NCBI RefSeq assembly: GCF_018739865.1
Contig: NZ_JADOER010000016.1
Coordinates: forward strand, 56,923 to 120,922
Length of the DNA: 64,000 bases
Source: Leptothoe kymatousa TAU-MAC 1615
Lineage (GTDB): Bacteria > Cyanobacteriota > Cyanobacteriia > Phormidesmidales > Phormidesmidaceae
Reading direction: 5' to 3'
Shown here: positions 1 to 64,000 of the stretch, in pieces
Numbering within the stretch: the first letter of the stretch is position 1
How the letters are laid out: every line of letters begins with the position of its first letter
Made by a program: the position numbers and the translations under genes
The notes under the pieces: generated by a model
Database searches by the model: none
Told to the model about the DNA's origin: nothing
What the model saw: only the letters and a program-made list of their open reading frames with translations

Positions 1-1500
1 GCGCTGCTAGTCGTGGATGCCTCCCAGGGTGTAGAAGCACAAACCCTAGCCAATGTTTACTTGGCACTGGAAAACGATTTAGAAATTATCCCGGTTTTAA
101 ATAAGGTGGATTTGCCCGGTGCCGATCCAGAACGGGTAAAGCAGGAAATCGAAACTATTGTGGGCCTCGATTGCAGCAACGCCATTGAGGCATCTGCCAA
201 AGCCGGTATTGGCATTGAGGACATCCTCGAATCTATTGTCGAGACAGTGCCCGAACCGGAAGACAATACGAAAAAACCGCTACGTGCCCTGATTTTTGAT
301 AGCTATTACGACAGCTATCGTGGAGTGATTGTCTATTTCCGAGTGGTAGATGGCACCTTAAGCCGCCGCGATCGCATTCGGCTGATGGCCTCCGGCAAAG
401 AATATGAAATCGATGAACTTGGCGTCCTATCCCCCCACCAGGTAGAAGTCGACGAACTCCACGCTGGCGAAGTGGGGTATATTTCTGCATCCATCAAAGC
501 CGTAGCCGATGCCCGAGTGGGGGACACCATCACCCTAGTGAAACGAAAAGCCGAAGAGCCTCTGCCCGGCTACGTAGAAGCAAATCCCATGGTGTTTTGC
601 GGTCTTTTCCCCACCGACTCCGACCGGTACGAAGACCTGCGGGAGGCTCTCGAAAAACTAAAGCTCAACGATGCCGCCCTACAATACGAACCCGAAACCT
701 CCAGCGCGATGGGGTTTGGCTTTCGCTGCGGCTTTTTAGGACTGCTGCATATGGAAATCGTGCAGGAACGCCTAGAACGAGAGTACAACTTGGATTTAAT
801 TACCACGGCACCCTCCGTGGTATATCGCGTCACCACCATTGACGGCGAAGTTCTGAACATCGACAACCCCTGCGAGCTACCCGATCCCCAAGCACGGGAA
901 AAAATCGAAGAGCCCTACGTCAAGGTGGAAATGTTAACCCCCGAGGAGTTTGTCGGGACATTGATGGATTTGTGCCAGACCCGACGGGGAGACTTCAAGG
1001 ACATGAAGTACTTAACCGAAGGCCGCACCACACTCGTCTACGAACTCCCCCTAGCCGAGGTAGTCACCGACTTTTTTGACCAGATGAAGTCCAGATCTCG
1101 TGGCTACGCCAGTATGGAATATCAGCTGATCGATTACCGCGTCAATCACCTGGTGAAGCTAGATGTGATGATAAACGGCGATAAAGTTGATCCCCTAGCC
1201 GCCATCGTCCATAGGGACCAAGCCTATTATGTGGGCAAAGCCCTGGCCGAAAAGCTCAAGGAGCTGATTCCCAGACACCAGTTCAAAATTCCCATCCAGG
1301 CGGCCATTGGTAGTCGTATCATTGCCAGCGCTAGTATTCCAGCGCTGCGAAAGGATGTACTGTCCAAGTGCTATGGCGGTGATATTTCTCGTAAGAAAAA
1401 ATTGCTGAAAAAACAAGCTAAAGGTAAAAAGCGTTTGAAAGCCATTGGCACGGTGGATGTTCCCCAGGAAGCATTCATGGCTGTATTGAAATTAAATTAA
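1..1500 (+). CDS. lepA: Elongation factor 4 (LepA), 5' end cut by window
   Basis: GTPase that acts on stalled or mistranslocated ribosomes. The frame is open from base 1, so roughly the first 100 residues (P-loop and switch I) lie outside the window; the first complete GTG at 13 is an internal Val codon, not a start. The G4 motif NKVD is visible in [14 protein letters not shown]. The EF-G-like domains follow, and the protein ends in the Lys-rich LepA-specific tail ([19 protein letters not shown]). About 500 of the usual ~600 residues are present, with no frameshift. A strong hairpin terminator follows the stop codon. Confidence 0.97.
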
Positions 1501-1530
1501 CAGCCAGTGCTTAATTGCAGCTTTTCAAGA

Positions 1531-1573
1531 AAATAGGAGCTATAGCATTTATCAGCTATGGCTCCTATTTTTT
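1531..1573. terminator. Hairpin terminator after lepA, probably bidirectional
   Basis: AAATAGGAGC-T-ATAGC pairs with GCTAT-GGCTCCTATTT around a short loop, with one mismatch. A T-run follows on the + strand (about 1567-1573), and the complementary strand ends in TTTTC. It can therefore stop lepA transcripts from the left and transcripts of the PEP-CTERM gene from the right. Confidence 0.75.
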
Positions 1574-1611
1574 AGTTCTTGCCTGGCCCTACACCACTGG
1601 AACTGCTCTGC

Positions 1612-1640
1612 TGACCAGAGGCAGTGACTGCTTCTGGTCA
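1612..1640. other. Strong 13-bp hairpin downstream of the PEP-CTERM gene
   Basis: TGACCAGAGGCAG, loop TGA, then CTGCTTCTGGTCA: thirteen pairs with a single G-T wobble. There is no adjacent T-run, so it is not a classical intrinsic terminator. It could protect the 3' end of the minus-strand transcript. A second palindrome, GCTTAAG-A-CTTAAGC, lies at 1664-1678. Confidence 0.5.
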
Positions 1641-1688
1641 GCGCAATACAAACACTTCAGTTTGCTTAAGACTTAAGCCTGTGTGAGA

Positions 1689-1726
1689 CGCTTACGCTTG
1701 CTTAAGGCGCTTATGCTTGCTTAAGG
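1689..1726. repeat. 19-bp tandem duplication at the 3' end of the PEP-CTERM gene
   Basis: Two adjacent copies (1689-1707 and 1708-1726) differ at one base (CGCTTACGC versus CGCTTATGC), and a third begins at 1727. On the minus strand each copy can be read as KRLKQA followed by a stop. Because 19 is not a multiple of three, the copies fall in different frames; the gene uses the copy nearest its body. Confidence 0.75.
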
Positions 1727-2553
1727 CGCTTAGCTGCGATCGCACCGACAGCCAAGAGACCCAGCATTGCAGAAGGCTCAGGTACACTTTCAGGATTAGG
1801 CTGGTTTTCTGCAACCGAACCCAAAATCTTCCAGTCAGGACCACGGTAAGCTCTACCACGGCTGAAGACTCGTACACCAGCGATGGGAGCCTCAACCCCC
1901 AGATCCGCCATGCTCACACCCAGAGAACTAACCTTCTGAGTACCGCCAATTTCCTGAGTGTTTAAGTTGAAACCAGCGTAGTCCCAACTACTAGAGCTGC
2001 TTAAAGCAAACAGACTACCAACGGCATTTCCTGCATTATCAATGGCTTGAAGATCCATCTTGCTGTTCATTCCCCGTTCCCAAACGAAGAGGTTATCAAC
2101 AGCCTGATCGAAATACAGATCCATGGCGAAGTTACCGGAGTCTTCTGTATCAATAATATTGTTGAGGTTGTTATTGCTCAGGACAGCACTGAGTTGAGCA
2201 CTATCAGGTGCCTCCACACCCCGGGTCAAAATAGTGCCATTGCCCATGTCGAGGGTTGCCTTGTCACCTAGGTCAACACTGGCAGCACCCGAATTACCAC
2301 CAGTCCAAAGGTCATTAGTCACATTGTCCACATAGTTGACCAATGTAAAGTCGCTAATGGATTTGAATTCACCAGTCACCTCATCATTGAACTCAACAGA
2401 ATCTAGCCAAATATTGTTGACCCAGCGATCATTGCCGGAAAAATCAGTACTATAGTTCGTCTTAAAATTAAATGCATTTGCAGGTGCTTGCATTGCGACG
2501 ACTAGCGTACTTGCTGCCATTCCAATACCAACTGCCAAGTGACGAAATTTCAT
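1711..2553 (-). CDS. PEP-CTERM sorted surface protein (XDP2-like)
   Basis: Predicted secreted protein of 280 residues. The N-terminus is a signal peptide with a hydrophobic core and an APANA cleavage site near residue 28. The C-terminus has the complete PEP-CTERM tripartite signal: VPEPSA motif, hydrophobic helix, then a basic end (AKRLKQA). This is the substrate signal for exosortase, so the protein is probably processed and displayed at the cell surface or in exopolysaccharide. The body (FNFKTNYSTDFSGNDRWVNN, IWLDSVEFND) resembles the cyanobacterial exosortase-dependent protein class called XDP2, but I assign that from memory only. No exosortase gene lies in the window. The C-terminal codons sit in a 19-bp tandem repeat. 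Confidence 0.85.
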   Translation of the reverse strand: MKFRHLAVGIGMAASTLVVAMQAPANAFNFKTNYSTDFSGNDRWVNNIWLDSVEFNDEVTGEFKSISDFTLVNYVDNVTNDLWTGGNSGAASVDLGDKATLDMGNGTILTRGVEAPDSAQLSAVLSNNNLNNIIDTEDSGNFAMDLYFDQAVDNLFVWERGMNSKMDLQAIDNAGNAVGSLFALSSSSSWDYAGFNLNTQEIGGTQKVSSLGVSMADLGVEAPIAGVRVFSRGRAYRGPDWKILGSVAENQPNPESVPEPSAMLGLLAVGAIAAKRLKQA

Positions 2554-2928
2554 GGGCTTTCCCTATACCAATGTGTTTATGTGCGGTGCTTGACGGCCGA
2601 GTATCAAATATCACTGCGGCTCACAAACATCTTGTTCGAGGCTTAGGGTGTTTGAGAAGTCTCTAGAAAAAGCTTTATGGCACATTTGAAAACAACTGAA
2701 AAATCAGTATTTTCACTGATTCAAGCCATCTTGATTGGTTAATTCAGCAGTCAGCAGTTTGGACTGCACCATGGCACTAACCCGTATATTCTTGGCACGA
2801 CACCGCGCACGGCTACGACAAACCTACGACTTCTGCCGTAGCCCAAACTTACAGCGCCAGCGATGAGGCACAGCGATTTTACTGATTCAGCCCATAGGGC
2901 AAGTCACTAAATTGAGGCAAAGGCAATG
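2554..2928. other. Intergenic region, polA 3' end to PEP-CTERM 5' end
   Basis: It lies between two minus-strand genes, so it should hold the promoter of the PEP-CTERM gene and the end of the polA transcript. A short perfect hairpin, AATCAGT-attttc-ACTGATT, is at 2702-2721. No convincing small ORF or RNA gene was seen. Confidence 0.4.
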
Positions 2929-5814
2929 TTATTTCGCCTCCATCCAATTATTACCAGCGTTAATTTCAACCTTTAAAGGCACAGATAACTTCACAACAGA
3001 TTCCATGGTTGTGGCAATTTTGGCTTCCAATGCTGGCCACTCGCCTGGGGGAATTTCAAAAATCAATTCATCATGCACCTGTAGCAATAGCCTGGCTTCG
3101 TATTCTTTGAGGGTCTCATGGAGCTGGATCATGGCAATTTTGATGATGTCAGCACTAGAGCCTTGAATCGGTGCATTCGCTGCAGCCCTTAATAAACCAG
3201 CATCATAACCACCAGGGCGGAGATGACTGAGATCAATTTCATCCGGTGATTTGCCTTTGAGGGGCGTCAGGCTATTACTGGAAAAATTGAAATAACGTCG
3301 TCGACCCAAAATGGTTTCCACATAGCCCTGGGCAATGGCTTCGCGCTGCATTTGTTGCAAGTAGTCAAATACGCGAGCATAGCGCTCGTTAAATTTATCG
3401 ATAAAGGATTTTGCTTCGGTGCGACTGACGCCCATTTCACGGGCAAAACGCACAGCTCCCATGCCATAAATCACGCCAAAGTTAATGATTTTGCCCATGC
3501 GCCGTTCTTCTGTCGAAATATCCTCCTTATCTAGCAGCAATTGGGCAGTCAAACTGTGGACATCATCGCCATTGCGATAGGCATCTATTAAGACCGATTC
3601 TCCACTGAGGTGTGTGAGAATTCGCAGCTCGATTTGAGAGTAGTCTGCAGCGGCTAATAGCCAACCCTCCTGGGGCAAAAATGCCTGACGAATCTGACGG
3701 CTAAAGGCTGTGCGTACTGGAATATTTTGTAGGTTGGGATTAGAGGAGGATAAACGACCGGTTGCCGTAACGGCCTGGTTAAAGTCGGTATGGACACGGC
3801 GTGTATCGGCTCGCACCAGCCTAGGCAAGGCATCTACGTAGGTAGATTTCAGTTTCGACAGGGTGCGATGACTGACAATGCAGTCCACCACTGGATGATC
3901 ACCCTGCAATTTTTCTAGGGTGGCTGCGTTCGTGGAGTACCCCGTTTTGGTTTTACGGGTTTTCTTTTTGTCTAACCCCAGGGTTTCAAATAGCAATACA
4001 CTAAGCTGCTTGGGTGAGCTGAGGTTAAATTCTTCTCCCGCATAGTCGTAGGCTTTGATTTGCAACTCATACAAATCAGCCTCTAGCTGCTCGGAGAATT
4101 CTTTTAGATAGGCTTCGTTGATACGGATGCCGGTAGCCTCCATGTCTTCTAGCACCGGTTCTAGGGGAATTTCGACATCTCGGAACAGGGTTGCGATCGC
4201 ATCTACCTGCCGCAGTTCAGCCTGCAATATCGGCACCAGACGATAGGTTGCATGCACATCTCCCCCGCAATAAAGCGCCACCTGATCAATTGCAATATTC
4301 GCAATCGTTTTACCCTTAGGCACCAGATCTGAAAAGCTTTGAGCGGCCAAATTCAAATGGCGTAGCGATAAGTCCGTTAAATTATGACTGTTCTCAGGGT
4401 TAATCAAATAGCTCGCCAGCATGGTGTCAAACACCACCCCCACCAGCTGAATGCCTTGACGCCTCAATACCGCCCGGTCATACTTCGCATTTTGCAGCGC
4501 CTTAGGATAGTCAGCACTTTCCAAAATCGGCTTCAATGCAACCAATACGTCTGCTAACGGCAGCTGCTCACCCTGATCATGACCGACAGGAATATAGGCT
4601 AGCTCGCTTGGTCCCTCCCCCCAGCAACAGCCAATGCCCACCAAATCCGCATCCAAGGGATCAATAGCCGTCGTTTCCGTATCCCACGCCACAGGTGTTT
4701 CCCCCTGGGACTCCAACGTAGCAATGAGTTCCTGCAGCTGGGAGACAGTTGTCACCACTAACGGTTGAATATTAGCGTCCTCTACATCACTGGCAGCATC
4801 CGTCTCATCTGCAGAGAAAAACGACGTTTCCTCATCATCGATGGCTGTGGCTGCCCGACTCGATGAGGCCGTAGCGTCTCCCCCAAAGGCTTCCTGTAAT
4901 TTCTTGAGGCGATTAATGAAATGTTGAAACTCTAGATTTTTCAATAAAGGCACAACTGTACCTTCATCAAACCCCTCTAACTTACAATCAGCAAGCTCTA
5001 CATCCAGATCAATATCCCGAACAATAGTCGCTAAATACTTAGACTTTTCCGCATCTTCCTTGCCTGTTTCCAGTTTTTTCTTAACGGCCCCCTTCATTTC
5101 CGAAACCGCAGCATAGACACCGTCCAAACTCTGATGCTCCATCAATAGCTTGACCGCTGTTTTCTTACCTATACCCCGCACGCCAGGAATATTGTCCGAA
5201 GTATCGCCGCACAGAGCCTTATAGTCGATCACCTGATTTGGCTTAATACCAAGTTTTTCCTCAACTTCTTTAATGCCATATTCCTTAGCCAAACCATTAG
5301 TGCGTCCAAAGGTACTGCCCAAATGCAGCACCTTAATATGCTCATTGCTATCAATCAGCTGAAACAAATCTTGATCACCACTAAGGATACGGACCGCATA
5401 GCCTTCCTTCTCCGCTTTGGTCGCCAGAGTCCCGATCACGTCATCCGCTTCAAACCCAGGAGCCGTTAAAATCGGCAACTGAAACCCTGCCAACAAGTGC
5501 TTCAGGTTCTCTACATCCTCAAGAAAGTCTTCTGGCGCTTCAGGGCGTCCTTCTTTATAACTTTCAGCCGCTTCATGGCGGAATGTTGGCTGGGCCAAAT
5601 CAAAAGCCACCGCTGCATAGTCAGGCTTTTCCACTACCATCATGTCGCTCATGGATTTCAGAAAACCAAAACAGACACTAGTCGGGATCCCTTTGGAAGT
5701 GCGCAACCCTCCGTCACGACTTTTGGCATGGGCATAGTAGGAGCGAAATGCCAAGGAATGACCGTCAATGATTAGAAGCGTGGGTCTGTCAGAACTCAAA
5801 ACACATGTCGTCAA
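2929..5814 (-). CDS. polA: DNA polymerase I
   Basis: Gap-filling, Okazaki-fragment-processing and repair polymerase, 961 residues, normal length for cyanobacteria. The N-terminal 5' nuclease domain has LLIIDGHSLAFRSYYA, GFEADDVIGTLA and the helix-hairpin-helix stretch GDTSDNIPGVRGIGKK. The middle 3'-5' exonuclease domain keeps its catalytic acids (VAWDTETTAIDP), so proofreading is probably active, unlike in Taq-type enzymes. The polymerase domain has motif A (DYSQIELRI), the O-helix (RRMGKIINFGVIYGMG) and motif C (QVHDELIFE). A Ser/Ala/Asp-rich linker joins nuclease and exonuclease near residues 315-350. It is divergent from the ammonium transporter-kinase gene. Confidence 0.98.
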   Translation of the reverse strand: MTTCVLSSDRPTLLIIDGHSLAFRSYYAHAKSRDGGLRTSKGIPTSVCFGFLKSMSDMMVVEKPDYAAVAFDLAQPTFRHEAAESYKEGRPEAPEDFLEDVENLKHLLAGFQLPILTAPGFEADDVIGTLATKAEKEGYAVRILSGDQDLFQLIDSNEHIKVLHLGSTFGRTNGLAKEYGIKEVEEKLGIKPNQVIDYKALCGDTSDNIPGVRGIGKKTAVKLLMEHQSLDGVYAAVSEMKGAVKKKLETGKEDAEKSKYLATIVRDIDLDVELADCKLEGFDEGTVVPLLKNLEFQHFINRLKKLQEAFGGDATASSSRAATAIDDEETSFFSADETDAASDVEDANIQPLVVTTVSQLQELIATLESQGETPVAWDTETTAIDPLDADLVGIGCCWGEGPSELAYIPVGHDQGEQLPLADVLVALKPILESADYPKALQNAKYDRAVLRRQGIQLVGVVFDTMLASYLINPENSHNLTDLSLRHLNLAAQSFSDLVPKGKTIANIAIDQVALYCGGDVHATYRLVPILQAELRQVDAIATLFRDVEIPLEPVLEDMEATGIRINEAYLKEFSEQLEADLYELQIKAYDYAGEEFNLSSPKQLSVLLFETLGLDKKKTRKTKTGYSTNAATLEKLQGDHPVVDCIVSHRTLSKLKSTYVDALPRLVRADTRRVHTDFNQAVTATGRLSSSNPNLQNIPVRTAFSRQIRQAFLPQEGWLLAAADYSQIELRILTHLSGESVLIDAYRNGDDVHSLTAQLLLDKEDISTEERRMGKIINFGVIYGMGAVRFAREMGVSRTEAKSFIDKFNERYARVFDYLQQMQREAIAQGYVETILGRRRYFNFSSNSLTPLKGKSPDEIDLSHLRPGGYDAGLLRAAANAPIQGSSADIIKIAMIQLHETLKEYEARLLLQVHDELIFEIPPGEWPALEAKIATTMESVVKLSVPLKVEINAGNNWMEAK

Positions 5815-6117
5815 AGCAGCTTTTTAATTAAAGCGTGTCCATGGCCAGAACTGTAGCTTTTTGGTGAAGACCTTCAGGTTTAAACGGTGAATGACTAGAT
5901 CCTGAATGGGCACAGATAGTCAAAGAAGCTGCGGGGAACTATCTAAGCAGTATGTGGAGTTGACGAGGACAGTCAGTTCGGAGATGACATACCCATCAAA
6001 TCAACCCCAATTGATACGACTACGTCGACACATATATATGAGACATCAACACACCCTCCGGACTGCAACCCACTTCACCAGAACCTTTAAAGACCGTAAG
6101 CCAGCTTCTCACACACC
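5815..6117. other. Divergent intergenic region between polA and the Amt-kinase gene
   Basis: This must hold promoters for both divergent genes. I looked for an NtcA site (GTA-N8-TAC), expected for a nitrogen-related gene, and did not find a good one. No credible small ORF was seen. Confidence 0.35.
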
Positions 6118-8787
6118 ATGCCGCTGTCATTAGATGCACTTTGGGTGGTTATCAGTGCCTGCTTAGTGTTCATCATGCAGGCAGGTTTTTTATGCATAGA
6201 GGCCGGCTCTACCCGACGAAAAAATAACATTAACGTTGCCATCAAAAACCTGGCTGATGCAGGCATATCCATCATCATCTTCTGGGCTTGTGGTTATGGC
6301 ATAATGTTTGGCCCTTCCGTCCACGGACTGTGGGGCAGTCAGCAGTTTTTTCCAGAGTTCCACCAAGACGGTTGGTCGATAATTTTCTTTGTCTTCCAAA
6401 CCATGTTCTGCAGCACCGCCGTCACAATTATGTCTGGTGCTGTCGCAGAAAGAATGACGTTTCGAGGCTATTTGTGCGGCGCTTTATTGATATCTGGCCT
6501 CATTTATCCCCTATACGGTCATTGGGTATGGAATGGTCTCAACGAGTCCTTAACCACAGGCTGGTTAGGCCAAAAAGGATTCGTAGACTTCGCCGGTTCT
6601 ACCGTCGTGCACAGTCTAGGCGGATGGGTGGCCCTGGCCGCATTAATCATCATTGGACCGCGACTCGGTAGATTTTCCCGACATAACTTTTCCCAACAAA
6701 CACCTAGCGCAGATTTACCCTTGGCCTTTCTGGGCACCCTACTGCTCTGGTTTGGCTGGTTTGGCTTTAACGGTGGCAGCACCCTAGCCTTTAATGAACA
6801 AGTACCCAGGATTTTAGGCAATACCTTGTTGGCTGGTGCAGCAGGACTGGTTACCCCTTTAGTCTGGTCGATAGGCATTAACAAACGCCAAGTCCATTTT
6901 CGAACCGTAATGAATGGGACTCTGGCTGGCCTAGTCGCCATTACGGCCAACTGCCACGCAGTATCTTTTAGAAGTGCCATTGTCATTGGTGCCGTGGGCA
7001 GCATCGTCATGATGCTAAGTGAGGTCCTGCTAGACAAGTGGAGGATTGATGATGCCATTGGAGCCGTCTCAGTGCACCTCGCCCCTGGCATATGGGGAAC
7101 TTTGGCCGTCGCATTACTGGGTGATTTAGAAGCAATAGGTACTGGCCTTTCCCGGCAACAACAGTTTGCGACGCAACTATCGGGCGTCCTAACCTGTGGA
7201 CTATGGTCCTTTACGCTAGCTCTTTTCGCATTCGCCTTGCTGAATCGATATGTCGCCCTACGAGTCTCCCGCAAGCATGAGTATTTGGGCTTAAATGTGT
7301 CGGAACATGGGGCTCAAAACGAATTGCAAGAGTTATTCAGAACGATGCAATCCCATGCGAAGACAGGTAACCTACAGCAGCGAGTTAGCAGTAGCACACT
7401 CACGGAAGTCGGACAAATTAGCCGATGGTACAACCAGGTTGTTGACGCCTTGGAACGATCAACAATTAAAACGAATGCCATCGTTATGACTGCCGCCGAT
7501 GGCATTTTGACGGTGGATGCAACCACCCTAGAAATTCAAAGTGCCAACCCAGCGATTGGCAAGATTTTTGGTCGCGATTGGCTCAACATCACAGGTAAGA
7601 CTCTGAACACAATCATTGCCACCGATTTTCCTCAAGGCCATGAGTATGCGCTACAAGCACTCCATCCTTTCTTATTACAAGCTGTTGAAACCGGCAACGT
7701 CTACGACGCCATTGGATTACATAAAGGTGGGCGCCATTTCCCCATAGAAATGGCAGCAACGCACTCAGAACTCAGAACTGATACGTTCTTGACGATTATG
7801 GTGCGAGACATTACCGATCGCAAAAAGGCGGAAGCTGCTCTGCTTAAATCAGAGTTAGACGCACGCCAGGCTGCCCAACAATTGCAGCAAGCCTTAGATG
7901 AATTAAAGCGCACCCAAATTCAGTTGCTGCAACGAGAAAAAATGGCCGGGTTAGGGCATCTGGTTGCAGGAATTGCCCATGAAATCAATAACCCTGTGGG
8001 GTTTATTTATAGCAATTTAAAGCATGCTGTCAGCTATGTTGACGTAATGATGGGGGCGATTGAGCACTACCAAGCAGAAAGATCCCCATCGACCAACGCT
8101 CAAACAGCCATTGACGACGACGAATTAGCGTTTATTAAAACGGATTTTCCTAAACTACTCAGTGCAATGCACTCAGGGACTGAACGCATTCGCAATATTG
8201 TGCAATCGTTGCGGAACTTCTCCCGCCACGATGAAGCTGCTCTCAAGAAGGTGGACGTTCATGAGGGTCTGAATAACACTCTGATGCTCTTGACCCATCG
8301 CCTGAATGCACAGGCCAAACGGCCAGCGATTAACATCTGTAAAAAATATGAGGAATCACTGCCTAAAATTGAATGTTTTGCAGGGGCCCTGAATCAGGTG
8401 TTTTTCCATATTTTTAGCAACGCCATTGATGCCCTCGAGCATCATCCATCAGGCACAATAACGGTTACGACAGCAAATGAAGGGGACTGGATTACCATCA
8501 CAATTGCGGACAATGGCAAAGGTATTCCCAAAGCCCTCCAACAACAAATTTTTGAACCATTTTTTACCACTAAACCGGTGGGCACTGGCACTGGCATGGG
8601 GTTAGCTATTAGCTATCAAATTATTACCAATCAACATGGTGGTAAGCTGCTGTGCCAGTCATTCTTGAACCATGGCACAGAGTTTCAACTAGTTTTGCCA
8701 GCCAAGCATCGACCTCAGGTTACGCACTCGAAAAATACGCCAGCACCAGAGCGGGCAACTGACTCGATGCTACCGCCATCGCCTTAA
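6118..8787 (+). CDS. Ammonium transporter-histidine kinase fusion (Amt-HAMP-PAS-HK)
   Basis: A single 889-residue protein joining an Amt channel to a sensor kinase. Residues 1-385 are an Amt/Rh domain with about 11 membrane helices. It keeps the twin pore histidines (His165 in [14 protein letters not shown] and His320 in [10 protein letters not shown]) and Asp157. A HAMP-like linker spans about 400-446, a PAS domain about 450-565 and a coiled coil about 570-605. The HisKA H-box follows with phospho-acceptor His621 (GIAHEINNP), then an HATPase with N-box (NAIDALE), G1 (DNGKGIP) and G2 ([10 protein letters not shown]). It most likely senses external or transported ammonium and signals by phosphotransfer. 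No response regulator is adjacent. The family is known from Kuenenia (Ks-Amt5). Confidence 0.93.
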
Positions 8788-8866
8788 CCGTAGACATAGT
8801 CCTTCAACTTTCCATCCTCGAAGGCAATCCAGATGAAGCCCTGGCTTGGTTTGGGGGTGCCCCATA
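8784..8866 (+). pseudogene. Possible coding remnant after the Amt-kinase gene
   Basis: In a frame different from the kinase gene, this stretch reads [27 protein letters not shown] and then a stop. The upstream continuation in the same frame overlaps the kinase tail and contains a stop. The composition is protein-like but there is no start codon, so it is either a decayed gene end or chance. I cannot name the family. Confidence 0.2.
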
Positions 8867-8915
8867 GTGCAACCAGAATCGCGAAAGGGACTGTTTGCCC
8901 ACACACTACTGGGAA

Positions 8916-8931
8916 ATTATGAGACAATAAT
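8916..8931. promoter_or_regulatory. AT-rich inverted repeat upstream of mntC
   Basis: ATTAT-gagaca-ATAAT lies 21 bp before the mntC start and a further ATTAT copy lies close by. Its place in the promoter region would suit a metal-responsive operator, but the arms are only five bases and match no operator I can name with confidence. Confidence 0.25.
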
Positions 8932-8952
8932 GAAAAATGAAACGATTATGAA

Positions 8953-9897
8953 ATGACACGACAGGCATCCCCACATCAGGGCAAACCAAAAATCTGGCTA
9001 GCAGGCATGATTTTACTGATGGGCCTAACCAACTGTGGGCAAGCCACACCGACATTAGAGGACTCCACTGGCAATGAGCGTAAGGTGGTATTAACCAGCT
9101 TTACAATTTTGGCAGACATGGCCCAGAACGTTGCTGGAGATGAGCTTCGGGTTGAATCCATTACCCGCATCGGCGCAGAAATTCATGGCTATGAACCCAC
9201 ACCCAGCGATTTAGTAAAGGCCCAGGATGCAGACTTGATTCTCTACAATGGCATGAACCTGGAGCGCTGGTTTGAGCAGTTTCTAGGGAATGTGCAGGAT
9301 GTCCCATCCGTGATTTTGACAACAGGGATCGAGCCGATTGCGATCGCAGCAGGCCCCTACACCGACAAACCAAATCCCCACGCCTGGATGTCGCCGCAAA
9401 ATGCGCTCACGTATGTTGAGAATATTCGCCAGGCATTTGTGGAACTCGACCCCGCCAATGCCAACATTTACAACACCAATGCCGCTACCTATAGCGAACA
9501 ACTAAAAGCCATTGACGAAAAGCTCAAGGCCAATCTTGCCCAGGTACCCGAGAATGAGCGTTTTCTCGTGAGCTGTGAAGGCGCATTTTCATACCTTGCC
9601 CAGGATTACGATCTACAGGAAGTCTATCTATGGCCTATCAACGCTGAGCAACAATCCACACCAAAACAGATTCAAGGTGTCATTGACGCCGTTAACGCTA
9701 ACAACATTCCGACGGTTTTTTGCGAAAGTACCGTCAGCGACGAAGGCCAACAGGAAGTTGCCCGAGCCACCGGCGCAAACTTTGGGGGCAGCTTATATGT
9801 CGATTCCCTATCCACAGAGGATGGCCCTGTCCCCACATTTCTAGACCTTTTGCAATACGACACCCAAGTCATTAGCGAAGGACTATTATCGCCATGA
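8953..9897 (+). CDS. mntC: Manganese ABC transporter substrate-binding lipoprotein
   Basis: Periplasmic metal-binding component of the MntCAB importer that supplies Mn for photosystem II. The 314 residues begin with a membrane-spanning lipoprotein signal ending at LTNC (Cys28). The four metal ligands of the cluster A-I family are visible: His78 (AEIHGYEPTPSD), His143 (NPHAWMSP), Glu209 (LVSCEGAFSYLA) and Asp284 (LYVDSLS). The Glu/Asp pair and the absence of a His-rich loop favour Mn over Zn. The order mntC-mntA-mntB matches the Synechocystis operon. Fe or Zn specificity cannot be excluded from sequence alone. Confidence 0.9.
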   Translation: MTRQASPHQGKPKIWLAGMILLMGLTNCGQATPTLEDSTGNERKVVLTSFTILADMAQNVAGDELRVESITRIGAEIHGYEPTPSDLVKAQDADLILYNGMNLERWFEQFLGNVQDVPSVILTTGIEPIAIAAGPYTDKPNPHAWMSPQNALTYVENIRQAFVELDPANANIYNTNAATYSEQLKAIDEKLKANLAQVPENERFLVSCEGAFSYLAQDYDLQEVYLWPINAEQQSTPKQIQGVIDAVNANNIPTVFCESTVSDEGQQEVARATGANFGGSLYVDSLSTEDGPVPTFLDLLQYDTQVISEGLLSP

Positions 9898-9934
9898 TTA
9901 TTCGCAACTCAAAGCTTTTATCGTCGCCCATAAG

Positions 9935-10039
9935 GTGCTGCGGGCTGTAGACCATGCCATCGATTTTAAGCACCCCCGCCGCTCTCAGTTTCTTACCGTT
10001 CTGATTTTCCTGTTATTTCTCACCCCACCCTATTCCTAA
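9935..10039 (+). CDS. Candidate 34-aa membrane peptide coupled to mntA
   Basis: A GTG-started frame encodes about 34 residues: a basic N-terminal half (VDHAIDFKHPRRSQ) then a hydrophobic stretch (FLTVLIFLLFLTP). Its stop overlaps the mntA start as TAATG, the arrangement of translationally coupled genes. The frame is open upstream into mntC without an ATG, and no Shine-Dalgarno precedes the GTG. It may be a real small subunit, a decayed gene end, or chance. Confidence 0.25.
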   Translation: MLRAVDHAIDFKHPRRSQFLTVLIFLLFLTPPYS

Positions 10040-10830
10040 TGCGATCAGACACCTTTGGCATCACCGTTGAGAACATTAGCGTCACCTATAGCAATGCCCA
10101 TTTGGCGCTCTATAACGCTAGCTGCTATGTGCAACCGGGCACCATCACAGGCTTAGTTGGCCCCAACGGCGGTGGAAAATCCACCCTGTTCAAAACCATT
10201 ATGGGGTTTATTAGCCCCAACCAGGGCCGAGTTCACATCGATGGACTCTCGATCAAAATGGCCCAAAAACGGCAGCTGATGGCCTATGTCCCCCAAGCAG
10301 ACGATGTGGACTGGAACTTTCCGGTAAGCGTCGGGGATGTGGTGATGATGGGCCGCTATGGCTATATGAACATGCTGCGGATTCCCGGACGTGAGGACAG
10401 AAAACAGGTGGCGGAAAGTTTAGATCGTGTAGGCATGGCTGACTTTCGCCATCGCCAAATTGGAGAACTATCAGGGGGTCAGAAAAAGCGGGCGTTTTTA
10501 GCTCGGGCTATGGCCCAAAATAGTCGAGTCATTTTGCTCGATGAGCCCTTTACCGGGGTAGACGTTAAAACAGAAAAGCGGATTGTGAATCTGCTGCTAC
10601 AGCTGCGGGATGAAGGACACACCATTTTGGTGTCCACCCATGATCTGGCATCAATTTCTACATTTTGCGATCGCACCGTTCTACTCAATCGCACCGTGCT
10701 CGCCGAAGGCCAAACAGCAGATACTTTCACCGACGAGAATCTATCCATGACCTTTGGCGGCATGCCCCTCAAGGGTTTATCCAGTCATGCCTCCACCCTT
10801 AGCTCTCCCGTAAAACCTAGTTATGAATAG
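10039..10830 (+). CDS. mntA: Manganese ABC transporter ATP-binding protein
   Basis: Cytoplasmic ATPase of the MntCAB importer, 263 residues. Walker A is GPNGGGKST (about 41-49), the ABC signature is LSGGQ (144-148), Walker B is VILLDEP (164-170) and the switch histidine is His201 in STHD. Its last codons overlap the start of mntB by 8 bp, which implies translational coupling. It is about 140 bp downstream of mntC, in the same operon. Confidence 0.93.
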   Translation: MRSDTFGITVENISVTYSNAHLALYNASCYVQPGTITGLVGPNGGGKSTLFKTIMGFISPNQGRVHIDGLSIKMAQKRQLMAYVPQADDVDWNFPVSVGDVVMMGRYGYMNMLRIPGREDRKQVAESLDRVGMADFRHRQIGELSGGQKKRAFLARAMAQNSRVILLDEPFTGVDVKTEKRIVNLLLQLRDEGHTILVSTHDLASISTFCDRTVLLNRTVLAEGQTADTFTDENLSMTFGGMPLKGLSSHASTLSSPVKPSYE

Positions 10831-11728
10831 CCCCATGGCCCAACTACCCCTCCTGGACCCCATGGTGCAGTGGCTGTTAGAACCCTTACAGGCAGGCTTT
10901 ATGGTCAAAGCCCTATGGGTTAGCGCTTTTGTGGGCACCGTTTGCGCCGTCCTCTCCTGTTACATCACCCTCAAAGGTTGGTCCTTAATGGGCGATGCTG
11001 TTTCCCACGCGGTCGTACCGGGCGTCGTGGTCGCCTATGCCCTAGGCCTACCATTTGCCTTGGGCGCCTTTGTCTTCGGCTTTGGGGCAACGGTCATCAT
11101 TGGCTATGTCAAATCCCAAACCCGCTTAAAAGAAGATGCAGTGATTGGAGTCATCTTTACGGGCTTCTTCGCATTCGGCCTCGTCTTAGCCACAAAAATA
11201 CCGAGCAACGTGGATTTGTTTCACATCCTTTTTGGCAACGTCTTAGGGATTTCCCCATCAGATATTATCCAAACCCTGATCGCGGGTACTACGACGCTAG
11301 TGGTTATCCTATTGAGACGCAAAGACCTGCTCTTATTTTGCTTTGACCCCAACCATGCCAAAGCCATTGGGCTCAATACCCAGCTGATGTACTACACCTT
11401 GCTCTCAGTGCTGGCCTTAACCATCGTCACCGCCTTGCAAACGGCAGGCATTGTGCTTGTGGTCGCCATGTTAGTAACGCCAGGAGCTACGGCCTATTTG
11501 CTCACCGATCGCTTTGACCATATGCTAGCCATTTCGGTTGCCACTAGCGTTGTTTCCTGTATTCTCGGCACCTACCTTAGCTATCACCTGGACATGCCCA
11601 CCGGGGGCACCATCGTTGTTCTCATGACTATTCTTTTTGCCGTAGCCATGATTTTCGCACCCAAATATGGGATTCTTTCACAAAAATTGAACCGGCATCT
11701 GCCCGGTGCCGAGACCCGCTCCACATAG
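10823..11728 (+). CDS. mntB: Manganese ABC transporter permease
   Basis: Membrane channel of the MntCAB importer (ABC-3 family), 301 residues with about eight or nine hydrophobic helices. Family landmarks include LKGWSLMGDAVSHAVVPG near the first cytoplasmic loop and LVVAMLVTPGATAYLLT in the second half. The start overlaps mntA. The gene is convergent with the PgpH gene, with only 24 bp between the stops. Confidence 0.93.
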   Translation: MNSPMAQLPLLDPMVQWLLEPLQAGFMVKALWVSAFVGTVCAVLSCYITLKGWSLMGDAVSHAVVPGVVVAYALGLPFALGAFVFGFGATVIIGYVKSQTRLKEDAVIGVIFTGFFAFGLVLATKIPSNVDLFHILFGNVLGISPSDIIQTLIAGTTTLVVILLRRKDLLLFCFDPNHAKAIGLNTQLMYYTLLSVLALTIVTALQTAGIVLVVAMLVTPGATAYLLTDRFDHMLAISVATSVVSCILGTYLSYHLDMPTGGTIVVLMTILFAVAMIFAPKYGILSQKLNRHLPGAETRST

Positions 11729-11752
11729 CTGGGTCTGCGCCACCGCATCACC

Positions 11753-14287
11753 CTAACCTGGCGAAAACGATTCCTTCGGATAGGCAATGCGTTTGTGATT
11801 AAACTGTTGCCAAACTTGGACAAATACATTGGCAATCACATCCATATCTTTCCGTGTCAAACACGAATCTATTAGCTGTTTATCCTTCCAGCGCGCCCGC
11901 AAAATCTTATTTACCATGGCATAGGCTTCTTCAGCACAGGCTTCCTTATGCAACGAGCGCAGTGCCGCTTCACAGGAATCAGCTAGCATGACAATCCCAG
12001 TCTCCGGCGATTGAGGTATGGGACCGGCATAGCGAAAGTCTTCTTCTAGAATATCTCGCTCGGGATCGGCACTGATGATTGTTTGGGCCTGATGATAAAA
12101 GTAGCTAATTAACATATCCCCTTGATGTTCAGGAATAAAGGCTTGAATCGCCTTAGGTAGACGATGTTTTTTAGCCATCACCAAGCCTTCAGTCACGTGC
12201 TTTTTAATAATGTCGGCACTCACCCAGGGATCATTAATCAAGTCATGTTTATTGGGACCTCCCATTTGATTTTCAATAAATCCTAGGGGGTCGTGCATCT
12301 TACCAATGTCGTGGTACAGGGTACCAGCACGCACGAGCTCAACATTATGTCCTAGAGTGCGAGCGGCGGCTTCTGCCAGGTTCGCCACAAACATGGTGTG
12401 CTGAAAGGTGCCTGGGGCATCTGCGGCCAACCGCTTAAGCAAGGGTCGGTTCGGATTCGACAGTTCCGCTAACCGAATCGGCGTAATCACGTCAAAAAAT
12501 GATTCTAGGTAAGGACTCACCCCCAGAGCGACGATACTCCAGGCAATCCCATATACCCCAAACAGAGCTGAATCTCGTAGAACGGTATACCAAACAGAGG
12601 AAGCTACGCTGTTAAACATCAGCGTAAGCACCAAATGCAGCAAGCCTTGGGTTAAACCGACCACGCCGCCCAACAGGGCAAATTCTTCGCGCGATCGCAA
12701 ACGCGGTGCAATCCAAGCTCCCACTGATGCAGCACAGGCTGCAGCAAACAGCGGCAACACAGCCACCGAGCCACCAATGGGCAACAAAATCACCAGCAAG
12801 GCAATGATCACCGCCGCTAAAATATAGCCATAAAAACTCCCTAGCAAAAGCCCCACCGCAGGTAAGCCTAACCCCGGAATCTTCAGGGCCATCAGAGCCG
12901 CCACACTAAAAATCAAACACAGTACTAATAAATGATCTCGCTGACGCAATCCCCCCTTCTGCCAGTGATCAAGCCACAGTAATACACCGATACCCGCACT
13001 CACCAATGTGCCAAAGCCAATAAAACCGAGCCAATTAAATCGGCGCTGCGTCAAATTAAAATGATCTAAGAGAACGAAATCCCCCTGAGTAATGGCCTCT
13101 CCCTTATTCACAATGGGTGCCCCTTGCTCAATGGAAACCGTTACCGTTTTCACTTCATTTTCGACCTGCTCTGCTCGCAGGCGGGTTTGCTCAAAATCTT
13201 CAACTAAATTTGGACGCAAGACAGAGCTGATAATCTTAGAAGCAATTTCTTTCGCCGCGGTTTCTTGCTCCAGCAAATCATCACGATTCAACCCCAAGGG
13301 GACATCTAAAATCAACGTGCCTTGCAATTGGGAGTCAATGGCTTGCTGCCACAAATTGGGGGGCATGCCTTCATGAATTCCCTGACTCAGCATGCGGTCC
13401 AGCACCAAGCGGCTTGTGGATTGCACAGATTGCCAGTCCGCATCACTTAATTCCAGCAGCTTTACATCCAAAGGCTGTAGCCCATCACGGGTGGTTAAGT
13501 TGGCCAGCTCTGGTTTGACCTTGTTATACTGCTGACGTTTGGCTTCAATTTGGCTGCGCAGTGACGCCATAGACTGCGACGATGGCCGCTCCCGAAAACG
13601 CAACAGTTCCCCAATCGCAATCAACTGATTAGCATCCAAATTATTTAGACGCATTTGTAGCTTGCCGCTAGACCCTTTCGCCAGCAAAGCGTTCGTTAAT
13701 TGAGGCATCTGGGCCAACGACCAAACCTCTTCCCAGTCATCGGTTGGCATCTGACGCAGATATCGCTGGGTTCGACTCGATAGCTGACCTGTAGAAATAT
13801 AAGGAATATTGCCCGCTTTTTGGCGGAGAATACTGCCTTGAGCCAAAATACTATTGGCATCTTCCAAAATCGCTTTGCTAATGGCAGGATCAATTTGCAA
13901 TATCACAATTGAACCACTGCGGGCAGCCTGACGATTTTCCTCCGTGGTGATCATGTCAGGCAACGTTGCATTGTAGGGCGCCGTAAAACTATCCGCAGCT
14001 ATACTCCCTACGGTTAAAGCTGGCTGATTGTAAAAGCGCTGCCCTAAAATTGCTGTCAGGAGCAAAACCGTTAGACAAATTGCAATCCGGGTTTGATTAA
14101 ACGGCGTCTTTTTCGCAACGCCATATCGCCCACTGGACTGGTTACTTGACCGAGTCGATTGACGAATGGAAGTATTAGACCTTTGGCGCAGCGACTTAGA
14201 AAAGATTGGTAACTGCGATTTAAACCAACTAACCCAACTACGCAAACGCTGCCAAATTGCTTTGACCATGAATGTCACCAACTGCAT
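11753..14287 (-). CDS. 7TM-HD c-di-AMP phosphodiesterase, PgpH type
   Basis: Membrane protein of 844 residues matching the PgpH/YqfF family, which hydrolyses cyclic di-AMP (the Synechocystis relative is Slr0104). After a short basic N-terminus and one membrane helix comes a long extracytoplasmic domain (about residues 75-400) of the 7TMR-HDED type. A block of about seven helices follows (about 410-600), then a cytoplasmic HD domain. The HD metal site is clear: HTMFVANLAE, GTLYHDIGKM (about 655), HVTEGLVMAKKH, IPEHQGD and MLADSCEA. Loss would raise c-di-AMP, which in bacteria affects potassium and osmotic balance. A small ORF with a strong ribosome binding site overlaps its start. Confidence 0.92.
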   Translation of the reverse strand: MQLVTFMVKAIWQRLRSWVSWFKSQLPIFSKSLRQRSNTSIRQSTRSSNQSSGRYGVAKKTPFNQTRIAICLTVLLLTAILGQRFYNQPALTVGSIAADSFTAPYNATLPDMITTEENRQAARSGSIVILQIDPAISKAILEDANSILAQGSILRQKAGNIPYISTGQLSSRTQRYLRQMPTDDWEEVWSLAQMPQLTNALLAKGSSGKLQMRLNNLDANQLIAIGELLRFRERPSSQSMASLRSQIEAKRQQYNKVKPELANLTTRDGLQPLDVKLLELSDADWQSVQSTSRLVLDRMLSQGIHEGMPPNLWQQAIDSQLQGTLILDVPLGLNRDDLLEQETAAKEIASKIISSVLRPNLVEDFEQTRLRAEQVENEVKTVTVSIEQGAPIVNKGEAITQGDFVLLDHFNLTQRRFNWLGFIGFGTLVSAGIGVLLWLDHWQKGGLRQRDHLLVLCLIFSVAALMALKIPGLGLPAVGLLLGSFYGYILAAVIIALLVILLPIGGSVAVLPLFAAACAASVGAWIAPRLRSREEFALLGGVVGLTQGLLHLVLTLMFNSVASSVWYTVLRDSALFGVYGIAWSIVALGVSPYLESFFDVITPIRLAELSNPNRPLLKRLAADAPGTFQHTMFVANLAEAAARTLGHNVELVRAGTLYHDIGKMHDPLGFIENQMGGPNKHDLINDPWVSADIIKKHVTEGLVMAKKHRLPKAIQAFIPEHQGDMLISYFYHQAQTIISADPERDILEEDFRYAGPIPQSPETGIVMLADSCEAALRSLHKEACAEEAYAMVNKILRARWKDKQLIDSCLTRKDMDVIANVFVQVWQQFNHKRIAYPKESFSPG

Positions 14288-14396
14288 GAAAGGCCTTAAT
14301 CACCAAGGTTGCCGTTGTTGAGATCAACCGAAACATAACGCGTAAGTCCAGCAGATGATTAGCATTAGAAACCTGGCTGAGGCTAGAGGGAGACAT
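14238..14396 (-). CDS. Candidate 52-aa upstream ORF overlapping the pgpH start
   Basis: An ATG at 14396 is preceded by a consensus GGAGG (14404-14408 on the opposite strand) at 7-nt spacing, better than the ribosome binding site of the following gene. The frame encodes 52 residues (MSPSSLSQVSNANHLLDLRV...) and ends 50 nt inside the PgpH gene in another frame. It may be a leader peptide controlling translation of the phosphodiesterase. I do not recognise the peptide. Confidence 0.35.
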   Translation of the reverse strand: MSPSSLSQVSNANHLLDLRVMFRLISTTATLVIKAFHAVGDIHGQSNLAAFA

Positions 14397-14726
14397 TGTA
14401 TTGCCTCCGTGAATACCCTGGATGTCGTAGACAATTGAAAATCAACGTCCGAGGTTACTAGGGCTAATTGACTGGAAGGTTGGCCGTATCGTTAGACTAC
14501 TGGCAGATGAGTACTCAAAAATGAATCTGATGTCAAAAATGAACCTTCGGTAGTTAGAGTACAAAATCGCTACACCATACGACTGTAAATTCAATACGGA
14601 GAAAAGATACAACCACCGTGCAAACTTATCCCATAGGTAACCTCAATAGGTAAAACAGTATTTTCAGATGCAGAGTGTAATTAACCCTTATTATAGCCAG
14701 CTACTTTTAAGTAATCTGTCTGCAGC
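14397..14726. other. Intergenic region upstream of the PgpH gene
   Basis: AT-rich region between two minus-strand genes. It holds the ribosome binding site of the 52-aa upstream ORF at 14404-14408 and presumably the promoter of the PgpH gene. Two similar short stretches reading CAAAAATGAA lie at about 14516-14544. Nothing else was recognised. Confidence 0.35.
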
Positions 14727-15647
14727 CTAGAAATCTAGGGCAAATGCCCCAAAACAGTCAGCGTTATTGGCAACCCCCGCCCAGGCTCGATATAAGTTAT
14801 CAGCTTCAGCAACCAAGTTCTGCATCGTATGAGAGGGCAAGGCCAACAGCCATGGATGCGGCAGCACCTGTGGGCCGCCCCAAGCCCCAAGCAAAGCACC
14901 CACTAGTGAAGGTGTCAGCGGCGTTAAGGGTTGCGTGGATAATGCCAAAGCTAAATTTTCTCGATAGCGCAAACAGTGCTGAGCGGCTAACATCACAGAC
15001 GACAAAGGGCCACTCTGCAACGAATTGTCGCCATTATCCATACTGGGCAATGGATCGCATAAATAGGCAAGCAATTGAGACATCTGCTGATTGATGAGTT
15101 CGGCAGGATAGGTAGCACATTGCTGCTGAAGATATTCATAGAGCCGACTATTGGCCCTAGAAACGTCAGGCGAAGATTGCATAAACCACTCCAAACAATC
15201 GCCCAATATATATAGTGCTTGGATGCTATGTAAGGCATCTGACGTTAGGGCATCGTCCGTGACCTGTTGATAAACCGCCGCTATCGCCTGATGGCGCTGT
15301 TGATGATTATCGTGGCTAGATAGAAGCCAGCGTAGGACTGACCCAAATTCTTTATTCCACCCTTGTGAAACCATCGCAGTGGTTAGCTGGGCTACGCCAC
15401 AACGCACAGGATAGTGAGCTGATGGAGCAATGCCCCCCTGTGCTTCGGCAGCTTGCTGACAAGGATTGGGTTGCGGATGTGGGGGATGATTGGATCGTTC
15501 AAGCTGATTGGATACCTGATTTAGAGCGATCGCAACATTCTGAGGATCAGTAAAATCAGGATTACGATTGGCCAGATGAGCGCCTAAGAGGCTACCCAAA
15601 AACTTGTCTGCTGTGGAAAGCATCAGCATGATTGAACGGGTTTTCAA
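14727..15647 (-). CDS. Divergent ADP-ribosylglycohydrolase-like protein
   Basis: A 306-residue soluble protein. Two segments resemble the DraG/ADP-ribosylglycohydrolase fold: the opening helix (STADKFLGSLLGAHLA) and the C-terminal helix (SLVGALLGAWGGPQVLPHPW). The acidic metal-binding motifs of active enzymes are not evident, so it may be a catalytically dead or structural member. A His/Pro/Gln-rich insert lies at about residues 50-75. Met1 is the first possible start; Met7 or Met9 are alternatives close to the conserved region. It is a single gene divergent from the PG-binding gene. The function is not known. Confidence 0.65.
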   Translation of the reverse strand: MKTRSIMLMLSTADKFLGSLLGAHLANRNPDFTDPQNVAIALNQVSNQLERSNHPPHPQPNPCQQAAEAQGGIAPSAHYPVRCGVAQLTTAMVSQGWNKEFGSVLRWLLSSHDNHQQRHQAIAAVYQQVTDDALTSDALHSIQALYILGDCLEWFMQSSPDVSRANSRLYEYLQQQCATYPAELINQQMSQLLAYLCDPLPSMDNGDNSLQSGPLSSVMLAAQHCLRYRENLALALSTQPLTPLTPSLVGALLGAWGGPQVLPHPWLLALPSHTMQNLVAEADNLYRAWAGVANNADCFGAFALDF

Positions 15648-15789
15648 TATCAGCGGTCATAAACTTACATTGATAATGGCTACAAATATCAATTTATATG
15701 GACGCATCAGACAGGCTGTGCCATCTTTATGATTGACTTTGGTGAGATTTAAATGTGCTCACACAACGTACATATGGTGACTTGATCAC

Positions 15790-16437
15790 ATGAAACATTG
15801 GGGCTTGTATAGGATTGCGATCGCAACATTAATAGCGGCTATGGGACTCCCAGGGCTACAGCAACATGCTGTAGCGTTATCCCTCAAACAAACCCAAGCC
15901 GTCAATTCAGAAGACAAACTACAGACAACCTTGCGACCGGGTGCTGTAGGCTCTAGCGTCAAAGACATACAAGCCATACTGTCCCTAATGGGCTACTACA
16001 CTGGGCCCATAAATGGCACCTATGATCAATCGACGATAGCAGCCGTGCAACAATTGCAAACCGAAATAGGCCTCACGGCCGATGGCATCGTTGGCCCCGT
16101 CACATGGCAACGGATTTTACCGAGTCCGACTATCTTAAATCAACCGATTCAACCAGCTACCCAACCAGAAACCGAAAATACGGCTGAACCAGCACCCAAT
16201 ATAGAGACCACGCCGATCGAAACAGCCGGCAACCCACCAATGCTTCGACTGGAAGACAGGGGCACAGATGTTCAGCGCCTACAAAATAAGCTAAAAGGAC
16301 TTAACTTCTACTCTGGCCCAATAGATGGCGTTTTTGGGGAACAGACAGAAGCAGCAGTTGCCGATTTTCAGCGACAATTTGGGTTAGAAGTGGATGGCAT
16401 TGTGGGCGCAGCAACCTGGCAAAGACTACTGCAATAA
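15790..16437 (+). CDS. Secreted protein with two peptidoglycan-binding domains
   Basis: A 215-residue protein with a signal peptide (hydrophobic core, AVA-like cleavage near residue 29). It has two PG_binding_1 domains at about 50-110 and 150-214, each with the family repeats: VKDIQAILSLMGYYTGPING, DGIVGPVTWQRIL, and VQRLQNKLKGLNFYSGPIDG, DGIVGAATWQRLL. A Pro/Thr/Glu-rich linker separates them. There is no catalytic domain, so it probably anchors to or senses the cell wall. Confidence 0.9.
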   Translation: MKHWGLYRIAIATLIAAMGLPGLQQHAVALSLKQTQAVNSEDKLQTTLRPGAVGSSVKDIQAILSLMGYYTGPINGTYDQSTIAAVQQLQTEIGLTADGIVGPVTWQRILPSPTILNQPIQPATQPETENTAEPAPNIETTPIETAGNPPMLRLEDRGTDVQRLQNKLKGLNFYSGPIDGVFGEQTEAAVADFQRQFGLEVDGIVGAATWQRLLQ

Positions 16438-16524
16438 GCAAAGGAAATGTCCAATGAAATTGCAAACCTCGTACCCTACCCAAAGGAATCGAGGGCAGCA
16501 TCTAAGCAAACATTGACGCCACCA

Positions 16525-16824
16525 CTAGTCATCAAGCAATAAGGTAGCCATATCGACAGACATCAACCCAGACTCAGTCGACGCAATATCGTCTAACACT
16601 AGAAACTCTGAAAAATTTTGATCCTGGAATAAGAGCTCACTTTGATGAACGTAGAACATATAATCACTCATCAAAAAGTAGACACCTACCATAGCAGCGG
16701 CGGCCGAGGCCACCAGAAACCCTGCAAGCATTAAAGAAAATTCTTGGCTAGCAAGAGCCCTATCCATAAGACGAAGGGCCCAGACAACTAAACCAGTTAC
16801 GATGGCTATAATTAGGAGCGTCAT
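16525..16824 (-). CDS. Small membrane protein, function unknown
   Basis: A 99-residue protein with two predicted membrane helices (about 2-20 and 30-52) and an acidic cytoplasmic or luminal tail ending in LLLDD. I do not recognise a family. Composition and hydrophobic pattern look like a real protein, and it does not overlap other genes. It is convergent with the PG-binding gene. Confidence 0.6.
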   Translation of the reverse strand: MTLLIIAIVTGLVVWALRLMDRALASQEFSLMLAGFLVASAAAAMVGVYFLMSDYMFYVHQSELLFQDQNFSEFLVLDDIASTESGLMSVDMATLLLDD

Positions 16825-16878
16825 CGATAGATTAAAAGGTAGGCCTTAATATATTGCGACTATACTTTTACATATTGT

Positions 16879-16905
16879 AACAGCGCTCTCATGAAAGCGC
16901 TTGTT
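16879..16905 (-). terminator. Hairpin downstream of hisF
   Basis: AACAGCGCT pairs with AGCGCTTGTT, with one bulged base, around a 7- to 8-nt loop. It lies between hisF and the next minus-strand gene. The T-run on the minus side is poor, so efficiency is uncertain. Confidence 0.4.
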
Positions 16906-16990
16906 ATTTGGAAATATTTTATAGCGGGTGAATTATGGAATGCCCTGCACCGTCTGAAATCCGACAATGAAACGTATCATTGCCCTAAAA

Positions 16991-17752
16991 TCAAGGCCTA
17001 ATGGGAATATGATGCTGGGTGAGATGGGCTTTAATTTCTGCAACTGTTAGTTGCCCATAGTGCAGCAATGATGCTAATAAGGCTGCTTCTGCTTGACCAT
17101 CCGTCAAAGCCTCACGAATATGATCGCAGGTGCCCGCACCTCCCGATGCAATCACAGGAACATCCACAGCCCCAGCGATGGCTCGAGTCAGTTGTAGGTC
17201 ATATCCCGCTTGAGTCCCATCCGCATCCATGCTTGTGATCAGTAACTCCCCTGCACCACGAGCAACGACATCTTTAGCCCACGTCACCGCATCTAAGCCG
17301 GTATTTTCACGACCGCCGCGGACAAATACATCCCATCCAGATTCATCAGCGCGCCGCTTAGCATCAATTGCCACCACAATGCATTGACTGCCAAACCGAG
17401 AGCTTGCAGATTGAATAAATTCAGGGTTACGCACCGCGCCTGAATTGATGCTCACCTTATCGGCCCCAGCCCGCAGCAACTGCTTGATTGTGTCTAGGGA
17501 ATTCACACCACCACCAACAGTCAGTGGAATAAAGACTTGCTCTGCTGTGCGATACACCACATCAAAAATGATATTGCGGTCTTCGTGAGTGGCAGTGATA
17601 TCTAAAAATACAAGTTCATCGGCACCTGCCTCGTTATAGGCCTGGGCCAGTTCTACTGGATCCCCAGCATCCTTGAGCTCTACAAAATTCACCCCTTTTA
17701 CAACACGACCCGCTTTAACATCCAAACAGGGCAAAATTCGCTTAGCCAACAT
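16991..17752 (-). CDS. hisF: Imidazole glycerol phosphate synthase, cyclase subunit
   Basis: Histidine biosynthesis: with HisH it converts PRFAR plus ammonia to imidazole glycerol phosphate and AICAR. The 253-residue TIM barrel has catalytic Asp11 ([14 protein letters not shown]) and Asp130 (VVAIDAKRR), with phosphate-binding loops TVGGGV and IASGGAG. It is full length and intact. hisH is not in the window. Confidence 0.98.
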
Positions 17753-17908
17753 GGGGGGATTTCTTTATAGGAGGAGGGATGACTGACATAGTGCCAGCAA
17801 TAGTTTTGCAGGATAGCTTACAAAGGGCAAGACACTGATAAACTGAGGGTTAGTTTTAATTCTTAAATATTCGTCAAGCTTAATATTCGGAGAGGAGGGT
17901 CTTAGAGC

Positions 17909-18109
17909 ATGGCTTTGGATATCGGACAAAAGGTGAAGGTGGTAAGAGTCAAGGATCGGGTGTCTGATAGTGTTGCCAAGCGTCTAGGACAGCAAGGCAC
18001 CGTTACGCAGTTCAAGATGGTAGACGGCAGCGGTGTTGGTGTTGTTGTAGAATTTCCAGATCAATTCTCTAGCTGGTTTTTTGAAGATGAGCTCAAGGTA
18101 ACTGCATAG
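17909..18109 (+). CDS. petP: Cytochrome b6f complex subunit PetP (DUF2862)
   Basis: A 66-residue protein matching the SH3-like DUF2862 family. Its Synechocystis member (Ssr2998) is PetP, a peripheral cytoplasmic-side subunit of cytochrome b6f that influences linear electron transport. Visible features are IGQKVKVVRVKDRVSDSVAK, the FKMVDGSGVGVVVEF strand pair and the terminal WFFEDELKV. A strong ribosome binding site (GAGGAGGG at 17892-17899) precedes the ATG by about 9 nt. A terminator follows. Confidence 0.82.
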   Translation: MALDIGQKVKVVRVKDRVSDSVAKRLGQQGTVTQFKMVDGSGVGVVVEFPDQFSSWFFEDELKVTA

Positions 18110-18146
18110 TTACGAGTTCAATCTGTTCAATCATTTGATATGGTTT

Positions 18147-18170
18147 GGGGCACCTCATCTGGGTGCCCTT
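18147..18170 (+). terminator. Intrinsic terminator after petP
   Basis: GGGGCACC-tcatct-GGGTGCCC forms a GC-rich stem with a 6-nt loop, followed by TTTGTTT. It separates petP from the Get3d gene. Confidence 0.8.
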
Positions 18171-18222
18171 TGTTTAGATAGATGTTCGTCATAGACGGCA
18201 CATAAGTTTTTAAGAGTGACTG

Positions 18223-19311
18223 ATGGCGTTGATTCTTACATTCCTTGGCAAGGGGGGCAGTGGACGCTCTACCTGCGCGATCGCAACGGCTAAAAAGCTA
18301 GCGAACCAGGGGCAGCGAGTACTTTTAGTGACAGAGGATGCCGGTCCTGGCTTTGGCCTCCTGTTGGGCAATGAGCTATCCAATACGCCAACAGCCATCG
18401 ACGCAAATCTATGGGCGATGCAGCTGCAGTTCACACAACTGTTAGAGCAAAACTGGGACCAGCTGAAGCAATTTGAAGCCCAATATCTTAGGGACCCATT
18501 TTTTAAAGATATGTATGGCCAAGAGCTGAGTGTATTACCCGGCATGGACCAAGCTCTTACCCTAAATGCCTTGAGAGAATTTGATGCCAGCGGTGACTAT
18601 GATGTGATTGTGCATGATGGCCCCGGCGATCAGGCTAGCTTACGGATGTGGGGCATGCCAGCCGGCATTGACTGGTATTTTCGCCGGTTTAAACAAGTCT
18701 TCCAATCGTCACAGTTTTCCAAGGCAATCATGCCGTTCGTCCAACCGGTGGCGGGAGCTATTTTAAGCGGTGGTCTATCCGGAGATATGTTTGACCATCC
18801 TGAAATAAAGCAAAGTACAAATGTCATTACCCAAGGAATTGCCGCTGTTAAAGAACCCATGAGGGTTAGGGCTTATTTGGTGACCAACGACGATACTATT
18901 GCGATCGCTACCGCGCGTTACCTTTGGGGTGCTGCCCAGCAAATTGAAATGACGGTCGCCGGCGTCCTCTTCAATCGAGGCACCAATCCCCCCGCAGAAT
19001 TTGAACCGTTACCCATATATAACCTGCCAACGGCAGAGGGTTGGACATCTCTGGTGGAGGCCATGCCCGCCGACTACATGGCGACACCCTCAGCACCAGC
19101 CCCAGTTGATGTGGACGTCAGCACTGGCACCGTGCGCTTGTTTTTACCCAGTTTTGACAAAAAACAAATCCAGCTCACCCAATATGGCCCAGAGGTTACC
19201 ATCGAAGCTGGCGACCAACGTCGCAATTTAACACTACCTGCACCCCTAAAAGGGCGTTCAGTCACGGGTGCCAAATTTCAATCAGGGTATTTGATCCTGT
19301 CCTTCAATTAG
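18223..19311 (+). CDS. Get3d-like ArsA/Get3 ATPase with C-terminal HSP20-like domain
   Basis: A 362-residue protein. The N-terminal SIMIBI ATPase has GKGGSGRST at 9-17: the family signature Lys10 is present, but the usual P-loop Lys is Arg15. Switch motifs VTEDAGPG and IVHDGPGD follow. The last ~75 residues form the ArsA_HSP20 (alpha-crystallin-like) domain, with FLPSFDKKQIQL and ending GYLILSFN. This architecture is that of Get3d, the branch found in cyanobacteria and chloroplasts, whose client is unsettled. It sits immediately upstream of chlG and downstream of petP, a thylakoid context suggesting a role with membrane or pigment proteins. Whether the Arg is general in the family needs an alignment. 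Confidence 0.85.
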   Translation: MALILTFLGKGGSGRSTCAIATAKKLANQGQRVLLVTEDAGPGFGLLLGNELSNTPTAIDANLWAMQLQFTQLLEQNWDQLKQFEAQYLRDPFFKDMYGQELSVLPGMDQALTLNALREFDASGDYDVIVHDGPGDQASLRMWGMPAGIDWYFRRFKQVFQSSQFSKAIMPFVQPVAGAILSGGLSGDMFDHPEIKQSTNVITQGIAAVKEPMRVRAYLVTNDDTIAIATARYLWGAAQQIEMTVAGVLFNRGTNPPAEFEPLPIYNLPTAEGWTSLVEAMPADYMATPSAPAPVDVDVSTGTVRLFLPSFDKKQIQLTQYGPEVTIEAGDQRRNLTLPAPLKGRSVTGAKFQSGYLILSFN

Positions 19312-19434
19312 GATTCGTCACCTTACGATTCAGAATTATGATCTGATCTGAAAAACCATAATGCAGCTTTTACCAAGCGTTTCATTCTCGCAGGCAACAG
19401 AACATTTTCGTCAGCTACCCTACTGTTCAAATTC

Positions 19435-20448
19435 ATGACTGCCAATCCCGAGCCAGTTAAACCTAACCCCACCGATACCCAGGGTCAATCGGAGGGCTCT
19501 AAAGCACGCCAACTGCTAGGCATGAAAGGGGCTGCCGATGGCGAAACATCCATCTGGAAAATTCGCCTCCAGCTGATGAAGCCCATCACCTGGATTCCTC
19601 TCATATGGGGAGTTCTGTGTGGTGCCGCATCATCTGGACACTTTGAATGGACTCTAGAACATGTCATGGCGTCCTTAGCCTGCATGCTAATGGCGGGGCC
19701 GCTGCTCACAGGCTATACCCAAACCATTAATGATTACTACGATCGAGAACTCGATGCCATTAATGAGCCCTATCGACCGATTCCATCTGGCGCTATCAGT
19801 CTAGGCCAGGTGCAGGTACAGATTTGGGTGCTACTCCTCGGTGGGATTGCCGTCTCCTACGGTCTCGATCAGTGGGCCAACCACGCTTTCCCCATACTGA
19901 CTGCCCTAGCTCTAGGCGGCTCATTTGTTTCCTATATCTATTCCGCACCTCCGTTGAAACTGAAACAAAATGGATGGCTCGGAAATTATGCCTTGGGTGC
20001 CAGCTACATTGCCCTACCTTGGTGGGCGGGTCATGCCCTGTTTGGCGAACTGAATGCAACGGTTATTTTCCTCACCCTGCTCTACAGCATGGCGGGGTTA
20101 GGCATTGCAGTTGTGAATGACTTCAAGAGTGTTGAAGGGGATAAGGCCTTGGGCCTGAAATCGTTGCCCGTGATGTTTGGCATTGGTACCGCAGCCTGGA
20201 TTTGCGTATTAATGATTGACATTTTTCAGGCTGGTATGGCTGGTTATTTGATCGCCATACACAAAAATATCTACGCTGTTCTGCTGATCCTGATGATCAT
20301 TCCACAAATTACATTTCAAGACATGTACTTTTTACGTGACCCATTAGCTAACGACGTCAAGTATCAGGCAAGTGCCCAGCCATTTTTGGTTCTGGGTATG
20401 TTGATCTTGGGTCTGGCCCTGGGACATACCGAGTATTTGGTGGGTTAG
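19435..20448 (+). CDS. chlG: Chlorophyll synthase
   Basis: Membrane prenyltransferase that attaches the phytyl or geranylgeranyl chain to chlorophyllide, the last step of chlorophyll a synthesis. It is 337 residues with about nine helices. The first Asp-rich motif is NDYYDRELDAINEPYRPIPS and the second is VVNDFKSVEGDKALG. The hydrophilic N-terminal ~40 residues are typical. It is 123 bp after the Get3d gene on the same strand. Confidence 0.97.
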   Translation: MTANPEPVKPNPTDTQGQSEGSKARQLLGMKGAADGETSIWKIRLQLMKPITWIPLIWGVLCGAASSGHFEWTLEHVMASLACMLMAGPLLTGYTQTINDYYDRELDAINEPYRPIPSGAISLGQVQVQIWVLLLGGIAVSYGLDQWANHAFPILTALALGGSFVSYIYSAPPLKLKQNGWLGNYALGASYIALPWWAGHALFGELNATVIFLTLLYSMAGLGIAVVNDFKSVEGDKALGLKSLPVMFGIGTAAWICVLMIDIFQAGMAGYLIAIHKNIYAVLLILMIIPQITFQDMYFLRDPLANDVKYQASAQPFLVLGMLILGLALGHTEYLVG

Positions 20449-20603
20449 GGCAGATTCTGCTAGCCTTTTTTAAGGCATACCAGGATATGTAAAGCCTGAC
20501 GTTGGACAACATTAGGTGCAGGTGCTGAGCAACAAAGCAAATTAATGCGTGCTGATTAAGTCAACCATTTCAAGAAAAATGGGTTAGATAGGGTTTCTTT
20601 AAC

Positions 20604-23009
20604 GTGGCTAATTGGATTGGTAAAATCAAAAACGATGGTGCTGATAAGCGGTTAACTGCAGCTATTGCGGAACTGAAACAGCAGAAAACACCGAAACCAC
20701 TTTACAGAAGCATTTTATTTTGGCTCACTCTGCTGGTGGGGGCTGGCATTGCAGGTAGCGCAACCCGTGGCTATCGCTTTTGGCAAGAAGCCAATGCCAA
20801 TCTGCCGGATGTTTCCAATGCATTAACGTTTGAGCGCACAGGCACCATCACCATCAAGGCAGACGATGGCAGCGTTCTGCAAAAAATTGGCCCAGCGACC
20901 CAAGAATATTTGGAATACGATGACATTCCAGATACCTTAGTCCAGGGATTTATCGCCTCAGAAGATCGACGCTTCTACGATCACGGAGGCATTGACTATA
21001 AAGGGATTGCCCGAGCGGTTTATTCCAACGTAAGAAATCGCGATTTGGTAGAAGGTGCCAGTACCATCACCCAGCAGGTTGCTCGCATCATCTTTTTAGA
21101 TCAAGATCGCAGCTTTCAGCGGAAGTTTCGAGAAGCTCTGCTGGCACAAAAATTAGAAAAAGAGCTTGGCAAGGAAAAAATCCTGGAGCGCTATCTAAAC
21201 CTTGTGTATCTTGGCGCAGGAGCCTATGGCGTTGCTGATGCGGCCTGGATTTATTTTGGCAAAGCGGTTGAAGAGTTAACGGTTGCGGAAATAGCCCTGA
21301 TTGCGGGCATGGCTCCAGCACCCAGTGTTTATTCTCCGTTAGTGGATGAAGATGCGGCGAGAGAGCAACGAGATAAGGTCGTTAGCCGCATGTTGGAGAA
21401 TGGGGTCATTTCCCAAGCCCAGGCAACAACGGCATATCGAAGTGATGTTGCCACCACCCCCAACGAACCTAAGTTTCTCTATAGTGAGTTCCCTTACTTC
21501 ACTATCTATGTGCAGAAAAAGCTGCCTGAGCTAATTTCTCAGGATGCGATTGAAGCGGGGGGCCTAATTGTAGAAACGAGTCTCGAACCAAAATGGCAAC
21601 GATCTGCTGAAACAACTCTAGAGGAAGTTTTAGAAGAGTATGGTCGCTGGCAACGATTTGAACAGGGCTCTATTGTGGCTCTGAATCCAAAAACCGGCCA
21701 AATTCATGCCATGGTAGGGGGCACTGACTTTGAAGAAAGTCAGTTTAATCGGGTCACCCAGGCACAACGACAACCAGGGTCCACTTTCAAAGCATTTGTA
21801 TACAGTGCAGCGATCGCAAGTGGCCTATCTCCCTACAAAGGCTATGTCGACGCTCGCTATGTGGTCGATGGCTATGAACCAAAAAACTATGGTGGCAAGT
21901 TCAGTGGCAATGTTGAACTGAGGCGGGCACTGTCCTCTTCCATCAATATTGTGGCCGTCAAGGTGCTGGTGGAAGTTGGTTTTGAACCCGTTATTGAACT
22001 AGCGAAACGCATGGGCATCAAATCAGATTTGCTGCCCGCCTACTCCTTAGCTCTGGGTTCTTCCGAAGTAAACCTGCTAGAAATCACCAATGCCTATGGT
22101 GCGATCGCAGCGGAAGGCAAACATGTAGACGCCCATGGGATTACGCGCATCACTAATCGCAGCGGCAAAGTGCTCTACGAATTTAGCGATGAACCAGAAC
22201 AAGCAATCGATCAAGATTCAGCCGCTATTATGGCCTGGATGATGCGCAGTGTTGTAGAAGGCGGCACCGGCAGCAATGCTTATATCAGCGGCCGACAAAT
22301 TGCGGGCAAAACAGGCACCTCCGAAAAAAATAGGGACCTTTGGTTTATTGGCTTTACCCCCGATTTAGTCGTCGGTGTGTGGTTTGGTAACGACGATAGT
22401 AGCCCTACCCGTGGAGCCAGCAGCACCGCAGCCTATGCTTGGCGCAAGTTTGTAGAACAATTTATTGAAGATTTACCGGTGGAAAAATTCCCTGAACTCC
22501 CTCGCCTATCAGGGAGAGAGGGCTCCATCGAAGCCAAACCAGTCAAACCAGGTAAAGTCATTGCCGAAAAAGCTGGCAGCAGCCGACGTTCTTCCGACAG
22601 CGCCCCACGACAATCAGCCCCCGAACCAGCGCCTCAGCCTCGACGGGCAGAAGAGCCAGCCCCCCAACCGCGTGCAGATCCAGCGCCTCGCAGAAGTACG
22701 CCACCGCCCGTTAGGCAAGAACCCGTAACCCCCGCTCCGGCTCCGACTCCCACCTCCCCCGCTCCGGCTCCCATACCGGCAGAACCGGCGCCGGAGCCTA
22801 TATTTGCCGATCCTCCAGCGCCAGCCGCTCCGAGCGAACCGGTGGCTCCGGCTCCCCCCGTCGCGGCACCAGCACCCATCGAGCCGGCTCCCGTATTCGA
22901 ACCCGCCCCGGCACCACCGGCACCCGCGCCCGCACCACCCGCGCCCATCGCACCGGCACCCGCGCCGGCCGCACCCGCACCGGTAGATGCAGATGTCTCG
23001 GCAGAGTGA
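20604..23009 (+). CDS. Class A penicillin-binding protein (PBP1A type) with long Pro/Ala tail
   Basis: Bifunctional cell-wall enzyme, 801 residues, GTG start. After a cytoplasmic N-terminus and one membrane helix (about 35-55) comes the GT51 glycosyltransferase with ASEDRRFYDHGG, GASTITQQVAR and ERYLNLVYLGAGAYGV. The transpeptidase domain has SxxK at about Ser393 (QPGSTFK), SxN (SSSIN) and KTG at about Lys569 (AGKTGTSE). The last ~130 residues are a low-complexity Pro/Ala/Glu tail built from PAP units. That tail makes the opposite strand look open as Gly/Arg-rich frames, which are shadows. The tail may span or bind peptidoglycan. Confidence 0.95.
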   Translation: MANWIGKIKNDGADKRLTAAIAELKQQKTPKPLYRSILFWLTLLVGAGIAGSATRGYRFWQEANANLPDVSNALTFERTGTITIKADDGSVLQKIGPATQEYLEYDDIPDTLVQGFIASEDRRFYDHGGIDYKGIARAVYSNVRNRDLVEGASTITQQVARIIFLDQDRSFQRKFREALLAQKLEKELGKEKILERYLNLVYLGAGAYGVADAAWIYFGKAVEELTVAEIALIAGMAPAPSVYSPLVDEDAAREQRDKVVSRMLENGVISQAQATTAYRSDVATTPNEPKFLYSEFPYFTIYVQKKLPELISQDAIEAGGLIVETSLEPKWQRSAETTLEEVLEEYGRWQRFEQGSIVALNPKTGQIHAMVGGTDFEESQFNRVTQAQRQPGSTFKAFVYSAAIASGLSPYKGYVDARYVVDGYEPKNYGGKFSGNVELRRALSSSINIVAVKVLVEVGFEPVIELAKRMGIKSDLLPAYSLALGSSEVNLLEITNAYGAIAAEGKHVDAHGITRITNRSGKVLYEFSDEPEQAIDQDSAAIMAWMMRSVVEGGTGSNAYISGRQIAGKTGTSEKNRDLWFIGFTPDLVVGVWFGNDDSSPTRGASSTAAYAWRKFVEQFIEDLPVEKFPELPRLSGREGSIEAKPVKPGKVIAEKAGSSRRSSDSAPRQSAPEPAPQPRRAEEPAPQPRADPAPRRSTPPPVRQEPVTPAPAPTPTSPAPAPIPAEPAPEPIFADPPAPAAPSEPVAPAPPVAAPAPIEPAPVFEPAPAPPAPAPAPPAPIAPAPAPAAPAPVDADVSAE

Positions 23010-23171
23010 TAGGTAGACCACTAAAATAAATAAAGCGCTGTTGCCGATTGGACTGATGATGTAGCGTAACGACTGTGCCATCCGGCAACTGCTCGAACTC
23101 AGCATCAGCCCTTAGCTTGGCAACGGTCAAACTCAGGAGCGTATTGGAATTAGAAAGGGATAAGCCTCTTT

Positions 23172-23387
23172 ATGGCAATTGTTTTAGGTGAAGTGGGTGC
23201 ATCAGGCATTCCCATGTACTACTTTCAGTTAGTGTACGTGGTGGGATTTATTGCAGCAGTCGTAATTGGGTCATTGGCCTGGTACAACTCAAAAAGACCG
23301 CCGGGCTGGGAAGATGTAGCGCGCCCTGATATGGTGCCTGATGTCAAAACCGAAGACGAAGAACAACAATCTACTGATCAGGAATAG
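23172..23387 (+). CDS. psb35: Photosystem II assembly protein Psb35-like
   Basis: A 71-residue protein with one membrane helix (about 17-40: FQLVYVVGFIAAVVIGSLAW), followed by the conserved YNSKRPPGWEDVARPD and an acidic tail. It resembles Psb35 (Ssl2148 of Synechocystis), which associates with photosystem II assembly intermediates. The name is assigned from memory of the family pattern. It is convergent with the next small gene, with only two bases between stops. Confidence 0.7.
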   Translation: MAIVLGEVGASGIPMYYFQLVYVVGFIAAVVIGSLAWYNSKRPPGWEDVARPDMVPDVKTEDEEQQSTDQE

Positions 23388-23389
23388 CG

Positions 23390-23590
23390 TTAGTCCACGA
23401 CTCTGAGGCGACCATGGGTGATCGCCTCAAAAATTTTATTGACCTGCGCCTGCTCATCACTATTCAGCTGAGCTTTATTGAGCAAAGATGCCATCAGCAT
23501 GCGTTGGTTTGCCCGAGTAATACGACGACATCTCAAAATATTACTCATCAGACTCTCTAAGGATTGAGTCTTTGGGGTGGGATTTAGCAT
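23390..23590 (-). CDS. Conserved small cyanobacterial protein, function unknown
   Basis: A 66-residue, mostly helical soluble protein (LESLMSNILRCRRITRANQR, then a C-terminal HGRLRVVD). Similar short proteins with a RRITR centre and an LRVVD ending are common in cyanobacteria and have no assigned role. It is convergent with psb35. Confidence 0.7.
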   Translation of the reverse strand: MLNPTPKTQSLESLMSNILRCRRITRANQRMLMASLLNKAQLNSDEQAQVNKIFEAITHGRLRVVD

Positions 23591-23794
23591 GACATTTACT
23601 CCAGGACTACAGGAAACTTAGTGGTCAGCCATAAAGTTCATTGAAGAGATCTTTTATGTCTACTCTTACTATGCGTTGTATATCAAGCGTTCACCGTGAT
23701 TACCAGGCTAAAAAAATGTGATCAGCCGCACGTTCAACCGTGATTTCACTAGTTTTCTCAGAAAGAATATTTGTCAGGGTTGAAATCAAGCAAT

Positions 23795-24592
23795 TCACAC
23801 CCGCTCGCTTTTATGGCGAAAGTATTCAGCAAATGCCGCAATCAGCCCTGAACCCAAGATCAGCAGCACACTTAACGCATTGATATCAGGTTTAATTCCA
23901 GTTTTAACGCGACTAAAAATTTCAATGGGCAACGGATTCGCACCACCCGCCGTAAAGCTCGAAATCAATAGATCGTCCATACTCAAAACAAACGCCAACA
24001 AGCACCCTGAAACAATGGCAGGGGCCAGTTGAGGAATTAATACTTTGAGCAGTGCCTGGGTGGGTGTAGCCCCTAAATCTAGGGCCGCTTCTTCTAAATT
24101 TGGATCTAATCCTTGGAGGCGACTAGACACAACGATGGCAATGTAAGCCAAACAAAACACCATATGGGCCGCAATTGCAGTCCATAAACTCAAGGGAATA
24201 GCAACGGAAGCCAGGAAAACAAGGGTAGCTACTGCGATCGCAATATCTGGAATAATCAGCGGTAGATAAGAAATGCCCACATACAAAGATTTACCCAGAA
24301 ACCGGTATTTAGAAAGTCCCACCGCCATCAAAGTACCTAGCACAGAGGAGATGGCCACCGCACAAATGGCGATTTTAAGACTATCTCCCAAGGCCAAAAA
24401 TAAACGTTCATCCCCCATCAGCTTCTGATACCAGGTGAGGCTAAAACCTTTCCAAATCGCACCGTACCGAGACTGATTAAAGCTGTATATTCCCAAAATC
24501 AAAATCGGGATATACATAAACCCATACATCAGCAGGGTAAATATGCCTTGCCACGAAAAACGCAGGTTACCTTTAGACGCCACAGGTTTCAT
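23795..24592 (-). CDS. potC: Spermidine/putrescine ABC transporter permease PotC
   Basis: Inner-membrane permease, 265 residues and six helices, with the binding-protein-dependent EAA motif (EEAALDLGATPTQALLKVLI). Its start overlaps the potB stop by 4 bp (ATGA), so the two permeases are translationally coupled. It is the last gene of potA-potD-potB-potC. Confidence 0.92.
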   Translation of the reverse strand: MKPVASKGNLRFSWQGIFTLLMYGFMYIPILILGIYSFNQSRYGAIWKGFSLTWYQKLMGDERLFLALGDSLKIAICAVAISSVLGTLMAVGLSKYRFLGKSLYVGISYLPLIIPDIAIAVATLVFLASVAIPLSLWTAIAAHMVFCLAYIAIVVSSRLQGLDPNLEEAALDLGATPTQALLKVLIPQLAPAIVSGCLLAFVLSMDDLLISSFTAGGANPLPIEIFSRVKTGIKPDINALSVLLILGSGLIAAFAEYFRHKSERV

Positions 24593-25497
24593 GAATACAT
24601 CTCAGGGTTGCGGTCTCCATATTTGAGTAACAGTGAGATCGCAGCACTCACCATCAAAATCAACACCATACTCAACGCTGAACCAAACCCCCAATTACGA
24701 GCTACACCCAAAAATTGGTTATAAATTAATCGCGAAATAGTCATACTGCTCGGGCCACCTAGCAATGTGGGCACCACAAAATCTCCCAAGCTGGTCACAA
24801 ACACCAGAAGACCACCCGCCGCAATCCCCGGAAACGTTTGAGGCACCGTCACTCGCCAAAAAGCAACACGGGGGTTTGCCCCCAAATCCGCCGCAGCTTC
24901 CAGCAAACTCAGATCCAATCGCTCTAGGGAAGCGTATAGAATCAGCACCATATAGGGCAAGAAACTATAGGTCATGCCGATATACACCGCCCAGGGAGTA
25001 TTCATCAAAGACTGCGTGGGTAGCCCCAAGGTACTTAAAACCAGGTTAATCACCCCAGACGGACGCAACAGCGTAATCCACGCATAGGTACGCAATAAGG
25101 ACGATGTCCACAGGGGGAGAATAAACAGAACTAACAGCAAGTTACGCCAACGCTTAGGAGCCATGAGTGCTAGCCAATAGGCCACTGGAAACCCAAGCAA
25201 CAGACACAACAATGTAGTGCCTGTTGCAAATGTGGCGGAGCGCTTAAGTACCTGTAAATATGTGGGCTCTAAAATTCTGAGATAGTTGAGCAAGCCATAG
25301 CCCAGGATAGGCTGCCCTGGTTTTAGACCCGGGACAAAACTCAATTCCCCAATCAATATCGTGGGCAAGACCATTAACAAAAATAGCCATAACCCTGCTG
25401 GCCCTAATAGACCCAATGGCCTCAGACTGGACTTAAATCCCTGATAAATGGTCGATAGATTGATAGCGCGGCCCTCTGGTCTCAGTCCTCCCTCCAT
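24589..25497 (-). CDS. potB: Spermidine/putrescine ABC transporter permease PotB
   Basis: Inner-membrane permease, 302 residues with about six helices, and an EAA motif (LLEAAADLGANPRVAFWRVT). The start is 6 bp after the potD stop and the stop overlaps potC. It partners PotC to form the polyamine channel. Confidence 0.92.
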   Translation of the reverse strand: MEGGLRPEGRAINLSTIYQGFKSSLRPLGLLGPAGLWLFLLMVLPTILIGELSFVPGLKPGQPILGYGLLNYLRILEPTYLQVLKRSATFATGTTLLCLLLGFPVAYWLALMAPKRWRNLLLVLFILPLWTSSLLRTYAWITLLRPSGVINLVLSTLGLPTQSLMNTPWAVYIGMTYSFLPYMVLILYASLERLDLSLLEAAADLGANPRVAFWRVTVPQTFPGIAAGGLLVFVTSLGDFVVPTLLGGPSSMTISRLIYNQFLGVARNWGFGSALSMVLILMVSAAISLLLKYGDRNPEMYS

Positions 25498-25503
25498 GAT
25501 GTT

Positions 25504-26658
25504 TTAGGCACTGGTTACCTTGGTCCAATACTCGTCATACAGAGCGTTGGCATCCCCCACGGGCGCAATGCCCTCACACTTAGCCAGCAAGTCTTCAGGG
25601 GGGAAGAGATTTTTGTTATCTAACAGTTCTTTAGACAGCATGGACATCGCTTCACCATTGGGCGTTGCAAAGAACAACCGCTCAACTGTTTCCTGAGAAA
25701 CCTTAGGCTGCAAGTTAAAATTCATCCACTCATAGGCCGCATCCACATTGGGTGCCGAGGTAGGAATCACCATGGTGTCAGTCCAAACCGAGGACCCACT
25801 CGCTGGAATGACATACTTAAACTTAGGATTTTCGAGACTAACTGGAATGCCCTCTACGGAATAGACCATGGACATCAGCAGATCTCCACTCAACAATTCA
25901 TCTTGCCAACCAAAGGACTTAAAGGATGCCAGTGCGGGTTTCAGGTCTAACAGTTTTTTATACGCTTCTTCTAACTGCGCAGGTTCAGTAGCATTGTACG
26001 AATAGCCTAGGGAGCTGAGCACCGCCCCCATAGTCTCTCGAACATCATCCAGCATGGTCAATTTGCGCGACAATACATCCCGATTTTCCCAAAGATAGTT
26101 CCAATCCTCAGGGGGAGTAGTCAGCACCTCAGAATTGTAGAGAAGCCCCGTGGTGCCCCAACTAAACGCAACGCTATGGCTACTATCCGGATCGTAGACG
26201 GGACTTTGCCACTTCTCAAGAATCTTGTCTAAACCAACGAGGCGAGACTTATCCAGCTCGGTCAACATCCCAAGACCAATCATCTCAGTGACCATGTAGT
26301 CCGAAGGATAAATCAGACTGTAGTTGGCACCACCACCGGCCTGCATTTTAGCCAGCATGGTTTCGTTCGAATCATAAACGTCAATTTTGACATCTATGCC
26401 GGTAGCTTCTGTAAACTGTGCCGCCAGTTCATCGTCTGTATAGTCGGCCCAGGTGTAAATGTGTAGCACACCATCTCCCGCAGCTCCAGATGAGGGTGCT
26501 GCAGCTGTCGTTTCTGATGCTGCTGTATCAACGTTGCCAACGGTACGTCGACAGTTGGATAAACCCACACCAGCTAGCACAGCAGCAGATCCCTGCAAAA
26601 AGCGACGGCGGGAAGTACGTGAAAGCAAAGATGAATTATGGGATAGTCGGCGGGGCAC
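25504..26658 (-). CDS. potD: Polyamine ABC transporter substrate-binding protein PotD
   Basis: Extracytoplasmic binding protein, 384 residues. The N-terminus carries a twin-arginine motif (TSRRRFLQG) followed by a lipobox ending at GLSNC, so it is probably exported folded by Tat and lipid-anchored. The mature part has the PotD/PotF pattern (LHIYTWADYTDDELAAQF, IYPSDYMVTEMIGLGML). Substrate preference between spermidine and putrescine cannot be read from the sequence. Confidence 0.9.
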   Translation of the reverse strand: MPRRLSHNSSLLSRTSRRRFLQGSAAVLAGVGLSNCRRTVGNVDTAASETTAAAPSSGAAGDGVLHIYTWADYTDDELAAQFTEATGIDVKIDVYDSNETMLAKMQAGGGANYSLIYPSDYMVTEMIGLGMLTELDKSRLVGLDKILEKWQSPVYDPDSSHSVAFSWGTTGLLYNSEVLTTPPEDWNYLWENRDVLSRKLTMLDDVRETMGAVLSSLGYSYNATEPAQLEEAYKKLLDLKPALASFKSFGWQDELLSGDLLMSMVYSVEGIPVSLENPKFKYVIPASGSSVWTDTMVIPTSAPNVDAAYEWMNFNLQPKVSQETVERLFFATPNGEAMSMLSKELLDNKNLFPPEDLLAKCEGIAPVGDANALYDEYWTKVTSA

Positions 26659-26785
26659 AGTCTTTCTCCTCTAGGCAGACACCATTGATAGTTTGAAACC
26701 ACTCTTTGACCTTAGGTCATTGGGTAATTGCAATTTGTTCATGTAGACCCATATTTGCCGTGATCAGACAAAATATGGATTTTCT

Positions 26786-27970
26786 CTAATGTGGAGCTAG
26801 GACCTGACAATCGGATGCTGCCCAAGCGACATACACAGCAGATCCAGCTTTATATGGCATGTGGTTGGGCTGTAAAACACGCAACCGCTCACCTGTGGTT
26901 AATTCAATAATGCACTGAATGTGGGGGCCTGTATACAATGTGTGCTGGACTTTTCCGACATAACAGTTCTCATAGCGAGACGTTAGGCCATGCTCTGTTT
27001 GAGGGCTCAGATAAATTTTCTCAGGGCGAATACTGACATTTAGCCCATGGGCATCAATGGCTGAGGGTTCCTGCACTGGCAGCATCACCTCTAGCCCACT
27101 GGCAGTGGTCAGGAGAGACGCAGTATCAGTACTTTTGCAGTGGCCGGAGAGTAAATTGGTATCGCCAATAAAATCTGCAACAAACGCCGTGGTGGGACGC
27201 TCATAGATCTCACTGGGGGTGCCCACCTGCTCAATCCGACCATCCTTCATCACCGCAATACGATCCGACAGGGAAAGGGCTTCTTCTTGATCGTGGGTGA
27301 CCATGATGAAGGTAATGCCCAAGCGCTGATGTAGATTGGATAGCTCCACTTGCATCTGCTTGCGCAACTTTAAGTCCAAAGCGCCTAAAGGTTCGTCTAG
27401 TAACATCACCGCCGGACGATTTACCAAGGCACGGGCTAGGGCCACCCGCTGCTTTTGTCCCCCCGATAGCTGGCTCGGATAGCGCTTGGCAAAGCTTTCC
27501 ATTTGTACCAATTTCAAAGCTTCTCCCACACGCTGGCGCAGGTCCAGCTTGGAAACTTTTTTGATTTTCAGGCCAAAGGCTACGTTATCCCACACGCTCA
27601 TGTGATTAAACAGGGCATAGCTTTGAAAAACGGTATTGACGGAGCGATGGTGAGCTGGAACACCGCCCATGGACTGCTGTTGAATGTGCAATTCCCCAGA
27701 CGTGGGCGTCTCGAACCCGGCTATCATCCTCAGAGTCGTGGTTTTACCGCAACCAGAGGGGCCCAAAATACTAAAAAATTCCCCTTGGCGGATTTGGAGA
27801 TTCAGCCCTTGAACAACTGTTTCTTCCCCAAAGGTTTTGACCACATCTTTAAGTTCCACATCCAATGTCGTGGTGACATTTGCAGGCGGAGAAATGGTTG
27901 GAGCCATAGGATGCAACCCCTGTGCATGGTTCATTGGCACTATTTTACGGTTAGCAGTTGCAAATCCCAA
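26786..27970 (-). CDS. potA: Spermidine/putrescine ABC transporter ATPase PotA
   Basis: Cytoplasmic ATPase, 394 residues, with Walker [11 protein letters not shown]-loop, [15 protein letters not shown] signature, Walker [13 protein letters not shown], switch MVTHDQEEA and a C-terminal TOBE domain. The annotated Met is the first in frame; Met13 or Met22 may be the true start because the N-terminal ~30 residues look unconserved. It is the first gene of the pot operon, 127 bp before potD. Confidence 0.93.
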
Positions 27971-28218
27971 TCAATTGGATTGGAACTTGTAGCCTCCATG
28001 GGCATAAGGAGAGACTAACGGGTCCGGAATGACTATAAAGTGCCCATTTTGTCAGGATGGGTAGATTTTTCCAGGGAAAAGGTTAGCCGAAGACCAGGGG
28101 ACAGAACGCTGCTGGAATTGAGCTGGAAGGGCTAAACTGGTCACAGCTCAGGGCAACACATGGCCCAGTCTACAGTTTTAGTTATCTTCAAGTTCTAGAT
28201 TTTCGCTCACCGTCACCT

Positions 28219-30048
28219 ATGGCCTTTCTTCAGTATTCTTCATCGGCAAAGGTTGAAAAAAAAGGCGGACGAACTGTTGGCCGACAGTATCAATCGGTGA
28301 TCATGATGATTTTTCTCTCGCTAATTATGCTGGGGGGCATCGGTAGCCGATTGTTTTACTTGCAGTTGGTTGAGGGCGATCGCAACCGCAAGCTAGCTGA
28401 GGAAAATCGCATCCTATTGCTGCCCCGCAGACCCGCACGCGGCACAGTGTTTGATCGCAATGGCAAAATTCTGGCCGGTAGTCGCCTCTCCCACTCGGTA
28501 TCGATTTGGCCCATTGCCTTACCCGAAGACAAACGGGGTGCCGTGGTGCAACGTTTATCCCAACTGCTGGAAATACCGGAAGCTGAAATTCAACAGCGGA
28601 TTGAATCGGCTGGCTATGAATCTACCCAGTCTATTGCGATCGCACGGGGTCTAAGCCCAGCCCAAACCACGGCCCTAGCAGAATATGCCTCCGTGCTGCC
28701 GGGGGTACGGGTGGAAGCAGAAGCGATTCGCAACTATCCCAACGGTGATTTGGCCGCCCACGTCATCGGCTACACCGGCGAAATCAACGAAGAAGAATTT
28801 GATCGCTTTTCGGAAGAGGGCCAAGACTATCGCCTAGGGGACATTATCGGCAAAATGGGAGCCGAAAAATCCTTTGAATCGTTACTCCGAGGCGCATGGG
28901 GCGGCCAGCAAGTTGAAGTGGACAGCGCCGGCAATGTCCTGAGGATTATGGGGGAAAAAACACCCGAATCCGGCCAAAACATTCGGCTTACGTTGGATCT
29001 AGAACTGCAAAAAGTTGCAGAAAAAGCCCTAGGGGACAAAATTGGTGCCATTGTCGCCATGGACCCCAACGATGGGGCAATTCTCGCCATGGTCAGCCGC
29101 CCCACCTTTGACCCGAACCTTTTCTCCACTCGCATTACCCAGGCCCAGTGGGAGCAGCTCAACAGCCGGGGCAATCCCTTTTTGAACCGCGCCCTCCAGG
29201 CCTATCCTCCCGCCAGCACCTTCAAGATCATCACCACCACCGCTGGCATCGAATCAGGCACCTTTGCCGCCAATACAGTCTTACAGACGTTTCCCAACAT
29301 TAACGCTGGCGGCATTTTATTCTGGGATTGGAATAATGCTGGCTTTGGCCCATTGGGCTTTGATGGCGCTTTGCAATGGAGTAGCGACACATTTTTCTAC
29401 CAGGTGGGGATGCGCATGGGCCATGAGCCCTTAATTCACTGGATGCGCAAATATGGCCTGGGCAAAAAAACCGGCATTGAATTAGTCACCGAAGAATCTC
29501 CTGGGCTAGTCCCCGATGAAGCCTGGAAACAAAAAATCTTTGAAGAAGAATGGTATCTGGGGGACACCATCAACATGACCATTGGCCAGGGATACATGCA
29601 GGTGACCCCACTACAAACAGCCGTGATGTTTGCTGTTGCTGCCAATGATGGCTATCGAGTTACCCCCCATCTGTTGTTGGATAATGCTGAATCCAAACAA
29701 TGGAAGACGCCCATAGACATGCAGCCACGCACCCTGGAAATCATTCAACGGGGGCTGCGCAAGGTGGTAACCAGCGGTACTGGTACCCGGCTGAACGTGC
29801 CCACCATTCCAACGCCGGCTGGCAAAAGTGGCACTGCCGAGGCGCCTCCCTACGAAAACCACACCTGGTTTGGAGCCTATGCGCCGTTTGAGAAACCCGA
29901 AATTTTAGTGGTGGCTTTTGGCGAACATTCTGGCGGTGGCGGCGGCTCCTTTGCCGCCCCCATGGTGCAACAGGTGCTAGAAGCCTACTTTAAGGAAAAC
30001 AAACGTCAAAAAGGTCCCAAACTGCCCGCTAAGCAGTCGGCTGGTTAA
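28219..30048 (+). CDS. mrdA: Penicillin-binding protein 2 (elongation transpeptidase)
   Basis: Class B PBP, 609 residues, needed for lateral wall growth with RodA. It has one membrane helix (about 28-48), the dimerization segment RRPARGTVFDRNGKILA, then the transpeptidase domain. Active-site motifs are SxxK at Ser333 (PPASTFKI), SxD (WSSDTFF) and KSG at Lys536 (AGKSGTAE). It is divergent from potA across about 250 bp. Confidence 0.95.
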   Translation: MAFLQYSSSAKVEKKGGRTVGRQYQSVIMMIFLSLIMLGGIGSRLFYLQLVEGDRNRKLAEENRILLLPRRPARGTVFDRNGKILAGSRLSHSVSIWPIALPEDKRGAVVQRLSQLLEIPEAEIQQRIESAGYESTQSIAIARGLSPAQTTALAEYASVLPGVRVEAEAIRNYPNGDLAAHVIGYTGEINEEEFDRFSEEGQDYRLGDIIGKMGAEKSFESLLRGAWGGQQVEVDSAGNVLRIMGEKTPESGQNIRLTLDLELQKVAEKALGDKIGAIVAMDPNDGAILAMVSRPTFDPNLFSTRITQAQWEQLNSRGNPFLNRALQAYPPASTFKIITTTAGIESGTFAANTVLQTFPNINAGGILFWDWNNAGFGPLGFDGALQWSSDTFFYQVGMRMGHEPLIHWMRKYGLGKKTGIELVTEESPGLVPDEAWKQKIFEEEWYLGDTINMTIGQGYMQVTPLQTAVMFAVAANDGYRVTPHLLLDNAESKQWKTPIDMQPRTLEIIQRGLRKVVTSGTGTRLNVPTIPTPAGKSGTAEAPPYENHTWFGAYAPFEKPEILVVAFGEHSGGGGGSFAAPMVQQVLEAYFKENKRQKGPKLPAKQSAG

Positions 30049-30092
30049 ACCGGTTACGTTTAGGGGCCTAGCAGGCTGGGCCCTTAAAAAAT

Positions 30093-32516
30093 TTAGCTAC
30101 GTAGGCTAACTTTGAACTTTTTCTCGAGGGCTGCGCGAATTTTGTCTTGCAGCGGATCAATGTCTTGATCGGTTAGGGTGCGATCGCTAGCTCGGTAGAA
30201 CATGCGAAAGGCGAGGCTGCGCTGACCGTCGGGCACCCCCTTCCCTTTATATTCATCAAACAGGGTGACCGTTTCTAGCAACTGCCCCCCGGTGCGGGCG
30301 ATCAGCTTTTCGAGATCGGCAACCGACACCTCAACCGGGGCATAGAACGCAATGTCACGATCGGAGCCTGGATAGGTGGAATAGCCCTTGAATTTGGGAG
30401 CGCGGAAACGATCGCTCACCAAACAGGTTGCGATCGCGTCCCAGTTCAACTCAAAAACATAGACCTCGTCGGGTAAATCCCGCTCTTGGCGCAGTCGGGG
30501 ATGGAGCTGCCCAAAGGTTCCTAAACGAGTGCGGCCACGTACCCATAAAGACGCCGTCCGCCCTGGATGCAAACGCTCATCCTCACTATCGGGGCGGTAA
30601 TCTACCTCTAACCCCACCTGCCGCAGCACGGTTTCTAAAATGCCCTTGGCCTCGTACCAGGTCATGGGCGCCGTGGTGCCACTCCATTGGCCTTGGGCCG
30701 CATTGCCACCCAAAATTCCACCCACACGCTCGTACTCCTTCAGGGCACCATCTTCATTGGCAAACACATGGCCCATTTCAAACGCATTCAGAGCTCCATT
30801 ACCTTGCTCCAAGTTGAACTGAAACGCGTCGATCAGCCCTGACAACAAATCAGAACGCAGCGCCGAATACTCAGTAAAGAGTGGATTTTCTAACACCACG
30901 CGCTGGGGAGCTGGGTTTGTGAGGGAGTAGTGTAAGGCCTCAGTTAACCCGGCTCCGCGAAAAGCCGCTCGCAGCTGCCGCACCAAAGCCGCTTCGGGCG
31001 ATAAACGACCGCGCGATGTCTGCTGGGGCAGGGTACTGGTGAAGCGGTTGTAGCCAAACAGCCGCGCAACTTCTTCGATCAAATCGATTTCCCGCTCTAG
31101 GTCACGATACCGATAGGCCGGCACCGTGACCGTCCACGTATCCTCACCCTCAGGCTTTAAATGACAGCCCAAACGAGTCAGCGTATCTTCTACATCAGCG
31201 GCACTCAGCGCCCGCACCGCAACATCTTCGGCAATATAGCCCCCTAAAATCTGCTGGACTTTTGCAAGGCGCAAACTGACATTGCGAGTGGGCGTAATCT
31301 TACCAATATCAGTCCGCTCATCTTGCTGATGCATCACCTTGGCATCCGCCAACTCCACCATCAGTTGAATGGCACGATTGGACGCCAACTCCAGCTCAGC
31401 TGGATTCACACCGCGTTCGTAACGGGCCGAAGCCTCTGTGCGCAATCCCTGACTGCGCGCCGAACGACGAATCGCCGCCGCATCAAAGAAAGCCGCTTCT
31501 AAAAAGACATTTTGGGTGGCGCTATGCACCTCAGACTCTTCCCCACCCATCACACCCGCCAAGGCGACCGGAGCATCATTGGCCGTAATCACCAAGGTTT
31601 GATCCTTGAGCTTACGTTCTTGGGAATCAAGCGTTTTTAAGGTTTCGTTGGCTTGGCCAAAGCGCACACCGACGGTGGTGTCCTTGCCCTGGGTCAGGCG
31701 GTCGAGATCAAACGCGTGCAGCGGCTGGCCCCATTCCAACAAAACATAGTTAGTAATGTCCACCACATTATTAATAGACCGCGTCCCCGCAGCATCGAGT
31801 CGTTGCTGCAGCCAATCAGGAGACGGACCAATTTTGACATCCTTCAGCACCGTACCGATGTAAATGGGACAGGCCTTAGGCTCTGACAGCGCGATCTCAA
31901 CTTGCGATTGAGAACTAGTAGGAGCCTTCAGATCTTCGATGGGCAACTTTAGCTCAGCCCCTGTAATCGCCGCCAGTTCACGGGCAATCCCCACCATACT
32001 TAAAGCATCGGCGCGGTTCGCCGTAGATGATAGGTCTAGCACCGTATCATCCAAACCCAGCAGCGGTCGTACATCTTGACCCACGGTCAAATTTGGCTGC
32101 TCAAAAATATGAATTCCGTCCGACTCTTTGGCTAAGCCTAGCTCCGAAAGGGAGCAGATCATACCCGCAGATGGCACCCCACGAAGCTTACGGGGTTTTA
32201 TTTTTAAGTCCACCTGGGGCAAATAGGTATTCACCTTCGCCACCGCGACGTAAATGTCCGCACGCACATTGGCCGCACCACAGACAATTGTGGAAGCGTC
32301 AGCTTCGCCAATATCTACCGTACAAACACTCAGCTTGTCAGCGTCCGGATGGGGTTGGCGATCCGTTACCTTCCCAACGACCACACCATCCGCCCAAGTC
32401 TGGCGGTCTTCAATATCTTCAACTTCAAACCCCGCCATGGTGAGGGCATCGCCAATGGCCTCAGGTGTTAACTGTGGATCAACAAATTCTTTTAGCCAGC
32501 TGACAGAAATGCGCAT
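30093..32516 (-). CDS. pheT: Phenylalanine-tRNA ligase beta subunit
   Basis: Charges tRNA-Phe together with PheS. I chose the Met at 32516 ([13 protein letters not shown]), which is the conserved family start; the frame is open 14 codons further upstream without conservation. The 807-residue protein has an EMAP-like tRNA-binding domain (about 40-150), B3/4 editing and B5 domains, the core domain and a C-terminal anticodon-binding FDX-ACB domain (about 715-807, [16 protein letters not shown]). pheS is elsewhere. Confidence 0.96.
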
Positions 32517-33053
32517 GGAGCTTGAAGTAAGTGAGGACGTGGGCTGTAATAAACCCAAATATTCTACCGTTGAAGTCCCGTTTTACACGGACCGTTTCAG
32601 GGCACATTGATGCCCATGGCGTTCCCCTAAATTATCCTGAACTCACTTCCGAGATCTTTAAAGAAAATCAGTTCACAATTGCGCCTAGCCACTTGAAGGA
32701 TTGGATAAGATAATAGGAATAATAAAATCAAGGGCGTGTCTACCACGACAGTTGGCCTAGCCAAGTACCATAGCAATCACTTAATAAGTTTCCATATAGG
32801 CTTAAATGAAAGGATTTATTAAGGATAGAAGTGCATAAAATTAAGCTACTGGAAGAAACGTACCCATTCCATTACTCATGACTGATGAATAGAAATTGCT
32901 GTGTAATTAGAAATTACTGGAGCAAGTCTCAAGCAATTTCATATTTATGGGTTGGTATTAAAGGGTTAATTCCTTGCCCAGCTTTTTGAGATGTCGTGCC
33001 ATAGTTAATCGTAGCCCCAGCCATAGAGATATGGGCATGGTGGCTAAAGCTAG
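32517..33053. other. Intergenic region between divergent pheT and spkB
   Basis: An AT-rich 540-bp region holding the promoters of two divergent genes. One small perfect hairpin (TTGGC-cta-GCCAA) lies near 32752. No small ORF with a ribosome binding site or RNA gene was recognised. Confidence 0.35.
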
Positions 33054-34664
33054 ATGACCTACTGCATCAATTCAGAGTGTCCTAATCCAAAAAATCCAGC
33101 CGCAGCCAGGGAATGTCTTGCCTGTGGCTCTGAGCTGTTGTTGCGCGATCGGTATCGTGTTAGCGGTACCTTGGGCCAAGGTGGCTTTGGAACTACATTT
33201 CTAGCCCATGATGAAGGGTTACCTGGCTGTCCCCCCTGCGTTATTAAACAGCTGCGGCCAACGGCGGAAGCGCCCCACATCATGCAAATGGCCCGAGATT
33301 TATTTGCTCGGGAAGCAAAAATTCTAGGCAAAATTGGCAATCACCCTCAACTCCCCAGGCTGTTAGATTATTTCGAAGCTCGCACAGATTTCTTTCTCGT
33401 CCAAGAGTATATTCACGGCGCTACCTTACAAAAAGAAGTAAAAACCCGTGGCGCCTTTAGTGAAGCTGGAGTCAAACAGTTTTTAAGTGAAATACTGCCA
33501 GTGATGCAGTACATTCATCGCAATCAAGTCATCCACCGAGATATTAAGCCGGCCAACCTGATTCGTCGCGATGCCGACAAGCAGCTGGTGCTGATTGACT
33601 TCGGAGCCGTTAAAGACAAAGTTAATCCCGTAAAAGCCAGTGAAGAATCTGGCCATACGGCCTTAACCGCCTATGCGGTGGGCACCCCCGGCTATGCGCC
33701 CCCCGAACAAATGGCTATGCGGCCAGTGTATGCCAGTGACATCTATGCCATCGGCGTGACGTGCCTATACTTGCTCACAGCCAAGTCCCCGAAGGAAATG
33801 TCCTACGATCCTCAAACAGGTGAAATCCTCTGGCAAGAGCATGTGCAAGTCAGCGAGCACTTTGCCGGGGTACTCAGCCAAATGCTCGAAATTTCGGTAC
33901 GCCATCGCTATAGCTCAGCCGATGCGATCCTAAGGGATCTGGACCTGGAGCCATATCTAGATAGCCTGGCTCAAAATATGGCCATTCCGACGGCGACCCC
34001 AAAAGACAATGACCCCATTAGTCAACCGAACCTAAACAGCGACGAAGCCGCGACCATCCTCGGCCTCGATGATTCCCAAGCTGGGGGATCGCCTTCCGCT
34101 CGCATGGCTGCAGCTATTCGGGCCCGTCGCGAGCGTCAAAACACAAAACCGTCTCCCGTCTCCCCTCGACGATCCTCTAGCAATTTGCTGTCGAGCAACT
34201 CCAGCCAATCTGGTCCCTTCTCTGGACAGGGGAAAAAGATTACCCCAGAAGCTGTGCAACGCGCTTATGAGCGAGGCCACCGGGACTTTTCCTTACAGCC
34301 CCTGGCCAAACTGAATTTACAGAAAATTAATTTAAGCGGTGCCAGCTTTGCCAGTGCCCAGCTTAACGATTGCAACTTACAATCCGCTGATTTAAGCAAC
34401 GTTAACCTGACCAAAGCAGACCTACGCCAGTGCAATTTGAAAAATGCCAAGCTATCTAACGCTTACATGGGTGAGGCGAACCTCGAAAATAGTGATTTGC
34501 GCGGTGCCAATTTAAATCGAAGCAACCTCGTAGGGGCTAATTTACGCGGTGCCAATCTGTGTGGAGCAGATCTAACGGGAGCAAACCTAACCGAAGCCCA
34601 GCTATCTACCACCAAAACCAACTGGTCTACCATCTATCCCAATGGTCGCCGTGGCCTACGCTAA
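33054..34664 (+). CDS. spkB: Ser/Thr protein kinase with pentapeptide repeats (SpkB type)
   Basis: A 536-residue eukaryotic-like kinase. The N-terminal Cys motif (CINSECPNP...CLACG, residues 4-24) is a probable zinc ribbon. The kinase domain follows: Gly loop GQGGFGTTF, ATP-binding Lys in CVIKQLRP, catalytic VIHRDIKPANL, DFG motif LIDFGAVKDK and VGTPGYAPPEQ. A Ser/Arg-rich linker leads to about 20 pentapeptide repeats (residues about 420-520, A(D/N)LxG units), which form a beta helix. This is the layout of Synechocystis SpkB, implicated in oxidative-stress responses and motility. It is a cytoplasmic protein with no membrane helix. Confidence 0.88.
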   Translation: MTYCINSECPNPKNPAAARECLACGSELLLRDRYRVSGTLGQGGFGTTFLAHDEGLPGCPPCVIKQLRPTAEAPHIMQMARDLFAREAKILGKIGNHPQLPRLLDYFEARTDFFLVQEYIHGATLQKEVKTRGAFSEAGVKQFLSEILPVMQYIHRNQVIHRDIKPANLIRRDADKQLVLIDFGAVKDKVNPVKASEESGHTALTAYAVGTPGYAPPEQMAMRPVYASDIYAIGVTCLYLLTAKSPKEMSYDPQTGEILWQEHVQVSEHFAGVLSQMLEISVRHRYSSADAILRDLDLEPYLDSLAQNMAIPTATPKDNDPISQPNLNSDEAATILGLDDSQAGGSPSARMAAAIRARRERQNTKPSPVSPRRSSSNLLSSNSSQSGPFSGQGKKITPEAVQRAYERGHRDFSLQPLAKLNLQKINLSGASFASAQLNDCNLQSADLSNVNLTKADLRQCNLKNAKLSNAYMGEANLENSDLRGANLNRSNLVGANLRGANLCGADLTGANLTEAQLSTTKTNWSTIYPNGRRGLR

Positions 34665-34755
34665 AGATCTCTCGGATTTCGCCCTGGACAGCACCGATTT
34701 TTCCTGAGCCGCGTTAGTATAGCAAAGGTGTTTTTTGTGACAGTCTGTAAATTTT

Positions 34756-34965
34756 ATGTTTCTCGATGAACTAACACCCATTGTGCAAGAAATTTTAGGT
34801 CAGCCAGGCGCATTCCTCGGTGGATTTACATCGGCTTTGTTAAAGCTCAACCTTGGTGACGACCCAGTAAAAAGCTGGTTGGAAAACCAAGGGGCTAGTG
34901 CTCCTAACCAGGACGACAGTGATGATAGTTCGGGCAAAGGGCCCCAGACTATTTCGATTGACTAG
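34756..34965 (+). CDS. Conserved small cyanobacterial protein, function unknown
   Basis: A 69-residue protein with a helical conserved front (FLDELTPIVQEILGQPGAFL, then LNLGDDPVKSWLENQ) and an acidic, Ser-rich tail. Short proteins with this front half are widespread in cyanobacteria. It is about 90 bp after spkB on the same strand. Confidence 0.7.
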   Translation: MFLDELTPIVQEILGQPGAFLGGFTSALLKLNLGDDPVKSWLENQGASAPNQDDSDDSSGKGPQTISID

Positions 34966-35008
34966 TGGTCTAGAAAGACTAATCCGATTTTTTAGCGTTG
35001 TCGCCGCA

Positions 35009-35644
35009 CTACCCTAGAAGTTCATGCATCCAAACTTCCAGCTTGGCTGCAAGGGCTGAATTAGGGGATTGGGTCAGTAATGCTAACGAACGTTCGTAAT
35101 CACCAATGGCACAGTTCCAATGGCCGTCTAGGTGATAAGTTCGCCCACGTTCTGCATATACATGGGCCTTTAAACTCCCAAAAAATAGAGCTAGGTCAAA
35201 GCACGTAATCGCGTCGTCATAGAGTTTGAGATTTCTCAGCAGAATCCCTTGCTCCAGACGGGCCATTAGGTTGCATGGGTTTAAATTAATCGCACAGTCG
35301 TAGTCAGAGATCGCGGCATGCCAATACCCCATGATTGCGTTGCACTTGGCTCGACTACTATAAATTTCATCTCCACTGGGATTGAGCCGTAGAGCTTGGC
35401 TGTAATCGCCCAGCGCTTGGGACCATTGATGACAATGGTAATAAATTAATCCTCGATGGCTGTAATAGTCTGCATTACTAGGTTCTTGCGCAATGAGGTA
35501 GTTGAGCAAGCGTAGCCCTTGACCATAGTTTTTGGCTTTAATAGCTATGTGAACGTTTTGATGTAAACGTTTCTTAGTTGCCAGGGTCATCTGCTGTCCT
35601 GAATGATTTACCTGGTCTGTTTTAATCGTGGATAAGATTGACAT
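35009..35644 (-). CDS. TPR-repeat protein
   Basis: A 211-residue soluble protein made of about five tetratricopeptide repeats, e.g. YYSHRGLIYYHCHQWSQALG and YSSRAKCNAIMGYWHAAISD. TPRs mediate protein-protein contacts; no enzymatic domain or signal peptide is present. The first ~20 residues are outside the repeats, and the inner Met at residue 19 is an alternative start. The specific role is unknown. Confidence 0.8.
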   Translation of the reverse strand: MSILSTIKTDQVNHSGQQMTLATKKRLHQNVHIAIKAKNYGQGLRLLNYLIAQEPSNADYYSHRGLIYYHCHQWSQALGDYSQALRLNPSGDEIYSSRAKCNAIMGYWHAAISDYDCAINLNPCNLMARLEQGILLRNLKLYDDAITCFDLALFFGSLKAHVYAERGRTYHLDGHWNCAIGDYERSLALLTQSPNSALAAKLEVWMHELLG

Positions 35645-36215
35645 CGGAAGGGTTACTCCCTACAACAGGTCAAAGAAATTTATTAAGAAGGGTCAACTAT
35701 TTGGATAGGGTTTTGTAGATTGTGACGATGTTGGGCAAAACCATGGGGGTGCAAATTATGCTGAGAATTGAAAATTCCCCATATTCATCAGCACACCTCC
35801 GGCGTAGAGCCCTCAATAAGCGCAGTTACAACAACACTATTAGTAGAATGGTTGCATAGCGGTTATTTTTATCTCAACCGCAAAAGAACGGAGTTCAGAC
35901 TGGACAGACTTTGATACAGCCAGTTTTGACCGTAAATTTACCCAGATAAGCTCCCAATCGATACAATCTCTAATTTTTTGGAGAATAGATAGCTTTTTCT
36001 AATCAGCAAGCGTCAGCATTTTGAACTCTGCAATTCCAAAAGCAGCGGCCATTGCTATAGCTATCAATACTTCTCCACCATGTGGAACCACCATAGGTTG
36101 CTGAAAGTTAACACTCGTGGGGTTTTATAACGTATTTGTTGATGTTGCTGTGGGTCTAGCGGAAGAGGGTTAGGATGATGGGCGATACAGTACGCAATTT
36201 TCTTGCGGGACGTCC
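35645..36215. other. Intergenic region between divergent TPR and hypothetical genes
   Basis: About 570 bp, AT-rich. It should hold two promoters. Only short inverted repeats (e.g. TCCA-ccatg-TGGA near 36075) were seen. No small ORF with a convincing ribosome binding site and no tRNA-like fold were recognised. Confidence 0.35.
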
Positions 36216-36680
36216 ATGAGTTTATCTTCTATGCCAACTGCACTTTCAGATAACGACTATGTCATTGTTGGTTTAGCCCACTGCTTTACAAAGCAAGACG
36301 GAAATGTCGTACCAGTTAAGATTTTGGAACCCATTCCTTCAGCCTACTTTGAAGCACTGCTTAAGGGAGTACCGACGTCCTACAAAGCACTATATGGCCT
36401 GAAGTTGGGAGAGATCGTACAGGATGCTCAACCGATCAAGCCATCTTCAAATATCGCCACTGACGATGATGTAGCATTCTGTGAAAGTTTTGCGGAGCGG
36501 GCAAAAGCCGCTGCGAGAACTTATCAAAGTCGAGAAGATTTACAAAAGTCGGTTCCTTACGGCCAAAGCTATGAAGGAGTAAATTTTTCCACTGAAAAGA
36601 AACGGATCTTGAATTCTACTCATCAGGTAACGGCAGAAGATAATGTCAAGCAGCATAAATATACCCATATGACGCTTTGA
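36216..36680 (+). CDS. Conserved cyanobacterial protein, function unknown
   Basis: A 154-residue soluble protein without signal peptide or membrane helix. Distinct segments are YVIVGLAHCFTKQDGNVVPV at the N-terminus and FAERAKAAARTYQSREDLQK and AEDNVKQHKYTHM at the C-terminus. I recall similar C-terminal motifs in other cyanobacterial hypothetical proteins. No function is known. Met6 is an alternative start. A perfect 44-bp palindrome 50 bp downstream serves as its terminator. Confidence 0.72.
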   Translation: MSLSSMPTALSDNDYVIVGLAHCFTKQDGNVVPVKILEPIPSAYFEALLKGVPTSYKALYGLKLGEIVQDAQPIKPSSNIATDDDVAFCESFAERAKAAARTYQSREDLQKSVPYGQSYEGVNFSTEKKRILNSTHQVTAEDNVKQHKYTHMTL

Positions 36681-36729
36681 CCCATGGGGCAGTATCTTCG
36701 AGGCCAAACACAGCTACTGCGTTGAAAAG

Positions 36730-36773
36730 AATAAAGAAGCGCGGCAATTATATAATTGCCGCGCTTCTTTATT
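36730..36773. terminator. Perfect 44-bp palindrome, bidirectional terminator
   Basis: Left arm AATAAAGAAGCGCGGCAATT continues AT and is mirrored exactly by ATAATTGCCGCGC, then TTCTTTATT, with no unpaired centre in the DNA. In RNA this gives a stem of about 20 bp with a GC-rich core, flanked on both strands by T-rich sequence. It sits between the convergent hypothetical gene (+) and psbK (-). Confidence 0.85.
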
Positions 36774-36888
36774 AATTGATGAAATTGATAACTCTGGAAA
36801 AACTTGCAGGCTCATTATGTTTTTGGTGCGATCGCAGGCAACCGACCAAAACCAATGAGCTAACAACTAAACCCTTGAACAATGAACT

Positions 36889-37026
36889 CTAACGGAAGCC
36901 AACAGAGGCCTGCCAAACAAATGCGAGCAACAAAAAGAAGACAGGCAAAATAGGCAAAATATCTACCAAGGGCGCAAATGCTTGGTAAGCTTCGGGGAGT
37001 TTAGCTAACAGTAGGACCGCGTCCAT
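36889..37026 (-). CDS. psbK: Photosystem II reaction center protein K
   Basis: A 45-residue single-helix photosystem II subunit. The translation starts [20 protein letters not shown] and ends [10 protein letters not shown], the hallmark PsbK pattern: a short pre-sequence with the conserved LPEAY, an aliphatic helix and the FVWQAxVGFR end. In other species the first eight residues are cleaved, giving a mature protein starting KLPEAY. The ATG is preceded by AGAGAGG at 6-nt spacing. It lies downstream of tgt on the same strand, a gene order seen in other cyanobacteria. It is too short for a default ORF cutoff. Confidence 0.95.
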
Positions 37027-37117
37027 GAAAACCTCTCTACGTTGGCGACAGTTTGCTTAATAATTGACTCACATCCTAACATGCCGTGGTAACAGGCCAG
37101 CTTTATTAACAATTGGC

Positions 37118-38242
37118 TTAGGCGTCTGTTGTAGAGGGTTCCAGCCATTTTTCAAACTGAGTCACAAACTGATTTTGTAAAATTGCTTTACGAATAGCCT
37201 GGGTAAATCTAATTAACTCCGTGATGTTGTGAATAGACAACAGCGTATATGCCAGCAGCTCATGGGCATGGATGAGATGGCACAAATAAGCACGGGTAAA
37301 GGTTTGACACGTATAACAGGGACAGGTTTCATCCAGGGGCGTCAGATCTCGTCGAAACTTTTGATTTTTTAAATTCCAGCGTTCGCCCTGCACCAAAGCC
37401 GCACCATGGCGGGCTAGGCGGGTCGGAATAACACAATCAAACAGATCCATGCCAGCTGCGATCGCTTGGGCCATTTCCCGATAGGTGCCCACCCCCATCA
37501 GATAACGGGGTTTATCCAGGGGCAATAGCGGTGTTGTCGCTTGCACAATTTTTTCAATCAGTTCCGGTGGTTCGCCCACACTCACCCCGCCAATGGCATA
37601 GCCAGGTAAATCAAGTTGCACTAATTGCTCGGCCGCTTGCCGACGCAGATCTAAATGCACCCCACCTTGAACAATGCCAAATAACGCCTGATCACTACGC
37701 TGATGGGCGTCAATACACCGCTTGAGCCAACGATAGGTACGATCGGTTGCCGCTTCCACAGCCTCTCGGTCAGCTGGATAGGGGGGGCATTCATCAAAGG
37801 CCATGATCACATCTGCCCCCAGATGATTTTGAATACGAATAGAATCCTCTGGCCCCATGTTAATCACCCGGCCATCCCGGGGAGAACGGAAGGTAACCCC
37901 CGATTCTGCGATGGTCCGAATTTTACTGAGGCTAAATACCTGAAACCCACCAGAATCAGTCAAGATGGGGCCATCCCATCCCATAAATCGATGCAAACCA
38001 CCGGCGGCGGCCACCAGATCTTCGCCAGGTTGCAAATGTAAATGATAGGTATTCGCTAAAACCATTTGGGCACCAGCATCATGCAGCTGGGCTGGTGTCA
38101 CGGTTTTAACATTGGCCAGGGTGCCCACGGGCATAAATCGTGGCGTATGCACAGGACCATGGGGCGTATGAAAGGTCCCGGCCCTTGCTTGCGTATGGGA
38201 ACAGGACGCCTGACATTCAAAGGAAAATTGGGGGGTAGCCAA
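37118..38242 (-). CDS. tgt: Queuine tRNA-ribosyltransferase
   Basis: Exchanges guanine-34 for preQ1 in tRNAs for Asp, Asn, His and Tyr. It is 374 residues. Visible motifs are the substrate-binding [19 protein letters not shown], the nucleophile region [16 protein letters not shown] and the zinc site CPCYTCQTF...CHLIHAHE...H. It is intact and full length. psbK follows 91 bp downstream. Confidence 0.96.
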
Positions 38243-38312
38243 CGGTTAGCGCAATCCTATGTAGCTGTTGTCTAGCAACCGTACTAGATTAAATAGGACA
38301 GACACAAGCGGA

Positions 38313-38768
38313 CTAGCTACCAAAGTTATTACCATCATCGTCGAGACACGCGTCTAAGCGGGCCGTTAACGCTTCGGCCAACATCGCCTCTAGGGTGGCG
38401 TCGTTGAGACTACAGGTCGTGCGCTCGGTTAAAGGATTAGACGACGGCAAAATTCGCAAGCAGCGATTATCTTGCATTAAATCAAAATAAGTCTGATTAT
38501 CATCCAGTTGACCCATTTCCATGTAGTCAAAACTCGTGACATTGAGATACAGGCTACTGTTTGCCACTAGGGTTGCCTGCTGGGGGTCACTAAACACTTC
38601 CACCACATAGCCTTCGCCCTGTTTAAGAACCTGTTCTTCTTGGGTATGGATATATCGCACACGACCTAGATGCTGCAAAATACGCACCATGTCTTTTTTA
38701 TTGATCACAGTGCCCGTATCAACAAGACAGGGAGCTGGCAAAGAAGTTGTTGAAGGTTGGTAGCTCAT
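38313..38768 (-). CDS. Conserved cyanobacterial protein, function unknown
   Basis: I chose the Met at 38768 (MSYQPSTTSLPAPCLVDTGT), giving 151 residues. The frame is open another 46 codons upstream, but that part has a non-protein-like composition. The core LQHLGRVRYIHTQEEQVLKQ and GEGYVVEVFSDPQQATLVAN resembles a family seen in many cyanobacteria, with no known role. It is soluble, acidic at the C-terminus (ARLDACLDDDG), without a recognisable catalytic motif. Confidence 0.7.
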   Translation of the reverse strand: MSYQPSTTSLPAPCLVDTGTVINKKDMVRILQHLGRVRYIHTQEEQVLKQGEGYVVEVFSDPQQATLVANSSLYLNVTSFDYMEMGQLDDNQTYFDLMQDNRCLRILPSSNPLTERTTCSLNDATLEAMLAEALTARLDACLDDDGNNFGS

Positions 38769-39034
38769 AATGGAGTCGGTAGATGGGTTCTTGTAGCAGT
38801 CAGACCCGTGAAACACCGAGGCTAATAACAATCTATACTCAAGATAGATTAAATCTGAGTATTTGGAACACCCACGGCGAAAATAATCTTGTTCCAGGCA
38901 GTTCACCTTTGGTCCCTATAGTATTCGGCAAATTCTCGCACTGCCTTCAGCCAGAGTACTGAATAACTAAATTTTCAGAAACTATTTATTGGCTTTTTAT
39001 CCGCCGATTGGGGAAAGATTAATGATTTGGCATT

Positions 39035-39853
39035 GTGACCCTAGCTGAAAGGATAACGAAAACACTTGCTGAGCAAATGAGGACACTTGCCCACAAGGTC
39101 TCTGGCATATGGGCCACCGTCAATGGGGCCATTTTGTTTTACACCCGCATACCACTACCGCACCGTTGGCCTGCCAAGTTTGCCCGCATCGCCCTGATTG
39201 TCCCGTGGGTTGGGGTCGGCTTAGGCGTCCTCTTAAGCGGCCTGGATAGGCTGATGGGGACCTTAGGACTATCCCTTGAGCTAGGTAGTGCCCTGGTCGT
39301 TTTGACCGGTGTGTGGCTCACTGGGGGCCTGCACCTAGATGGGGCGATGGATACGGGCGATGGTCTAGCGGTGCAGGATGATCAACAGCGGCTGGTGGCC
39401 ATGGCCGATAGCCGCACAGGGGCATTTGGCGTCATGGTCGGGGTTGCGATTTTATTGCTCAAAACCATCGCTTTTGCTGGCATTACCCACCATCGATGGT
39501 TTGCCTTAATCTCAGCTACTGCCTGGGGCCGCTGGGGTCAACAGTGGGCCATTGGCAGATATGCCTACCTTAAACCTGAGGGAAAGGGAGCTTTTCACAA
39601 ACAAGCGATTCCGTCCTGTTGGCAGGCTCTACCTGCGGCCCTGGGCTTAGTGGGCTTGACCGGCATAGCCATGACATTGGGATGGATCCGGTGGCCCTCT
39701 GGTCTAATGGCCGTCGGGCTCGGCCTGGGCCATGCTTATGTCCTGGCAGGCTGGCTAAATCGCAGAATTGGGGGCCATACGGGGGACACCTATGGGGCCA
39801 TGGTGGAATGGGGAGAAGTGGCTGTACTCGTTGGCCTAGCGGCTGTTAACTAA
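39035..39853 (+). CDS. cobS: Adenosylcobinamide-GDP ribazoletransferase (cobalamin synthase)
   Basis: Membrane enzyme joining adenosylcobinamide-GDP with alpha-ribazole in cobalamin assembly, 272 residues with several helices. The Asp-rich metal motif [16 protein letters not shown] and FYTRIPLP near the N-terminus are diagnostic. The start is GTG at 39035; Met15 is an alternative. The 3' end overlaps cysK tail-to-tail by 18 bp. I saw no cobalamin riboswitch upstream. Confidence 0.93.
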
Positions 39854-40810
39854 AGGCGCGTTAGATGAGGTTAGGGCAGCGTCTTGAAATAGGGGCGTAC
39901 TGAGGTAACGCTCACCAAAGCTGGGCTGAATTACAACGATTAGCTTGTCTGCATTGTCTGCTCGCCGACCGATTTCAATGGCCGCACATAGGGCTGCACC
40001 GCTGGAAATGCCCGATAAAATTCCTTCTTCTTTAGCCAGACGCCGACCAAATGCGATCGCATCTTCATCGGGGACAGCAATCACCTCATCAATCAGATCC
40101 ACCTGCAGCACATCGGGCACAAACCCGGCTCCAATCCCCTGGATTTTGTGGGGGCCGGGCTTTCCCCCCGTCAGCACTTGGCTATTGGCCGGTTCCACAG
40201 CTATCGTCTGGAAACTCGGCTTGCGACGTTTCAATATTTCACTCACACCCGTAATGGTGCCGCCGGTGCCCACACCGGCCACCAAAAAATCTACTTTTCC
40301 TTCCGTATCCTGCCAAATCTCCTCAGCCGTAGTCCGGCGATGCATATCTGGATTCGCCGGGTTTCTAAACTGTTGCAGCATATAGGCATTGGGTGTGGCT
40401 GCCACAATTTGTTGCGCCCGTTGAATACAGCCCGCCATCCCCTCATTACCAGGAGTGAGCTCCAATTCAGCGCCATAGGCACGCAACATCGCCCGCCGCT
40501 CCGCACTCATGGTTTCCGGCATCGTCAAAATCAAACGATAGCCCTTAGCCGCAGAGACCATCGCTAGGGCAATGCCAGTATTGCCAGAGGTGGGCTCTAC
40601 CAACGTGGTTTTCCCAGGTTGAATCGTCCCCGCAGCCTCTGCGGCCGCAATCATATTGACACCGATGCGATCCTTCACCGAAGCAGACGGATTCATCCCC
40701 TCTAACTTCAAGACAATTTGAGCCACACAGCCCTCGGCCTGAGGAATACGATTGAGTTGTACCAGCGGTGTACGACCTACCAGTTCTGTAATATTTTGGG
40801 CGATCCGCAT
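39836..40810 (-). CDS. cysK: Cysteine synthase (O-acetylserine sulfhydrylase)
   Basis: PLP enzyme making cysteine from O-acetylserine and sulfide, 324 residues. PLP Lys46 is in [11 protein letters not shown], substrate loop TSGNTGI, phosphate loop GTGGTITG, and SSGAAL near the C-terminus. It is 17 bp downstream of an Rrf2-type regulator, which suggests cysteine-dependent control as in CymR systems. Confidence 0.96.
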
Positions 40811-40827
40811 AGCCAGTTTCCGATGCG

Positions 40828-41262
40828 CTAGATGTAATACATTAAATCGACTTGATGTTTGGCGTTACGCTGCTCAACCAAGTCTTGGAGTGTGTGGGCA
40901 GAGAGCACTTCACGAGCAGCCGTTTGTACGTCGGTCCAAAAGGAGCGAACAACTTGGCGCTCAGTTGTCAGTACAGCATCGCTTGCATCGTCCTTATTTT
41001 CCAAGCCTTCGATACAATTCACAACGTCTAGCAACCTCACATTCCAGGGAGCTTGAGACAATAAATAGCCCCCCTTAGCGCCCCGCTGACTTTTGACAAA
41101 GCCCGCTCGGCGGAGGGTGGCCAAAAGCTGCTCCAAATAGCGATCGGGAATATTCTGTTGAGATGCGATTTGACGGATTTGTAGGGGGTCCCCTTGGTCG
41201 TAGTGCAAACTGAGCTCCAATAGAGCCAGCAGAGCATATTCACTTTTGCAGGAAAGTTCCAC
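40828..41262 (-). CDS. Rrf2-family transcriptional regulator upstream of cysK
   Basis: A winged-helix regulator of about 144 residues. I chose the GTG at 41262 because [17 protein letters not shown] is the conserved N-terminus; a GTG at 41307 would add 15 unconserved residues. The helix-turn-helix and wing are visible ([30 protein letters not shown]). Only one Cys is in the effector region (VVNCIEG), so a three-Cys IscR-type cluster is unlikely. The gene order with cysK favours a CymR-like sensor of cysteine status. Confidence 0.85.
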
Positions 41263-41327
41263 AGGGCGGCATAGCTGCAACCCCTTTAGTATACTCCGGT
41301 TCTCCACTGGGGAATAGATATTTACAT

Positions 41328-41705
41328 TTATGGACTATGGGTTGGGGGCACAGCATCGGAGGCATCGCTGGCCTGCAAACGCTCCATCAAACGACTATAG
41401 TTTGGATGCATCCGAGGATGGAGCAAACGCTTGACCGGTTTGTCTTGCTGAATATGCTGCTCTAGAATTTCATCCACATCCTGGGCACGCACCCGGCAGT
41501 ACCAAATATTGTCAGGTGCCACTCGCACCATGGGCCCCGAACCACATTGCCCCAGGCAAGAGCTGGCCGACACCATCAGGTCGCTGGTGGCATGTTGTTT
41601 CAGGGCCGCCAACACCTCCGCCGATTGAAAACGCTGACAGCTGCGATATTGACAAACCTGAATAAACCGGCGGTTGGGGTCGGACGAAGCGGGACCAGGA
41701 TTCAC
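41328..41705 (-). CDS. Thioredoxin-like [2Fe-2S] ferredoxin
   Basis: A 125-residue soluble protein with the four-Cys pattern of thioredoxin-like ferredoxins: VCQYRSCQRF near residues 18-23, then SSCLGQCGSGPMVRV. A C-terminal extension (PRMHPNYSRLMERL) follows. It is the first gene of a probable operon with the Rrf2 regulator and cysK; a redox role in sulfur metabolism is inference. Confidence 0.85.
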   Translation of the reverse strand: MNPGPASSDPNRRFIQVCQYRSCQRFQSAEVLAALKQHATSDLMVSASSCLGQCGSGPMVRVAPDNIWYCRVRAQDVDEILEQHIQQDKPVKRLLHPRMHPNYSRLMERLQASDASDAVPPTHSP

Positions 41706-41855
41706 TATACGAATTTCCTTAGTTAAATAGCTGTTAAATAGCCATGCAGCTTAGCCTGCTGACCGGTAGCGCTTGGAGCTGAAGCGATCTATGGCACATA
41801 CCCTCGGCCAGATCGTCCAGATGGCGGGCCCAGCAATAGTTTCGCTTTAAAGCCA

Positions 41856-41907
41856 AATAGCTGCAGGTTTAGTATGCCTCCGTAATTGGAGAAAACCCGC
41901 AGCTATT
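41856..41907. other. Large imperfect stem-loop in an intergenic region
   Basis: AATAGCTGC-A-GGTTT and AAACC-C-GCAGCTATT pair over 15 bp with one mismatch, enclosing a smaller CTCC-gtaatt-GGAG hairpin. There is no T-run on either side, so it is not a classical terminator. It could be a structured RNA or a small palindromic repeat. Confidence 0.45.
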
Positions 41908-41996
41908 GAATGAAATCAAGGAACAAGGAACACACAACCAACCTTGTGCCTCGTATCATTGCAGGATTGACCAGAAAGTGCAAGTAATTCTGCGAT

Positions 41997-42089
41997 CTAC
42001 AAGCAAATTTCATCAAAATCGGTCAGACTACCGGCGTTGCTAGGGTCCACCCCACCCGTCGCTAAATTAGTTTTTTGCTTGATGGGCAT
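41997..42089 (-). CDS. Candidate 30-aa peptide ORF
   Basis: ATG at 42089 encodes MPIKQKTNLATGGVDPSNAG and ten more residues ending DEICL. The frame is also open upstream into the preceding gene without another ATG (TSYQHKLLQSWQP). Composition is protein-like, but no clear ribosome binding site is present. It could be a short peptide, the end of a decayed gene, or chance. Confidence 0.25.
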   Translation of the reverse strand: MPIKQKTNLATGGVDPSNAGSLTDFDEICL

Positions 42090-42181
42090 TGGTTGCCAGC
42101 TTTGTAACAGTTTATGTTGATACGAGGTACGTACAACACCGTTTATTAAGTCCTTTACACCAACTTTAAATAGCAGGATCG

Positions 42182-42667
42182 CTATGCTGAGCCGAGGAAT
42201 CGATTGACCACGCCATTGATGGTTTGGCGGACACTGCGCTTACGGCGCCAGCTATCTAGATCGCGTTCATAGCGTTCTCCCGACGTTTGTAAGGTCCGCC
42301 ATGCTTTGAGGGACAGCCCTAAGCCCCAGAACAAAGCGACATAGAGGGAAAACCCGAGGTGGCCTAAAATTGAACCGCCTGGCGCAACAAAATCAAGAAT
42401 TACCAAAAAGCTAATAACGATGGCATAGCGGCCGAACTGCCCTTTCAACCGCTGGCGACGGTGGGATTGAAACAGGCGATGATCCTCTGCTTGGCCTTTC
42501 ATGATGTGCCACTCTTGTTCAGCGGATTTGAGGGTGGCAGGGCTGATGTTTAATTCTTCTGCAATCTCTAGCAGTTGTTGTTGGGTAAGCTCTCCCGACT
42601 CGGTTTCTTGCGCGATCGCAATCTGCAAAATCCGCTGGGCGTCTTCCATTGCGTAGAGCTTATCCAT
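42182..42667 (-). CDS. 2TM-domain protein, function unknown
   Basis: About 161 residues from the Met at 42667 (MDKLYAMEDAQRILQIA); a Met 24 bp upstream is also possible. The N-terminal ~65 residues are a helical domain (QQQLLEIAEELNISPATLKS) resembling those linked to 2TM proteins. Two membrane helices follow at about 85-130, and a basic C-terminus ends the protein. The family is common in cyanobacteria and has no assigned role. Confidence 0.72.
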   Translation of the reverse strand: MDKLYAMEDAQRILQIAIAQETESGELTQQQLLEIAEELNISPATLKSAEQEWHIMKGQAEDHRLFQSHRRQRLKGQFGRYAIVISFLVILDFVAPGGSILGHLGFSLYVALFWGLGLSLKAWRTLQTSGERYERDLDSWRRKRSVRQTINGVVNRFLGSA

Positions 42668-42790
42668 GGTGCTGCTCACTAAAATTGGCAATGGCCACTT
42701 TTTGGGGGCCTATTCTAATGTTATAGATAATTTTGCAACAGTTAAGCCAGGTGAGTCTTTGGTTGGATAACCGCCCTGGGAGAAAAATGC

Positions 42791-43579
42791 ATGACTAAAA
42801 TCACACTGAGCGGCTTGCACACCTATCCCATTAAATCTGCGGCGGGTATTTCCTTAGCACACGCCAAGGTGACCCTGCGCGGTTTGCAACACGATCGACG
42901 GTGGATGGTGTGCGATCGCAGTGGCAAATTTCTCACCCAGCGCAAGCTACCCAAAATGGCCTTGCTTCAAGTATCGGTGGCGGCAGACACCTTAACCCTC
43001 CGCAGCACCCACACCGCCCTAGAGCTACCCACCCCAACCACAGCCCAGCCCATGGCAGTGGACGTTTGGGGTGATCGTTGCCCAGCCTGGTCCATGGGTG
43101 ATGCCGCCGCCCAGTGGCTCAGCGATTTTTTAGGCACCGACGCCCAGCTAGTCTATATGCCAGATAGCACCCATCGCCCCGCGGACCACGGCGCATTTGA
43201 CACCCCCAACAGCTTTGCCGATGCCTATCCGTTTTTGCTCATTTCCGAAGCATCGCTAGCCGATTTAAATGGTCGATTAGACCAGCCTGTGCCCATGGAT
43301 CGGTTTCGGCCCAACCTAGTAATTTCAGGCTGTGCCCCCTTTGCCGAAGACACCTGGAAGCAAATCAAAATTGGGGACATGGTATTTGATGTGGCCAAAG
43401 CCTGCTCCCGATGTTCTGTGCCAGGGGTGAATCAGGCCACTGGAGAACAGGGGAAAGAACCCCTCAAAACATTGGCCACCTACCGACGATGGGACCATGC
43501 CATTTGGTTTGGCCAGAATTTACTGGCCCATGCAGCGGGCACTTTACAGGTGGGTGACGAGGTGGAAATTCTGGCCTAG
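42791..43579 (+). CDS. MOSC-domain protein (YcbX-like)
   Basis: A 262-residue cytosolic protein with a MOSC N-terminal beta-barrel (LHTYPIKSAAGISLAHA, GLQHDRRWMVCDRSGKFLTQ) and a C-terminal MOSC domain with the conserved Cys motif KACSRCSVPGVN. MOSC proteins bind molybdenum cofactor or act in N-hydroxylated compound reduction with a redox partner. The substrate is not determinable here. It stands alone, and it is convergent with the YihY gene. Confidence 0.88.
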   Translation: MTKITLSGLHTYPIKSAAGISLAHAKVTLRGLQHDRRWMVCDRSGKFLTQRKLPKMALLQVSVAADTLTLRSTHTALELPTPTTAQPMAVDVWGDRCPAWSMGDAAAQWLSDFLGTDAQLVYMPDSTHRPADHGAFDTPNSFADAYPFLLISEASLADLNGRLDQPVPMDRFRPNLVISGCAPFAEDTWKQIKIGDMVFDVAKACSRCSVPGVNQATGEQGKEPLKTLATYRRWDHAIWFGQNLLAHAAGTLQVGDEVEILA

Positions 43580-43607
43580 ACCTTAGCCATGGTGAGCCGT
43601 GCCCACC

Positions 43608-44735
43608 CTAGCGGTGCATGTCTTTGTTAATGGTGGATTTGTCTAGGCTGGGGCTTTTCCGAGAGGTGCGATATTGCTGATTTTGACGAGGATTGTATCG
43701 TTCGCGTCTGACCAATGGCATACGTGGATTGTGGGCCATCCTTTCCCCCACAATCACATTGAGCTGGTCGCCAATCAGCATGACCAGGGAGGTTAAAAAG
43801 AGCCATAGCAGCAAAATAATCACCACCCCCAGCGTGCCGTAGACCTTGTTGTAGTTACCAAAGTGAGACAGATAGATTTTGTAGGAAGCGGAAATGACCG
43901 CCCAGGACAACGCCGCTAGCACCGCCCCTGGAATCAAAGGTTTGCCACGGGTCCAGCGACTGGGGCCAAACCGATAGACAAAGGCAAATGCTGACGACAC
44001 AATGCCCAGGGCTAAGGGCCAGGTTAATAGGCCCCAAATGCGCAGCACCCACTCGGCCACAAACTGATCGCTTTGCTGGGCCAACAGGTCGATCACACCG
44101 GCGCTAATAAATACGAGGTAGCAGGCGATCAACAGCAGCATGATCGTCCCCAGGGTAATGCCGATGGAGATAATGCGCGCCTTCCAAAACGGGCGACGCT
44201 CTTGGGGAGGGATCTGATGAATTTCGTCCAGGGCCCGCATGGCGGCACTAATGGCCCCTGAAGAGGCCCAGAGGGCAATCAAAAAACTTAAGGAAAATAG
44301 CCCCTTGTTTCCCCCTTCGGTCACCTCATTGGCAAACCCCTGAATCAGCTCATTCACTGCTTCTGGAGCGATTTCACTCAGGCTCAGCGCCAACCGCTGA
44401 AACGTCGCTTCAATCGAATTGACCAGGCCAATTGCCGTAATCATGGCCAGGATACCTGGGAACAGACCCAGCATGGCGTTATAGGCCATTTCTGAAGCTA
44501 AACTAGGCAGTCGCCGTTGCAGGGTGGCACGCACCACCGCCCGCACGGTCTGCAAATTGATATAGCTGAGGAAGCGAATAAATTCGAGGGGTGAAAAGGT
44601 GCGCGACAGCCGTCGCAAGGGTTGCTGCTCACGATAGGTGGAATATATTGTCTGACGCAGTGCAGAATGCAGCGGCCCAGAATCTGGTGGGGGAAGTTTT
44701 GGCAAAACGTCTAGCAGGTTAACACACTTTTTCAC
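43608..44735 (-). CDS. YihY/BrkB family membrane protein
   Basis: A 375-residue integral membrane protein of the family formerly called ribonuclease BN, now regarded as an uncharacterised transporter-like family. It has about six helices between residues 90 and 330. The family opening (LPSLASEMAYNAMLGLFPGI) and later SRWTRGKPLIPGAVLA and YNKVYGTLGVVIILLLWLF are visible. The N-terminal ~70 residues are cytoplasmic and basic, and the last 35 are Arg-rich. The role is not known. Confidence 0.88.
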   Translation of the reverse strand: MKKCVNLLDVLPKLPPPDSGPLHSALRQTIYSTYREQQPLRRLSRTFSPLEFIRFLSYINLQTVRAVVRATLQRRLPSLASEMAYNAMLGLFPGILAMITAIGLVNSIEATFQRLALSLSEIAPEAVNELIQGFANEVTEGGNKGLFSLSFLIALWASSGAISAAMRALDEIHQIPPQERRPFWKARIISIGITLGTIMLLLIACYLVFISAGVIDLLAQQSDQFVAEWVLRIWGLLTWPLALGIVSSAFAFVYRFGPSRWTRGKPLIPGAVLAALSWAVISASYKIYLSHFGNYNKVYGTLGVVIILLLWLFLTSLVMLIGDQLNVIVGERMAHNPRMPLVRRERYNPRQNQQYRTSRKSPSLDKSTINKDMHR

Positions 44736-45050
44736 CGTTGCTGATATTGATAACGATAGGACTATCTGCTGATTTGAACATCATTCAAATACAAACAGAC
44801 ATAAGTCATAGCAGGGATCAGTAACGCTTTCTTCAAAATACAGATTTCCCTTGAGATATCAAGTCAGCAAATATGCGCTTTTATCTCAGCACATATGTAA
44901 ACATACCCGCTTTACCTCAGCGGTTTCGGATAGAAGACGCCGTTTTAAATGCCCCAGTGCGGCAATACCTACCTAATTTCTGGGGGAACACCGATCATCG
45001 GATGGTGGAGTCTTTGCCTAGAATGCAGACATGCGACAGGAGGTTTGGCG
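44736..45050. other. Divergent intergenic region and clpB leader
   Basis: About 315 bp between yihY (-) and clpB (+). I looked for a CIRCE element (TTAGCACTC-N9-GAGTGCTAA) and found none. A consensus AGGAGG lies at 45038-45043, 7 nt before the clpB ATG. Frames open here in other phases look like shadows. Confidence 0.4.
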
Positions 45051-47657
45051 ATGCAACCATCAAATCCGAATCAATTTACCGAACGGGCCTATGGCGCGAT
45101 CGCAACCACGACCGATCTAGCCAAACAATGGCAGCATCAACAAATCGAAACCGAGCATTTGATGCTAGCCCTACTAGACGAAGAGGGGTTAGCCAGCAGT
45201 ATTTTTCAAAAAGCTGGGGCTTCGGTTGAAAAATTACGTAGCGCCACCGAAGCCTTTCTACGGCAGCAGCCCCAGCTCAAAGGCCAGAGCGACAACATAT
45301 ATTTAGGACGGGCGCTGAATACGCTGCTGGATCGGGCTGAAACCTATCGCAAAGAGTTTGAAGACGATTACATCTCGGTTGAGCATTTATTACTGGGCTA
45401 TCCAGAGGATGCTCGCTTTGGGAAAACCCTGCTGCGGGAGGCGGGCATCAATGCCAAGCAGCTAAAAGATGCAGTTAAACAAGTACGAGGCCATCAAAAG
45501 GTGACGGATCAAAACCCCGAAGGTAAATACGAAGCGCTAGAAAAGTATGGCCGCGACTTGACGGAATATGCCAGCGAAGGTCGGCTAGATCCGGTAATCG
45601 GTCGGGATGACGAAATTCGTCGCACCATTCAGATTTTGTCCCGCCGCACCAAAAATAATCCGGTGCTCATCGGCGAGCCCGGTGTGGGTAAAACCGCGAT
45701 CGCAGAGGGTATGGCCCAGCGCATTATTAATAATGATGTGCCCCAGTCGCTGCGCGATCGCAAACTGATCGCATTGGACATGGGTGCCCTAATTGCCGGG
45801 GCTAAATATCGCGGCGAATTTGAGGAACGCTTGAAAGCCGTCCTCAAAGAAGTGACCGACTCCAAGGGACAAATTGTCTTATTTATCGACGAAATTCACA
45901 CCGTTGTGGGTGCCGGGGCTACCCAAGGTGCCATGGATGCGGGTAACCTGCTCAAACCCATGCTGGCGCGGGGGGAACTGCGCTGCATTGGGGCCACTAC
46001 CCTGGATGAATATCGCCAGTACATCGAAAAGGATGCCGCCCTGGAGCGCCGATTCCAGCAGGTCTATATTGATCAACCCTCGGTGCCCGATACCATTTCC
46101 ATCCTGCGGGGTTTAAAGGAACGGTACGAACTGCACCATGGTGTCACCATTGCGGACAATGCATTAGTTGCAGCAGCAACGTTGTCAACCCGGTACATTA
46201 GCGATCGCTTTTTGCCCGACAAGGCCATCGACCTGGTGGACGAAGCGGCAGCCAAGCTAAAAATGGAGATTACCTCCAAGCCAGAGGAACTGGATGAGTG
46301 CGATCGCAAAATCCTGCAGCTAGAGATGGAACGTCTCTCGCTAAAAAACGAAACCGATGCAGGCTCCATAGAAAGGCTCGATCGGCTAGAGAGAGAACTG
46401 GCCAACCTCAAGGAAGAACAAAGCACCCTCAATGCCCAGTGGCAGTCCGAAAAAGACGGCATCGATCAGATTCAGGTAATTAAAGAAGAGATCGAAAAAG
46501 TCAATATCGAGATCGCCCAGGCAGAGCGAGACTATGACCATGAACGGGCAGCAAAACTAAAGTATGGCAAGCTTCCAGAGCTACAGGGAAAAGTCTCGCA
46601 AGCAGAAGACATGTTAGCCACATCCCAAGCAAGTGGAAAAACTCTTTTAAGAGAAGAGGTAACAGAAGAAGACATTGCCGAGATTATCTCCAAATGGACC
46701 GGCATCCCCATCAGCAAGCTAGTGCAGTCCGAGATGCAAAAGCTGTTGTTGTTAGAAGATGAACTACACCAGCGCGTCATCGGCCAGGACGAAGCGGTAA
46801 CCGCCGTAGCCGACGCCATCCAACGGTCTCGGGCGGGTTTGGCCGACCCCAACCGGCCCACCGCCAGCTTTATTTTCCTCGGTCCCACGGGGGTGGGTAA
46901 AACAGAACTAGCCAAGGCCCTCGCCAGCTATTTGTTTGATACAGAAGAAGCCATTGTCCGCATTGACATGTCGGAATATATGGAAAAGCATTCGGTCTCT
47001 CGCCTGATTGGTGCACCTCCCGGCTATGTGGGCTACGACGAAGGCGGACAGCTAACGGAAGCCCTGCGCCGTCGGCCCTATTCTGTGATTCTGTTTGACG
47101 AAATCGAAAAGGCCCACCCCGATGTGTTTAACATCATGTTGCAGATTCTCGATGATGGTCGGGTCACCGATTCCCAAGGTCGCACGGTGGACTTTAAGAA
47201 CTCCGTGATCATTATGACCAGCAACATCGGCTCCCAGTTTATTTTGGATGTAGCCGGTGATGACAGCCGCTATGAAGAGATGCGTGGCCGGGTGATGGAG
47301 GCATTGCAGTCTAACTTCCGACCAGAGTTTCTCAACCGTGTGGATGAGATGATTATTTTCCACAGCTTGCAGAAAGAACAACTGCGGAAAATTGTGAAGC
47401 TGCAGGTGCAGGCATTGGAGAAACGGCTAGCCCAGCAGAAGATTGGCCTAGACCTGTCGGAAGCGGCGTTGGACTTCCTTGCAGACGTGGGTTACGACCC
47501 GGTGTATGGGGCGAGGCCGCTGAAGCGGGCGATTCAAAAGGAGCTGGAAACTTCTATTGCCAAGGGGATTTTGCGCGGAGACTATAAGGGTGGCAACACC
47601 GTTGTGGTTGATGTGGAAAATGAACGACTGGCGTTTAAGGGCACAGTGGCGGTTTAG
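45051..47657 (+). CDS. clpB: ATP-dependent disaggregase ClpB
   Basis: Hsp100 chaperone that resolubilises aggregates with DnaK, 868 residues. The start chosen is the ATG at 45051 ([18 protein letters not shown]), which has a perfect AGGAGG site 7 nt upstream; an in-frame ATG at 44949 would add 34 unconserved residues. The N-domain spans about 1-150. Two AAA+ rings follow: Walker [14 protein letters not shown] and [13 protein letters not shown]. The coiled-coil M-domain, a ClpB hallmark, lies at about 405-525. The tyrosine pore loop is [14 protein letters not shown] hairpin with repeat character lies after the stop. Confidence 0.96.
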
Positions 47658-47706
47658 CCAAGGTGGTGCGTTACGCTATCGCTAACAGCACCCTACATAA
47701 TCTAGG

Positions 47707-47737
47707 CCCCCTAAATTCCCCAATATTGGGGGGATTT
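47707..47737. repeat. Palindromic CCCCAATATTGGGG element after clpB
   Basis: The 14-bp perfect palindrome at 47718-47731 is preceded by CCCCCTAAATT and followed by GGATTTTG. This looks like a fragment of a dispersed palindromic repeat that I recall from many cyanobacterial intergenic regions. It may also terminate clpB transcripts. Confidence 0.5.
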
Positions 47738-47754
47738 TGAGTGCCCCTGGAACT

Positions 47755-48184
47755 GTAGGTTGGGTTAAACCATGCCGAATGTATGGTTATTGATCCAGGT
47801 CGCTATCAACCCAACAAGTCTGCAACACAAGATGGGCTGGCGCGGTGGGTTTTGCTGGGTTTGCCGATATCCAGACGAACCCAACAATTATAGGATTGGT
47901 GCAACCCAACCTACAGGCGATGATTTGGAGCGGGTGTTGTCTATTTTGTCTGGGATTATGTTGGCGGGTGAGGATTGATGGGGGTGTTGGGTTTGCCAGC
48001 ATTTCGGCAAACCCCGGTGGCTATGGGCCAGGTGCAACCCAACCTACAGGCGATGATTTGGAGCGGGTGTTGTCTATTTTGTCTGGGATTATGTTGGCGG
48101 GTGAGGATTGATGGGGGTGTTGGGTTTGCCAGCATTTCGGCAAACCCCGGTAGCTATGGGCCAGGTGCAACCCAACCTACAGGC
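47755..48184. repeat. Repeat cluster with 133-bp tandem duplication
   Basis: The unit starting GCAACCCAACCTACAGG occurs at 47901, 48034 and (truncated) 48167, a period of exactly 133 bp. The two full copies differ at one base. A diverged half copy precedes them at about 47848-47900. The core AACCCAACCTAC and its complement GTAGGTTGGGTT (47755-47766) resemble a dispersed cyanobacterial repeat. Within each unit one frame reads DDLERVLSILSGIMLAGED then a stop, which looks coding-derived. Confidence 0.75.
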
Positions 48185-48416
48185 GTTTCATCAGGATGCT
48201 GATGACGTCGCCTTGGTTGGGGGTGAGGATAAGCTGGTTGTCGGGGATTTCGATTAGCGGGCTCCATTGGCTGGGTTCGACATACTTGAGGTTGTGGAGC
48301 AGGTGGATGGTTTGGCGAATGCCGCCGGGGCTGCCGAGCAGGATGTGGCGGATGGTTTCGCCAGTGGGCAGGGTGATGGATAGGTCGGCGGGTAGGGTGT
48401 TTAGTGGGGTGATCAT
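48177..48416 (-). CDS. Conserved small cyanobacterial protein, function unknown
   Basis: A 79-residue protein from the Met at 48416 (MITPLNTLPADLSITLPTGE); the frame is open further upstream without conservation. The body (GIRQTIHLLHNLKYVEPSQW, SPLIEIPDNQ) and the end (VISILMKRL) match short proteins I recall in other filamentous cyanobacteria, with no assigned function. Its stop codon lies in the last truncated copy of the 133-bp repeat, so repeat invasion reaches exactly the gene end. Confidence 0.65.
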   Translation of the reverse strand: MITPLNTLPADLSITLPTGETIRHILLGSPGGIRQTIHLLHNLKYVEPSQWSPLIEIPDNQLILTPNQGDVISILMKRL

Positions 48417-48830
48417 GGGGCGTTTTCCTTTGGTTGAATTGGGTGAGGAAAGCGCCCAAAAAGTTAGCCACCCTGCAACGATACTCAGGGTGGCTGTAAA
48501 ATGCTCACAGCTCACCAACTGGATCCGCAGTTGGAGGGGTCAGCGGGGTGGTGGTGTTGGTAGCACTACCATCTCGCGCAGCTAAATTTTTGGGTGCGAA
48601 AGTAGCGAGCGGCAATGTGCCGTCGCTGTTGTGTAGGCTATCAGGACTGAGCTAATTGAGTCAATATGCGGATTAGGGCTTGTTAAAAATTAAAATCATG
48701 GCCTCGACCATTTAAATCTTGGCTTAACAAGCTTTGCAAAATTAACCCGTGAAGTAGTTTCTTAACAACTCCCTAGCATCGATAAATAGTGTTGACTATA
48801 GTGAACTAACCCCTTAGACGTATCTGCCCT
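48417..48830. other. Intergenic region upstream of the NACHT gene
   Basis: About 410 bp between divergent genes. It contains a short hairpin GGTAG-cac-TACC near 48560 and a TTGACT hexamer near 48790 that could be a -35 box for the NACHT gene, without a good -10. No small ORF or RNA was recognised. Confidence 0.35.
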
Positions 48831-51008
48831 ATGGACACAACAGCTGTAATTGTCTTGACAGCATTGATTACGGCGGCAAGTGGATATTTATTAAACCAAT
48901 TACCGGAGGTGCGGCAGTTTAAGGGGCGCAACTGGCTGATTATTCGCCTATTTGTGTGGATTACGCTGCTGTCGGTGACCTATGCCCTTCTGATCGATCA
49001 GAAGGTAACAGAAAACGTAAAAACAGTTACGAAATTTAGTATTGCGCCCCTAGTGCTGTTGCTGATGCTAGATGTGTGGAAACTCGTGACGGTGATGCGA
49101 GGGCAGACAGCAGAGACAGCCGCACCCCAGGATTTGCGAACGCGATTGCTCACAGCCGTTCAAACGGAGGTGGCGGAACGGTTGGAAGATTCGCTCAATC
49201 AACAGGTGGTGATTAATCTGTTGATGCAGCAGCAGCTGAGCCAGGTGAATCGACCGGATAAACAGAAACGTATATCACTGGAGGAGATTGAGCAAAAGCA
49301 GGCGGAGTCTAACTTGATTTTGCTGCCGGAGCGATCGCTACAACGAGATCATCACACCAGTAAGCTAGATCCCCAAGAGTCAATTTTAGAGACCTTTAAC
49401 CGTCGGGATGTGGGCCGAAAGCTACTGATCTTGGGCGCACCGGGAGCGGGAAAAACAACAACCTTGCTTAAGTTGGCTGAGGCGCTGGTGGAAGAAGCCT
49501 TGGAGGACGGACAGCGGCAGATACCGATTATTTTTGAGCTGTCCACGTGGAAAGACAACAATCAGTCGATCCATGACTGGCTGCTTGAGCAGCTCAAGCT
49601 CAATTACAACATTGATTCTAAAACGGGGGCACAGTGGCTGAAATCTACCCACTTGCTGCCGCTGTTGGATGGTTTAGACGAATTGGGGCTGAAACGCCAG
49701 GCGCAGTGTGTGGAAAAAATTAATCAATTTATCAAAGGCCTGGCCTATCCCCATGTGGTGGTGTGCTGCCGCAGTGAAGAATATGGGGAAGGCCGAGTGC
49801 AGCTAGGCGCACTCAAAGGGGCCGTGTGTCTAGAGCCGCTGAGTGATACCCAGATTCAGCAATATTTTTGTGAACAGCTGGAACAGCCTCAGATTTGGCA
49901 AGCCCTACGGCAGCAGCCGGGGCTCAACGCATTATTAGCCCCTTCACCGGAGCGGCAGGTGGGCATTTTACGAATCCCGTTATTTTTAACGATTTTGTCC
50001 GTGGCCTACGGTGATAACACCCTAATTGAATCAGAGATCGATCTGTTGAATGCCTATATTCATCAGCGGCTGATGCTGAATACCCGCAAGACAGAGCGGG
50101 AACAGTTTAGACGCAAGTGGGCTTACCCAAATATTCGGCAGGAGCCTGACGAGACCACTACACGGCACTATCTGAGCTGGCTGGCAAGAACGCTGAATAG
50201 TGAAAATTTAGTAGAGCTGCTGATTGAGAGGATGCAGCCTTGGTGGTTATCGACAAAACGACAAAAATGGATGTACCGTCTGATAGTTGGTCTGATAGTT
50301 GGTCTGATAGTTGGTCTGATAGTTGGTCTGATAGTTGGTCTGATAGGTGGTCTGATAGTTGGTCTGATAGGTGGTCTGATAGTTGGTCTGATATTTGGTC
50401 TGATAGGTGGTCCAGACAATACGATTTGGCCAGTAGAAAGCTTTAAATTTTCGATGTCGCGCGAAGCGCGACGAGAACTTAAAAATGGTCTGATAGTTGG
50501 TCTGATAGGTGGTCTGATAGTTGGTCTGATAGGTGGTCTGATAGTTGGTCTGATATTTGGTCTGATAGGTGGTCTGATAGTTGGTCTGATATTTGGTCTG
50601 ATAGGTGGTCTGATAGGTGGTCTACAAGCTGACTTTCAAATTCGAGAAAAGCCCAATCAGGGTATGTGGGCCGCTGTTTTTAATATTCCATTAATTGCTT
50701 TGTTTAGTTATCCCGGTGCCGTTGGCATCCTATATCTGCCAGCCCTGATTCAGGGCAACAATCCATCCCTGCCTGAAAATATGGTTTCTGGATTGTTATA
50801 CACTTTCATATTTGGAATTTTTCTGGGGGGAGGCAGCGAACTGATTCAGCATGTAACCCTACGTGCTCTCCTTACCCATGCGGGCAACACCCCTTGGAAC
50901 TACGCCCGCTTTTTGAATTACTGCACCGAACGTCGCCTACTCCAACGCATCGGCGGACGCTACCGCTTTATCCACCGCGAACTGCTGGACCACTTCGCTG
51001 AGATGTAG
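48831..51008 (+). CDS. NACHT NTPase with repeat-encoded membrane region
   Basis: A 725-residue STAND-type NTPase. The N-terminus has three membrane helices (about 3-21, 34-55, 69-90), then a linker. The NACHT domain has Walker A GAPGAGKTTTLLK (Lys about 208), Walker B LLPLLDGLDELG (about 280-290) and sensor VVVCCRSEEYG. A helical region follows, then two long arrays of LI(V/G/F)G tetrapeptides (residues 484-527 and 554-597). These are glycine-zipper-like membrane segments encoded by 12-bp repeats. Two further helices and the tail LLQRIGGRYRFIHRELLDHF follow. Bacterial NACHT proteins include antiphage effectors; that role here is inference. No partner gene is adjacent. Confidence 0.9.
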   Translation: MDTTAVIVLTALITAASGYLLNQLPEVRQFKGRNWLIIRLFVWITLLSVTYALLIDQKVTENVKTVTKFSIAPLVLLLMLDVWKLVTVMRGQTAETAAPQDLRTRLLTAVQTEVAERLEDSLNQQVVINLLMQQQLSQVNRPDKQKRISLEEIEQKQAESNLILLPERSLQRDHHTSKLDPQESILETFNRRDVGRKLLILGAPGAGKTTTLLKLAEALVEEALEDGQRQIPIIFELSTWKDNNQSIHDWLLEQLKLNYNIDSKTGAQWLKSTHLLPLLDGLDELGLKRQAQCVEKINQFIKGLAYPHVVVCCRSEEYGEGRVQLGALKGAVCLEPLSDTQIQQYFCEQLEQPQIWQALRQQPGLNALLAPSPERQVGILRIPLFLTILSVAYGDNTLIESEIDLLNAYIHQRLMLNTRKTEREQFRRKWAYPNIRQEPDETTTRHYLSWLARTLNSENLVELLIERMQPWWLSTKRQKWMYRLIVGLIVGLIVGLIVGLIVGLIGGLIVGLIGGLIVGLIFGLIGGPDNTIWPVESFKFSMSREARRELKNGLIVGLIGGLIVGLIGGLIVGLIFGLIGGLIVGLIFGLIGGLIGGLQADFQIREKPNQGMWAAVFNIPLIALFSYPGAVGILYLPALIQGNNPSLPENMVSGLLYTFIFGIFLGGGSELIQHVTLRALLTHAGNTPWNYARFLNYCTERRLLQRIGGRYRFIHRELLDHFAEM
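50280..50412 (+). repeat. 12-bp minisatellite array 1 inside the NACHT gene
   Basis: Eleven units of CTGATAGTTGGT-type sequence, each encoding Leu-Ile-X-Gly. Units differ only at the seventh and eighth bases: GTT gives Val, GGT gives Gly, TTT gives Phe. The order of X is V,V,V,V,V,G,V,G,V,F,G. Because the unit is 12 bp, gain or loss of units keeps the reading frame. Confidence 0.95.
50490..50622 (+). repeat. 12-bp minisatellite array 2 inside the NACHT gene
   Basis: Eleven further units with the order of X being V,G,V,G,V,F,G,V,F,G,G. The first seven units are the same series as units 5-11 of array 1, which points to a block duplication or gene conversion between the arrays. They are separated by 77 bp encoding a hydrophilic loop with SREARRELKNG. 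Confidence 0.95.
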
Positions 51009-51215
51009 ATAATCAACATCAATCTTGTTGCTAACAGATCAACAATTATGTTTAGAGACAAGGAACAGCGAGCAAATAAAATCCAATTTAGCCGGACTTC
51101 GACTCCGCTCAGTCCTCCAATACCAACTTTGAGAACTATGGGTTTTATTGATTCTCCTATCCCAAGCCTTCAGGGGCAACCGCAAAAGATTACCCCGAAA
51201 CCGATTACCAAACCT

Positions 51216-52460
51216 CTAGTTCGACAAAGCCACCGACTGACTCACGGTTAGCGCCAAATCAGTAGAAGGATTCACTGAAATCACCTCCACCCGTTCGCGG
51301 CCCAACACCAGACCACCCAGCGCACCAGCCACGGTGCCCGTCAGTACTTCCCAGGTTTGCAGCTCCTCATCGCCCGTTACCGAGCCAATGGCAGCGGAAG
51401 CGCCAGAACCTAACACTGCACCGGCAAAGATTTCACCAATGCTGGCACCACGACGGATCGTTTCAGTGGTCGTAATCACCCCCGACTGGGCTTGAATATT
51501 CACCCGGCGACCATTTTCCAGAACCAACGTTTGGGCAACAAACTGAGAACCAGCCCCGCTGCTAGAGGTGGCCGGACGCAGCTCACCGACAACCTCGCTA
51601 TTGCGGGGAATTAGCACCTGCCCGCGACTATCGGTAACCGCGTCTGCCACCTGCAAGGTCAGAGGCAACGTTTCGTCGGGCAACAGAACAATGCGATCGC
51701 CATCTGCATAGGTCACTGGAATGCGCGTACCAGAAGAAAGCGTAGACTGGGCCGTGGTAGCAGTTTGCACCTGCACAATGTAGGGGGAAGGCACCGCCGC
51801 CACCTGATTGCGGCTGGCCAATGCCTGATAAATAAACGCAGCCACATCCGCCCGGGTCGCCGTTTGGTTGGGGCGCAATACCTCAAGGTTGGGATAATTT
51901 ACCACCAGTCGCTGTTCGGTGGCGGCCGCAATGCTGCGCACAGCATAGTTGGGGATAGCACCAGCATCGCTATAGAAATTAGCACTGGTGACGGTGCTTG
52001 CCTGATAGTCTAGACCGTTGGCGAGGGAAACAAGCACCTGGGCACGGGGAATATTTTGATTGGGCTGAAACACGTTGTTGGGATAGCCGGACAAAAAGCC
52101 CATGCGGTAGGCTTCGTCGATGGCGCTGGTGGCCCAGAAATTAGCGGGCACATCGACAAAGGAAGTGCCACTGCGGATGCTGCTTTGATTAAAAGCTTTG
52201 CGCACCATGGCCGCATACTGGGCACGGGTTACGGGCTCGTCGGGGCGAAAGGAGCCGTCGGGAAAGCCGGCGATGACGTTGCGCTGGGCTAGGCTAGCAA
52301 TAAACTGACTGGCCCAGTGGCTAGAAGACACATCAGTAAACTGAATTTGGGTTTGAGCCACAACGGGTGTGGGTGTAGCGAGGGGTGCGATCGCACCGGC
52401 CCCCATGCCCAGGGTGAGCAACAAAGCCGTTGTTGTCTGAAACCGTCGAATATTTAGCAT
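51216..52460 (-). CDS. SLH-domain secreted protein
   Basis: A secreted protein of about 414 residues. The start is the ATG at 52460, preceded by GAGG at 9 nt; an upstream TTG would add 7 residues. After a signal peptide (AVA-like cleavage near residue 35) come three S-layer homology modules at about 40-210 (FTDVSSSHWASQFIASLAQR, FVDVPANFWATSAI, FYSDAGAIPNYAVRSI). They include the DGSFRPDEPVTRAQYAAMV pattern, which binds secondary wall polymer or peptidoglycan. The C-terminal half is a beta-rich region and a glycine-zipper-like helix (GAVLGSGASAAIGSVTG). It is probably attached to the outer envelope. Confidence 0.85.
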   Translation of the reverse strand: MLNIRRFQTTTALLLTLGMGAGAIAPLATPTPVVAQTQIQFTDVSSSHWASQFIASLAQRNVIAGFPDGSFRPDEPVTRAQYAAMVRKAFNQSSIRSGTSFVDVPANFWATSAIDEAYRMGFLSGYPNNVFQPNQNIPRAQVLVSLANGLDYQASTVTSANFYSDAGAIPNYAVRSIAAATEQRLVVNYPNLEVLRPNQTATRADVAAFIYQALASRNQVAAVPSPYIVQVQTATTAQSTLSSGTRIPVTYADGDRIVLLPDETLPLTLQVADAVTDSRGQVLIPRNSEVVGELRPATSSSGAGSQFVAQTLVLENGRRVNIQAQSGVITTTETIRRGASIGEIFAGAVLGSGASAAIGSVTGDEELQTWEVLTGTVAGALGGLVLGRERVEVISVNPSTDLALTVSQSVALSN

Positions 52461-53122
52461 CGGTAAGATCCTCAAGAACAAAACAAAAATAAATATGGGC
52501 GCTGCTGCCCCAGGTCAAAACAACGGGTGACACCACAGGCGCAATGCCCCGAGGCAACGTTATGGCCTAACGCCCCATGGGCCGACTCTGGCAACCAGAG
52601 AGAATGCAACGTACAGAAAGCTCTCAACCAGGAATGACGGGTCAACTAGCCTAAACGCAAAGGGTGAGCGGATGAGAGAACATTTCCAAAGAGGTTTAAT
52701 TCTGCACAACAGACAAACGATAAGTACTCAAGTGCACCATCACAAAACTCTTGCGATGGATTGAATCTAACAAACCTTTTTTTTCAATTTCGGTTGATGC
52801 CGTTACGCCTTTTCAAGTGGCACAGCCATAGGAACTGCCTAAGCCACTCCTTTACCGAACAGAAGGGTATCTTTTTGTCGGTCCTGCTCAAAAAAGCCTT
52901 GCCCCCCATGGCCCAAGCCTTGCCATGGGAGAGGTTATGAGAAATTTGTAGAAAACTACAACCGCTGTCGGTGTTATTGACAATCCACTTTCACGGCAGG
53001 AACTGGCACAGGCAAACAGGAGATTACAGCCGCCGCTTTCACCGCTACCACAACGCCCAGCCTGAAAACTCAGGGATGGGCCATCCAAAACCCTATCTCC
53101 CCGTACCATGGCTGGTATCGCC
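52461..53122. other. Long intergenic region between the SLH and MASE1-kinase genes
   Basis: About 660 bp upstream of the SLH gene and downstream of the kinase gene. A perfect 8-bp hairpin CCCATGGC-ccaagcctt-GCCATGGG lies at 52905-52929 with T-rich sequence near it on the minus strand, so it may end the kinase transcript. The rest, including the long SLH leader, shows no recognised riboswitch or small gene. Confidence 0.4.
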
Positions 53123-55060
53123 TCACGCGGCGGCGATGGGGATTTGAATCATAAATCGAGTGCCTTGCCCCAGTTCAGATTCGCACCAGATCTTGCCCCG
53201 GTGCTTTTCAGTAATCACCTGATAGCTAATGGATAAGCCTAAACCGGTGCCTTGACCGACGCTCTTGGTGGTGAAGAAGGGATGAAAGATTTGCGATCGC
53301 ACATGTTCCGGCATCCCCGGGCCATTATCTGCGATCGTAATTTGCACCTGGTTGTGCTCTACCTTAGTAGATACGACAATTTGAGGAAATACGGTAATTC
53401 GACTCTCTTGCTGCTGACGCCGCACATAGGCTTCCAACGCATCAATGGCATTGGATAACAAGTTCATAAAGACCTGATTTAGCTGACCAGGGTAACAATT
53501 CACCATGGGTAAATTACCATACTGGGTCAGCACCTCAATTTTGCCTAAATTATCTTGCAGAGTCAGACGATGACGCAGAATCAACAGCGTGTTATCGAGG
53601 CCCGTATGGATATCGGCTAGCTTACAGTCGGATTCATCGAGTCGAGAAAAATTGCGCAATGATAAAACAATGTTGCGGATGCGATCGCTGCCGAGCTTCA
53701 TCGATGTCATCACTTTCTCCAGGTCCGATTGCAGAAAGTCGAGTTCCACCTCACTCAGTTTCTGACTAATGGCTGCAGTAGGTTGAGGATATGCCCTTTG
53801 ATACTCGTCCACTAAAGCCAATAGATCCTGGGTATAGCCATTCACATGCTCAATGTTGCCATGTACAAACGTAATCGGGTTGTTGATTTCATGGGCAACG
53901 CCAGCCACCATGCTGCCCAGGGCAGACATTTTTTCACTTTGCACCATTTGTAGCTGAGTTTTCTGCAGCGTTTTTAATGTGTCTTGCAGGGCAACATTTT
54001 TACTATTCAACTCCTCCGTACGCTGTTCCACACGCTGTTCTAAATGACTGTTGGTGGACGCCAGTTCGGATAGGGCCAGCTGCATATTCGCTTCTGCTTT
54101 GCGCCGTTCTGTAATGGCCGCAATGAGAATCAGCACCGTGACCGTAATCACACTCACAAATAGCTGTAGATTGATCAGGGAATCATTTAAATTTTCGCTC
54201 GCCAAACTCCCCTGACCATTGACCGTAGCGATGATGGCAAACCCAGCACTGATTAAGGTAAACAGTGTGACCCATCGTTTCTCTAGCCGAAAAGCACACC
54301 ACAATAAGACCGGCAGCAACATATATTCCAGGTTATAGCCCAGATCAAAAGAGATTTCGCTAATCAACACTAGCAACAACAGGAGAATACAGGGCTCACC
54401 CTTAGTCCAAAGTTGAAGCCCCCGCTGCTTTAATTTATTTTTGGAAGGACGATAGCTAGGGGGCAACTGAGTCTTGGCGGTGCCCTGGCGCACCCACTGG
54501 GCCCAGCTAAACAAGGTGGGAGCGATAATTAAAATCCCTGCCACGTTGGAGATCCACCACATGAACCAAACTGAGCCGTAGATAGACCAGGGGATAGTGC
54601 CGTTAAACGCCAGGGAGCTAACCCCAAAGGTGGCATTGATGGTGGGGCCGACCATGGCGGTTAAAATTAAAAACTTAAACACCCCGGATACTTGGGTTAA
54701 GGGATAGCGACGGGATGTAAAGCGGCGCAGTAAATTGGTTCCTAACCAAGTTCCTAATGTGGTGCCAACGGCAATGCCCAGCACTGGCAATGCTGATAGA
54801 CAGGCCGCCATCAAACTGCTGTCATCTCGGAAGGCCCAAAAATTCGCCAAAAAGGAACCGAGAAAAACGCCATAGCCCATCCAGTTTCCAAATAGGAAAA
54901 CACCCCCCACCGCTAAGCCATCCGGAGGCCAGACGGGGGTGACATCCTGAGGTGTGGAAGCAACATGGCGGGATAGTTCCGCGAGGACGTAATAGCCAAT
55001 AGCTAAACCCACAATGCCTAGACTGCGCATCCAGGCGGAGGAAAATCTAGTTTTAACCAT
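53123..55060 (-). CDS. MASE1-domain sensor histidine kinase
   Basis: About 645 residues from the ATG at 55060; an in-frame TTG upstream would add 17. The N-terminal MASE1 membrane domain (about 8-300) has eight to ten helices, with TPVWPPDGLAVGGVFLFGNW as the family signature. A coiled-coil linker follows (about 320-390). The HisKA H-box is MVAGVAHEINNP and the HATPase has N-box NAIDALE, DNGPGMP and GTGLGLSISYQ. The segment SDRIRNIVLSLRNFSRLDES is nearly the same as in the Amt-kinase fusion at 6118-8787, so both belong to one kinase subfamily. No response regulator is next to it. Confidence 0.88.
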   Translation of the reverse strand: MVKTRFSSAWMRSLGIVGLAIGYYVLAELSRHVASTPQDVTPVWPPDGLAVGGVFLFGNWMGYGVFLGSFLANFWAFRDDSSLMAACLSALPVLGIAVGTTLGTWLGTNLLRRFTSRRYPLTQVSGVFKFLILTAMVGPTINATFGVSSLAFNGTIPWSIYGSVWFMWWISNVAGILIIAPTLFSWAQWVRQGTAKTQLPPSYRPSKNKLKQRGLQLWTKGEPCILLLLLVLISEISFDLGYNLEYMLLPVLLWCAFRLEKRWVTLFTLISAGFAIIATVNGQGSLASENLNDSLINLQLFVSVITVTVLILIAAITERRKAEANMQLALSELASTNSHLEQRVEQRTEELNSKNVALQDTLKTLQKTQLQMVQSEKMSALGSMVAGVAHEINNPITFVHGNIEHVNGYTQDLLALVDEYQRAYPQPTAAISQKLSEVELDFLQSDLEKVMTSMKLGSDRIRNIVLSLRNFSRLDESDCKLADIHTGLDNTLLILRHRLTLQDNLGKIEVLTQYGNLPMVNCYPGQLNQVFMNLLSNAIDALEAYVRRQQQESRITVFPQIVVSTKVEHNQVQITIADNGPGMPEHVRSQIFHPFFTTKSVGQGTGLGLSISYQVITEKHRGKIWCESELGQGTRFMIQIPIAAA

Positions 55061-55256
55061 TGAAATAGAGGTGACAAACGGGCACAAGCTTGCAGCAGCC
55101 ACTCCCCACAAGAGGCATGCAACAATGTACCAGAAATGCCAGATATCGACATTTCTTGGTCAAAATCATAGTTTTTGCAAGCAACTCCAACATAGCCTGG
55201 AGCTTTATATAGCGTTCCCGCTTCCTGCGACCAGGATGGCAAAAATTGGGCTGGCT

Positions 55257-55466
55257 TTATTGGCCTATGTTGCTAGCCTGTTGGCCCACGAAATCACGAA
55301 TGGTCTCCCAAATGGCAGCGGGACCAATGCCAAAAAATAATTGCAACCCTAGCAAGATCAAGGCCGCTAGAAAGGCTGTCTTAAGGGTGGCCTTTACTAC
55401 CTTGATTAACCAGGTAAAGACCAAGATTGAAATAGCGATCGCACCAATGACAACCACAATTTCCAT
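55257..55466 (-). CDS. Small conserved membrane protein, function unknown
   Basis: A 69-residue protein with two predicted helices (about 2-20 and 28-48): EIVVVIGAIAISILVFTWLI and LKTAFLAALILLGLQLFFGI. Short two-helix proteins of this pattern are common in cyanobacteria, with no known role. It is 37 bp downstream of dxr on the same strand, so probably co-transcribed. Confidence 0.68.
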   Translation of the reverse strand: MEIVVVIGAIAISILVFTWLIKVVKATLKTAFLAALILLGLQLFFGIGPAAIWETIRDFVGQQASNIGQ

Positions 55467-55503
55467 GGGCCAAGCTTCCGTTTAGAGTACGCCTAATCTT
55501 ACC

Positions 55504-56700
55504 CTATGAGCCCAGGGCAACGACCTGACGCTCGTTGAGGCTACCACTCACATTGATGACTTCCTGGCGGGCCCACTGGTCGGCATCGAGAATGTCTTGG
55601 AGGGAGGGGGTGGCGGTTAAGTGGTCGCGGTTGCGATCGCACACCTTCTCAATCACCTTCGGAATATCTAGATAGTGGATTTTCTCATCCAAGAACAGGG
55701 CCACCGCCTGCTCATTGGCCGCATTTAGCACCGCCGTCATCGAACCACCGGCCCGGCCCGCTTCGTAGGCCAAATTAATGCAAGGATACTTAGCGTGGTC
55801 TGGCTGCTTAAAGGTGAGGGTGGCTAGCTGCGCCAGGTCCAAAGGCTTCCAATCGGTGAAGATGCGCTCGGGCCAGGAAATGGCATAGAGCAGTGGCAGA
55901 CGCATATCGGGCCAACCGAGCTGGGCCAGCATGGACGTATCCTGGGTTTCGATCAAGGAATGGATAATGCTCTGGGGATGGATCAGAGTATCAATGTGGT
56001 CGTAATCCATGCCAAACAAATAATGGGCTTCAATCACCTCCAACCCCTTATTCATCATGGTGGCAGAATCAACCGTAATCTTGCGCCCCATGGACCAGTT
56101 GGGGTGCTTAATGGCATCCGCAACGGTGACATCCTTCAGTTTTTCCACCGGCCAATCGCGGAAGGCACCGCCGGATGCGGTCAAAATAATCCGGCGCAGG
56201 CCCCCTGCGGGCAGCCCCTGCATGCACTGGAAAATGGCAGAGTGCTCAGAGTCGGCGGGAAGTAGCTTTACCCCATGCTTTTCTATGAGGGGCAGCACCA
56301 CCGGACCACCGGCAATTAGGGTTTCCTTATTGGCCAGGGCAATATCTTTCCCCGCTTCGATGGCCGCAATGGTCGGCAACAGCCCAGCACAGCCGACAAT
56401 GCCGGTGACCACCGCTTCAGCGTCGCCGTAGCGCGCCACTTCCACAATGCCTTCAGGTCCTGCCACAATCTGGGGCTGGGGGTCCACATCAGCGATGGCT
56501 TCCTTTAGTTCCGCTAGCTTACTGACATCGTTGATGGCAACAATTTCAGGTTTGAACTGACGCACTTGCTCGGCTAGCAGGGTAACGTTGCGACCTGCGG
56601 CAATGCCCACCAAACGAAACTTATCGGGATTGTGTTCAAGAATATCGAGGGTTTGGGTGCCGATGGAGCCAGTTGAACCAAGCAGAGTGATTGCCTTCAC
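55504..56700 (-). CDS. dxr: 1-deoxy-D-xylulose 5-phosphate reductoisomerase
   Basis: Second step of the MEP pathway: converts DXP to 2-C-methyl-D-erythritol 4-phosphate with NADPH, supplying isoprenoids for carotenoids and the chlorophyll side chain. It is 398 residues. The NADPH loop [22 protein letters not shown], the metal acids in [11 protein letters not shown] and [14 protein letters not shown] are present. It is intact. Confidence 0.97.
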
Positions 56701-57049
56701 GGGAATTGCCTATTGCTAAAGGTTGACAGCTGGCCGTGCTGGCCCGCCCTGATTCAACTATAAATTCTTAATGTCTTTTCACAAAATTTTAGATATTCGA
56801 CCATTGGCGGAAGCTAACGGCATACAGGGCCATAGGATTAACTTCCGAGGAACGAAATAAAGCTAATCTGCCATCTCTAGTCCCCACTCGCCAGCAGAAA
56901 CGATTCGCTTTTGAAGATCGAGACCATAATGAAACTAAGCAGCCTTGCTGAACTGCGAGTTTACCCAGCTACGGTGTCGCCCCATGGGCAAGACCTGCGG
57001 CTGAGTCAGCAATGGCCCTTAAAACAATAGCTAGCCGCCCCAACCGATC
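56701..57049. other. Intergenic region between divergent dxr and the zinc-ribbon gene
   Basis: About 350 bp. An ATG at 56929 opens a 33-codon frame ending at 57030 (MKLSSLAELRVYPATV...), without a convincing ribosome binding site. Nothing else was recognised. Confidence 0.3.
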
Positions 57050-57379
57050 ATGGAAGCCTTTTCACCAATTCCACCCGACTGGGTTGAGTCTGCCACCCAT
57101 GCCTTGACGTTTTGCTGCCCCTCCTGTCACGAGCCAGCTGGCGTGGCCACCCATGTTTGGATTAACCGCCGCGCCCCGGTCTACACCCACAACCACAAGC
57201 GCAAATGGCAAGAATTCTACAACTGTGAATGTGGTAAAGCCTGGTGGGCCTGGAGTAGCGATCGCCCCCCAAACCCATGGCAGGACAAAGAAGCCATTAA
57301 TAACCAACCGGAAGAATCAGCACCGGGGCTAGATCCGCTGACGGGGCTGGGGGATAGTTGGGAAAGCTTTGAACCTTAG
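57050..57379 (+). CDS. Small Cys-rich cyanobacterial protein (zinc-ribbon-like)
   Basis: A 109-residue protein with two Cys clusters, CCPSC near 22-26 and CECG near 63-66, and conserved VWINRRAPVYTHNHKRKW and AWWAWSSDRPP. The Cys spacing suggests a zinc ribbon. I recall similar proteins in other cyanobacteria, without a function. It is 9 bp upstream of rbsK on the same strand, so translationally linked. Confidence 0.75.
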   Translation: MEAFSPIPPDWVESATHALTFCCPSCHEPAGVATHVWINRRAPVYTHNHKRKWQEFYNCECGKAWWAWSSDRPPNPWQDKEAINNQPEESAPGLDPLTGLGDSWESFEP

Positions 57380-57388
57380 TGGCGTCCC

Positions 57389-58348
57389 ATGGCCATCGTC
57401 GTATTTGGCAGTCTAAATATGGACCTGGTGGTCCAAGTGCCCCGTTTACCCCAGACTGGCGAAACACTATTAGGAACTAACTTTGATACGGTCCCAGGGG
57501 GCAAAGGGGCCAACCAAGCCGTAGCGGCGGCTCGTTTGGGGGCACCCACCACCATGGTCGGTCGCGTGGGCGATGACGGTTTTGGCCAGCTGCTATGTAC
57601 CAGCCTTGGGGCCACGGGCGTTCGCACGGAATGGGTGCTCGCAACGCCGGGCCCCTCTGGAGTCGCGTTGATCAACGTCGATGATCTGGGGGAAAACCAG
57701 ATTGTGGTGGCCCCCGGCGCCAACGGCAACGTGGATTCCACAGATGTGGAACGTCTGCCCCTAGAAGAGGATGGCGCGTCGATTTTGCTGATGCAATTTG
57801 AGATTCCGCTGATGGCCGTGCAGGCAGCGGCCAAACGGGCCAAAGCAGCGGGGGAAGGGCATTGTGTCATTGTCGATCCGGCCCCGGCCCGGGCAGATTT
57901 ACCACCCGATTTTTATCGGTGGGTGGATATTTTAACCCCCAATCAAACGGAAGCGGCCCAGCTGACCGGGGTGCGGGTCAAAAACGTGGCCACCGCCATG
58001 GAGGCGGCCCAAACCCTGCGGCAGCGGGGCACCCCCACGGTAATTGTGAAACTGGGACCCCAGGGAGCTGTGGTGGCCACGGACATGGAGGTGTTCCATG
58101 TGCCCGCTTTTGCGGTGGATGCGGTGGATACAGTGGCCGCCGGGGATGCGTTTAATGGGGGGCTAGCGGTTGCCCTATGGGAAAAAAAGCCGCTTTGGGA
58201 TGCGGTGGTGTGGGCCAGTGCGGTAGCCGCCCTATCGGTGACTCAAGCTGGGGCACAGCCCTCCATGCCCACCAGAAGGGCAGTGGAATCTTTTTTGCTC
58301 AGCCATGGGGATCTGGCAGTTTATCGACCAGATGGACAACGGCTATAG
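57389..58348 (+). CDS. rbsK: Ribokinase (PfkB family)
   Basis: Phosphorylates ribose with ATP, 319 residues. The family start VVFGSLNMDLVVQVPRLPQ, substrate motif GGKGANQAVAAARLG and the C-terminal catalytic DTVAAGDAFNGGLAVAL (Asp base) are present. Other PfkB sugars are possible, but GSLNMDL and GKGANQA are ribokinase-like. No ribose transporter is in the window. Confidence 0.92.
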   Translation: MAIVVFGSLNMDLVVQVPRLPQTGETLLGTNFDTVPGGKGANQAVAAARLGAPTTMVGRVGDDGFGQLLCTSLGATGVRTEWVLATPGPSGVALINVDDLGENQIVVAPGANGNVDSTDVERLPLEEDGASILLMQFEIPLMAVQAAAKRAKAAGEGHCVIVDPAPARADLPPDFYRWVDILTPNQTEAAQLTGVRVKNVATAMEAAQTLRQRGTPTVIVKLGPQGAVVATDMEVFHVPAFAVDAVDTVAAGDAFNGGLAVALWEKKPLWDAVVWASAVAALSVTQAGAQPSMPTRRAVESFLLSHGDLAVYRPDGQRL

Positions 58349-58690
58349 TCTTGATGCTCTAGACTGGTCTAGTACTGCGTCAGCTGGAGATTTTTTGGGG
58401 ACGATATGGGTGCCAATGGAACATGTCGCAATGTCTATGGCACATGGCTTGCACCCTAGACAATAGGGGTAAAGACAAGGTCCTCCAGGATTGCACCCTG
58501 CATCCAAACTTTTCTCTCTAACGTAGTAAAGATAGCGGCGTTGCTGCCGAGCAGTAGCGGCGAGATTGTTTCCGTTGCTGATTTAGGGGATACAACGATC
58601 CGCACAGCTAGCTCCTAGGCTGGATGTAACAGATATAGTTATTTCGAGGATCGGCAACGCCAGATTTTTAGTACGCTTTCCTGCGCTTCA
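58349..58690. other. Intergenic region upstream of the sulfatase operon
   Basis: About 340 bp. It should contain the promoter of the three-gene operon. Short inverted pieces are present, but no recognised RNA, ORF or repeat was found. Confidence 0.3.
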
Positions 58691-60259
58691 ATGCCTTCAA
58701 ATCAACCGGATGTCATTTTTTTAGTGCTCGACACTCAGCGGGTGGACCGGCTGTCGTGCTATGGCTACGAGAAACCAACGTCGCCCAATATTGATGCCTT
58801 TGCCAAAACCGCCACACGGTTTAAGGTTGCGATCGCACCCGGTCAGTGGACCATTCCCTCCCACGCCTCCATGTTCACCGGGCTGTATCCGTCACAACAC
58901 CAAATGCAGCAGTCCTATTCCGTCATGCCCCCCCACCTCAAGACCCTGGCAGAACGGCTCCAGGACGGCGGCTACTATACCGCCGCCTTTTGCAACAATC
59001 CCCTAGTTGGCGTCATCAACAACGGCCTACGGCGAGGGTTTTACAGCTTTCTCAACTACAGTGGCCTGCTGAGCTCCAAACCAAATCAGGCCGGGATTCC
59101 ATCCAGCTTTTTAGACAAATATCGCCAGCTATTTAAGCGCATCGTCGCTAAAGGCCTCAACACGGTGCAAGACGCCTTTGCCCGCTCCGACTGGCTGCTG
59201 TCGCTTTCCTTTACGCCACTCATGGTGCCCCTGTGGCAAACGGCCCTGAGCTTCAAAGGCAATACTCGCAAATCCTTAGATGATGCCGCCAAGCTATTAA
59301 TTGAGCGCAAAGACGTTCAACCCGATCAGCCCATTTTCACCTTTATCAATTTGATGGGCACCCACATGCCCTACCATCCGCCTCGAGAATATATCGAAAA
59401 ATTCGCCCCCAACGTGCTTAAAAATCGAGCCGCCCAAACCTATCTACGGCGTTTTAATAGCGATGTGTACGGTTGGCTAGCCCCCCTCGTGGGTGCCTTA
59501 GAACATCAACAAAAGGACACCCTAGACGGCATGTACGATGCTGAGGTCGCGGCCCAGGACGAACAGGTGGGCCAGTTTCTACAGCAGCTAAAACAATCGG
59601 GGCGATTAGACAACACTTATATTGTTATCTGCGCCGACCATGGTGAGCACCTAGGAGAAAAACAGCTCATCGGCCACAGCCTCTCCATCTACAACGAACT
59701 CGTCCAGGTGCCGCTGATTATTCATGATCCAACCGATGGCATTCAGCGGAGCACCCTGCGAGACGATGTCGTCTCCACCCGGTGTTTATTCCATACGGTG
59801 CTCTCGGCCACCCATTTGGCCACCCCCGAAGAAGCGGAATTTAGTTTTGAACATATTGCGGATGGCGATGCGATCGCAGACATCGAACCCGACCGCTACG
59901 TCTATGCGGAGGCCATCCCCCCCCAAAACGTCCTCAATCTGATTCAAAAGCGCCAGCCCGAATTAATCTCTCAGCATGCCTGCGACCAAACCCGACGGGC
60001 CGTGTGGGTGGGCAACCACAAACTAATTGAGACCAACGAAAATCCCCCGGAACTCTACGATGTCCAAGATGACCCCGGCGAGAGTTTAGACCTCAGCGAG
60101 ATTTTTCCCGAAATGGTGGAATCACTGCAGGATTCTCTCTCCGTCTTTAGCCAAGATGCGGACGAACACCAATCCCTTTACTCCCAGGCCCGCGCCACCG
60201 GATTTGACGACCCCGAAGTGCGCCGCCGCCTCAAAGACCTTGGATATTTAGAAGAATAA
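58691..60259 (+). CDS. Sulfatase-like hydrolase (alkaline phosphatase superfamily)
   Basis: A 522-residue protein. The metal Asp14 (FLVLDTQRVDRLSCYGY), the nucleophile loop WTIPSHASMFTGLYP with Thr54, and the later metal site ADHGEHLGEK are clear. The nucleophile is Thr, not the Cys or Ser that is converted to formylglycine in true sulfatases (C/S-x-P-S-R), so it is more likely a phosphodiesterase, phosphoglycerol transferase or related hydrolase. No signal peptide is present. It is 9 bp upstream of lgt. Confidence 0.85.
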   Translation: MPSNQPDVIFLVLDTQRVDRLSCYGYEKPTSPNIDAFAKTATRFKVAIAPGQWTIPSHASMFTGLYPSQHQMQQSYSVMPPHLKTLAERLQDGGYYTAAFCNNPLVGVINNGLRRGFYSFLNYSGLLSSKPNQAGIPSSFLDKYRQLFKRIVAKGLNTVQDAFARSDWLLSLSFTPLMVPLWQTALSFKGNTRKSLDDAAKLLIERKDVQPDQPIFTFINLMGTHMPYHPPREYIEKFAPNVLKNRAAQTYLRRFNSDVYGWLAPLVGALEHQQKDTLDGMYDAEVAAQDEQVGQFLQQLKQSGRLDNTYIVICADHGEHLGEKQLIGHSLSIYNELVQVPLIIHDPTDGIQRSTLRDDVVSTRCLFHTVLSATHLATPEEAEFSFEHIADGDAIADIEPDRYVYAEAIPPQNVLNLIQKRQPELISQHACDQTRRAVWVGNHKLIETNENPPELYDVQDDPGESLDLSEIFPEMVESLQDSLSVFSQDADEHQSLYSQARATGFDDPEVRRRLKDLGYLEE

Positions 60260-60268
60260 GCTATCAGT

Positions 60269-61093
60269 ATGTATCCCCCCGTAGACCCCACAATTGTAGA
60301 ATTTGGCCCCTTCGCCCTACGCTGGTACGGCCTCTTGATGGCCACCGCTGTGATTGTCGGTTCCTGGTTTGCCACCCAGGAAATTGAGCGCCGTGGCAAA
60401 AACCCCGAAGACTTTTGGGACATGTTGATTTGGGTACTGATTCCGGCCTTTATCGGGGCTCGGCTGTACTATGTCTTGGTGCAAACCAGCAATCGCGAGT
60501 TTTACCTGCAAAATCCCGGTCAAATTCTCCAAATTTGGGGTGGTGGCATTCACATCTTTGGCGCTTTTATCTTTGGTGGCATTGCCCTCTGGCTCTTTAC
60601 CAAACTGCGTCGCCTGCCCACCCTGATGTATCTAGACGCCGCTGCCATTGGTCTACCCATTGCCCAAGCCATTGGTCGCTGGGGTAATTTCATTAACCAA
60701 GAACTCTATGGCCCCCCCACGGACTGGCCCTTTGGGTTACGCATCGACCCGCAACATCGTTTGGCCCCCTACAACGATTTAACCGCCTATCCTGATACCA
60801 CTCGCTTCCATGCCCTCTTCCTGTACGAATCCGCCTGGAACTTTGCCGGTTTCCTCGTGCTTTATTGGATATCCAAACGCTTTGGCCAACAGCTCAGACC
60901 GGGCGATTTATCGCTGTTGTATCTAGTTTGGTATCCCTTTGGCCGTTTCTTTATCGAGTTTCTCAGAACAGATTCCTGGTTCTTCCCTGGCACACCGTTT
61001 AACGTCGTCCACATTCTCTCGCTGGTGGCGATTGTCGGTGCCGTAGCCACCCTGGTATTACGACGACGGTTTAACAAGGCCATGCCCACTTAG
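60269..61093 (+). CDS. lgt: Prolipoprotein diacylglyceryl transferase
   Basis: Transfers diacylglycerol from phosphatidylglycerol to the lipobox Cys, the first step of lipoprotein maturation. It is 274 residues with seven helices. The family signature GRWGNFINQELYG, HIFGAFIFGG and FGRFFIEFLRTD are visible. It sits between two alkaline-phosphatase-superfamily genes in a tight operon. Confidence 0.96.
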   Translation: MYPPVDPTIVEFGPFALRWYGLLMATAVIVGSWFATQEIERRGKNPEDFWDMLIWVLIPAFIGARLYYVLVQTSNREFYLQNPGQILQIWGGGIHIFGAFIFGGIALWLFTKLRRLPTLMYLDAAAIGLPIAQAIGRWGNFINQELYGPPTDWPFGLRIDPQHRLAPYNDLTAYPDTTRFHALFLYESAWNFAGFLVLYWISKRFGQQLRPGDLSLLYLVWYPFGRFFIEFLRTDSWFFPGTPFNVVHILSLVAIVGAVATLVLRRRFNKAMPT

Positions 61094-61113
61094 CCCCCAT
61101 GCCCTGATTAACT

Positions 61114-62505
61114 ATGCCTGCTTCTCCACGCCTGATCATCATTGGCCTTGATTGCATGGAGCCCTCGCTTGTGTTTGAGCAATGGCGAGGGGATCTGCCT
61201 AACCTTTCTCGGCTGATGCAACAGGGGAGCTATGGTCGCTTAGAAAGCTCAATTCCTGCCATTACGGTGCCCGCCTGGAGCTGTATGATGACTGGCCGCG
61301 ATCCAGGGGAGTTAGGCATCTATGGTTTTCGCAATCGGGCCACGCGGGCCTATCAGGATATGACCATTGCCGATGGCCGCGCCGTACGATTTCCCAGGCT
61401 GTGGGACTACCTGGGCCGAGACGGTTGGAACGTGGCCGCCCTGAGCGTACCCGGCACCTCCCCCCCCTATGAAGTCAACGGTTCCATGGTGTCCTGTTTC
61501 TTGACACCCAACCCCCAGGTCACCTTTACCCATCCACCGGAACTGGGGGAACAGATTCGCAACTGGATGCCCGACTTTATGATGGATGTGCCTGAGTTTC
61601 GCTCAGAGGACAAGGCGGAGATTTTAGCCAACATCCATATGCTCTGCGACCAGCGGTTTACCCTGGCAGAAAAGCTGATTGCCCAGGACCAGCCAGACTT
61701 TTTGATGCTGGTGGATATGGGGGTGGATCGCATCCACCATGCCTTTTGGAAACCCATGGACCCCCGCCATCCGGACTATGCGCCGGACATGCCCTTTGCG
61801 ACGGCGATCCACGATTATTATTGCCATGTGGATAAACGTGTGGGGCAGCTGTTGGAGCAGTGCGATCGCGACACCGCCGTGCTCGTAGTCTCGGACCATG
61901 GCGCCCAGCCATTGATGGGGGGAATCTGCATCAATGAATGGCTAATCGATAAGGGCTATCTCACCCTCAAAGAAAACCCCAGTACCCCCACCGCCCTAGA
62001 TAAAATAGATGTCGATTGGACACAAACCAAAGTCTGGGGTGCCGGGGGCTATTACGCCAGAATCTTTCTCAATGTGGAGGGACGAGAACCCCAGGGAACA
62101 ATCCCCCTCCGAGAATTTAAAGCCTTCCGTGAGCGGCTAATTAGTGAGCTAGAAGCCATCACCTATCCCGATGGGACACCGATGGAGGTCAAAGCCTACA
62201 TCCCCCAAGAAACCTATCAAAAAGTGCGGGGCATGGCGCCCGATTTGCTCGTATATTTTGATTGGCTGGCGTGGCGTTCCGTGGGCAGTGTGGGCACTGG
62301 CGAACTCTATGCCAAAGGCAACGATACCGGACCAGACGATGCCAACCACGCCCAATATGGGCTAATGATTTTCCATGACCCGCAAAATCCAAAGGGTGGA
62401 CAAGTTTTAGATAACGCCCAGCTCTATGACATTGTGCCAACAATGTTGAATCGTTACAGTGTGACGTATCCCCAGGATTTACGCGGTAAGGTATTGCCGA
62501 TATAA
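61114..62505 (+). CDS. Type I phosphodiesterase/nucleotide pyrophosphatase-like protein
   Basis: A 463-residue alkaline-phosphatase-superfamily protein. Metal Asp13 (IIGLDCMEPSLV), nucleophile Thr51 (ITVPAWSCMMTG), metal residues in VDMGVDRIHHAFW and VSDHGAQPLMGG, and a final QLYDIVPTMLNRY are present. The substrate is unknown; relatives act on nucleotides or phospholipid head groups. It is 20 bp after lgt on the same strand. No signal peptide is present. Confidence 0.87.
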   Translation: MPASPRLIIIGLDCMEPSLVFEQWRGDLPNLSRLMQQGSYGRLESSIPAITVPAWSCMMTGRDPGELGIYGFRNRATRAYQDMTIADGRAVRFPRLWDYLGRDGWNVAALSVPGTSPPYEVNGSMVSCFLTPNPQVTFTHPPELGEQIRNWMPDFMMDVPEFRSEDKAEILANIHMLCDQRFTLAEKLIAQDQPDFLMLVDMGVDRIHHAFWKPMDPRHPDYAPDMPFATAIHDYYCHVDKRVGQLLEQCDRDTAVLVVSDHGAQPLMGGICINEWLIDKGYLTLKENPSTPTALDKIDVDWTQTKVWGAGGYYARIFLNVEGREPQGTIPLREFKAFRERLISELEAITYPDGTPMEVKAYIPQETYQKVRGMAPDLLVYFDWLAWRSVGSVGTGELYAKGNDTGPDDANHAQYGLMIFHDPQNPKGGQVLDNAQLYDIVPTMLNRYSVTYPQDLRGKVLPI

Positions 62506-62629
62506 ACCCAGGGACTGCCCGACTCCTTGGGGCAAATGCGACAAACCTGTATAGGCTTGCAGCTTGGCGCGCCAAGTTTATATCCCTAGTGTGACAAACG
62601 GTCTTCAAATTTTGCTATCCACAAATGCT

Positions 62630-63292
62630 ATGCCTAAGCACCCCATATATCTAAAAACACTATTTCCCTTAAGTTTATTCGTAGCCTTAGCGGTGACCGC
62701 CTGCGGAGGTGCTTTGCCAGAGCCAGATACTACTACCCCCACGGATACGGTGCAGACACCAGATGCTGACCCCATTGAAGCCCCCGTCGAAATCGACGAT
62801 CCAGACGCATTGCCCGCAGACGATTTAACCGGTATCGTCCTTGGCCTTTCTGGAGAAGGGGTACTAGTGATCGATCAGCAATCGGGCAAAAGTCGAAATA
62901 TTCCCTTTAACACCGATATTGCCACCGCCCAAACCTCGATTTCAGCAGCCCTAGGCGACCCCACCGACACTGCCCAAAATGATGAATGTGGTGCCGGACC
63001 CATGACGTTTGTTACTTGGGCAAATGGGTTTACGATCAATGGCATAGACGATCAGTTCGTGGGTTGGACGGTGCGCCCCGATACGGAGAGTGCCGACTTA
63101 ACCACCCTGGATGGCGTGGGTTTGGGCTCAACGCTCACCGAATTAGAAGAGAACTATGATGTGGGCGTGATCGAGAGTTCCCTGGGCACAGAGTTTAATG
63201 CGTCCAATGTTTTGTTTGGCCTATTAGATGCGAACGAAGCAGATGGCATTGTGACAAATTTGTGGGCTGGGGCAGCCTGTAATTTCCGTTAA
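62630..63292 (+). CDS. Putative lipoprotein, function unknown
   Basis: A 220-residue protein from the ATG at 62630; an upstream in-frame TTG at 62564 would add 22 unconserved residues. The lipoprotein signal has a clear lipobox with LAVTACGG (Cys25), followed by an acidic Thr/Pro/Asp-rich stretch. The folded part has GIVLGLSGEGVLVIDQQSGK and a final Cys pair (ECGAGPM and AACNFR). It is probably anchored in a membrane and extracytoplasmic. No family was recognised. Lgt, encoded just upstream, is the type of enzyme that would process it. Confidence 0.75.
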   Translation: MPKHPIYLKTLFPLSLFVALAVTACGGALPEPDTTTPTDTVQTPDADPIEAPVEIDDPDALPADDLTGIVLGLSGEGVLVIDQQSGKSRNIPFNTDIATAQTSISAALGDPTDTAQNDECGAGPMTFVTWANGFTINGIDDQFVGWTVRPDTESADLTTLDGVGLGSTLTELEENYDVGVIESSLGTEFNASNVLFGLLDANEADGIVTNLWAGAACNFR

Positions 63293-63647
63293 CTCAAATC
63301 TTGCACCTGGTGATGATGCATGGCCCACCTTGGACTGAAAGTTCCAAGGCTAATTGAATCAAAAACCACTAAAGGGGTTAAAGGATCTCTGAAAGCTCCA
63401 ATTACAGAGCCATTAAGCGCATCTTGTCCCTTTAGTGGACAGATCTGAGTTAGCGTTGGGTTTTGAACCTAACGTGGGGTGTAGGCTCAAAACCGATGTG
63501 GTGCAAGATCCCAGTTAACCATCGTTCTTAAGCGTTGCTGATGAAAGGCATACAGACCTCCAGATAGCTTGCAGGAAACCTGCATCTGGCAAATGGAGTC
63601 ATTGCTAACATCAGTAACGAAAAAACGCATATCCCTAGGCGAATACA
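63293..63647. other. Hairpin-rich leader upstream of the last gene
   Basis: Three strong inverted repeats occur in about 230 bp. CCACTAAAGGG (63366-63376) pairs with CCCTTTAGTGG (63428-63438) around a nested CTCTG/CAGAG. GGTTTTGA-a-CCTA (63459-63471) pairs with TAGG-c-TCAAAACC (63482-63494). CCAGAT, GCAGG and CCTGCATCTGG form a bulged hairpin at 63560-63589. No T-run follows these elements. It may be a structured RNA or attenuator; no known riboswitch motif was recognised. Confidence 0.45.
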
Positions 63648-63971
63648 GTGGTCGAAAAACGTTTCCATGGCTGGAAAATTGATGTCGACATTGACGCAAC
63701 GCAACGACTCTACCCACAAGATTGTGTAGGAGAGTCAGATGCTTGTGGCTGTGATGAATGTGCTAATTTTGCGGCACAGAAGCTCGCCATATTTCCAGCT
63801 GATGTATATCAATTGTTGAGGAATATGGGCATAAATCCTGGATGTGAAACGCATATCGGTTGCTATGGAGAGATGCAGCCAGGACAGTTTCTATACCAAG
63901 GAGACTATGAGTTTAGGCGTGTGCACATAAATAAACACCCGTCACCCAATGATGACTGCCCATTTGGGTAA
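63648..63971 (+). CDS. Small Cys-rich protein, possibly shortened
   Basis: A 107-residue protein with a GTG start (VEKRFHGWKIDVDIDATQRL) and a central Cys motif (SDACGCDECANF) followed by LRNMGINPGCETHIGC. I recall related bacterial proteins of about 140-170 residues with the same front, so the last ~15 residues here may be a replaced end: PSPNDDCPFG precedes the stop. The stop lies inside a 12-bp inverted repeat. The function is unknown. Confidence 0.65.
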   Translation: MVEKRFHGWKIDVDIDATQRLYPQDCVGESDACGCDECANFAAQKLAIFPADVYQLLRNMGINPGCETHIGCYGEMQPGQFLYQGDYEFRRVHINKHPSPNDDCPFG

Positions 63972-63986
63972 GGTGGGTGACGGGTG
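63936..63986. repeat. 12-bp perfect inverted repeat spanning the last gene's stop
   Basis: CACCCGTCACCC (63936-63947) is mirrored by GGGTGACGGGTG (63975-63986) with 27 bases between, including a nested CCC-attt-GGG. The TAA at 63969-63971 is inside the loop. It could be a terminator stem or the edge of a small mobile or palindromic element. Confidence 0.6.
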
Positions 63987-64000
63987 CCAATCAACTCGGT

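Follow-up and report, generated by a model that had tools for sequence, protein, structure and literature searches.

Arginine in the P-loop of petP-linked cyanobacterial Get3d, and repeated erosion of the loop

Arginine is the commonest P-loop state at residue 15 of cyanobacterial Get3d proteins of the Slr1794 type, lysine being in the minority, and the whole loop has been eroded about five separate times while the remainder of the protein was retained, a pattern absent from the papers searched. The gene from which we set out lies in the window, by which we mean the whole stretch of 64,000 nucleotides of Leptothoe kymatousa TAU-MAC 1615 that was analysed. It encodes an Slr1794/NosGet3d-type Get3d, a new member of a known family with a known substitution. 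The arginine variant itself is not new, since Barlow et al. (2023; PMC10248533) reported it for NosGet3d and for 'certain' cyanobacteria, Leptolyngbya among them, and called the NosGet3d arginine distinct from most cyanobacterial homologues. Our survey adds that arginine is the rule, that the loop was lost repeatedly, and that the linkage of get3d to petP is strong and old.

The boundaries of the get3d reading frame are exact, and the protein begins MALILTFLGKGGSGRSTC. As shown in Table 1, an N-terminal Get3/ArsA NTPase-fold domain (ArsA_ATPase in Pfam, E 3.4e-30) is followed by a C-terminal alpha-crystallin-like domain, so that the HSP20-like domain recognised in the earlier note is confirmed. 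The same holds for its reading of the P-loop, in which arginine stands at the lysine site of Get3/ArsA and the signature (intradimeric) lysine, K10, is kept. The NCBIfam model NF050088, 'Get3_fold_NosAFP', matches residues 1–361 with 535 bits (cut-off 325); a literature search found no papers on the name 'NosAFP'. The closest solved structures are those of NosGet3d (3igf/8egk, E 1e-108) and AtGet3d (8elf, E 2e-37). With the cytosolic Get3/TRC40 model TIGR00345 the protein scored 79.7 bits, below the cut-off of 135, and with the ArsA model TIGR04291 it scored 36.9 bits, far below the cut-off of 650. The CXXC zinc motif is absent from the window protein, whose sole cysteine is C18; the A-loop insertion, which the paralogues carry after residue ~252 in the alignment, is missing; and Arg15 takes the place of the canonical Walker A lysine in the cytosolic Get3/TRC40 motif GKGGhGK[ST]. 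Among the matches from named relatives, the window's genus groups with Leptolyngbya sp. PCC 7375 and Adonisia turfae.

Table 1. Position and supporting evidence of the features in the window
Feature	Coordinates	Strand	Evidence
petP, small regulatory subunit of cytochrome b6f	17909..18109	+	NF050003 105 bits, cut-off 65; PF11061
GC-rich hairpin then T-rich tail, petP-get3d spacer	18147..18169	+	similar hairpins at the equivalent place in several same-genus loci (L177, L180-L182)
get3d (Slr1794/NosGet3d type), 362 aa, ATG start	18223..19311	+	NF050088 535 bits; phmmer to 3igf E 1e-108
P-loop GKGGSGRST, residues 9-17; Arg15 (CGC, 18265-18267) replaces canonical Walker A Lys	18247..18273	+	Arg in 92/143 Slr1794-type sequences
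Asp39, aligned with yeast Get3 switch I catalytic Asp (D57); variable in family	18337..18339	+	sequence alignment only
Asp132, switch II Asp	18616..18618	+	110/110 with intact P-loop; 17/33 when eroded
HSP20/alpha-crystallin-like C-terminal domain, residues 304-361, including GDQRR motif	19132..19305	+	PF17886 (ArsA_HSP20) E 1.2e-15; R333 invariant
chlG, chlorophyll synthase	19435..20448	+	TIGR02056 570 bits, cut-off 436

Several known systems can be set beside the window protein. NosGet3d (All4481 of Nostoc sp. PCC 7120) belongs to the same family, its match extending over residues 1–361, and shares both the two-domain architecture and the arginine at the canonical lysine position, but its loop has decayed further, to GKSGVARTK where the window protein has GKGGSGRST, and there is no switch I aspartate at the aligned position. 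AtGet3d of Arabidopsis (At1g26090) has in common with the window protein the fold family, an alpha-crystallin domain with GDQRR and the absence of an A-loop; it differs in that it keeps the canonical lysine (GKGGSGKTT), is chloroplast-targeted and is more divergent. Cytosolic Get3/TRC40 and ArsA share the deviant Walker A NTPase fold and use lysine at the residue-15 site. Unlike the window Get3d, they have no C-terminal alpha-crystallin domain (PMC10248533). Structures of NosGet3d and AtGet3d were refined or solved by Barlow et al. (2023; PMC10248533), who described for both a closed apo dimer whose hydrophobic chamber can accommodate a membrane helix, found Pi in the active site of AtGet3d, and showed that Get3d binds a tail-anchored protein, for which the alpha-crystallin domain was not needed. 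The kcat values in that work were 0.28/min for NosGet3d, the arginine form, 1.10 for AtGet3d and 2.7/min for yeast Get3; no active-site mutant control for the NosGet3d ATPase came up when its text was searched for 'mutant' and 'mutation' (PMC10248533).

In order to establish how general Arg15 is, a check that the earlier note had proposed, Slr1794-type sequences were taken from two genome draws, one of the window's relatives and one even over the class, and from further DNA, which gave a usable set of 143 sequences from 32 cyanobacterial families. Residue 15 was R in 92 of these, K in 22, C in 12, Q in 9, S in 4 and another residue in 4, and it was arginine in all seven same-genus relatives (7/7). 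A named set of 80 closer relatives, which overlaps the first set, gave a similar picture (R 71, S 5, K 2, C 1, T 1). One same-genus get3d (L005, in the metagenome-assembled genome G006) contains one in-frame TGA, which is probably an assembly error or the mark of a recent pseudogene.

The GKGGxG loop is kept in 110 of the 143 sequences (R 76, K 22, C/S/T 12) and lost in 33, where it reads, for example, GATPEQQTA, GQAGQ-RAG, GQSRSSCAI or GESSIARTK. With the P-loop columns left out of the tree, loss of the loop takes at least five changes and the alternation between lysine and non-lysine at least ten. These counts are approximate, because support is low in the deep part of the tree and long-branch attraction may be at work. 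The loop-less genes are functional, as judged from pairwise dN/dS values of 0.045–0.18 within the loop-less clades; these values and the intact reading frames rule out pseudogene decay in the loop-less relatives. A second, loop-eroded Slr1794-type copy (L145, GQAGTGQTT) was found beside an arginine copy in genome G142.

The arginine form is still constrained, since K10, G11 and G14 are each 100% conserved in the 110 intact-loop sequences, as is Asp132. Taken with the state of Asp132 once the loop is eroded (Table 1), this pattern in the aligned sequences suggests that arginine forms still make use of a site for phosphate or nucleotide, which is freed from constraint after loop loss. Asp132 losses all fall in loop-less sequences and amount to five inferred changes; a tree-aware pair test of the link between the two losses lacks power. 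Y152, G107 and R333 are 100% conserved even in the 33 loop-eroded sequences, and the strongest conservation lies in YGQEL..LPGMD, in the WYxRR helix and in the GDQRR motif of the C-terminal domain. Switch I appears degenerate throughout the Slr1794-type proteins, the Asp39 equivalent being present in 45/76 arginine forms and 3/22 lysine forms, and the structure may place the counterpart of D57 elsewhere.

The second cyanobacterial Get3d, of the Sll0086 type, shares with the window protein the Get3/ArsA fold and the C-terminal alpha-crystallin domain. It differs in that all copies read have the canonical motifs GKGGVGKT and STDPAHSL, in its inserted A-loop region and in its slower evolution. 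GKGGVGKT was present in 21/21 sampled copies. All 21 searched genomes with an eroded-loop Slr1794-type protein (21/21) also had this paralogue, and its GKGGVGKT was intact in 22/22 copies. Since the loop of the paralogue is invariant, only the petP-linked protein has lost ATPase features. No Sll0086-type copy was found in the window's own genome, the assembly of which is only 75% complete.

The neighbours of get3d, which the earlier note had taken for a b6f subunit and chlorophyll synthase, are indeed petP and chlG, both above curated cut-offs and on the same strand. With adjacency defined as same strand and <1 kb in the class draw of genomes, petP lies directly upstream of get3d in 102/119 genomes that have both genes (28 families), and chlG lies directly downstream, within 1 kb, in 58/129, so that the surroundings of the gene in its relatives are not random. 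The chlG linkage is thus much weaker than the petP linkage, which persists where chlG has been relocated. In the named set, which is biased to close relatives, petP adjoins get3d in 75 of the 78 loci uncut at their upstream edge. Exceptions are family f5 and most of family f26, which we take to be the Thermosynechococcus type, where petP, get3d and chlG are scattered. We conclude that the petP-get3d(-chlG) cluster is ancient. Neither the petP-get3d nor the get3d-chlG linkage was found described in the papers searched: no gene-neighbourhood analysis was found in Barlow et al. 2023 (PMC10248533), and operon, gene cluster and chlG had no match in the text of the PetP cryo-EM paper.

Neither type of Get3d was found in family f2 (13/13 genomes searched, 1.6–3 Mb; e.g. 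L146-L149), where the alpha-crystallin matches are only short ORFs of 143–185 aa. In all nine f2 genomes in which both genes were found (9/9), petP and chlG abut at a distance of 18–29 bp, the layout that removal of get3d from the middle of an ancestral petP-get3d-chlG cluster would leave. Because these genomes have chlG and petP without either Get3d type, the role of Get3d is dispensable in f2, and its absence there conflicts with the published claim of complete conservation of Get3d across cyanobacteria (PMC10248533). The hairpin between petP and get3d is possibly a partial terminator or a processing site; the fold of the whole spacer has z = -1.65, which is not significant by itself. With this hairpin present in the window's genus, petP may be transcribed partly alone, and co-transcription is not certain.

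Get3d has no agreed client, and the petP-get3d(-chlG) cluster points to specific partners, namely b6f and ChlG-YidC-Hlip. The earlier note had suggested a part in membrane-protein or pigment-protein assembly in thylakoids, with altered ATP turnover. As the neighbourhoods are non-random and lysine is the minority state, the link to thylakoid or pigment-protein assembly is now better supported, with petP rather than chlG as the tighter neighbour and with the clients as candidates; altered turnover is plausible, for switch I and the A-loop have degenerated too, and the P-loop is gone from several lineages. We tentatively propose that the petP-linked Get3d may well be a low-turnover or nucleotide-gated holdase, able to do without ATP turnover and presumably serving small thylakoid proteins with a single membrane span. 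The arginine form would still bind nucleotide or phosphate and would turn it over slowly. The closed homodimer would hold the membrane helix of such a protein in its hydrophobic chamber, candidates being PetG/PetL/PetM/PetN of b6f and Hlips such as HliD, and the helix might then be passed to the thylakoid insertase YidC, near ChlG and b6f. ATP would serve as a slow, dispensable gate or dimer stabiliser and not as a motor, and the canonical Sll0086-type paralogue would keep the ATP-driven Get3 chemistry. Hlips and PetG/L/M/N are small, span the membrane once and would leave the ribosome before insertion. YidC and Get1, the latter a subunit of a receptor for Get3 in eukaryotes, are members of one superfamily. 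ChlG co-purifies with HliD, Ycf39 and YidC (PMC6175206), and photosystem and b6f proteins have already been proposed as possible Get3d clients (PMC10248533). Counting against the holdase model are the reported ATPase activity of NosGet3d (PMC10248533), the weaker link to chlG, the life of f2 without Get3d, and the petP-get3d hairpin.

It is conceivable, if somewhat doubtful, that the petP-linked Get3d goes further and is a nucleotide-independent pseudo-ATPase acting as a photosynthetic-membrane holdase, a state reached repeatedly via an arginine intermediate while the paralogue kept the ATP-driven role; the window protein would then stand at the arginine stage. Natural P-loop-less orthologues, with the intact paralogue as internal control, offer a direct test of the need for ATP hydrolysis in a Get3-fold chaperone.

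We think it unlikely that the protein is an ordinary ATP-driven targeting factor for tail-anchored proteins like cytosolic Get3, in which arginine merely replaces lysine. ATPase activity and tail-anchored-protein binding have been reported for both NosGet3d and AtGet3d (PMC10248533), and the loop around the arginine is tightly conserved, but the degenerate switch I, the missing A-loop region and the existence of whole lineages without a P-loop under purifying selection all argue against it. Quite improbable is a nucleotide- or phosphate-sensing b6f accessory that acts with PetP and not in membrane-protein targeting, chlG being a bystander. The petP link, far above that to chlG and kept where chlG has moved, would suit such an accessory, but Get3d also occurs in land plants, which to our knowledge have no PetP. 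Although Pi in the AtGet3d active site (PMC10248533) is consistent with sensing, f2 genomes keep petP beside chlG without Get3d, and the hydrophobic chamber and the binding of tail-anchored proteins are experimental. Finally, a local mutation, a sequencing error or early decay of Arg15 in one strain deserves almost no credence, even with an assembly of limited completeness and with fully eroded loops among relatives, because arginine is the majority state; it is moreover shared by every same-genus relative, in place of the normal lysine that the earlier note had said would indicate a local mutation, the other loop residues do not vary, and get3d within the genus has pairwise dN/dS values of 0.047–0.189.

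Two further loci were recorded in the survey. Genome G166 of the class draw (family f32, 3.8 Mb, one contig) lacks petP, the Slr1794-type get3d and chlG together and contains a 413-aa alpha-crystallin ORF of paralogue size; non-photosynthetic life is ruled out by the presence of photosystem reaction-centre genes, and an assembly gap or deletion is the more likely cause of the missing block. A cyanobacterial petP-get3d-chlG cluster also occurs on a contig (L211, JAAUUT010000176.1) labelled 'Candidatus Gracilibacteria bacterium isolate SU_1_2', which is probably mislabelled or mis-binned.
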